The position numbers and the translations under genes were made by a program. Below the pieces are notes generated by a model. The model saw nothing but the letters and a program-made list of their open reading frames with translations, searched no databases and had not been told where the DNA came from. Positions 1-26,492 of a stretch of 26,492 nt of DNA are shown here, piece after piece (positions within the stretch are counted from its first letter, which is position 1; each line of letters opens with the position of its first letter). The stretch covers positions 1 through 26,492 of IMG/VR virus record IMGVR_UViG_3300010354_000533. The stretch is one strand, 5' to 3'. Source of the stretch: a virus.

Positions 1-4
1 GCTG

Positions 5-424
5 TTGGCCACCCAGGATCAAGCAGTGGCGTTATTCCCGCCTGTTCACCCTGAAGCGGAACCCCTGAGCGCCGTTGAGTACGCCAGGGAGCTGGAGAAC
101 GGCTACTGGACCCCGGCCGAAGTCTTCGTACCTCGCGACCAGATCGAACCTGGGGCCAGCACCACCTACGTCGTCTGGATGGCGGAGCAGGAGGTCCTGG
201 GGTTCGCCCCAGGCGGCACTTATCCAGGCCAGTGGATCTGGCGCTCCGACGCCACCTTCACCTGCGACGTGATTGATCCGGCTTGCGACCTCGAGGCTGC
301 CAACGCCTCTGCTCGGCAGCAGGCGCATGAGCATGCCCGCTACCTCCGGAACACCTACCCCTTTGCTTACGTCGCCGTCAGGGATGCCGACCGCGGCAAG
401 CCACTTCCTGTGGCCTCGTCTTGA
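5..424 (+). CDS. Hypothetical protein, possibly 5'-partial
   Basis: The frame is open for up to 139 residues, from a TTG at base 5 to TGA at 422-424. No in-frame stop lies between the window edge and base 5, so the true start may be outside. I do not recognise a family. The protein is soluble and moderately acidic with many aromatic residues (WIWRSDATFTCDV around residues 77-89) and has no membrane segment. It is the first gene of a run of small plus-strand genes. It is separated from the next gene by about 100 bases that hold a leader sequence repeated at 3716. It is probably real, because its reading frame is long and its amino-acid composition is normal, unlike the competing frames. Function unknown. 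Confidence 0.55.
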   Translation: MATQDQAVALFPPVHPEAEPLSAVEYARELENGYWTPAEVFVPRDQIEPGASTTYVVWMAEQEVLGFAPGGTYPGQWIWRSDATFTCDVIDPACDLEAANASARQQAHEHARYLRNTYPFAYVAVRDADRGKPLPVASS

Positions 425-440
425 TCACTCGAAGGGGGCC

Positions 441-499
441 CACTCAGCAGTGCACATGTTTGCCTTGCTGCGTGGGCTGCCTGTTCAGTCGCTCATTCT
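441..499 (+). repeat. Composite leader repeat, copy 1
   Basis: Bases 441-459 read CACTCAGCAGTGCACATGT, identical to 3716-3734. After a variable gap (14 bases here, 4 in the other copy) comes GGGCNGCCTGTT (474-485). Then comes a pattern of matching TC, TC and TTCT blocks up to 499. Both copies sit in a gap just upstream of a new gene set. CACT and AGTG form a short inverted repeat around CAGC, followed by the palindrome GTGCAC. It is probably a promoter, operator or leader, but could also be the end of a recombination cassette. Confidence 0.6.
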
Positions 500-525
500 C
501 GTCCGGCCACCGGCCGGTGTCTCAG

Positions 526-891
526 ATGGCCAACGCCATTCACGTCGACATCGACAACGCGCTCACCGACAGCCCGCCCTGGGATCAACCCATCCCTGAC
601 GCACTGCGAGAGGAGATCGCATCCATTATCGCAATGCAGGTTGACTGTACCCCGATCTTCGATCAAATCACAGACATCGCCTGCAAACTTCTCCGTGAGC
701 GTGGCTGGGACGCCAAGGAAACCTGGATCTCCTCCGCTCTTCTTCAGCGACGCTACGGAGCCTGGGGTAACCACGAGGACTACCCTCGGCCTGATTGGCA
801 AAAGGAGGTCAACAATGGCGATACGTCCCTCGGCTACTGGGATTGGGTCGTTCAGCAGATTGACCTTGTCGCCGAAGAGGAGAAAGCATGA
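526..891 (+). CDS. Hypothetical protein
   Basis: A 121-residue protein starting MANAIHVDID. The frame is open further upstream (to 421), but that extension runs through the repeated leader at 441-499 and has a Cys/Arg-rich composition unlike the rest, so the ATG at 526 is preferred. No strong ribosome-binding site is visible. The body (DALREEIASIIAMQVDCTP, then a Trp-rich C-terminal half) looks like a small soluble helical protein. It is not recognised. Its stop overlaps the next gene's start as ATGA (888-891), which indicates translational coupling and supports this frame. Confidence 0.7.
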   Translation: MANAIHVDIDNALTDSPPWDQPIPDALREEIASIIAMQVDCTPIFDQITDIACKLLRERGWDAKETWISSALLQRRYGAWGNHEDYPRPDWQKEVNNGDTSLGYWDWVVQQIDLVAEEEKA

Positions 892-1196
892 CTTGCTCCT
901 GGCTTTCCGGCAGCGCCACCGTCAACGACATGCAGGTCGATCGCGTCCTCCGCGTGTCAATACGGCACATACCCGACGCCAGGCAGGACCTGACTCCCTG
1001 GAGCTGGGGCAGCCACGACGAATACCGAATGACCTGGTTCTGGGCCTACGAGGAGGACTGCCAGATCGACGGCAAGCCCATGCCCTCCTGGCTGCTCGAT
1101 CTCTGCATCGCTGCACGCAGTGCCTATGGCTGCAACTGGATCCTCATCGATCCGGAGGGTGACGAGATCCCAGGCTTCCCTGTCTACGACCATTAA
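888..1196 (+). CDS. DUF5983-like small protein
   Basis: A 102-residue protein coupled to the preceding gene by an ATGA overlap. The C-terminal third resembles my recollection of the DUF5983 family of plasmid and integrative-element proteins. It has a helix with small residues, 'AYGCNWILIDPEGDEIPGFPVYDH'-like spacing (a Gly-Cys-Asp/Asn-hydrophobic strand, an acidic turn, then G-x-P-x-Y-[DE]-[WH]), and it ends right after that motif, as family members do. The N-terminal half carries an 'RVSIRHI' strand as expected. Biochemical function is unknown for the family. The assignment is from motif memory and has not been searched. Confidence 0.6.
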   Translation: MTCSWLSGSATVNDMQVDRVLRVSIRHIPDARQDLTPWSWGSHDEYRMTWFWAYEEDCQIDGKPMPSWLLDLCIAARSAYGCNWILIDPEGDEIPGFPVYDH

Positions 1197-1207
1197 TCAC
1201 TTGTCCC

Positions 1208-1765
1208 ATGACTGACTCTTTTCCTGCCATCGTCACGAATCACAGCAAAAAGCAGCAGGAGGCAATCGCCGCACTGCGCAAAGTTTTCATCTACCTGCAC
1301 GGCTTCAACCCTGAGCTTCACAAGATCGTTATTGAGTACACAGGATCTGGCGATAGTGGCCAGGTTGAATCCATGGAGTACCTATCGAAATCACTCGATA
1401 GTCAACCCTATCCCGTACCCAGGGTCGACATCGGATCACTGCCCTTGGCCACGCCCCTCCCCCTCGACATTCTTGACATGCCAGCGTCGCACTGGCGATG
1501 GGATCCCTTTACCTGCCAGAAGTTTCGCGTTGCGGCCCGCGACAAGGCACCTGAGGAGGTCCTCGATGCAGCCGCCTGGGATCTCGCTTACGGGCAAAAT
1601 CCTGGCTTCGAGATCAATGAAGGCGGCTACGGCGAGGTCATCATCTCTCTACGAGACGAATACGAACCCAGCGATACACCTCTAGTCGAGACAGACATCC
1701 TAGTACGCCTGAAGCACTCTGAAATCATCGAGACCACCAACGACTACGAATACGACTACGAGTGA
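1208..1765 (+). CDS. DUF6878-like protein
   Basis: A 185-residue acidic protein starting with ATG at 1208, 11 bases after the preceding stop. The signature 'AWDLAYGQNPGFEINEGGYGE' region (about residues 122-142) matches the core I associate with DUF6878: a helix, then P-G-[FW]-E-I-N-[DE]-G-x-[FY]-G-E. Families of this type occur in conserved small-gene clusters on proteobacterial plasmids and integrative elements, alongside DUF5983- and DUF6915-like genes, as here. The middle region is variable. The tail is rich in Asp, Glu and Tyr (residues 175-185). Its stop overlaps the next start as TGATG. Biochemical role unknown. Confidence 0.65.
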   Translation: MTDSFPAIVTNHSKKQQEAIAALRKVFIYLHGFNPELHKIVIEYTGSGDSGQVESMEYLSKSLDSQPYPVPRVDIGSLPLATPLPLDILDMPASHWRWDPFTCQKFRVAARDKAPEEVLDAAAWDLAYGQNPGFEINEGGYGEVIISLRDEYEPSDTPLVETDILVRLKHSEIIETTNDYEYDYE

Positions 1766-2145
1766 TGTCGCACTACCACTACCACAGCGTCAGCTCGTGC
1801 AATGCCTTTGGCGGCAAGCCGGAGGACTACCACGAGCTGCACCGCTGGCTCGATCGCGGCCGGTCCGGCACTGACCGGCTCCTGCACCGCATGCTCGCCC
1901 ACCACACGCAGGGCATCGCCGATGCCGTCGCGCTGTTCGGCGACACCATCACCAACAGCCAGGGGCGCCAGGTTCCAACCTCGCTCCTGGCTCATCAGCA
2001 TATCGTCGAGGACCTGGGCTTTGTCCCGGTCCTCGAGCACTACCTCGAGCTGCTGCACTGCCCCCGCTGGGCCTCCAAGCCAGCGCGGCTGCTGCACAGC
2101 AAGCTCACGTCCCAGCAAGCAGAGCCGGATCACTCCCATGATTGA
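1765..2145 (+). CDS. DUF6915-like protein
   Basis: A 126-residue protein. The ATG at 1765 overlaps the previous stop; a GTG three bases upstream is also possible. The sequence carries the features I associate with DUF6915. There is an N-terminal His-rich strand, then 'FGGKPEDYHELHRWLD', a helix with 'HRMLAHHTQGI', the strand 'ALFGDTITNSQGRQVPT' and 'AHQHIVEDLGFVPV'. The many conserved His, Asp and Glu residues suggest metal binding, but that is inference. It sits directly after the DUF6878-like gene, an order that supports both calls. Its stop overlaps the next gene by 8 bases. Confidence 0.7.
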   Translation: MSHYHYHSVSSCNAFGGKPEDYHELHRWLDRGRSGTDRLLHRMLAHHTQGIADAVALFGDTITNSQGRQVPTSLLAHQHIVEDLGFVPVLEHYLELLHCPRWASKPARLLHSKLTSQQAEPDHSHD

Positions 2146-2746
2146 CAAGAACATTGCCCGGGCGCTGAAGGACAACCTTCTTCGCCATCCGGAACTCTCC
2201 GACTGGCACGACCTCACCAGCTACCAGCTTGCATGCCAGGTCGTTCACGACTCCGGCCTCGGTACCGCCCTGGTTCCACTCACCAGGGCTGGCATGACCC
2301 GCCGTAACCCAGCCTGTCAATGGCTCCTCTACCTGGCCATCGTCGACCCCGGTGACTGCTTGCAGGTCGAGACCGACCAGGCGCAACCGCCAACTCCGGT
2401 CTACGTGCTGACCGAGATCAGGCCGATCACCGACTACGTCGGTCAGCTGACGACCTGCGATCTCAGTCATCCCTGGTGGGCCGTGCCGACGTTCTTCTCC
2501 GACGTCTCAAGGCTTCTCACCCCCTACGTCGCCGACCTGAAGGGCGGCCGCTCTCACTGGGGGCGGCAGCAGCGAGAAGCATTCGCCAGTGCCTTTGACC
2601 GGCGCTGGAACGACGAAGGCTTCACCAAGGAGCTCGAGCCGTCTGTACTCATCCGTCCTTCACGGGCGCGCTTTGGGCGTACTCCAATCGCAACCTCGCC
2701 CACTGCTTCTGCTGAACCCGTGCCTCAGGATTCCATTGCTGCTTGA
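2138..2746 (+). CDS. Hypothetical protein
   Basis: A 202-residue protein starting with ATG at 2138, overlapping the preceding gene by 8 bases. The frame is open upstream to 1802, but that part is an anti-coding shadow of the preceding gene. There is no recognised domain. It has a mixed alpha/beta composition with a Trp-rich centre (HPWWAVPTFFSD, around residues 110-121) and a Pro/Ser/Thr-rich tail of about 30 residues that is probably disordered. It belongs to the same coupled small-gene operon as its neighbours. Function unknown. Confidence 0.7.
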   Translation: MIDKNIARALKDNLLRHPELSDWHDLTSYQLACQVVHDSGLGTALVPLTRAGMTRRNPACQWLLYLAIVDPGDCLQVETDQAQPPTPVYVLTEIRPITDYVGQLTTCDLSHPWWAVPTFFSDVSRLLTPYVADLKGGRSHWGRQQREAFASAFDRRWNDEGFTKELEPSVLIRPSRARFGRTPIATSPTASAEPVPQDSIAA

Positions 2747-3009
2747 TCACCGTGCATTCACTCGACCAACTGCGACTAAGTGTTCGTCGCGATTCTTTCA
2801 AATACGGTTATCCTCTTCACTTTTCCGAGGATTCCTATCCGCCTCGACTAGACCCCAGTGATTCCAGTTCACAGGCAGTTGGCGCCCTAGCTGCAATTGG
2901 TGCCTGCCTCTATTCCAGGGCACTGGAGGCGAGCCGCAACCGCGACACCCTGATGAGCCTTAGTGACCGCATTGCTCTTGCTATTGATCGCTTTGTCATG
3001 TATCGCTGA
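2743..3009 (+). CDS. Hypothetical small protein
   Basis: Up to 88 residues from a TTG at 2743 overlapping the previous stop, or 85 residues from a GTG at 2752. The second half is one long predicted helix (SQAVGALAAIGACLYSRALEASRNR) with small hydrophobics, possibly amphipathic or membrane-associated. Base composition from here to about 3640 is richer in A/T and in CTT/TTC codons than the flanking genes, which may mark a separate origin. Start and function are uncertain. Confidence 0.5.
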   Translation: MITVHSLDQLRLSVRRDSFKYGYPLHFSEDSYPPRLDPSDSSSQAVGALAAIGACLYSRALEASRNRDTLMSLSDRIALAIDRFVMYR

Positions 3010-3013
3010 AACC

Positions 3014-3355
3014 ATGTACACTCTGTCTGACAAGCAACAGGCTTTTCGCCTGATCTCCAAACAGCTGCGCTCCCTTGCTGCCGAGCTGCAGATTCCACGC
3101 AGTCGCTACAAGATTCATCCAAGCTACGGTGGACCTGCTGTACCCGGAGAAGCGGTTCTGCATGCGGACGTTCTCTACGTTCAGGCGGTTCTCTTCCCTG
3201 CTAGCGGGCTGCTTGGTCGTTCCTTCTTCCGTCAATGCGCCGGCATGAAAGATTACGTCGGCGGCACCAATCATCACACTCGACGGCAGGTGCCAACAGC
3301 TCAGGAGGTTCGACGCGCCCTACCAAAACTCTTCCCTTCTCGCACTCTCGCATGA
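3014..3355 (+). CDS. Hypothetical protein
   Basis: A 113-residue basic protein starting MYTLSDKQQAFRLISKQLRS at an ATG four bases after the previous stop. The frame continues upstream to 2963, but that would overlap the preceding gene with a Leu-rich run, so 3014 is preferred. It has an amphipathic N-terminal helix and a central beta-rich section. No family is recognised. It is coupled by ATGA (3352-3355) to the next gene, which supports both frames. Confidence 0.6.
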   Translation: MYTLSDKQQAFRLISKQLRSLAAELQIPRSRYKIHPSYGGPAVPGEAVLHADVLYVQAVLFPASGLLGRSFFRQCAGMKDYVGGTNHHTRRQVPTAQEVRRALPKLFPSRTLA

Positions 3356-3642
3356 AGATTTTTCTAGCCGCCATACCCTTCGCGGCGGGCTACCTCTGGC
3401 AGGACCTCTGCCTACTTGGACGCGGTCGCATCCAGCTGCGTGACCTGATCGACGGTCAGACTCTCCTGGTCTTTGCAAGGGCTAAGCACTGGCATCAAGA
3501 GCGCCTTTGGCAGCAGGGGGGACAAGGCACTCGGCGCCAGCCGATCTACCAGTTATTGCGTCACAACGTCTTTCACATACTCACCCCACCGCTGGTTCAT
3601 GACGGCGCCATTGTCCATGACTACAGGCGACACAACACGTAA
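3352..3642 (+). CDS. Hypothetical small basic protein
   Basis: A 96-residue basic protein starting at the ATG overlapping the previous stop. The N-terminus (KIFLAAIPFAAGYLW) is hydrophobic and could be a short signal or membrane segment. The rest is rich in Arg, His and Gln. It is the last gene before the terminator at 3670-3708. Not recognised. Confidence 0.55.
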   Translation: MKIFLAAIPFAAGYLWQDLCLLGRGRIQLRDLIDGQTLLVFARAKHWHQERLWQQGGQGTRRQPIYQLLRHNVFHILTPPLVHDGAIVHDYRRHNT

Positions 3643-3669
3643 GCCGCGCTGATCGCTGACTTACCACCT

Positions 3670-3708
3670 ACCCCCGTCTCGGCAACTCGCTGGGTCGGGG
3701 GTTTCTTT
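3670..3708 (+). terminator. Rho-independent terminator after the 0.5-3.6 kb gene set
   Basis: A perfect 7-base-pair stem, ACCCCCG (3670-3676) with CGGGGGT (3696-3702), and a 19-base loop that can fold further. It is followed by a T-rich tract (TTTCTTT) to 3708. It closes the first plus-strand operon and lies directly before the GP88 leader. Confidence 0.75.
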
Positions 3709-3715
3709 ATGACCG

Positions 3716-3764
3716 CACTCAGCAGTGCACATGTCTGTGGGCGGCCTGTTGTTTCATTCCTTCT
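3716..3764 (+). repeat. Composite leader repeat, copy 2
   Basis: Shares the 19-base CACTCAGCAGTGCACATGT (3716-3734) and the downstream GGGCNGCCTGTT (3739-3750) plus TC/TC/TTCT blocks with 441-499. It lies between a terminator and the GP88-like gene, so a promoter or leader for that gene is the simplest reading. Confidence 0.6.
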
Positions 3765-3768
3765 GCCT

Positions 3769-4533
3769 GTGCTCACCTCTTCTTGCGGCCTTCCGTACTT
3801 CGGAGCTGGCAACGCCAAGCTGCCAGACTCAACACTCACATTCGCCCTACCGTCTGGTCACACCTGCCCAGGTGCTTTGTCCTGCTTGGCGATGGCCGAT
3901 CGCCACACCGGCAAGATCACCGATGGCCCTCAGCAGCAGTTCCGCTGCTACGAGGCATCGATCGAGAGCCGCTACGCCACCACCCGCGACAGTCGCTGGC
4001 GCAACTTCGAGCTCATCCGCTTCCATGCACCAGAGCCAGCAGCTGAGCTGCTTCTTGCCGGCATCGCTGCTGCACGCAGCCACAAGACCACCCACGTCCG
4101 CTGGTTCACTGGCGGCGACCTCTTCTCGTCCTCCCTACTGCACGCCATCCTGATGACGGCGGAGAAGACCGACACCCTGATCCACTACTTCTACACCAAG
4201 AACCTGCCGCTGCTTGCTCCTCGCGGCAAGCTGATCGCCATGCCTTTCAACCTCCGGGTCACTGCATCCTGGGGCGGCAAGTTCGACTACTACATCGAGG
4301 CCGGCATCTTCCCCCGCAGTGCGCGTGTCCTCAACACCCGCACCGAAGCCGTCGCCCTGGGCCTGCCCGTTGACACCACCGACGCCCTGGCCTGGCAGGA
4401 CGAGCCAACTCACTTCTGCCATCTGACGCACGGCGGCCAGAGAGCAGGATCCCCTGCCAGTCTGGCGATTGCACAACGGCGCAAGGCCGGCGACTTCACT
4501 GGCTATGGCGCCGGTCGGTCCGTTGCTGCCTGA
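3769..4533 (+). CDS. GP88-family phage protein
   Basis: A 254-residue protein from a GTG at 3769. The frame is also open from an ATG at 3709, but that ATG touches the T-tract of the terminator and would translate the repeated leader. The sequence matches the mycobacteriophage Gene-product-88 family as I recall it. Features are 'AGNAKLPDSTLTFALPSGHTCP' (residues 13-34), Cys33, Cys39 and Cys60, 'ADRHTGKITDGP', 'SIESRYA', 'RWFTGGDLFS' (111-120), 'YTKNLPLL' (142-149) and 'ASWGGKFDYYIE' (166-177). The family has no established function. The three Cys plus 'GDLFS...YTK' motifs recall DUF5131/Gp37-Gp68-type radical-SAM-like TIM barrels; that link is my inference. It overlaps the next gene by 29 bases. 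Confidence 0.8.
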   Translation: MLTSSCGLPYFGAGNAKLPDSTLTFALPSGHTCPGALSCLAMADRHTGKITDGPQQQFRCYEASIESRYATTRDSRWRNFELIRFHAPEPAAELLLAGIAAARSHKTTHVRWFTGGDLFSSSLLHAILMTAEKTDTLIHYFYTKNLPLLAPRGKLIAMPFNLRVTASWGGKFDYYIEAGIFPRSARVLNTRTEAVALGLPVDTTDALAWQDEPTHFCHLTHGGQRAGSPASLAIAQRRKAGDFTGYGAGRSVAA

Positions 4534-4744
4534 GCAGCTCGAGATCACTAGCCACTGCCTGTTGCGCTACTGCATTGCCCTCGCACTCGAGGCCGCCGGG
4601 CGCGACCACGGTTTTGGGTCCGCAGTCGCCGAACTCAACACCCTCAGCGGTCGAGTGCTCACCGCGCAGCAGTGGCTTGTGATCCTCGAGCCCGCCTACC
4701 TCCAACAGTTCGCCCCATCTGACACCAACGCACACCTCTCATGA
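4505..4744 (+). CDS. Hypothetical small protein
   Basis: A 79-residue protein starting MAPVGPLLPEQLEIT inside the 3' end of the GP88-like gene and ending in an ATGA overlap with the next gene. It is mostly helical (CLLRYCIALALEAAGRDHG) with a C-terminal 'LTAQQWLVILEPAYL' segment. Not recognised. The double coupling to its neighbours is the main support. Confidence 0.6.
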   Translation: MAPVGPLLPEQLEITSHCLLRYCIALALEAAGRDHGFGSAVAELNTLSGRVLTAQQWLVILEPAYLQQFAPSDTNAHLS

Positions 4745-4944
4745 ACTTCGACGAACCCACTCCTGAACCTCGCAAAACCTTCAGCGTCACCTGGAGCCGG
4801 CCCTGCGGCCGCTTTGGCTTTACGACCATTGAGGACTGTATTGACGCCGAGGAAGCGGCCTGTCACTTCTTCGACCACGTCCGCGGGACCACCGTCCCCA
4901 AGGACGCCATGATTGACGCCGTTCATCCAGTTCGCCCTACCTGA
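4741..4944 (+). CDS. Hypothetical small protein
   Basis: A 67-residue acidic protein coupled by ATGA to the gene before it. A short beta section (TFSVTWSRPCGRFGFTT) is followed by a helix (DAEEAACHFFDHVRG). It ends tail-to-tail with the minus-strand gene at 4937-5251 (8-base overlap). No family recognised. Confidence 0.6.
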   Translation: MNFDEPTPEPRKTFSVTWSRPCGRFGFTTIEDCIDAEEAACHFFDHVRGTTVPKDAMIDAVHPVRPT

Positions 4945-5251
4945 GCCCCGCCTCCTGGTCGACGCCCTCTGCCCGGTTCATCCGGGCTTCCAGAAGGACG
5001 ACCCGCCTCTCCAGGTGGGTCAGCCTTCGGTCCAGTTCGGTCGGGGTTGCCGCTTGCGGAAACGATTGCCGCGATTGATCGCCGACTCCCATGGGTCCTG
5101 GGCTAAGCAGCTTCAAGAGGATGCCGCCGCTGCCCAGGACGCCGGCGACGATGGCCAGACTGACGATTCGCTCCGCCCTCCGCCGATGGGCTGGCGACGT
5201 CTCCGCAAGGGTCAGCTGGAGGGGCAGCAGACGCTCGATCGGTCCCATCAT
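4937..5251 (-). CDS. Membrane protein with coiled coil (possible lysis/holin-associated)
   Basis: A 104-residue protein read leftward from the ATG at 5251, which overlaps the stop of the upstream gene. It has one clear membrane segment at about residues 29-49 (VSLAIVAGVLGSGGILLKLL), a polar stretch, and a heptad-like C-terminal helix (ELDRRLTHLERRVVLLEAR, about 72-91). One membrane span plus a coiled coil, duplicated in two coupled genes, is common among phage holin-accessory and spanin-like proteins, but there is no diagnostic motif. Function is inference. Confidence 0.6.
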   Translation of the reverse strand: MMGPIERLLPLQLTLAETSPAHRRRAERIVSLAIVAGVLGSGGILLKLLSPGPMGVGDQSRQSFPQAATPTELDRRLTHLERRVVLLEARMNRAEGVDQEAGLR

Positions 5252-5484
5252 GGGCGCGCCTCCAGCTTCGTTGTTCTGACCTCCAGGCTACGGAGGTCGG
5301 TCTTGAGTTGGATCATGTCCTGCCGCTGGTCCTCCTGGTTGCGCTGGATCAGGTCCAGGCTACGAGGAACGGTCCAGGCGATGTAACCGACGCCCAAAAG
5401 GCCGGCGACAGCCAGCCAGCTGGCCACGTTGACCCGAACCTGCCCCCAGAACTCTTCCATCAGCTCGGGCCGGTCTTCCGTCAC
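5248..5484 (-). CDS. Membrane protein with coiled coil
   Basis: A 78-residue protein read leftward from a GTG at 5484 (a GGGA lies about 6 bases upstream); an ATG at 5460 is an alternative. A membrane segment at about residues 20-39 (ASWLAVAGLLGVGYIAWTVP) is followed by a charged helix to the end (QRNQEDQRQDMIQLKTDLRSLE) that looks like a coiled coil. It is coupled to the smaller membrane gene downstream, which has the same architecture. Together they may be a two-component membrane device such as a holin pair. The order of membrane span before coil differs from XhlA. Confidence 0.6.
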   Translation of the reverse strand: MTEDRPELMEEFWGQVRVNVASWLAVAGLLGVGYIAWTVPRSLDLIQRNQEDQRQDMIQLKTDLRSLEVRTTKLEARP

Positions 5485-5521
5485 CGCATCCCGCCGCTCG
5501 CTACGGCAAACACGACGATTT

Positions 5522-5531
5522 CATGCTACCC
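5522..5531 (-). promoter_or_regulatory. Candidate minus-strand -10 region
   Basis: On the minus strand this reads GGGTAGCATG, containing a TAGCAT -10-like hexamer 38 bases upstream of the GTG start of 5248-5484. The identical 10-mer is found upstream of the other leftward unit at 10533-10542. No good -35 is visible here, so the call is weak. Confidence 0.3.
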
Positions 5532-5607
5532 GTTGCCTTCTGGCGAAATCACTGACATCCTGGTCGGGCGGGACGCGAGACCTAGCTTGTGGGTGCTGGG
5601 CGTCGCC

Positions 5608-5790
5608 ATGCCTCACATACGCATCCGCCTGATCCACAAGGACACTCAGGAGCCCGTCATCGCCAACGGCTGGTCCCCCTTCGTCACTCCTGACGAGCTG
5701 AAGGAGGCCAACCGCCAGCTGACTCAACGGGATCTCCCCTGGTCTTGGGTCCCCGTTCTCAGCACTGAGACTGATGCGGCTCACCTTTGA
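5608..5790 (+). CDS. Hypothetical small protein
   Basis: A 60-residue protein starting MPHIRIRLIHKDTQEPV at the ATG at 5608. The frame is open to 5308, but the upstream part is the shadow of a minus-strand gene. Short beta strands are followed by 'TPDELKEANRQLTQRDLPW'. It overlaps the next gene's ATG at 5774 by 17 bases and probably heads the replication operon. Not recognised. Confidence 0.5.
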   Translation: MPHIRIRLIHKDTQEPVIANGWSPFVTPDELKEANRQLTQRDLPWSWVPVLSTETDAAHL

Positions 5791-6421
5791 TTCCTCCCTG
5801 CTGGCTCTTGCCGCCGACTTCACTGGCAAGTTCGCCCCCTACCAGGGCGTCGAGATCGCCCCACTCCGAGCCGACAGGCCCGAGGACGGTGTCACGGTCG
5901 CAGCCCTGGATCGTGGCGCCATCGGCATGGTCGGTTACGACCCCGATGGAAGGGCCGACTGCAGTCTCTTGCTGCTGCCTGAGCCGGACCTCGTCAAGGC
6001 CTGTCGCGGCATCAAGAGTGCCGATCGCGACGTTTGCGTCCAGGGCGACGATCCAGGCAACCTCTCCGCCAGGGTCACCACCTACTACAAGGCCCACAGC
6101 ACCTTCAAGGAGTTCACGGCCCGGGCCGCTGACGGGGAGTTTCCGCCCTACCGTCAGGTCGTCACCTCCGTCCTCCAGCGCTGGGGGCACAGGCCTGACG
6201 CTTCCTCAACGGCTGGGCGCTACGACCTCAGCCTGCTCACCAAGGCGATGCGCGCCATGGTTGACGACGCTGACTCGATCGTCGTCAGCGGCTACGACGG
6301 CGGCCCCCTGCGGCTGCAGCGGGAGGATCTGCACGTCGTGCTGCTCCTGATGCCTCAGACCGCAGTCCCGGTCCCGGAGGCGCCCGAATGGCTGCACGCC
6401 TATTCGTCGCAGGCGGCCTGA
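5774..6421 (+). CDS. Sliding-clamp-like protein
   Basis: A 215-residue protein. The N-terminal strand-turn pattern (MRLTFDSSLLALAADFTGKF... VTVAALDRGAIGMVGYDP) resembles beta-clamp domains. The end 'IVVSGYDGGPLRLQREDLHVVLLLMP' (about residues 172-197) resembles the C-terminal strand set of DNA polymerase III beta, where a 'GP.R' turn is followed by a strand ending in LMP. It is shorter than cellular beta (about 366 residues), as some phage clamps are. It sits directly before two single-strand-binding-type genes, which fits a processivity or clamp role. There is no catalytic motif. It could be another beta-rich phage protein; the assignment is tentative. Confidence 0.5.
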   Translation: MRLTFDSSLLALAADFTGKFAPYQGVEIAPLRADRPEDGVTVAALDRGAIGMVGYDPDGRADCSLLLLPEPDLVKACRGIKSADRDVCVQGDDPGNLSARVTTYYKAHSTFKEFTARAADGEFPPYRQVVTSVLQRWGHRPDASSTAGRYDLSLLTKAMRAMVDDADSIVVSGYDGGPLRLQREDLHVVLLLMPQTAVPVPEAPEWLHAYSSQAA

Positions 6422-6439
6422 ACATGGCTCGCAGGGTGC

Positions 6440-6467
6440 TTGCCAGGGCTGACGCAGCACGTATGCT
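6440..6467 (+). promoter_or_regulatory. Candidate sigma70-type promoter for the SSB gene
   Basis: TTGCCA (6440-6445), a 16-base spacer and TATGCT (6462-6467) lie in the gap between the clamp-like gene and the SSB-like gene. The implied start near 6474 leaves a very short 5' leader before the ATG at 6489. No activity is known. Confidence 0.4.
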
Positions 6468-6488
6468 GGCGTGCCACTGCAACCCGCC

Positions 6489-7160
6489 ATGGGCTACGCC
6501 TCGGCTGTCATCGCACTGGGCGCCAAGCCGTCCGCTGCAACACACGAATGCAAGGAGTACCTCGAGTCCGTCGCAGTCATCTGCGGTGAGCCGAGCGTCA
6601 ACATCGTCGTCCGTACCTACGCCGGCAGCTCTGCCGCTGGCATCTTCAAGGACAAGGACCCAGGCGACCGTCTTCTCGTTTCCGGGGAGATCTGCCTCGA
6701 CCCCGACGGCAACGTCCCGATCCTGACTGCCACGGTGATCTGCGCTGGCCACTCTGACCAGTACCTCAACGAGATCGTCGTCGTTGGGAATCTGGGCGGC
6801 GCGGCCCGTGACTCCGACTCCGGCAAGAGCATCAAGCGCTCGATCGCCGCCAATCGCCACTACCGCGATCCTGCTCAGGATGAGCCGGTCGAAGTCACCG
6901 ACTGGTTCGGCGTCCGCGCCTACGGCTACAACAAGGACCGTCTTGAGTCCATCGAGAAGGGCAGCCTCCTGGAGGTCACCGGCTCACTCGCGCAGATGAT
7001 CAACGCCAGCGGCGTCCCCTTCTGTGAGATCAAGGCGCGTGCGATCAAGGTGCATCGCTCTGCCAGGGCCTTGAACCCTGCGGCCGGCACCACTGCTGTC
7101 GGCTATGACCAGGACGCCTTCAACGGACAGCCAGATGACTGTCCCAGTAACTGGTCCTGA
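6489..7160 (+). CDS. SSB-like protein with two OB folds
   Basis: A 223-residue protein from the ATG at 6489 (MGYASAVIALG); a GTG at 6471 would add six residues. It appears to contain two OB-type domains. The first is at about residues 1-90 (ECKEYLESVAVICG, a conserved 'GDRLLVSGEI' strand). The second is at about 93-185, starting 'LNEIVVVGNLGG' and containing 'DWFGVRAYG', 'GSLLEVTGSLAQ' and a final 'CEIKARAIKVH' strand, which is the usual bacterial SSB pattern. A Gly/Asp-rich tail ends PDDCPSNWS rather than the DDDIPF-type tip. The role would be binding single-stranded DNA during replication. It stands next to a second, gp32-like SSB. Confidence 0.7.
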   Translation: MGYASAVIALGAKPSAATHECKEYLESVAVICGEPSVNIVVRTYAGSSAAGIFKDKDPGDRLLVSGEICLDPDGNVPILTATVICAGHSDQYLNEIVVVGNLGGAARDSDSGKSIKRSIAANRHYRDPAQDEPVEVTDWFGVRAYGYNKDRLESIEKGSLLEVTGSLAQMINASGVPFCEIKARAIKVHRSARALNPAAGTTAVGYDQDAFNGQPDDCPSNWS

Positions 7161-7200
7161 ACTCCTTTCTCTTTCCTTCGCTCTTCAAATCCCGACAACC

Positions 7201-7917
7201 ATGTCTGTCCTGCCAACCAACTACGTTCCCGCCAACGAAGAAGATCCCAATGCGCCCTCGAAATACTTCCAACTCAAAAAGCTTACTGACGGCCAATCAA
7301 CAACTATCAGGCTTTGCGGTACCGCCAGCAGCGGGCACTGCATCGCCGGATACCAGTATTTCACCATGGAGGGACGGCCACGGCGCTTCCCGCTCTTCCC
7401 TAGGAACTACCTCGATGACATCGGCCTGACCTACGAGGCCAAGAGGTCTGGCGGCACCGAGAAAGGCGTGCCCAGCTTCTTCCTTGCCTGGGTCTGCAAG
7501 CGCAAGGAGGTCGAAGGCTACCAGGTCTTTGACATCAGCCAGCAGAAGGTTCGTGAAGCCATCGAAGCCATCCTTGGTATCGAGGACTACACCATCGCTG
7601 ACGGCGAGATGGCCAACTTCTACCTCACCATCGCCCGCAAGGGGATGGGCACGGACACCAAGTACACCGTGACCCCAGTGCTCAAGGCTCCCACCGCCGC
7701 CGAGAGCAAGCACTGGCGGGCCACTGCTGGATCGATCTGGCTCCCGGCCCTCTTTGAGGGCGGCGATCCCTTCGAGGGGCGTCCCACTCAAGGCGGATCA
7801 AGGCCAACCGAACCGCTCACCACCCGTGACAGCCTGGGCGCTGACGAGGACTTGCCGCTGGCAGGCGATGCAGCGGAAGAGGAGTCAGCGGACCTCGTCA
7901 CCTCGGGATGGGACTGA
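7201..7917 (+). CDS. Phage single-stranded-DNA-binding protein, gp32-like
   Basis: A 238-residue protein starting MSVLPTNYVPANEED. The frame is open from 7105, but the upstream part overlaps the previous gene. The core resembles the T4 gp32 / phage SSB group. It has 'YFQLKKLTDGQSTTIRLCG' (the family's 'K..dG.ntiRiLp' strand), 'SFFLAWVCKRKEVEGYQVFDISQQKVREAI', then 'ANFYLTIARKGMGTDTKYTVTPVL', the typical 'yDI.I.rkG.g.dTkYtV.P' region. The last 35 residues are strongly acidic and end 'SGWD', as in SSBs that recruit partners through an acidic tail. No zinc-binding Cys/His set is obvious. It is followed immediately by a terminator. Confidence 0.7.
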   Translation: MSVLPTNYVPANEEDPNAPSKYFQLKKLTDGQSTTIRLCGTASSGHCIAGYQYFTMEGRPRRFPLFPRNYLDDIGLTYEAKRSGGTEKGVPSFFLAWVCKRKEVEGYQVFDISQQKVREAIEAILGIEDYTIADGEMANFYLTIARKGMGTDTKYTVTPVLKAPTAAESKHWRATAGSIWLPALFEGGDPFEGRPTQGGSRPTEPLTTRDSLGADEDLPLAGDAAEEESADLVTSGWD

Positions 7918-7944
7918 GCGGCAGGGAAACCAGTTGATCTCATT

Positions 7945-7966
7945 GGCGGGCACTAGCCCGCCTTTT
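7945..7966 (+). terminator. Rho-independent terminator after the gp32-like gene
   Basis: A perfect stem GGCGGGC (7945-7951) / GCCCGCC (7956-7962) with a 4-base loop ACTA is followed by TTTT (7963-7966). It lies 27 bases after the preceding stop codon. It is one of the clearest terminators in the window. Confidence 0.85.
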
Positions 7967-8044
7967 GCCTGAGTCATCACCCCGTAAACAGCCTCGCTGT
8001 ACGCTCAAGCAGTTGCACTGCCGGGCTCATTCGTGCCTCCAATC

Positions 8045-8419
8045 ATGAAAACAAGCTCCGACATCGATCAGATCTGGCAAACACTTCCCCTTGATCCCTC
8101 CGAGGAGGTCCTTCGGGTGCTACTGACCCGGCAGCTCGACGCTCCGTCGTTCGCTGTGCCCATCATCCATCCGAGCAAGCACGCGGCAAAAGCCTTTGTG
8201 CAAGCCCTCTTCGTGCCCTGTCACTGCTCCGGGGACAGCCTCAGCGGCGCCCTCAAACAACTGAGCGAGGAGGACCGGATTCTTCCGATCCTTAAGCCCG
8301 TGGAACGTGTCCGACCCCTTGGTCTTGCCTATGTCCTCGTCATCCGACCCGACGATCCTGCGCTCATTGCAGCGTGTGTCCACCAAAGCCGAGATGCGGA
8401 ACCTGTTGGAGCGGCATGA
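8045..8419 (+). CDS. Hypothetical protein
   Basis: A 124-residue protein from the ATG at 8045 (MKTSSDIDQIWQTLPLDPS); a GTG at 8033 is possible. It follows a terminator and a short AT-richer gap, so it probably starts its own unit (a TACGCT at 8000-8005 could be a -10). Alternating strands and helices with two Cys residues (FVPCHCSGD, around 60-68). No family recognised. Its end overlaps the following small gene. Confidence 0.6.
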   Translation: MKTSSDIDQIWQTLPLDPSEEVLRVLLTRQLDAPSFAVPIIHPSKHAAKAFVQALFVPCHCSGDSLSGALKQLSEEDRILPILKPVERVRPLGLAYVLVIRPDDPALIAACVHQSRDAEPVGAA

Positions 8420-8585
8420 TGGATCCGGCGACGCGATCAATCGGGCCTGGCGGCAACTGACGCCCCTGGAGCACGCCGCCTTGCACATCTGCCGGAGCTT
8501 CGATGGAACCATCATCCTCGACCCCGAAGAACCTCCTGCCTCCTCCGAGGCCGACGGAACTGACCGAGCTGGCCAGGATCCGTGA
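8394..8585 (+). CDS. Hypothetical small protein
   Basis: 63 residues from the ATG at 8394 (MRNLLERHDGSGDAINRAWRQLTPLEHAALHICRS...); an upstream ATG at 8331 would lengthen the overlap with the previous gene. It begins with a helical segment and ends in an acidic, Pro/Ser-rich tail. Both ends overlap neighbours (26 and 83 bases), so this is less certain than most. Not recognised. Confidence 0.4.
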   Translation: MRNLLERHDGSGDAINRAWRQLTPLEHAALHICRSFDGTIILDPEEPPASSEADGTDRAGQDP

Positions 8586-8958
8586 GATCCTTGCAAGCCT
8601 GGTCGCACAGGCCGCTGAGCAGGCGGCGATTCAGCAGCAGATCGCTGCCTCTCTGGTGAATGTCGAACGACTGCTGGAGGGCTTCACCTCTGGTGGATCC
8701 TCCTTCCAGGCCTACCAGGTCAGCCCCCTGGTCCTCGTCTACGCCTCGATCCTCGGCCCGATTCTGGGCGACCGGATCGATGGCACGACCCCGAAGGGAG
8801 ACGACTACCTCGACGAGATGACCAAGGGTGCTGCCGTGATGGCCAAGCAGCTGCTCCGAGTCCTCGACAAGTACCAGGGGGATCGCGGCATCATCGACTA
8901 CCTCGAGGCCAGCTGCGGCGACATCAAGCCACCCGACGAACCAGTGGCAGGGGTCTGA
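8503..8958 (+). CDS. Hypothetical helical protein
   Basis: A 151-residue protein. After a Pro-rich start, a long helix (ELARIREILASLVAQAAEQAA...VNVERLLEGF, about 20-62) looks like a coiled coil. It is followed by a hydrophobic stretch (PLVLVYASILGPILGDRI) and a final helical domain (MTKGAAVMAKQLLRVLDKYQGDRGIIDYLEA). No known motif. It is the last gene before the terminator at 8965. Confidence 0.65.
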   Translation: MEPSSSTPKNLLPPPRPTELTELARIREILASLVAQAAEQAAIQQQIAASLVNVERLLEGFTSGGSSFQAYQVSPLVLVYASILGPILGDRIDGTTPKGDDYLDEMTKGAAVMAKQLLRVLDKYQGDRGIIDYLEASCGDIKPPDEPVAGV

Positions 8959-8964
8959 TCAACG

Positions 8965-8996
8965 GGCCAGTGGTACCGCTACTGGCCTTTCTCTTT
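8965..8996 (+). terminator. Rho-independent terminator before the nuclease gene
   Basis: Stem GGCCAGT (8965-8971) / ACTGGCC (8981-8987) with a 9-base loop containing GGTACC, then TTTCTCTTT (8988-8996). It begins 7 bases after the preceding stop. Its position argues against the nuclease frame starting at 8970. Confidence 0.75.
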
Positions 8997-9032
8997 GTCA
9001 GCCCCGCTACATTCGTTGAAAGGGGCAGCCAG

Positions 9033-9851
9033 TTGAAGCGACTCACTCGGTTTGAGATTGATGGCGTCCGCCATTACCGAACTGGCGACCGGCCCGATCG
9101 CGCCTACCCGTCAGTCACTGCCATCCTCGGCAAGACGGCCAGCGAGAAGGCCAAGCAAATCCTCCATCAGTGGAACCTCAAGAACCCAGGCGCCAGGGAA
9201 GCAGCAGCAGAGCGAGGGTCCATCATTCACAAGGCCTGCGAGGATCACATCCGCGGCAAGGCCGTCAGTGTTCCACCGGAGCACAGACCCTTCTGGGAGG
9301 GGCTGGCAAGACGGCTGGATCAGTACGACTACTTCGTCTGGTCCGAGAAGCCACTGCGCCCCAGCTGGCAGTTCTGCACCGGCGAAGACGGCATCAGCCG
9401 CATCTGGTCTCACAAGCACCGCTACTGCGGCTGCCCGGACATCGTCGGCGTCCGTGGCGGCGTCATGACCCTGGCGGACGTCAAGAGCAGCACTGGCCGC
9501 TACTGCCGCTACTACCCCAAAGACGGTGTCAATCGGGAGTTCTTTGGGGGTTGGAAGAAGTTCCAGAAGTGCGCCCTCCAGCTCGGCGCCTATGCCATCG
9601 CCCTCGAGGAGACCCTGGGACTCTCGATCGACATGGCTCAGATGGTGATCACCACCCCGGAGACCACCCAGAGCTTCCTGCTCCGTGGGCACGAGCTGCA
9701 CTCATGGCGCTACAAGTGGCTGCAGCGTGTCACGGACTATTACAACATCGTCGCCAGGGAGGCCGACGCCAAGGCGGTCCTGGAAGGGGAGCCATTCCCC
9801 CTGTCGGTCATCGCGCCCACCGTAGGGAAGAAGCTGCTCGTCGCAGCCTGA
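9033..9851 (+). CDS. PD-(D/E)XK nuclease (RecB/Cas4-type)
   Basis: A 272-residue protein. The TTG at 9033 (MKRLTRFEIDG) is chosen because AAAGGGG lies just upstream and the terminator at 8965-8996 rules out the longer frame. Family features: 'YPSVTAILGKT' near the N-terminus, 'AAERGSIIHKACEDHI' (motif I-like helix with Gly and His), 'CGCPDIVG' (metal-binding Asp), 'LADVKSSTG' (Asp-x-Lys) and 'CALQLGAYAIAL' (the Q...Y motif). There is no C-terminal four-Cys iron-sulfur cluster, so it is closer to phage exonucleases of the PDDEXK_1 type than to classic Cas4. Likely role: DNA end-processing, recombination or replication. Confidence 0.85.
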   Translation: MKRLTRFEIDGVRHYRTGDRPDRAYPSVTAILGKTASEKAKQILHQWNLKNPGAREAAAERGSIIHKACEDHIRGKAVSVPPEHRPFWEGLARRLDQYDYFVWSEKPLRPSWQFCTGEDGISRIWSHKHRYCGCPDIVGVRGGVMTLADVKSSTGRYCRYYPKDGVNREFFGGWKKFQKCALQLGAYAIALEETLGLSIDMAQMVITTPETTQSFLLRGHELHSWRYKWLQRVTDYYNIVAREADAKAVLEGEPFPLSVIAPTVGKKLLVAA

Positions 9852-9872
9852 ACAACCTGCCAAGCGTCCATG

Positions 9873-9912
9873 AAAAAGCACCCGGGAGGCACGAACGCGC
9901 ATCCCTGGGTGC
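9873..9912 (-). terminator. Minus-strand Rho-independent terminator
   Basis: Reading leftward, GCACCC-(t)-GGGA pairs with TCCC-GGGTGC (bases 9912-9902 with 9887-9878) and is followed by TTTTT (9877-9873). It ends the leftward gene at 9936-10484 and faces the converging nuclease gene. Confidence 0.75.
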
Positions 9913-9935
9913 AGCGGGTCTGAGCCAGGAGGCGA

Positions 9936-10484
9936 TCAGAAGCCTTCGGCGACCTCAGCCACTGGCTCCTCGGCAGCCTCGGCCACGGGCTCCTCGGCGA
10001 CCTCAGCCACTGGCTCCTCGACAGCCTCGGCCACGGGCTCCTCAGTGGCCTCGGCCACGGGCTCTTCGAGAGCCTCAGCCACGGGCTCCTCGGCAGGAGC
10101 CTCAGGAGCGACATCAGCCGGCATCAGGCTGCCTAGGCGAGCAAGGATCTCCTGGCGGTCGGCAGCTTCGGCGGTGTCAGCGGCTGCCTGCTGGGCATCC
10201 TCCTCGGCTTCGGCGGCCAGGAAGGAGGCCAGTTCTTGCTTGGCAGCAGTGAGCTGCGCCTCGAGTGCAGCAGTGCTGGAGCCGCTCGTTTCGAGCGCAC
10301 TCTTGAGGGCGGCGTTCTGATCCGCCAGGTAATCGATGCCCTTGAGGACGATTTCCTTGAAGGTGGACATGTCGGTGATGTGTTGTTGGGTCTGGACCAT
10401 GAACATCGGCAGGGCCTCGACGACAGCCAGCGCTTGAAGGCACCGCTTGGCGTCTTGGCCCACCTCTCGCAGGAAGCGCAGCAT
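9936..10484 (-). CDS. Coiled-coil protein with Glu-Pro-Val-Ala repeat tail
   Basis: A 182-residue protein read leftward from the ATG at 10484. A shorter 144-residue form from the ATG at 10370 (MSTFKEIVLKGIDYLADQNAALKSALE) is equally plausible. Neither has a strong ribosome-binding site; the promoter at 10534-10562 serves both. After a helical N-terminus comes a coiled coil (ALEAQLTAAKQELASFLAAEAEEDAQQ), then six tandem EEPVAE[AV]x units forming an acidic, probably extended tail. No family is recognised. It has its own promoter and terminator and is separate from the larger leftward block. It could be a virion or scaffold-like protein, but this is inference. Confidence 0.7.
   Translation of the reverse strand: MLRFLREVGQDAKRCLQALAVVEALPMFMVQTQQHITDMSTFKEIVLKGIDYLADQNAALKSALETSGSSTAALEAQLTAAKQELASFLAAEAEEDAQQAAADTAEAADRQEILARLGSLMPADVAPEAPAEEPVAEALEEPVAEATEEPVAEAVEEPVAEVAEEPVAEAAEEPVAEVAEGF
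9948..10091 (-). repeat. Six tandem 24-bp coding repeats
   Basis: Six 24-base units encode EEPVAE[AV][ALTV]. The units differ mainly at synonymous positions and at the eighth residue. This is a coding microsatellite-like array, probably variable in copy number. Confidence 0.9.
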
Positions 10485-10509
10485 TGGCCTGAGGCATGGA
10501 ACGCTCGCT

Positions 10510-10526
10510 GGCCCGTCTACCGGGCC
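10510..10526. other. Hairpin in the leader of the leftward gene
   Basis: GGCCCG (10510-10515) and CGGGCC (10521-10526) flank a 5-base loop, between the candidate promoter at 10534-10562 and the ATG at 10484. There is no T-tract on either side, so it is not a terminator. It could be an RNA leader structure or an operator. Confidence 0.4.
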
Positions 10527-10533
10527 GCGCACC

Positions 10534-10562
10534 ATGCTACCCCTGGCGTGCGGATACGTCAT
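10534..10562 (-). promoter_or_regulatory. Candidate minus-strand promoter
   Basis: On the minus strand ATGACG (10562-10557), a 17-base spacer and TAGCAT (10539-10534) precede the gene at 9936-10484. The -10 region lies within GGGTAGCATG, which recurs upstream of the leftward gene pair at 4937-5484. Confidence 0.45.
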
Positions 10563-10635
10563 ACCACCCACGACCAGGCTTGCGCCACGGCATGCAGGCT
10601 GCTAGACAGTCCACGTCAAGGCCCAGGTCCTTCTC

Positions 10636-10872
10636 ATGCCAGCCCCCAGGATCCCTTCCTCTCCCTCACGCCTCGACCCCCTCATCCGAGCAGGCCTGCT
10701 CTGTCTTTATCCAGCGGTGCTGGCGATCGTCCTTCTAATGGCGTACGGTTGGGGGTCTAATATCATAAAGCTTTTCAACAGTAGTTGCGGTAATAGCAAC
10801 TACGGCTGTCTCATTATTCGTGGAGTTGGCGTACCACTCTTCCCTGTTGGCGGAGTCATTGGCTACTTCTAG
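10636..10872 (+). CDS. Small membrane protein
   Basis: 78 residues from the ATG at 10636. There is a strong membrane segment (AGLLCLYPAVLAIVLLMAYG, about residues 19-38), a short loop with two Cys (SSCGNSNYGC), and a second hydrophobic stretch (RGVGVPLFPVGGVIGYF). It is AT-richer than its neighbours. It lies alone on the plus strand, divergent from 9936-10484 and ending three bases from the converging 10876-12768. A weak promoter (TTGCGC, 17 bases, TAGACA at 10580-10608) may serve it. Function unknown; a lysis or superinfection role is possible but unproven. Confidence 0.5.
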   Translation: MPAPRIPSSPSRLDPLIRAGLLCLYPAVLAIVLLMAYGWGSNIIKLFNSSCGNSNYGCLIIRGVGVPLFPVGGVIGYF

Positions 10873-10875
10873 GTG

Positions 10876-12768
10876 CTATCGCTGGTAGGGCAACCGGCCC
10901 TGTCCGAGCTGCCCAAAGATGTAACGCAACTCATTTCCGGCTGTTGGAGTATTAGGCATTCCGAGGGCATGATTGACCGTTCTTGAGGTGCTTTGGTATC
11001 CACTTGAGGCTGCCGCAGCTCCGCGGCTGAGTGCTTCCACCGCCTGCCGCTGTAGGGAGGATGCCGCCCGTTGGGCACCTCCGTCCCACCAGGGCCGTCC
11101 AACGGTCTTCGGTCCGACGGCAGTACCGGCAGCAGACCCCCAGGGCACAAAGACCTCCTTTCCGTTCAGTCTTGCCCGACCAACGCGTGTTGGGCCGCCA
11201 AGCCTCTGGCCAGGATCTGAGACCATCGTCCCATCACCGTGCTGCCAGACAGGGGCGCCGCGATACGAACCGACCTGCCGTGGCTGGGGAGTGCTACCCG
11301 GGGCCATCGTTGCCCAGGTCAGACCCCCTGCAACATTGCCGATCAAGGAGGCAGCAGGGAGGACCCTGGTTGCAATCTCGGGAGCCGTCCGCTGCAGCAG
11401 GCCAGCGGCGGCGCCCGTGGCGTACTGGCCCACTACCTGGGCGCCCGCATTCCTTGCCGTGATCGCAGCAGCCCTGACGCCCTGACGCTGGTCAATCGCT
11501 TGCTGAAACTCGGGATCCGCCAGTGGCAGCGCAGATAGTGCGTTACCCGCTGCGCGATAGCCACGTCCAATGGCTCCGGCTACCCGGTCCCTTTCGTGTA
11601 GGCCAGCCAGGATCTCCCCAGCCTCTTTGCTGCGGGGGATCGTCAGCAGTGGGGCACGCTTGCCTTCCGGGTATTCACGAGTCCAACGATCGATCTCCGT
11701 TTCATAGACCGGCTTGATATTAAAATCCTTCTTTGGATCTTTTTGACTACCGTATAACATCGGTCCACCATCTGGCGTGCCATAGACATCGGTTGCTTTG
11801 CTAGCCGCTCCAAGAAACTCCCCTTCTCTTCGGCTTTTTAAGTAGTCACTTGCAAGGTCTGTCTTGCCTTGCAAAATCAGCCTTTTATAGCCTTCATCAT
11901 CGCTGCCGGCATTCCAGGTATTTCCCATGTCCGCCAAGGCTCGCCTTGAAGCCTCCTTTCGGTAGCCAGCCACGTCAACTCCGCGCTGCTCCGGATACTG
12001 AACATGCTGCATCACCGGCCCAAACGGCAACGCTCCAGGCTTGTCGTAGCCTCCCCGAATCTGAATAGCATCGCTATTGTCGTGAATAGCCGCTGCAACC
12101 GGGCTTACATTCAATGTGCCAACAGCCGGGACGACCCTCTCCGTCGTATCAACACCCAGTAAATCCGTCTGGCCACGCCATGAATCGGCCACCTGGCCGT
12201 AAAACTGTCTACCACGCCTGCGAAGCTCTTCCACCTCTTCCCTGCTTATTGGTGGGCGGTACGTCCGCTTTGGCGAATTAACTTCATCCATGCTACTGGA
12301 TTTGTTCCAGGCGTCACGCCATCCTTTATCTGAAAGCGTTTCAACCGGTTGACCATCCTTCTCGACTAGATGACGCGTCTGATCACTTTGGGTATAGTTG
12401 TATCTCTGCCTTAGGTCTTCAGTGATGCCATCAAGCTCTATTTCGCTGGCGATGCGTCCATTGCGTCGATGATCCAGGGAGTTAGCGAAACCAGTAGCGC
12501 CGGTTTGCCCCGCAAGGAGATTTGTACCTTGGACGTCAACAAAGAACTGCTGAGCCTCACCCCTTGGTGTTGGAGACACGCTTGCAAACTGATGCGCGGC
12601 ATCATGAATGTTCAGTTCCGGTGACGTATACTCATCCCCGTTTGGGAACCATTTGCCTATAAACCTATCACGCATTTCTTTTACGTTTCTTACCCGCTCA
12701 CCGGGGCCTGCGTTAACAGAAGCGAAATACCCACGCGCACGGTTCAGCGCCTCTTCACGTCCTGGCAT
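10876..12768 (-). CDS. Large probable virion protein
   Basis: A 630-residue protein read leftward from the ATG at 12768, with CAGGG just upstream. The N-terminal 350 residues are charged and AT-richer in codons. The C-terminal part is Ala/Gly-rich with hydrophobic helices (AAAITARNAGAQVVGQYATG, VLPAASLIGNVAGGLTW), as in internal or ejected virion proteins. A repeat-like 'VGSYRGAPVWQHGDGTMVSDPGQ' section follows. It is the last and longest gene of the leftward block. I recognise no enzymatic motif, and the structural role is inferred from size, composition and neighbours. Confidence 0.75.
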   Translation of the reverse strand: MPGREEALNRARGYFASVNAGPGERVRNVKEMRDRFIGKWFPNGDEYTSPELNIHDAAHQFASVSPTPRGEAQQFFVDVQGTNLLAGQTGATGFANSLDHRRNGRIASEIELDGITEDLRQRYNYTQSDQTRHLVEKDGQPVETLSDKGWRDAWNKSSSMDEVNSPKRTYRPPISREEVEELRRRGRQFYGQVADSWRGQTDLLGVDTTERVVPAVGTLNVSPVAAAIHDNSDAIQIRGGYDKPGALPFGPVMQHVQYPEQRGVDVAGYRKEASRRALADMGNTWNAGSDDEGYKRLILQGKTDLASDYLKSRREGEFLGAASKATDVYGTPDGGPMLYGSQKDPKKDFNIKPVYETEIDRWTREYPEGKRAPLLTIPRSKEAGEILAGLHERDRVAGAIGRGYRAAGNALSALPLADPEFQQAIDQRQGVRAAAITARNAGAQVVGQYATGAAAGLLQRTAPEIATRVLPAASLIGNVAGGLTWATMAPGSTPQPRQVGSYRGAPVWQHGDGTMVSDPGQRLGGPTRVGRARLNGKEVFVPWGSAAGTAVGPKTVGRPWWDGGAQRAASSLQRQAVEALSRGAAAASSGYQSTSRTVNHALGMPNTPTAGNELRYIFGQLGQGRLPYQR

Positions 12769-12790
12769 GCCCTGTGTCTACTACTGGAGC

Positions 12791-12804
12791 GACTCTAGCG
12801 AGTC
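12791..12804. other. Hairpin between two leftward genes
   Basis: GACTC (12791-12795), loop TAGC and GAGTC (12800-12804) lie in the 52-base gap between 12821-13768 and 10876-12768. There is no T-tract, so it is not a typical terminator. It may modulate or process the transcript. Confidence 0.35.
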
Positions 12805-12820
12805 CCCTGGTAGCAGGCGC

Positions 12821-13768
12821 TCACCCCTGCAGCCAGCGTTCAGCGCCGGCCCTGACGGCCCGATCGGCCAGGTTGTAAACAGGGATCCCGTACCCTCCAG
12901 CGACGCGGATCGCGTGCCCCGTGCCGCCCACGTCCTGCCCTCCTGGCGTCCAGACCACTAGGCGCTTCCGTGGCGCCTCGAGTTTCGGACCAAGCAGCAC
13001 CATCACGTTCCGGGCGTTGTAATCGCGACCGCCCGGCCTGTACGGGTCCTCGTATTCCCTAGCGATTCGATGCGCCTCCTGCCAGCTCGGATACTGCCTG
13101 CTGTTGAAGACCCTTCGACCGGCGTACACGGGATCAGGACCTCTTAGATCGCTCGCCCCTGTGAGGAAGATCGCCATCGCCTCAGGGTCGTCGACCAGTC
13201 GCGTTGCAGCCCGATCAGCTCCAGGGGCCCCGCCGTGGGCGATCCGTCCGCCGCCAGCAGCGTGCTTCTGACCGATCAGGGAAATCAGATCCAGCACATC
13301 GGGCGGCGTTGCCCGGGCACCCCCGAAGGCCCAGATCGGGCCGCTGGGAGCAGCAGTGGACGCGATCAGCGCCTGGCCAGCCATGCGGCTTGCATCCTCT
13401 GTGGACCGCTGGATCAAGGGGCGAAAGACTGTTTGCACGGCCCTTGGGTTGTAGACCTGGGCGCGCAGCGAGGGATTGGCGTCGACGTAGTTCAGATTCC
13501 ATCCCTCGTGCTGCTCCCACGCCTGCCTACCTGCCGGGCTCGCCAGGTCAGGCCTCGCCACAGTGACGACCTCGTAGGGGTTTGAGTCCCCCTGGAACGT
13601 GATCACGTCGCCTGCACTGGCGAATGGCCGGCGAGTCGTCGCTGTCCTCAGCCCCTGCTGAATCAGCTCCAGCGTGCTCGCGCCCCGTGGAAACCGCTGC
13701 AGCAGGTCCGGCCGGAGGGCGGCTACTGGCATCCGGTAATACATTGGGACGCCTTCGATCCGCGCCAT
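12821..13768 (-). CDS. ASCH-SLOG two-domain protein
   Basis: A 315-residue protein read leftward from the ATG at 13768 (MARIEGVPMYYR), with GGGTGG just before it; a GTG at 13774 adds two residues. Residues about 20-95 resemble an ASCH domain: 'LIQQGLRTATTRRPFASAGDVITFQG' (Lys/Arg-x-x-T-x-R and a Gly-Asp turn), then 'YEVVTVARPDL' and 'EQHEGW'. ASCH domains bind RNA or modified nucleosides. Residues about 145-302 form a Rossmann-like SLOG domain: 'FGGARATPP', 'HGGAPGADRAATRL' (nucleotide-binding Gly-rich loop), 'NARNVMVLLG', 'VVWTPGG' and 'GGTGHAIRVAGGYGIPVYNL'. SLOG proteins bind or process nucleotides and nucleotide-derived signals. The position among virion-type genes is unusual. Confidence 0.75.
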   Translation of the reverse strand: MARIEGVPMYYRMPVAALRPDLLQRFPRGASTLELIQQGLRTATTRRPFASAGDVITFQGDSNPYEVVTVARPDLASPAGRQAWEQHEGWNLNYVDANPSLRAQVYNPRAVQTVFRPLIQRSTEDASRMAGQALIASTAAPSGPIWAFGGARATPPDVLDLISLIGQKHAAGGGRIAHGGAPGADRAATRLVDDPEAMAIFLTGASDLRGPDPVYAGRRVFNSRQYPSWQEAHRIAREYEDPYRPGGRDYNARNVMVLLGPKLEAPRKRLVVWTPGGQDVGGTGHAIRVAGGYGIPVYNLADRAVRAGAERWLQG

Positions 13769-13859
13769 GTCCACCCGTGCAGCACAGGTGTAAGCCTAGG
13801 CAAGCGTGCTAGAGGATCCCAAACCTCTGTCTCAGCTCTCGTTGCAAGGCCTGGGAAGC

Positions 13860-13877
13860 GGTCGGTAGCTGCCGACC
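13860..13877. other. Near-perfect palindromic hairpin
   Basis: GGTCGG (13860-13865) and CCGACC (13872-13877) flank TAGCTG, itself nearly self-complementary. It sits in the 142-base gap between the leftward genes 13911-14558 and 12821-13768. There is no T-tract. It could be an operator or an RNA-processing structure. Confidence 0.45.
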
Positions 13878-13910
13878 CAACTAACACCCCTTGACCTCAT
13901 GCCGATCGCC

Positions 13911-14558
13911 TCAGAACAAATCGTCTTCACCGTCCGCGTAGGCGGAAGGGCCCCTGAATAGGCTTTGCCTGTTGCGTTCCTGGATTGCCTCAACCGGCGA
14001 CATTAACACTCCCCATTCGTCATCACCGTTTTCAGGTAGATCCATATAGCGGCGTATCCTGGGGTCTCTTGAAGTTTCGGCGTATTGCCTCAAGAAGGAA
14101 ATCCCAGGCGGAAGCCCTCCCGTATAGGCGGACGGAGAAACCTCGCGCATCGCCTGGGCGAGAGCGACCAGGGGTGGCTTTTTTTCCTTCAGTTCAAGCT
14201 CTAGTGCCCTGTCGACAATCGCACGTCTGTACGCGTGAACTGCACCATCATAAAGTCCTGGCAAGGTTGAATCTCCAATCACTTGCATTTCATTTAGTCT
14301 CATGATCCGATTTCCACTAACTGCCTTCCAAACATTGTTTCTGGCGGCTTCCTCGGCCATCCGATTCTCAGTGGGTCCCGCATCCCATTCCGGATCGGGC
14401 CGGACACGCTTCCCGCCTGAAGATCTGTCACGCCTTTCTGCTCTGACGATCTTATTGAGCGCGTCACCAGCGAATCTCCTGGAATCAACTCCTTTCTCAT
14501 CGGGGTCCTCCCCTTCGCCTGCCATCCGCCTACGCGGTCCGCCTATTCCTGTTGTCAT
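13911..14558 (-). CDS. Probable virion protein with shared N-terminal tag (A)
   Basis: A 215-residue basic/acidic hydrophilic protein read leftward from the ATG at 14558, with AAGGGGAAC upstream as ribosome-binding site. Residues 6-19 (GGPRRRMAGEGEDP) are identical to the N-terminus of the next gene upstream (14577-15161), whereas the rest is unrelated. The middle is helical (LYDGAVHAYRRAIVDRALELELKEKK), and the C-terminus is acidic (YADGEDDLF). No enzyme motif is seen. A shared N-terminal leader on otherwise different neighbours resembles phage capsid-targeting or cleaved propeptide sequences. Confidence 0.75.
   Translation of the reverse strand: MTTGIGGPRRRMAGEGEDPDEKGVDSRRFAGDALNKIVRAERRDRSSGGKRVRPDPEWDAGPTENRMAEEAARNNVWKAVSGNRIMRLNEMQVIGDSTLPGLYDGAVHAYRRAIVDRALELELKEKKPPLVALAQAMREVSPSAYTGGLPPGISFLRQYAETSRDPRIRRYMDLPENGDDEWGVLMSPVEAIQERNRQSLFRGPSAYADGEDDLF
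14502..14558 (-). repeat. Shared N-terminal tag coding segment, copy A
   Basis: The first 19 codons of 13911-14558. Compared with 15105-15161, codons 6-19 differ at four positions, all synonymous (GGC/GGT, CGT/CGC, GGC/GGG, GAG/GAA). The conserved peptide is therefore kept by selection rather than by very recent copying. Confidence 0.85.
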
Positions 14559-14576
14559 TGGTGTTCCCCTTGGCTC

Positions 14577-15161
14577 CTAATTCCTTGGGTCGGCCATCTG
14601 GTTCATGGCGTAGCCAGCCCCCATCAGCCCAGCAATCAGTGCTCCTGCGCCCAGGGTGTTACGCCCGGCCCGGCGCACCCGCTGAACGCCCTCTTGATCA
14701 ACCGTGTAACGCCCATCGCCGGCCTTGCGCCTTTCATGGATGTAGTCCCGAATTAGGCGATCAACCTCCTGCTCCTGTTCGTCTAATGCCACCCTCTCGT
14801 TGACAAGGGCTTGGATGTCGCTCAACTTGTCGATCTGACTACTCCTGGCTTTATGAGCCAACAGCAGGCGCTCCACTTCGATTGGCAGCGATCTGGCCGC
14901 TAGTCCAGCCTCAGGGGAAACAGACGCAAGCCCGCCGGCGGCTGCCGCCATTGCTGCCGGAGCAATCATTGAGTAGAGAAGGTTTGCGGGAACTTCACCT
15001 GAATTGCTTGCCGTTGTCGGACCAGTGACCGCGTCAAGCGCACCCACGACAACCGGTAGCCCGATGGTCCCCATCAAGGCATGCCTCAGCAGATGCTTCA
15101 TCTCGGGGTCTTCCCCTTCCCCTGCCATCCGCCTGCGCGGTCCACCAGTTCCTATTGCCAT
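14577..15161 (-). CDS. Probable virion membrane-type protein with shared N-terminal tag (B)
   Basis: A 194-residue protein read leftward from the ATG at 15161. It begins with the same GGPRRRMAGEGEDP tag (residues 6-19) as 13911-14558. After the tag come hydrophobic segments at about 29-47 (LMGTIGLPVVVGALDAVTG) and 62-81 (AAAAGGLASV core), a charged helix at 113-145 (LVNERVALDEQEQEVDRLIRDYIHE), and a last hydrophobic helix (GAGALIAGLMGAGYAMNQM, 170-188). Such Ala/Gly-rich amphipathic proteins occur among internal or ejected virion proteins. No known family recognised. Confidence 0.75.
   Translation of the reverse strand: MAIGTGGPRRRMAGEGEDPEMKHLLRHALMGTIGLPVVVGALDAVTGPTTASNSGEVPANLLYSMIAPAAMAAAAGGLASVSPEAGLAARSLPIEVERLLLAHKARSSQIDKLSDIQALVNERVALDEQEQEVDRLIRDYIHERRKAGDGRYTVDQEGVQRVRRAGRNTLGAGALIAGLMGAGYAMNQMADPRN
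15105..15161 (-). repeat. Shared N-terminal tag coding segment, copy B
   Basis: The first 19 codons of 14577-15161, matching 14502-14558 with only synonymous changes in codons 6-19. Codons 2, 3 and 5 differ in sense. Outside the tag the two genes show no similarity by eye. Confidence 0.85.
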
Positions 15162-15172
15162 TAGCCTGCTCT

Positions 15173-16330
15173 TCAGCTCCTGCCGCTTTGCTGAAGCTGC
15201 GCCTCAAGTTCGCGAATGCGCCGGTCCTTGGGACTCTCTATCCCGAGCTGCTGGGCCAGCAGGGAGCCAGTAGCCAGGCCGCCCAGGATTCCCACTTCGT
15301 CACCAATGAACCGGCCTACAGCCCGGCCAACGTTCTGGCCGGTCACAGCAGGCGCTGGATCCAGAAAGGATCGCAGCGTCTCACCAACCGAGCGATCGGC
15401 GCCAGGCAGGCGCTCGTCGCTGTCCTTGTAACTATCGGCCGCCTTGTTGATGGCGTCGTCGATTGAGCCTGCTGCTTCCTTGGCTATCACCTGCTCAACC
15501 TGCTCGTACTCCTTCAGCAGGGCATCGAGGATCTTCTGCCGCTGCTCAGGCGGTAACGCCTCGATTCCTCGCAGGGCGGCGGCATCTGTCCTGCCCACCT
15601 TGACCTGCGGCGCTACCCGGGCAAACGTCTCGGCCGTCAGGCCGTACCGCTCAGCAAAGCCAGCGGGGTTCTCTGCGGCCTCGCGAGCCATGCGCGCCGA
15701 GGTCTCATTGATCAGGCTTTCCTGTACGGCCTGCTTCATCATCTGGCCCTGATGCTTCAGACCCTCGGCTGTCGTCTCCGAGCCGAGGGTACGCCCCAGC
15801 ATTGCCAGCATTCCCTCCTGGTTCCGAAGCGGGCCTTCGTGGACCATCTGGCCCACCCTGGCGCCAACCCTGCGGCCGAGCATGCCCATCCCGATGCCGC
15901 CGGCAATCGCCGTGGCCGTTTCCAGGGCCGTCTGCCCCAGTGGCTGATCACTCCCAAGCTGCGAGGCACCAGCCAGAACTCCTCCCATCGTCCCCTCGAG
16001 GATCTCTTCGCCCAAGGGGTCAGTGAGCAGGAAGCTGATCAGCTTGCTGCCTGCCATTGGAGTGCCTGTGGTCATCGGCGGGCCTAGCTGCGTTCCGGTG
16101 GACACGCCCGAGAAATCCAGCTCCAGCTGGCCAGGCGACACGGCAATCCTAGGAAACTCGCCACGCGCAGCCGCCGCGGCGGCGGCCTCCCTCGCCGCTC
16201 CAACACTGCCTTCCCTGGCGGCGGCGAGCTCCTCTGGCGTCAGAGGATTGCTCACTCGATAGGGGCTCACCCAGCGCCCACCGGTGCCCCTGGAGCGCAA
16301 TGGCAGAGTCAGCTGATACGAGCCCCGCAT
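15173..16330 (-). CDS. Probable virion protein
   Basis: A 385-residue protein read leftward from the ATG at 16330, two bases after the upstream stop. The Ala-rich N-terminal region (AAREAAAAAAARGEFP) is followed by a Gly-rich amphipathic section (TAIAGGIGMGMLGRRVGARVG), then helices (EQRQKILDALLKEYEQVEQVIAKEAAGSIDDAINKA) and a C-terminal helix ending QLQQSGRS. The composition fits an internal virion or membrane-active ejection protein. No catalytic motif is seen. It is translated together with 16333-16890. Confidence 0.7.
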   Translation of the reverse strand: MRGSYQLTLPLRSRGTGGRWVSPYRVSNPLTPEELAAAREGSVGAAREAAAAAAARGEFPRIAVSPGQLELDFSGVSTGTQLGPPMTTGTPMAGSKLISFLLTDPLGEEILEGTMGGVLAGASQLGSDQPLGQTALETATAIAGGIGMGMLGRRVGARVGQMVHEGPLRNQEGMLAMLGRTLGSETTAEGLKHQGQMMKQAVQESLINETSARMAREAAENPAGFAERYGLTAETFARVAPQVKVGRTDAAALRGIEALPPEQRQKILDALLKEYEQVEQVIAKEAAGSIDDAINKAADSYKDSDERLPGADRSVGETLRSFLDPAPAVTGQNVGRAVGRFIGDEVGILGGLATGSLLAQQLGIESPKDRRIRELEAQLQQSGRS

Positions 16331-16332
16331 TC

Positions 16333-16890
16333 TCAGGCGCCTGCAGCAGCGCGACGGTTCAGCAGTGAGGCCACGATCGCAGCACCTGATCCAACGCCAG
16401 CGCCACCGAGCATCGCCGGAAGGGGGGACACGCCTGCGCCCTGGTCGGCGGCCTGAGTCACCTGCTCGGAGGTCAGGCCGCTCGTCTTCGTCTGGGCGGT
16501 CAGGCTGATTTCACGCTCAGCCAACTTGGCAGCAGGAGGGCCTAGCTCCGGGCGATTCATCATCACCTTGGCGGCCAGGTCGATGCCCTTTTTGCCGGCC
16601 GGGGTGTCCGCCATCTTCTTGGCCTCCTCGGCCGCGCCGGGCGGGAGTTCGCCGGAGAGAATGCCGGCGGCCATGATCCGATCCTTCAGGCTGGTCTCCC
16701 CTTGCCCGAAGACGCCGACATAGACCTTCTGTGCCAGCTCGTCGGCACCCTGGTACGCGCCTCTGAAGTCCTTGTATTGCTGTGCGATCCGGTCCATCGG
16801 ATCGTGCGCCAGGGCATCGGCGGCGATGGCGCCCCCCGCTCCGAGGCCCCCTACCGCGAGGGCTGTGCCGGCCATGCGCGCAAGTGACAT
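16333..16890 (-). CDS. Probable virion protein with N-terminal hydrophobic segment
   Basis: A 185-residue protein read leftward from the ATG at 16890 and first gene of the leftward block. A Gly/Ala-rich hydrophobic N-terminus (TALAVGGLGAGGAIAADALA, residues 8-27) is followed by a hydrophilic helical body and a second Gly-rich hydrophobic tail (AMLGGAGVGSGAAIVASLLN). The two ends could insert in a membrane. No family recognised. The upstream gap of about 160 bases must carry its promoter; TAGATT around 50 bases upstream is a weak -10 candidate. Confidence 0.7.
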   Translation of the reverse strand: MSLARMAGTALAVGGLGAGGAIAADALAHDPMDRIAQQYKDFRGAYQGADELAQKVYVGVFGQGETSLKDRIMAAGILSGELPPGAAEEAKKMADTPAGKKGIDLAAKVMMNRPELGPPAAKLAEREISLTAQTKTSGLTSEQVTQAADQGAGVSPLPAMLGGAGVGSGAAIVASLLNRRAAAGA

Positions 16891-16942
16891 CCGCTGATCA
16901 GGCTCACAACGTGTCAGACCAATCTAACCAAGCCGTTTCAAG

Positions 16943-16977
16943 GCAAAGAAAAAGCGGACCTTTCTCAGGGGCCCGCT
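16943..16977 (-). terminator. Minus-strand terminator after the HTH regulator
   Basis: Leftward, AGCGGGCC (16977-16970) pairs with GGTCCGCT (16960-16953) with one mismatch and a 9-base loop, followed by TTTTTCTTT. It separates the regulator from the virion-type genes. Confidence 0.75.
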
Positions 16978-17050
16978 CGATCAGTCCTCTCAATGGGTGC
17001 GACTCACCCTCTGCAAACCCTATCACTCGATGCGTCCACTGGCTTGCAGG

Positions 17051-17698
17051 TCACGCCGTCACAGGCGTTCGCGTCAGGAACGCCTGCCGTACCGCCTCCT
17101 CCTCGAGGTTGACTGCCACACTGAACGCCTCCACGAGGTCGTCGTCGAACTCGCCGGTGGTTGCTAGCCGCTCAAGAGCCTCGTCACCAAGTCCCATGCG
17201 TTCGCGCAGAGCTCGTGAGACCTTGGCTTCCTCAAGCTCCTGCATCGGCCAGTCGTAGCGCGGCAGGTGAGGCGGCTCGCTTCCGTCCCCCTTTCCACCC
17301 GTGGCAAGCCGTCGGCCCAGGTCACTCATGGCTTCCAGGACGGGAGCCAGATGTCGAGCACCAGCATCGGAGCGCAGCCAGGAGGCAACCTCCTCGAAGG
17401 TCAGCTCATTACGAAACTCCCCGGTTTCGTAAAAGACCAGCAGGGCGTCCACCGTCACGCCCAGGAGACGAGCGAGTTCTCGGCTGACACTCGTCGCCAC
17501 CCTGAGGGGGTGTACCCGTTGGCGAAAATACTTCTGGGTTGTGCCGATGGTGAGCCCCAGCTCCGCCGCTAGCCTTCTCTCGCTCAGCCGGTTGCGAACC
17601 ATGGCCTGCCGGAGTGCCTGTATAAACCGTGCTACCTGCACGTCGTTATGCGTGCGTTGCATAGGGCTCAACATCGGAGGAGGCGTCATGTCTGACAT
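17051..17698 (-). CDS. HTH-domain transcriptional regulator (cyanobacterial type)
   Basis: A 215-residue protein read leftward from the ATG at 17698. Residues about 21-92 form a helix-turn-helix domain: 'VARFIQALRQAMVRNRLSERRLAAELGLTIGTTQKYFRQRVHPLRVATSVSRELARLLGVTVDALLVFYETG'-type order. The recognition helix lies around 'TIGTTQKYFRQ' (50-60), and 'LGVTVDALLVFYETGEF' closes it. I recall this style from cyanobacterial proteins. The C-terminal half is helical and acidic and may mediate dimerisation. It is divergent from the HNH/primase operon with about 200 bases between them, so it may repress that operon. It has its own terminator at 16943-16977. Confidence 0.75.
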   Translation of the reverse strand: MSDMTPPPMLSPMQRTHNDVQVARFIQALRQAMVRNRLSERRLAAELGLTIGTTQKYFRQRVHPLRVATSVSRELARLLGVTVDALLVFYETGEFRNELTFEEVASWLRSDAGARHLAPVLEAMSDLGRRLATGGKGDGSEPPHLPRYDWPMQELEEAKVSRALRERMGLGDEALERLATTGEFDDDLVEAFSVAVNLEEEAVRQAFLTRTPVTA

Positions 17699-17721
17699 GG
17701 CTGCACCTTAAGTGGAGGTTG

Positions 17722-17727
17722 ATTGTA
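17722..17727 (-). promoter_or_regulatory. Candidate -10 of the HTH regulator
   Basis: TACAAT on the minus strand lies 23 bases upstream of the regulator's ATG and matches TATAAT at 5 of 6 positions. The -35 is poor. The adjoining GTACCCGTAC and CCCG/CGGG half-sites (17725-17742) could be an operator. Confidence 0.4.
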
Positions 17728-17796
17728 CCCGTACGACCGGGACTGGTTGCCATGTCTTGCACTCTGTCGATGCGCAATCGCTGCAGACAACAGCAA

Positions 17797-17825
17797 TTCA
17801 CATCACTTCACCGCATCTTTAGACT
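17797..17825 (+). promoter_or_regulatory. Candidate promoter of the HNH/primase operon
   Basis: TTCACA (17797-17802), a 17-base spacer and TAGACT (17820-17825) sit in an AT-rich stretch of the divergent region between the HTH regulator and the HNH-like gene. Confidence 0.4.
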
Positions 17826-17898
17826 TTGTTTAGCTTTCAAGGCTGGCAGATCCTCCCCTCCTTCGGCACAGTGCCGCACGCCACAGCATGCAAAGCGC

Positions 17899-18366
17899 AT
17901 GACGACCAGGACCATTCGCCGCATCCGGCGACCCTCTGAACTCCGTCCGTCCCGTAAATCCGCCGATCCAGAGCTGAGCTCCCTGTACCGCCTCTGGTCC
18001 AGGCTCTGCTCCAGGTACCTCGCCTGGGTGCGCCGCTCCCGCCAGGGGCCCTGTCCAGTTGCCGAGTCATGGGTCGAATGCTTTGACGCCTTCCACGCAG
18101 ACGTCGCCCCCAGGCCCAGCAACCACTCCATCAAGCCAGTCGACCCCGACCTGCCCCTGGGGCCAAGCAACTTCCGCTGGGTCCCCCGGGCCACTGGAAT
18201 CAAAGGCAACACGCCTGCCCTGATCAGCCACGACGGCCGGTCTCTCACGATCCGCGGTTGGGCCGAGCACCTCGGCATTCCGGAACCCACCCTGCGCTAC
18301 CGCCTCCGAGTCGGACTGCCACCCGAACAAGCCCTCGTTTCCACCAATCTCAGGAAAGTTGCCTGA
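17899..18366 (+). CDS. HNH-type endonuclease-like DNA-binding protein
   Basis: A 155-residue very basic protein from the ATG at 17899; earlier in-frame starts to 17719 would run through the promoter region. It follows the layout of phage HNH proteins: 'LYRLWSRLCSRYLAW' (helix), 'ESWVECFDAFHADVAPRPSNHSI' and 'DPDLPLGPSNFRW' (the family's D/H...D..Gy...NcrW core, around residues 68-94). A C-terminal helix-turn-helix follows ('RGWAEHLGIPEPTLRYRLRVGLPPEQAL', 119-146). Several usual HNH positions look changed (K79-P80-V81 where D-R-I/D is typical), so it may be a weakened or DNA-binding-only relative. It is coupled by TGATG to the primase gene. Confidence 0.65.
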   Translation: MTTRTIRRIRRPSELRPSRKSADPELSSLYRLWSRLCSRYLAWVRRSRQGPCPVAESWVECFDAFHADVAPRPSNHSIKPVDPDLPLGPSNFRWVPRATGIKGNTPALISHDGRSLTIRGWAEHLGIPEPTLRYRLRVGLPPEQALVSTNLRKVA

Positions 18367-20888
18367 TGGCCGCACGTCTCCTTGCCATTTCCATTAACAC
18401 CCGCATCCACGACAAGCCACCGGTTTGGCAGGAAGACTACGCCGACAACTGGCAATCGGGCGAGGCCGGTATCTCCGGGCTACGGGATGCGATCTGCCGA
18501 GGGCATGCCTTCATCCCCGCGGCGATGCGCGACTCCCATCGCAGTAGTGCTGCCTTCCTCCACGCGGATCTGGCCGTCGTCGACATCGACCACGGCCTTG
18601 ACCTGGATGGCTTCCGCTCCCACGCCCTCGCGTCCCACGCCTGCCTGATCTATACGAGCAGCAGCCATCGCCCCAAGCCAGGCCAGCACCGCTTCCGGGT
18701 CCTGTTCCGCCTCCCTGAGCGGATCAGCGACCCGGAGTTGTACAAGGCGATCGTCACCGCCTTGATCCGGGCCCTGGGCGGCGACAAGAGCTGCAGCGAC
18801 CCCTGCCGCATCTTCTACGGCAACAGCCGCTGCGAGCACTGGCTCAGCACCGAAGACACCCACCTGCCGGCCTCCTTCATTGAGGAGGCCCGGCGGGAAT
18901 GGCTGCGCAACAAGGCCCGCTACGAGGAGCGCTCCAGTGAGTGCGATCCCGCCTCGATCGAGCGGGCCATCCATGTCCTGGCCAGCGTCCTGCCGCCCAC
19001 CGCTGACGGGGAGCGGGATCGCTTCATCCGGATCACCGCGGCCGCAGCCTCCGCCGGCGACCTTCTCTTCCCCGCCTGGTGCGACTGGGCTATCCGGGGT
19101 CACCACGGCAGCGGCAAGAACCGCAAGCAGGCCAGCGAGCGCTTCTTCCGCGGTTTCTCCGGCCGCTCCTCCCTGGGCACACTCTTCTTCCTCGCCTCTG
19201 AGCAGGATCCGGACTGGCGCGACTCGCTCCCGGACGAGGTGCGCACCTCCGACGGCGGCTCACGCCGACCCCCTGGCTACTCCCACGAGGACTTTCTGGG
19301 GTATGACGACCCCGCCTATGGGGCGCCGAAGCCCGGGGCCCTCAAGACGCAGTCGATGTTCGACCTGATCGCGCAGGCGCCTCCACCGACCCCCGACGCC
19401 GGGACGGAACCGGACTCCGGGTGCACCCTGCCGCCCGAACCGCCCCTGCAGACTCCCGCGCAGGATCCCGATGAGAGTGATCCCGAGTTCCTCGGCCAAC
19501 CCGACGAACCCCTGCTGCCCAGCTCAGGACAGCCCAAGACACCCGAACCCAGCAAGCCGGCGCGAAAGGCGAGCAAGGGCAGCAAGAACGACAAGGGGCA
19601 GGGGACTGACGATGTCGCCCTGATCGAGGGCAAGGTCAAGGCCCGCTACCCAGGACTGCGATTCAACCGGCTCAACCTCTCCATCGAGTCCGGTCCCCGC
19701 AACAAGCCCGCCCTGGTGGACGACGCCGACAGGGCCTACCTGCATATCTCCAGGGGCGAAAGCCGCGTCCTCCCCAAGCAGCAGGTCCAGGACGTCATCC
19801 AGATGATCGCCTACGAGAACAGCTACAGCCCGGTTCTCGACTTCCTGGACAGCTGCAAGGACGAGGAGCCGATCGACTACTTCGACAGCCTCGCCTCCAC
19901 CCTGCTCGGACTCCCCGAGGAGGGGCCGGACAACCCCCGCCTGCCCGATGGCCGCCTACTGGCGGACGTTGTCCTCAGCCGCTTCCTGATCGCCGCGGTG
20001 GCCCGAGCCAGGAACCCTGGCTGCGCGCTGGGCTGGATGCCGATCCTGGTGGGCCCGCAGAACGTTGGCAAGACCAACTTCTTCCAGTACCTGACCCCCA
20101 AGGATCCAGTCTCAAAGGCATACACCTGGTGCCCAACGATTCAGCAGGGGATCAGCTACCTCAAGGAGCGCCCACACGTCCTGCACGCTGGCTGGATCGT
20201 CAACCTCGATGAGGTCGATCGCTTCTTCCGCAGGCGCTACACAGAGGAGTTCAAGAACCTGGTCACTGTCTCCGTTGATCGCTCCAGGCGCCTCTACGAG
20301 AACGAGCGCTCCTTCCCAAGAGCTTTCGTGCTTGCTGGCTGCACGAACAACAACACGTTTCTGGTCGACCCGACAGGCAACCGCCGCTTCATGGTGATCA
20401 CCGTGCTTGGGAAGGTTCCCAGCCGGGAGGACCCCCAGGCGCGAATCATCGACCTCGATCGGGTCAAACAAGACCACCGCCGAATCTGGGCAACCGCCCA
20501 ACGGGCCTACGCGGACGATATTCCATACGAGTTCTCTTCCAGTGAAACCAGCTACGCCGAGGACTACCTGGATGGATTCCGGGTTGACACCCCGCTCTCT
20601 GGCGCCCTTCGCGATGTGCTATCCAGGAACATTTCATTCCTGTACGAAGGGCGTCCTGCTTATGTCATGAATGACATTTTCCGATGGCTTGACATACCCC
20701 TTGACGCTGGCAGCGCCTCGAGCATGGGTCTCACCGACGAATTGCGGAAACTGGGGTATGAATCTAAGCGGCGCCGCGTCAACAATGGCCCAGCAATTCG
20801 CTTCTGGCAGCTCATCAAGCCTCCGTCCCAGTCCGAAGGCCCTGGCCTCCTGATGGACTGGCAGGACGACCGCAGCAGGCGCTACTGA
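18366..20888 (+). CDS. Primase-helicase (AEP-like primase plus VirE/VapE-type ATPase)
   Basis: An 840-residue protein from the ATG at 18366, which overlaps the stop of the HNH-like gene. Residues about 60-160 look like an archaeo-eukaryotic-type primase: 'LAVVDIDHG' (catalytic Asp73, Asp75), 'TSSSH' (98-101) and 'QHRFRVLFRL'; 'CSDPCRIFYGN' (143-153) fits the same fold. Residues about 200-283 resemble a PriCT linker domain. A Pro-rich disordered linker covers about 335-415. Residues about 520-690 are a VirE/D5-like ATPase: Walker A 'GPQNVGKT' (563-570), Walker B 'WIVNLDEVD' (610-618) and sensor region 'AGCTNNNTFLVDPTGNRRF' (657-675). Likely role: priming and unwinding for element replication. 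Confidence 0.9.
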   Translation: MAARLLAISINTRIHDKPPVWQEDYADNWQSGEAGISGLRDAICRGHAFIPAAMRDSHRSSAAFLHADLAVVDIDHGLDLDGFRSHALASHACLIYTSSSHRPKPGQHRFRVLFRLPERISDPELYKAIVTALIRALGGDKSCSDPCRIFYGNSRCEHWLSTEDTHLPASFIEEARREWLRNKARYEERSSECDPASIERAIHVLASVLPPTADGERDRFIRITAAAASAGDLLFPAWCDWAIRGHHGSGKNRKQASERFFRGFSGRSSLGTLFFLASEQDPDWRDSLPDEVRTSDGGSRRPPGYSHEDFLGYDDPAYGAPKPGALKTQSMFDLIAQAPPPTPDAGTEPDSGCTLPPEPPLQTPAQDPDESDPEFLGQPDEPLLPSSGQPKTPEPSKPARKASKGSKNDKGQGTDDVALIEGKVKARYPGLRFNRLNLSIESGPRNKPALVDDADRAYLHISRGESRVLPKQQVQDVIQMIAYENSYSPVLDFLDSCKDEEPIDYFDSLASTLLGLPEEGPDNPRLPDGRLLADVVLSRFLIAAVARARNPGCALGWMPILVGPQNVGKTNFFQYLTPKDPVSKAYTWCPTIQQGISYLKERPHVLHAGWIVNLDEVDRFFRRRYTEEFKNLVTVSVDRSRRLYENERSFPRAFVLAGCTNNNTFLVDPTGNRRFMVITVLGKVPSREDPQARIIDLDRVKQDHRRIWATAQRAYADDIPYEFSSSETSYAEDYLDGFRVDTPLSGALRDVLSRNISFLYEGRPAYVMNDIFRWLDIPLDAGSASSMGLTDELRKLGYESKRRRVNNGPAIRFWQLIKPPSQSEGPGLLMDWQDDRSRRY

Positions 20889-20889
20889 G

Positions 20890-21174
20890 TCAACCAAGGG
20901 TGCCGGCCAGGTCCACACCGTCGTCACCAAAACCGAGCAACTCACCCTCGCTGAGCTCTGTCACCAGGGCCTCGGCGGGGGTTGTTTGCTGCCGGATGAC
21001 CCACAGCGTGGCCGCCTTCTGGCAGAACCAGGCACGCACCACCTGCTTGGTCAGCTCGCGCAGGGCCTCGATGTCCTGCGTCGCGTCGATCGCCCGCCCC
21101 ATCCGTTCGACCTCGAACTGCTGTCCCATGGACAGCGCCAGGGGTTCGGACATGGCGGGCACCGTGTGAGACAT
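20890..21174 (-). CDS. Small helical protein (cyanobacterial-type)
   Basis: A 94-residue protein read leftward from the ATG at 21174. The core 'SMGQQFEVERMGRAIDATQDIEALRELTKQVVRAWFCQKAATLWVIRQQ' style recalls short cyanobacterial and cyanophage helical proteins ('...d.e.LR.la..ll..w..Qka...w...Q'); I cannot name the family securely. The C-terminus is acidic. It ends two bases beyond the stop of the converging primase gene, and its 5' end faces the non-coding repeat region. This is one of the few clues to host type. Confidence 0.6.
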   Translation of the reverse strand: MSHTVPAMSEPLALSMGQQFEVERMGRAIDATQDIEALRELTKQVVRAWFCQKAATLWVIRQQTTPAEALVTELSEGELLGFGDDGVDLAGTLG

Positions 21175-21382
21175 GGATCAATCCCACGGTATCGACATGG
21201 CCAAGGCCTGCGGTCCACGGCGAACACCACTGAGACTCAAGAGACTTCTGGTGAGTTTGGCGGCGTTTGACCGGCACTCAGGCAGCAGGAATCGTGAGAC
21301 GCGCTCCGCGAATCCCTGGACTCATGGGAATCCCGCCTGGAATGCCGCGACTTTGCAGCGGGTGTGCCACCCCCGTGCCGGG

Positions 21383-21416
21383 GTCACTCGCTTTGCAGTG
21401 ACTGGGTTTTCACTGC
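21383..21416. other. Mutually exclusive hairpins
   Basis: AGTGAC (21397-21402) can pair with GTCACT upstream (21383-21388). The overlapping GCAGTGA (21395-21401) can instead pair with TCACTGC downstream (21410-21416). Two exclusive stem-loops lie within the origin-like region. They could form an attenuator or a replication-initiation structure. Confidence 0.5.
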
Positions 21417-21571
21417 TGTACCGGGGTGTGCCACCATTCATCCCTACTTACTTTCTGGAGCGGCATGAAGCCCCTCCTCCCTCCTGTACCACCATCCCGT
21501 ACCACCATCCCCTCCCCTCTACGCGACCTCAGTGACGACCCGCTCTTCACTCGCTAGGCTCTGACTGCGAT

Positions 21572-21587
21572 CTGGGTGAAAACCCAG
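21572..21587. other. Short GAAA-loop hairpin
   Basis: CTGGGT (21572-21577), loop GAAA and ACCCAG (21582-21587) form a compact hairpin capped by a GNRA-type loop if transcribed rightward. No T-tract follows. It lies between iteron clusters and may belong to a small RNA or origin structure. Confidence 0.45.
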
Positions 21588-21764
21588 AAGGAAAAACCCT
21601 CCCTGTAAAAGATTGGGGACGTATGGTGGTACAGCAAAAATCACCCCGAAAACTTCGCCGAAACCCGTTGCGCCGCAGTTGATCTCAGCTGTACCACCAT
21701 CCGTGCCACCATCCCTGTTCCTAGGCGGCGAGCAACGAGGTCCGATTTTCAGCCGGTCAACCGC

Positions 21765-21793
21765 AAGACAGGGCTTGCACTCACCGGTACGAT
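21765..21793 (+). promoter_or_regulatory. Weak candidate promoter for the nucleotide operon
   Basis: AAGACA (21765-21770), a 17-base spacer and TACGAT (21788-21793) lie at the right edge of the repeat region upstream of the first operon gene. Confidence 0.25.
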
Positions 21794-21868
21794 CTGGCCG
21801 TCCTCGCCTCGCAAGTCCCCATGCCCTCCCCCTGGGCTGCGCCTGCGACGCCGGCTGGCACTCACCCG

Positions 21869-22144
21869 ATGGACCGCATCGATCGGGAAGCCATCCAGGC
21901 CCTGCAGCGCGTTGACGACCCCTCCGACTTCCACGTCGTTCAGGCCGCACGCCTGGTCATTCGCTACCGCGACTCCCGGCTCTCCACTGACCTCTTCCCG
22001 CAGCTGCAGCAGACCCTGCAGCGCTGGTCCCTGACCGTCCCAGCCCTTTTCAGCCGGGCCCGCAGCATCTGGCAGTCCGGCTGGAAGCCCCAGTTCCTTG
22101 AGCAGGACGAAGCCATCGGGTCCGGCGCCGACGTGGAGGGCTGA
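21869..22144 (+). CDS. Hypothetical small protein
   Basis: 91 residues from the ATG at 21869 (MDRIDREAIQALQRVDDPSD); an ATG at 21821 would add 16 Pro/Ala-rich residues. It is mainly helical, with 'VVQAARLVIRYRDSRLSTDLFPQLQQTLQRW' and a Trp-rich end (SIWQSGWKPQFLEQDE). It is the first gene of the operon and lies two bases before the kinase GTG. No family recognised. Confidence 0.6.
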   Translation: MDRIDREAIQALQRVDDPSDFHVVQAARLVIRYRDSRLSTDLFPQLQQTLQRWSLTVPALFSRARSIWQSGWKPQFLEQDEAIGSGADVEG

Positions 22145-22146
22145 TC

Positions 22147-22896
22147 GTGTACCAATTCACCCTGATCGGCATCGCGGCATCCCGCGCCGGCTCCGGCAAG
22201 AGCACCGTGGCCAACTCCCTGGTCCACAAGGCCGGCTTCGTTCACATCCCCTTCGCCGGACCCCTCAAGCGCGTCGGGACAGCGGTACTCCTCGAGGCCG
22301 GTCTCACCGAGCTTGATGCCCGCCGCTTCCTCTACTGCGACAAGCACAGCGAGATCCCGGGCATCGGTGTCACCGGTCGTCATCTGCTGCAGACGCTTGG
22401 CACCGAGTGGGGACGCCGTCAGATACGGCCCAATCTCTGGCTGGACCTCTGGCTCCGGCAGATCGACATCCAGCGCAAGCGCGCCTGGCGTGAGTCGCGT
22501 CCCTGCCGCATCGTTGTCGACGACGTCCGCTTCCGTAACGAGGCCGAGCTCATCCGCAAGATGGGCGGCTTCAACTGGCTAGTCGAGCGTCCCCGCAGCC
22601 GCGAGGACAGCCTTCGAGACCTGCGCCAGCGCTTCTCCCCCCTCCAATTGATCCGTCACCCCGGGCGCCTGCTTCCCTGGAGGCTCCTGGCGCCCCTGCA
22701 CGCCTCGGAGGGCGGCCTGAACGGCTATCGGCGCTTCACTGCCCACATTCGCAACGACGGCACCATCCACGACCTCCTGGCGCAGTCCTGGGAGGAGCTC
22801 GCCAAGCTCCACATCAGGCCGGACGCCGCTACGTGGGCCCACCGCGGTTTCGATGCTCCCTGCCGCTCACAGGAACCACCCAAGGAGCCGGCTTGA
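22147..22896 (+). CDS. Deoxynucleoside monophosphate kinase
   Basis: A 249-residue protein from a GTG two bases after the preceding stop. The P-loop 'AASRAGSGKST' (10-20), 'HIPFAGPLKR' (33-42), 'GRHLLQTLGTEWGRR' (78-92, the family's 'qyLGTe.gR' region), 'CRIVVDDVRFRNEAELIRKMGG' (120-141) and 'HASEGGLN...IRNDGTIHDL' (185-210) match phage dNMP kinases of the T4 gp1 group. The enzyme phosphorylates dNMPs (in T4: dTMP, dGMP and the modified dCMP) with ATP. The C-terminal 35 residues are Pro-rich and probably disordered. It stands beside a dCTP deaminase and a deaminase-fold protein, forming a dNTP-supply cluster. Confidence 0.85.
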   Translation: MYQFTLIGIAASRAGSGKSTVANSLVHKAGFVHIPFAGPLKRVGTAVLLEAGLTELDARRFLYCDKHSEIPGIGVTGRHLLQTLGTEWGRRQIRPNLWLDLWLRQIDIQRKRAWRESRPCRIVVDDVRFRNEAELIRKMGGFNWLVERPRSREDSLRDLRQRFSPLQLIRHPGRLLPWRLLAPLHASEGGLNGYRRFTAHIRNDGTIHDLLAQSWEELAKLHIRPDAATWAHRGFDAPCRSQEPPKEPA

Positions 22897-22898
22897 CG

Positions 22899-23399
22899 AT
22901 GGACGACTCCGCACCAGAAGCGGCCACTGCTCCGGTGGCCCCACCCCCGGGTAACCACTCCACCTGGATGAGGCTGGCCTGGCTCGCATCCGGCGCTCCT
23001 GTGGCCTCCAGTCGTGACGCCAGTGGCGCCGTGGCCGTGCGCTGCGAGGGGTCGCAGCAGCCACGGCTGCTGATGCTGGCCAGCGGCCAGGACACGCGAA
23101 CCGCCCTGGCGGAGCTGGTCGTCCAGGCGGCGCGTAACGGCGTCAGCCTCCGGGAGGCGCACTGCTACCACTGGCCGCTGATCTCCTCGAAGGTCGACTT
23201 CCGCCAGCTCCTGGATTGCGGCATCAAGGCCGTCTACACCCCGGAGCTGGCCATCCCCAAGCGTCTGGCCGAGGTCAACAGTGTCGTTCGCTGGGAGGCC
23301 TCCTGCATGGGCGTCCAGATGCGCAGTCTCTCGATTGCCGCGGTCTTCGGTCCGCTGCGCGGCTCTCTCTGCGACGGCGTTGGGGAGATCCATGACTGA
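22899..23399 (+). CDS. Deaminase-fold protein lacking zinc ligands
   Basis: A 166-residue protein from the ATG at 22899, two bases after the kinase stop. The layout follows cytidine/deoxycytidylate deaminases: a core strand pair (GAVAVRC.. PRLLMLASG), then 'TALAELVVQAARNGVSLREAHCYHW' in place of 'hAE..ai..AArnGvsl.ga..Y.T', 'PLISSKVDFRQLLDCGIKAVY' in place of 'PC..Ca..ii.aGIkrVvY', and a last helix 'EASCMGVQMRSLSIA'. The zinc-binding His is Leu70, and both PCxxC cysteines are changed (Leu94, Ser97). The proton-shuttle Glu72 remains. It should therefore not bind zinc in the usual way. It may be a regulatory or ligand-binding relative. The fold call is mine and unsearched. Confidence 0.6.
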   Translation: MDDSAPEAATAPVAPPPGNHSTWMRLAWLASGAPVASSRDASGAVAVRCEGSQQPRLLMLASGQDTRTALAELVVQAARNGVSLREAHCYHWPLISSKVDFRQLLDCGIKAVYTPELAIPKRLAEVNSVVRWEASCMGVQMRSLSIAAVFGPLRGSLCDGVGEIHD

Positions 23400-23688
23400 G
23401 CGGCGGGCACGCCCCAAGGACATCGTCTGCGGCGTACGCGTCCGGCGAACCCCACCCCAAGGGCAGCAGCGGATCGGGCTGGTCACCCATGACCTTCCGG
23501 TCGGTCGCGACATGGTCGACGTCATCCCGGAGGGCTGCTCCACCGGTCGTGCCGAGGCCTGGCCCTTGAGTCAACTGACCTTGCTGCCCAAGTCACAACA
23601 GCTGGTCCGCCACGGCGGGTCTTTCGCGCCGCCCAAGGGTTACCCATTCCTCTTCCCCGCCACCCCAGGCGAGACTCCACCATGTTGA
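23392..23688 (+). CDS. Hypothetical protein
   Basis: A 98-residue basic protein from the ATG at 23392, overlapping the preceding gene by 8 bases and the next by 7. It begins MTERRARPKDIVCGVRVRR and has short beta strands and Pro/Gly-rich turns (PEGCSTGRAEAWPLSQLTLLP). Sandwiched by translational overlaps between two deaminase-related genes, it probably works with them. No family recognised. Confidence 0.6.
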   Translation: MTERRARPKDIVCGVRVRRTPPQGQQRIGLVTHDLPVGRDMVDVIPEGCSTGRAEAWPLSQLTLLPKSQQLVRHGGSFAPPKGYPFLFPATPGETPPC

Positions 23689-24299
23689 AGAACGATCGCT
23701 GGATTCGCGAGCAAGCAGCCGACGGCATGATCGAACCGTTCGTGCCGGAACTGGTGCGGAAGTTCGAGGTGAGTCTTGGCGGACTGGAGCCGTATGGCCC
23801 GATGTCGCGTCGCGTCCTCTCCTACGGCTGCAGTTCCTATGGCTACGACCTGCGCTTGAGTCCCAAGGAGTTCCTCATCTTCCGCCATGTGCCGGGCACG
23901 GTCATGAACCCCAAGCGGTTCAACCCCGCCAACCTCGAGCCGGCACCAATGCACAGTGACGAAGACGGTGACTTCTTCATCCTGCCGGGCCACAGTTACG
24001 GGCTTGGGGTCGCTCTTGAGCGACTCAAGATTCCCGTCAATATCACCTGCCTGTTCATCGGCAAGAGCACCTACGCCCGCCTCGGGGTCATCGCCAACCT
24101 CACCCCCGGGGAAGCCGGCTGGTCGGGTCACCTGACCCTCGAGTTCAGCAACGCCTCCGGGGCCGACTGCCGCATCTACGTCAATGAAGGCGTTGTCCAA
24201 GCCCTGTTCTTCGAGGGAGACCCCTGCGAGACGACCTACGAGGATCGCCGCGGCAAGTACCAGGACCAACCGGAAAGCGTCGTCGTAGCCAGGGTCTGA
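23682..24299 (+). CDS. dcd: dCTP deaminase
   Basis: A 205-residue protein from the ATG at 23682, overlapping the gene before it. Typical dCTP-deaminase/dUTPase-superfamily features are 'SYGCSSYGYDLRLS' (47-60), 'FFILPGHSYGLGVALERLKIP', 'IGKSTYARLGVIANLTPGEAGWSGHLTLEFSN' (126-157) and 'NEGVVQALFFEGD' (168-180). The catalytic Glu equivalent to E. coli Glu138 would be Glu154 within LTLEFSN. The enzyme converts dCTP to dUTP, feeding dTMP synthesis; some relatives also hydrolyse dUTP. Length is slightly above E. coli Dcd (193). It is the last gene of the nucleotide operon. Confidence 0.9.
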   Translation: MLKNDRWIREQAADGMIEPFVPELVRKFEVSLGGLEPYGPMSRRVLSYGCSSYGYDLRLSPKEFLIFRHVPGTVMNPKRFNPANLEPAPMHSDEDGDFFILPGHSYGLGVALERLKIPVNITCLFIGKSTYARLGVIANLTPGEAGWSGHLTLEFSNASGADCRIYVNEGVVQALFFEGDPCETTYEDRRGKYQDQPESVVVARV

Positions 24300-24335
24300 A
24301 ACCATCTCATTTCAAACGCAATTTCTGCACCTCTC

Positions 24336-24665
24336 ATGAGCAAGCAACCCACTGCACGTCAAGTCGAAACGGTTTCCCGTGAGCTGACCAGGGCTATTGA
24401 AAGCGTTGTTGAAGCATGGCGTTTTCATTATCCTTACCCCACATGGCAGGAGGACGAGGAATGGCGCCGCACCAATCCCAGTCCTCGTGATCAGCACAGG
24501 AGAATCGAGGAGGAGTTCCGCTCAACAGTCAAAGCCAAGGCTGACGTACTGCTGCTTCGTGTCAAGCTTGGTGACATCCCCTCCGAGCTCGTTTTCACGG
24601 AGCTTGCGTTAATTCTTGAGTCTCTTCAAGAAGAGCGCCTCAAACTTCTTCATGCGGGGGCCTGA
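24336..24665 (+). CDS. Hypothetical helical protein
   Basis: A 109-residue protein from the ATG at 24336, 36 bases after the dcd stop, in a slightly AT-richer gap. It is almost entirely helical and charged: 'RQVETVSRELTRAIESVVEAW', a central aromatic patch (WRFHYPYPTWQEDEEW), then 'RIEEEFRSTVKAKADVLLLRVKLG'. No family recognised. The following gene starts six bases after its stop. Confidence 0.65.
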   Translation: MSKQPTARQVETVSRELTRAIESVVEAWRFHYPYPTWQEDEEWRRTNPSPRDQHRRIEEEFRSTVKAKADVLLLRVKLGDIPSELVFTELALILESLQEERLKLLHAGA

Positions 24666-24670
24666 GATTC

Positions 24671-26302
24671 GTGTCCAATCTTGATGATTGTCGCGTACCA
24701 TCCAATTTCTCTTGTGGAGACTCGGTTTGCGGGGCCACCTGCGAGGAGGGCCGCTCGTGGCAGTTGAGCAATCCCACCTTGCCCCCCGAGGCCGTCGCCT
24801 GGCTTCGCCACGCCGCTGCCAGCGGCGAAACCCAGGCACAGATCCTGCTGGCGGTGGTGCAACGGCTGGAGGCCCTGGAAGCTCGCACCGCCGCGTCACT
24901 GGTGGCGCCGCAGCTGCAGCAGCCAGAACGTGTCTCCGAAGAGGAGAACGACCGCCGGTTCCGCGCCTGCATGGCCGCGATCGATGCCGCCACACCGGAG
25001 CAGATCAATGAGGCACTGGGGACGAAGCAGCAGGGGCACAAGGACAAGCTCGACCGCCTGATCGAGCAGGACGCCAAGGACGACGAAGGGCCCCAGACGC
25101 TTCACACCATTGCCCTGGGCATGGTGGACACCCTGGAGCAGATGCACCTGTTGCCCGAGATCCTCGACACCCTGCGCCGGGCGATCCGGGAGCCAATGCA
25201 GCAGGCCGACCCCGAAACAGCCCCGGTCGCCCCGGATGAGGAGCTGCGGAAGATTTGGCGCTTCAAGTCAGACGCGATTGTCAGCCTCCGCGACGTCTAC
25301 AACCTGGGCCGCGAGCACGGCGCAGCAGCCGCCCACTGCCCGCACATCCGCGGCAGCGACGAGGGCACCAGTTACTGCGCCTTGGCGGAGCAAGCCGCTA
25401 CCGTCAAGCCAACTTCTAACGATCGCCAGATTAGAAGTTCAGGGGATACCGCCGCGGTTGACCTCTCCTCCGCCGCGCAGGCGGTGAAAGATGCCGTGCT
25501 TGCGCTCTGCCCTGATGAGCGTGTTCGGGGCATGGCCTGGCCTCTGGCCAAAGATGAAGTCTCCGTCGCCCTCCGCGCTGTTGCGGATCAGGTGGTTCCG
25601 GCAGGCGGAAGTCGCAAGAACAATGAGATCCGATTCGAGATCCTTGCCATCGCCGCCGAGCTGGCCGCCGACTATTTTGCTGACGCCAGCAAAACGGCCC
25701 CTACCCCCGAGGCCGCCCCGGTTGCCCCGGATCACGAGCTGATCATGGCCTGGGACCGGCACATGCGTAGCGACATAGGTGACCGCCTCCGGGTCGTCTA
25801 CAACCTGGGCCGCGAGCACGGTGCAGCAGCCGCCCGCTGCCCACACATCCGCAGCAGCGACGAGGGCACCAGCTACTGCGCTTTGGCGGAGCAGACGGCT
25901 AACTTCAAGCCAACTTCTAACGATTGCCAGATTAGAAGTTTGTCTGATGCGCTGGGGGCGGCGGAGTGCGCGCTGGCGGACATCGCCGAACGCGAGCCAG
26001 AACCAGGTCACGGCCCGAGCTCCTCGGAATGGGGTGAGCGCCGCTGCGCCGACGCCCTGGCGATCATCCGCCCGGTGATGAAGCGGTACGGAATCCACGC
26101 TTCAGGGCCCGTCGCCGCTTGCCCTCCACCTGTCGGGGGGCTGGTCGAAACCGTCGCCAGGTCAATCGGTCAGGACGGCCATCCGGTCAACTGGAGGCCA
26201 GAAGCCCGCCGTGCCGTGCGACAGGTAGCCGAGTGGCTTGCGTTCCGGGGACAGCCCTGTGCCCAGTGGCTTCGCGATGAGTTGGAGGCCGGTCGTGGCT
26301 GA
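24671..26302 (+). CDS. Repeat-containing protein, cyanophage-like
   Basis: 543 residues from a GTG at 24671. A TTG at 24764 (MSNPTLPPEAVAWLRHAA) is an attractive alternative start because the 31 residues before it are Cys-rich and atypical. Two near-identical blocks occur, starting at residues 209 and 376: 'VYNLGREHGAAAA.CPHIR.SDEGTSYCALAEQ', each ending 'KPTSND[RC]QIRS'. The His, two Cys and Asp/Glu in each block could bind a metal (inference). A linker and a variable 'ERVRGMAWPLAKDEVSVALRAVADQV' helical segment separate them. I recall similar blocks in Synechococcus-phage proteins. Function unknown. The gene overlaps the 29-residue peptide gene by 8 bases. Confidence 0.75.
   Translation: MSNLDDCRVPSNFSCGDSVCGATCEEGRSWQLSNPTLPPEAVAWLRHAAASGETQAQILLAVVQRLEALEARTAASLVAPQLQQPERVSEEENDRRFRACMAAIDAATPEQINEALGTKQQGHKDKLDRLIEQDAKDDEGPQTLHTIALGMVDTLEQMHLLPEILDTLRRAIREPMQQADPETAPVAPDEELRKIWRFKSDAIVSLRDVYNLGREHGAAAAHCPHIRGSDEGTSYCALAEQAATVKPTSNDRQIRSSGDTAAVDLSSAAQAVKDAVLALCPDERVRGMAWPLAKDEVSVALRAVADQVVPAGGSRKNNEIRFEILAIAAELAADYFADASKTAPTPEAAPVAPDHELIMAWDRHMRSDIGDRLRVVYNLGREHGAAAARCPHIRSSDEGTSYCALAEQTANFKPTSNDCQIRSLSDALGAAECALADIAEREPEPGHGPSSSEWGERRCADALAIIRPVMKRYGIHASGPVAACPPPVGGLVETVARSIGQDGHPVNWRPEARRAVRQVAEWLAFRGQPCAQWLRDELEAGRG
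25295..25440 (+). repeat. 146-bp coding repeat, copy 1
   Basis: Nearly identical to 25796-25941, with no length difference and 501 bases apart. It ends in the perfect inverted repeat AACTTCTAA (25411-25419), 11-base spacer, TTAGAAGTT (25431-25439). This is much more AT-rich than the surrounding gene. Confidence 0.85.
25796..25941 (+). repeat. 146-bp coding repeat, copy 2
   Basis: Second copy of the block at 25295-25440. Both 9-base arms of the inverted repeat (25912-25920, 25932-25940) are identical to copy 1, while the spacer differs at one base (CGATTGCCAGA against CGATCGCCAGA). Confidence 0.85.
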
Positions 26303-26384
26303 CCATTCTATATGGGCCGATGTTGCTATGCAGCTGATCTGGCTCCTGCCTGTTGTTGTACTTATCTGGAGGACTACGCAATGA
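26295..26384 (+). CDS. 29-residue membrane peptide
   Basis: A very short gene: GTG at 26295, TGA at 26382-26384. GGAGG (26284-26288) lies 6 bases upstream, an ideal ribosome-binding site. The peptide MADHSIWADVAMQ is followed by a hydrophobic stretch LIWLLPVVVLIW and ends RTTQ, enough for one membrane span. It overlaps the previous gene by 8 bases and the next by 4 (ATGA), so the three are coupled. Function unknown; tiny membrane peptides of this kind occur in phage as lysis or host-takeover factors, but that is inference. Confidence 0.6.
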   Translation: MADHSIWADVAMQLIWLLPVVVLIWRTTQ

Positions 26385-26492
26385 CTAAAGTGACTATCCA
26401 CGACTTTGAAGTTGCAGAACTTTTTGCGGCGATGATCGGCAAGCCCGAGCCAGATACAGACGAAGAGACCGAAGCACTGGAACAGCAGTGCA
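26381..26492 (+). CDS. Partial hypothetical gene at the window edge
   Basis: Starts ATG at 26381 with GGAGG (26368-26372) 8 bases upstream, and stays open to the end of the window. The visible 37 residues begin MTKVTIHDFEVAELFAAMIG and continue with an acidic section (EPDTDEETEALEQQ). It is coupled to the membrane peptide by ATGA. The product is not identifiable from this fragment. Confidence 0.6.
   Translation, partial: MTKVTIHDFEVAELFAAMIGKPEPDTDEETEALEQQC

Follow-up and report, generated by a model that had tools for sequence, protein, structure and literature searches.

A peptide shared by two neighbouring genes

Why would two adjacent viral genes, the products of which are otherwise unrelated, carry the same peptide near their starts? 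The question is raised by IMG/VR record IMGVR_UViG_3300010354_000533, which was analysed over its whole length of 26,492 bases (hereafter the window) and is probably a genome fragment. Residues 6–19 of the two encoded proteins, P1 and P2 (N-termini MTTGIGGPRRRMAGEGEDP and MAIGTGGPRRRMAGEGEDP, respectively), are identical and read GGPRRRMAGEGEDP (Table 1). The DNA encoding the 14 residues has four nucleotide differences (codons 6, 9, 14 and 17), each of which is synonymous; silent changes make up 26% of the single changes in the tag codons, and the probability of observing four silent differences out of four is ~0.005. Outside the tag, the five preceding residues differ and 11 of the 42 nucleotides downstream match, and the upstream DNA has little in common except the ribosome-binding site AGGAGC. 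A direct repeat of 79 nucleotides (80% identity) covers leader and tag. When the window is searched by tblastn with P2, P1 is matched only via residues 1–25 (E = 1.2e-6), which argues that the identity is not due to chance and that the bodies are unrelated. Open reading frames, alignment and tblastn therefore bear out the initial annotation, which had reported identical residues, four synonymous differences and unrelated bodies.

No further copy of the 14-mer is present in the window, even when up to six substitutions are allowed, and an IMG/VR DNA-pattern search for the near-exact tag core returned no match. P1 carries a second, shorter motif, RFAG, and the working unit of the tag appears to be the core R[MFY]AG. 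As lone queries, P1 and P2 retrieved no relatives; P1 is without a homologue outside the window in single-sequence searches of relatives and databases, and the orthologues of P2 surfaced only among genomes reached via the neighbouring gene P3. The AlphaFold2 model of P2 is all-helical, with low confidence for residues 1–57 and the tag modelled as low-confidence coil, and that of P1 (mean pLDDT 50) is too poor for interpretation.

The core recurs in two other genes of the window, those of P4 and of a DprA-like protein, in which it lies within the linker ASRMAGQALIA that is conserved as PRMAGDALI in the closest relative, G001. P3 contains the variant PMAG, where its orthologues have RKAGSQLI (G015) or, in low-GC relatives, ALAGKF. 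We note that positions 10876–12768 of the window encode a 630-residue protein that adjoins the tagged genes and has no family match; a partly similar gene is found in the same cassette of one relative, G015.

Table 1. Positions of the tagged genes, their neighbours and the motif copies in the window
Feature	Position	Strand	Description
DprA-like protein	12821..13774	minus	317 aa; phrog_768 match in C-terminal part
RMAG core of DprA-like protein	13376..13387	minus	residues 130–133, linker before DprA-like domain
P1	13911..14558	minus	215 aa, tagged protein
Second core motif of P1, RFAG	14466..14477	minus	residues 28–31, within SRRFAGDALNKIV
P1 copy of 14-residue tag GGPRRRMAGEGEDP	14502..14543	minus	RMAG core 14517–14528
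P2	14577..15161	minus	194 aa, tagged helical protein; orthologues in G005, G006 and G001
P2 copy of 14-residue tag GGPRRRMAGEGEDP	15105..15146	minus	RMAG core 15120–15131
P3	15173..16330	minus	385 aa, conserved neighbour; orthologues in L004 and L005 adjoin large terminase
Variant motif PMAG in P3	16049..16060	minus	followed by SKLI
P4	16333..16890	minus	185 aa, glycine/alanine-rich hydrophobic, N-terminal motif; start MSLARMAGTALA (MSLARMAG)
RMAG core of P4	16867..16878	minus	residues 5–8

Relatives in the Synechococcus phage S-EIV1 lineage

Judged by P3, the window, which derives from an uncultured freshwater virus, probably belongs to the high-GC branch of the Synechococcus phage S-EIV1 lineage. 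Searches with P3 reached G001 (locus L003), in which P3 is 75% identical and which is the closest relative, as well as loci L004, L005 and others, and the P3 orthologue is in register with those of S-EIV1-lineage members. The P3 gene of L004 and L005 adjoins that of the large terminase (phrog_38, E = 5e-73), and the gene for a virion structural protein of portal size (phrog_20475, E = 2e-161) lies alongside. The sole annotated phage found with this portal-like protein is S-EIV1 itself (KJ410740, 47%), with which the long relatives have both terminase and portal-like protein in common. Both genes are also present in G001 and other P3-bearing genomes, whereas no terminase, portal or capsid gene is recognised in the window; P1 and P2, which had initially been labelled virion-type, are putative virion proteins here. 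No homologues of P1 or P2 were found in S-EIV1. A major head protein is recognised in G006, encoded on the terminase strand; between the other head-strand genes of this genome, in the part upstream of its terminase, lies a phosphoadenosine phosphosulfate reductase-like gene (L041:8667-9536). A scan of IMG/VR with the S-EIV1 portal-like protein picks up relatives in at least 433 stretches, compared with one annotated phage; the S-EIV1-like lineage is large and almost undescribed.

A four-residue core near the start of many unrelated proteins

Gene calls in the window and its relatives, made with our own script instead of a standard caller, place R[MFY]AG close to the N-terminus of numerous small, sequence-unrelated proteins, and not on two proteins only, as the initial annotation had described. 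The core consists of an arginine, a hydrophobic residue, an alanine and a glycine, usually followed by Asp, Glu or Ser and a helix. Tagged starts include MPVEKRMAGEEL, MSGMRMAGAAL, MRMAGSSPDL, MTRFAGERM, MDRFAGDQI and NRYAGDRLA, together with MMKRRMAGDDD and MAKQRMAGEKG in G015 and the variant MRLAGSPE in G005 and G006. Gene content next to P3 differs between relatives, and many of the genes located there carry the motif.

Two adjacent genes of G001 start with MTTIRYAGNAL and MTTIRYAGEVF, and this is the same phenomenon as in P1 and P2, with another peptide, in the closest relative of the window. The pair (L003:3590-4185) encodes unrelated bodies behind the same MTTIRYAG. One member (L003:3901-4185) is a free-standing DUF5754-like protein of 94 residues, the homologue of which is the C-terminal part of a protein annotated as capsid protease in Vibrio phage ICP1; its RYAG may partly reflect an older YRG of distant homologues.

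Across five genomes, with homologues collapsed, R[MFY]AG starts within the first 20 residues in 15 of 292 protein clusters, compared with 0–2 clusters for 23 permutations of its letters and an average of 0.5 for shuffles. On the strand of the terminase (the late strand), the wider form [RK][MFYL]AG starts at residues 2–11 in 19 of 187 clusters and at residues 12–30 in none, where 19 is an upper bound on the number of independent families, because remote homologues may have been split by the clustering threshold of E 1e-5. The motif was spotted by eye in these genomes before testing, against which two safeguards apply: the set of 187 clusters includes loci fetched later via the portal-like protein, and when all reduced-alphabet 4-mers are ranked without a preset motif, N-terminal basic-hydrophobic-Ala-Gly comes first on the late strand only. 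At any position within the gene, R[MFY]AG is found in 34 of 201 late-strand genes versus 2 of 289 genes on the other strand (p = 3e-12, five genomes), the latter count being properly 3, since the P2 orthologue of G006, the start of which was first miscalled, had been omitted. An artefact of base composition is opposed by the permuted letters, by the shuffles and by the other strand. No R[MFY]AG was found in two unrelated cyanophages, S-2L and S-LBS1, and literature searches returned no description of the motif, matches to 'RFAG' being, by title, papers on the rfaG gene.

The codons of the motif vary across the lineage, and its second position is Met, Phe, Tyr or Leu; it is therefore the peptide that is kept. 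We rejected a DNA-level element, such as a start context or recombination site, as the main account on the same evidence.

Conservation of the core and changes in its position

The four P2 orthologues, for two of which the start was corrected by hand in the alignment, are 25–40% identical in their bodies, and the arginine and alanine are the only invariant residues of the tag. Their core regions read RRRMAGEGEDP, RPRRMAADDN, TRFAGSDPD and MRMAGSSPD, within flanks that vary in sequence and length. Free drift of the tag among relatives, which the initial annotation had named as evidence against its reading, is thus seen for the flanks, whereas the R-x-A core stays. Together with the four silent differences out of four and the varying codons, this supports the earlier proposal that selection acts on the peptide. 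The P2 orthologues of G001 (L003:6708-7301) and G006 (L043:1597-1974) lie opposite the head-gene strand, unlike that of G005.

In a family of ~95 residues (19 members), an RFAG-type motif is internal, within a loop of variable length that precedes a GEFG element. Remote homologues of this family (profile comparison probability 96%, E 1.7e-9) lack the internal motif and carry RYAG or RFAG near their start instead. A motif that moves in this way is more readily explained as a docking site than as part of a fold. We also observe a protein of ~92 residues encoded just after the portal-like gene (L036/L154–L161; for example, L156:5783 onward) that has a motif towards each terminus, MRLAGSPE at the N-terminus and one of RFAG type close to the C-terminus, as well as a lysozyme-like protein of G006 (L044:704-1909) with RMAGEQLG in the linker between its N- and C-terminal parts.

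The motif is not the same across the whole S-EIV1 group. Low-GC relatives have little N-terminal R[MFYL]AG and a different variant instead: in S-EIV1 and two low-GC relatives, (hydrophobic)AG[KR][YF] is present in 14 of 167 late-strand genes versus 0 of 215 others, and two P3 orthologues also carry it N-terminally. The motif-bearing genes of S-EIV1 are located at record positions 15480, 48030, 50430 and 60269.

A candidate docking motif for virion accessory proteins

The observed motif, its enrichment, its strand bias, its conservation in orthologues and its change of position between homologues lead us to suggest, with a probability of roughly 0.55, that the P1/P2 peptide is an instance of a positionally flexible, linear docking motif by which accessory proteins are brought to virions during assembly. 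We infer a single binding partner among the assembly components, be it scaffold, capsid interior, portal or core protein: it would recognise the motif, and the variable accessory proteins that bear it would enter the virion or attach to it and so travel to the next cell. Further cargo would join by gaining the motif at its start or within a flexible linker. Membership of the tagged proteins in the virion is suggested by their strand and neighbourhood, and the P2 orthologues of G001 and G006, being on the other strand, count against the docking account. A more specific version is tentative: a single component of S-EIV1-like assembly may read an uncleaved, position-independent code, written as R[MFY]AG or (hydrophobic)AG[KR][YF] depending on the branch, with receptor and tags having changed together while the injected proteins were swapped.

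The initial annotation had envisaged a packaging or cleavage tag of the T4 type. The first part of this proposal agrees with a tag that is common to head-strand proteins whose bodies are diverse and resemble cargo, whereas proteolytic removal finds no support in the data. The capsid targeting sequences of T4 are cleaved (PMC5694885), and some internal copies of R[MFY]AG occupy linkers (those of the DprA-like protein and of the virion lysozyme-like protein of G006, for example), such that a head maturation protease could be imagined to trim N-termini or to part linked domains at this site. However, most N-terminal copies begin at residues 2–5, where a cut would take off almost nothing, and no prohead protease is recognised among the proteins of relatives that were tested (covering part of the genes), which together make cleavage improbable. 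In addition, P1 carries two copies, the motif is internal in another family and the tag GGPRRRMAGEGEDP is without a T4-type [LI]-x-E site. An address that acts after infection or expression, by binding a host protein or membrane or by guiding ejection through the portal, seems somewhat less improbable, yet still unlikely: small size is common among the tagged proteins, glycine/alanine-rich hydrophobic stretches occur in several of them and two tagged genes of the P2 family lie off the head-gene strand, but the bias towards the terminase strand is strong and the neighbours are terminase, portal-like and capsid genes. Moreover, differing forms in two branches are not expected of a host address, although the hosts may differ.

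The long repeat over leader and tag, and the near-identity of the G001 pair over the first 23 nucleotides, would also be expected if a gene start had recently been duplicated and the peptide had no function. As a full explanation this is very unlikely, since the tag differences are exclusively silent whereas the codons before and after differ freely, and since the core is kept in P2 orthologues with diverged bodies and reappears elsewhere in the lineage in different codons. Duplication may account for the length of the identity, not for the motif. Rather, the 14-residue identity is a local elaboration, for which the tagged 5' end of one gene was probably copied recently onto its neighbour, as in the G001 pair, and would then have been held by selection.

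Comparison with known packaging signals

The best reading by analogy is that the motif works like the capsid targeting sequences of T4 and phage P1, without detectable kinship. The set of T4 internal proteins varies between phages, whereas their capsid targeting sequence is conserved (PMC3012670); as in these proteins and Alt, a short N-terminal peptide is found here on varied, sequence-unrelated proteins. There is no likeness in sequence, however, and the present motif gives no sign of cleavage, can be internal and is a candidate packaging signal. For DarB of phage P1, a stretch of 30 residues at the N-terminus is sufficient to bring a foreign protein to the capsid (PMC9024508). That packaging signal is likewise N-terminal, but was established by experiment for one protein, whereas the four-residue core described here is found on many proteins and is known from their sequences. 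Closest in appearance to P1/P2 are gp53 and gp54 of SPN3US, head proteins with neighbouring numbers and identical N-termini that their authors liken to T4 capsid targeting sequences (PMC5694885). Unlike P1 and P2, which share the tag only, gp53 and gp54 are paralogues (34% identity overall) from which propeptides of >100 residues are removed. S-EIV1, with the terminase and portal-like protein of the window's relatives, has the (hydrophobic)AG[KR][YF] form in place of R[MFY]AG.

If the docking account is right, a four-residue motif would predict which of the mostly nameless proteins of these widespread and largely uncultured cyanophages ride in the particle, and the proteins that bear it would be candidates for injected proteins that act on the host cell. 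Capsid cargo tags would then arise beyond T4- and P1-like phages, uncleaved and without a fixed position, and the motif would offer a short peptide with which the loading of proteins into capsids could be attempted.

Follow-up and report, generated by a model that had tools for sequence, protein, structure and literature searches.

A zinc-less protein of predicted dCMP-deaminase fold in a phage nucleotide operon

Inactive deaminase folds have been reused for partner or structural roles in ADAT3, in the N-terminal domains of APOBEC3 proteins and in the deaminase domain of plant PyrR. These examples are eukaryotic and belong to subfamilies other than that of the protein described here, and in most cases an active enzyme is fused to them or paired with them. 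The dCMP deaminases are ring hexamers, and their G(Y/W)N(A/G) motif is the regulator site (PMC12088426). In human CDADC1, the N-terminal domain is inactive, lacks the regulator motif and is an integral structural part of the oligomer, with helix 1 and helix 4 providing domain and subunit contacts (PMC12088426). No account of a dead dCMP deaminase from a phage was found in the open-licence literature.

The 166-aa phage protein analyzed here resembles the CDADC1 N-terminal domain in being a retained, apparently inactive deaminase domain without the regulator motif. However, the CDADC1 domain has lost the shuttle Glu alone, still binds zinc and is fused to an active domain, whereas the phage protein has lost all of the ligands and stands alone.

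The gene and its operon

The window is a virus record of 26,492 nucleotides (26.5 kb). The features used below are, on this stretch:

18366..20888, + strand: VapE-like primase/helicase, the bait with which sister phages were found and the basis of the reference tree
21821..22144, + strand: 107-aa protein, a locus marker found upstream in all sister phages
22147..22896, + strand: deoxynucleoside monophosphate kinase (DNMK; PF21448, phrog_139)
22899..23399, + strand: the subject, a predicted zinc-less dCMP-deaminase-fold protein of 166 aa (from its ORF, alignments, profiles and model)
23100..23108, + strand: Thr-Ala-Leu, codons 68-70 of the subject, aligned with His-Ala-Glu of active sister deaminases
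23187..23198, + strand: Ser-Lys-Val-Asp, codons 97-100 of the subject, aligned with Cys-x-x-Cys
23392..23688, + strand: 98-aa protein of no known family, found beside the active or the dead deaminase gene in 20/20 loci that reach that far
23682..24299, + strand: dCTP deaminase (Dcd; DCD PF22769, TIGR02274 above cut-off)

The last five genes of this list lie in the order 107-aa gene, dNMP kinase, subject, 98-aa gene and dcd, all on the + strand. The subject starts 2 nt past the dNMP kinase stop codon, overlaps the 98-aa gene by 8 nt at 23392, and the 98-aa gene in turn overlaps dcd by 7 nt at 23682. The GC content of ORF 22899-23399 by codon position is 0.69/0.54/0.84, and its neighbours are alike. 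This ORF is a real gene, tightly coupled to its neighbours. The preliminary description had called the flanking genes a dNMP kinase and a true dCTP deaminase, and both assignments stand, with PF21448 and phrog_139 for the former and PF22769 and an above-cut-off TIGR02274 match for the latter.

Two other regions of the window drew attention. Within ORF 24671-26302, which encodes a protein of unknown function, a 161-nt stretch occurs twice between 25210 and 25940, 501 nt apart and 90% identical, and a 37-nt pair is also present, constituting an internal duplication. On the other strand, at 12824-13774, a DprA-like protein (phrog_768, E 2e-23) is encoded amid reverse-strand genes.

Fold, lost residues and sister phages

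Taken alone, the subject matched nothing in Pfam, PHROGs, NCBIfam, IMG/VR or 50,697 phage records; the dCMP deaminase family profile (PF00383, EC 3.5.4.12) is thus among those it does not match. A phmmer match to a designed Pizza protein was discarded as compositional. Nor did the subject match PF22769, the zinc-independent dCTP deaminase/dUTPase fold of Dcd, which is a different fold. With the dNMP kinase as bait no related loci were retrieved. The VapE-like primase/helicase used as bait yielded 6 and then 21 related contigs, some possibly incomplete, giving 22 records with the window. BLAST homologues lie in identical gene order at the first six sister loci. Across 20 records (16 with an active and 4 with a dead deaminase) the order is helicase, 107-aa gene, kinase where present, deaminase and 98-aa gene. 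Throughout this phage group the 98-aa protein accompanies the deaminase gene, in its live and dead forms alike.

Sixteen of the 22 records (the window's relatives L083-L085, L094-L097 and L100-L108) carry at this locus an active-type dCMP deaminase with HAE (HxE) and CxxC motifs. All 16 score above the PF00383 cut-off, sister proteins matching at 1e-17, and the three tested matched phrog_174. A zinc-less version is encoded in four records: the window, L082, L086 and L087. The remaining two, L098 and L099, show no deaminase gene, but their contigs run on past the 107-aa gene for ~2.3 kb and ~2.0 kb, and in their close relative L100 the deaminase starts ~2.4 kb beyond that gene. A PF00383 search of the sister phages revealed no further dCMP deaminase outside this locus.

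The sister deaminases resemble the subject in position, gene order and predicted fold, and share with it the core residues A77, A78, G81, L84, P93, L104, P115, P120 and R122. Comparison of the zinc-less and sister profiles by hhalign gave a probability of 98% (E 6.7e-14). Moreover, the zinc-less profile scored 35-54 bits against the sister deaminases, whereas the dCMP deaminases of other phages reached no more than 17 bits; descent therefore appears local. The same profile found no member among the scanned bacterial and archaeal genomes. A model built by AlphaFold2 from a 20-sequence alignment (pLDDT 79.8, pTM 0.74) displays the expected a1-b1-b2-a2-b3-a3-b4-a4-b5 fold. Its best Foldseek matches are dCMP deaminases (E to 5.6e-7), and the VIA Z values are 16.2 to the PBCV-1 dCMP/dCTP deaminase (7fh4), 15.6 to 5c2o and 15.0 to the S-TIM5 enzyme. 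The four zinc-less sequences alone gave a weak model (pLDDT 52), whose top Foldseek match was again the PBCV-1 enzyme (E 0.026). Since the 20-sequence alignment took in active homologues, the model and the claim of homology are not independent; the claim rests on the hhalign result and the profile scores. The enzymes of PBCV-1, Streptococcus mutans (2hvw, 5c2o), cyanophage S-TIM5 (4p9c-e) and T4 (Cd, 1vq2) share this predicted fold with the subject (VIA Z 14-16, Foldseek E to 5.6e-7) at merely 15-20% identity, and all of them are zinc enzymes. The profile search and structure prediction proposed in the preliminary description thus both point to a protein of dCMP-deaminase fold and lineage by descent, and its view of a deaminase fold without zinc ligands inside a nucleotide operon is borne out by alignments, profiles and model.

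Placement of individual residues relied on gap-free blocks at QAARNGVSL ('AAR.G') and WPLISSKVDFRQLLDCG (P93 to G108), aligned with the true sister deaminases. The zinc His is replaced by Thr68 in the window and by G, S and S in L082, L086 and L087, and the HxE Glu by Leu70 and by I in all three relatives. Ser97 and Asp100 take the place of the two CxxC zinc cysteines; the relatives have D, R and P at the former position and D at the latter, Asp100 being invariant in 4/4 zinc-less members. These assignments differ from the preliminary ones, which had put the zinc His at Leu70, the cysteines at Leu94 and Ser97, and a retained shuttle Glu at position 72. Glu72 is aligned with the Asn of HAEAN, the catalytic Glu being Leu or Ile in all four, and since the relatives carry V, G and S at position 72 it is not a retained shuttle. 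A larger alignment moves the gap ahead of the QAARNGVSL block and still leaves Glu72 on the Asn. The ~20-residue loop that joins strand 2 to helix 2 and carries GYNG or GFNG in the sisters is deleted in 4/4 zinc-less members. The subject therefore has none of the HxE, CxxC and G(Y/W)N(A/G) elements of a dCMP deaminase. With the regulator loop gone, the ancestral sensing site would be gone too, and the proposed sensing of dCTP or dCMP pools through ancestral sites becomes unlikely, loop and catalytic residues having been lost together. Action on modified cytosine nucleotides, also suggested earlier, finds no support: the protein lacks the catalytic residues, and the early region of record G005 showed no dCMP-modifying enzyme.

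Descent and selection

The four zinc-less phages group as one clade in the helicase tree (100/100), and the loss was therefore probably one event. Deaminase identity falls to 0.26-0.27 across the divide between active and zinc-less phages, compared to 0.62 between active subgroups. The corresponding helicase values are 0.48-0.50 and 0.52. A drop in deaminase identity without a matching drop in the helicase indicates an abrupt change of this gene on that branch. The 98-aa neighbour was not sped up alongside the deaminase and thus gives no sign of co-evolution with it. Because scores are better to this group's own deaminases, descent in place is the better reading, compared to replacement by a very divergent homologue arriving with the kinase. 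Base composition was rejected as the cause of the loss of deamination: GC content is 62% in the dead clade and 61-62% in L083-L085, the active sisters closest to it.

Since the change, the zinc-less gene has been under purifying selection. For the closest pair, L086 and L087, dN is 0.15 and dS 0.97 (dN/dS about 0.16, a rough value with dS near 1), compared to 0.14 and 0.84 for the kinase and 0.11 and 0.64 for the helicase. Among L082, L086 and L087 the dN/dS of the subject gene is about 0.15-0.25. Several residues are newly invariant in the zinc-less clade: W23, M24, R25 and W28 in helix 1, and K121, L123 and W132 in helix 4. By analogy, these may be elements of the kind used for contacts in CDADC1.

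Possible roles and nucleotide supply

The dNMP kinase gene is present in exactly the four zinc-less records, directly upstream of the zinc-less gene, and in 0/18 others. We put at about an even chance the reading that the subject is a pseudoenzyme retained for its contacts with other proteins, the kinase being the first candidate partner. By the computations, the gene descends from the zinc-dependent dCMP deaminase that these phages originally had at the locus. Along the branch leading to the zinc-less clade, a dNMP kinase gene was inserted directly upstream, and the deaminase was stripped of its zinc ligands, of its catalytic Glu and of the loop contacting substrate and regulator while keeping its fold. 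The protein has been conserved since, presumably without enzymatic activity, and would act by contact, as a subunit that assembles or regulates phage nucleotide-synthesis proteins; the translationally coupled kinase would be the first candidate partner and the 98-aa neighbour the second. Judged from the sequences, what defines a pseudoenzyme, loss of catalytic residues with retention under selection, appears to be present here, and adjacency and co-occurrence make the kinase a candidate partner. A non-catalytic role in a nucleotide operon is the best remaining reading. However, a single event means that the co-occurrence with the kinase counts once, with no independent replicate, and the sister contigs encode no active deaminase with which the subject could pair. 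A bolder version, in which the arrival of the dNMP kinase came with conversion, in one step, of the deaminase into a stand-alone, metal-free kinase subunit or an inhibitor of the host deaminase, redirecting dCMP from dUMP to dCTP, is possible but doubtful.

The dead deaminase could instead target a host protein, for instance by entering the ring of the host dCMP deaminase, or a related ring, and poisoning or retuning it, which would leave dCMP to the phage kinase. We regard this as unlikely, though the best of the remaining alternatives. Rings of dCMP deaminases can house an inactive domain beside active ones, as in CDADC1 (PMC12088426), and the zinc-less phages presumably no longer have deaminase activity of their own and have acquired a kinase that could use dCMP. 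A little less likely again is that the fold now serves a new, metal-free activity or binds a ligand in a pocket that has been remodelled. At the place of the second zinc Cys, Asp100 and Phe101 do not vary, and selection is purifying, but the remainder of the old pocket is not conserved, with positions 68, 70-72 and 96-97 differing among the four proteins and the loop deleted. That the gene is a decaying relic without function is improbable: all catalytic residues are lost and identity lies below that of the helicase, yet the frame is open in four diverged phages, Trp, Arg and Lys positions have become invariant, and the dN/dS values reject such decay. Least probable of all is that the subject regulates or partners Dcd, encoded two genes downstream, given that this close linkage in the window is set against three of four carriers without Dcd and a window Dcd up to about 81% identical to those of phages without the locus.

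Dcd is absent from all sister records, including L082, L086 and L087 with contigs of 72-84 kb. When Dcd was used as bait, 80 loci were retrieved, none with other genes of this locus. Since close Dcds (79-81% identical in L002-L010) sit in unrelated contigs without the other locus genes, the window Dcd is probably a later acquisition, which further weakens the Dcd partnership raised in the preliminary description. The likeness to the L002-L010 Dcds, with no other locus gene shared, suggests recent transfer. The acquired Dcd may supply dUMP precursors no longer made by the dead deaminase. Dcd relatives occur in cyanophages and G005 encodes a DUF3288 protein, a family we take to be cyanobacterial, and on these grounds a cyanobacterial host is suggested.

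ThyX is encoded in 6/6 long sister records. A dATP/dGTP diphosphohydrolase (PF18909) is encoded by 12 of the 13 active-type records searched and by none of the four with a zinc-less protein, of which the window is a fragment. Its carriers (G002-G004, G007-G009, G011, G012, G014, G016, G017 and G019) all have an active deaminase, and no PurZ/adenylosuccinate synthase (PF00709) was found in these PF18909-bearing records. The whole dNTP supply of the zinc-less clade thus seems to have been altered.

Conversion of enzymes to non-catalytic partners is familiar from eukaryotes. Here the protein stands alone in a phage, and sister phages still encode the active ancestral form at this locus, so that the two forms can be directly swapped and compared in a clean system. 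If the dCMP-redirecting conversion were true, a free-standing pseudo-deaminase would act in a phage as a switch of nucleotide metabolism. Should the link to the kinase hold, it would show how the gain of one enzyme and the repurposing of another can alter the way a phage obtains its dNTPs.
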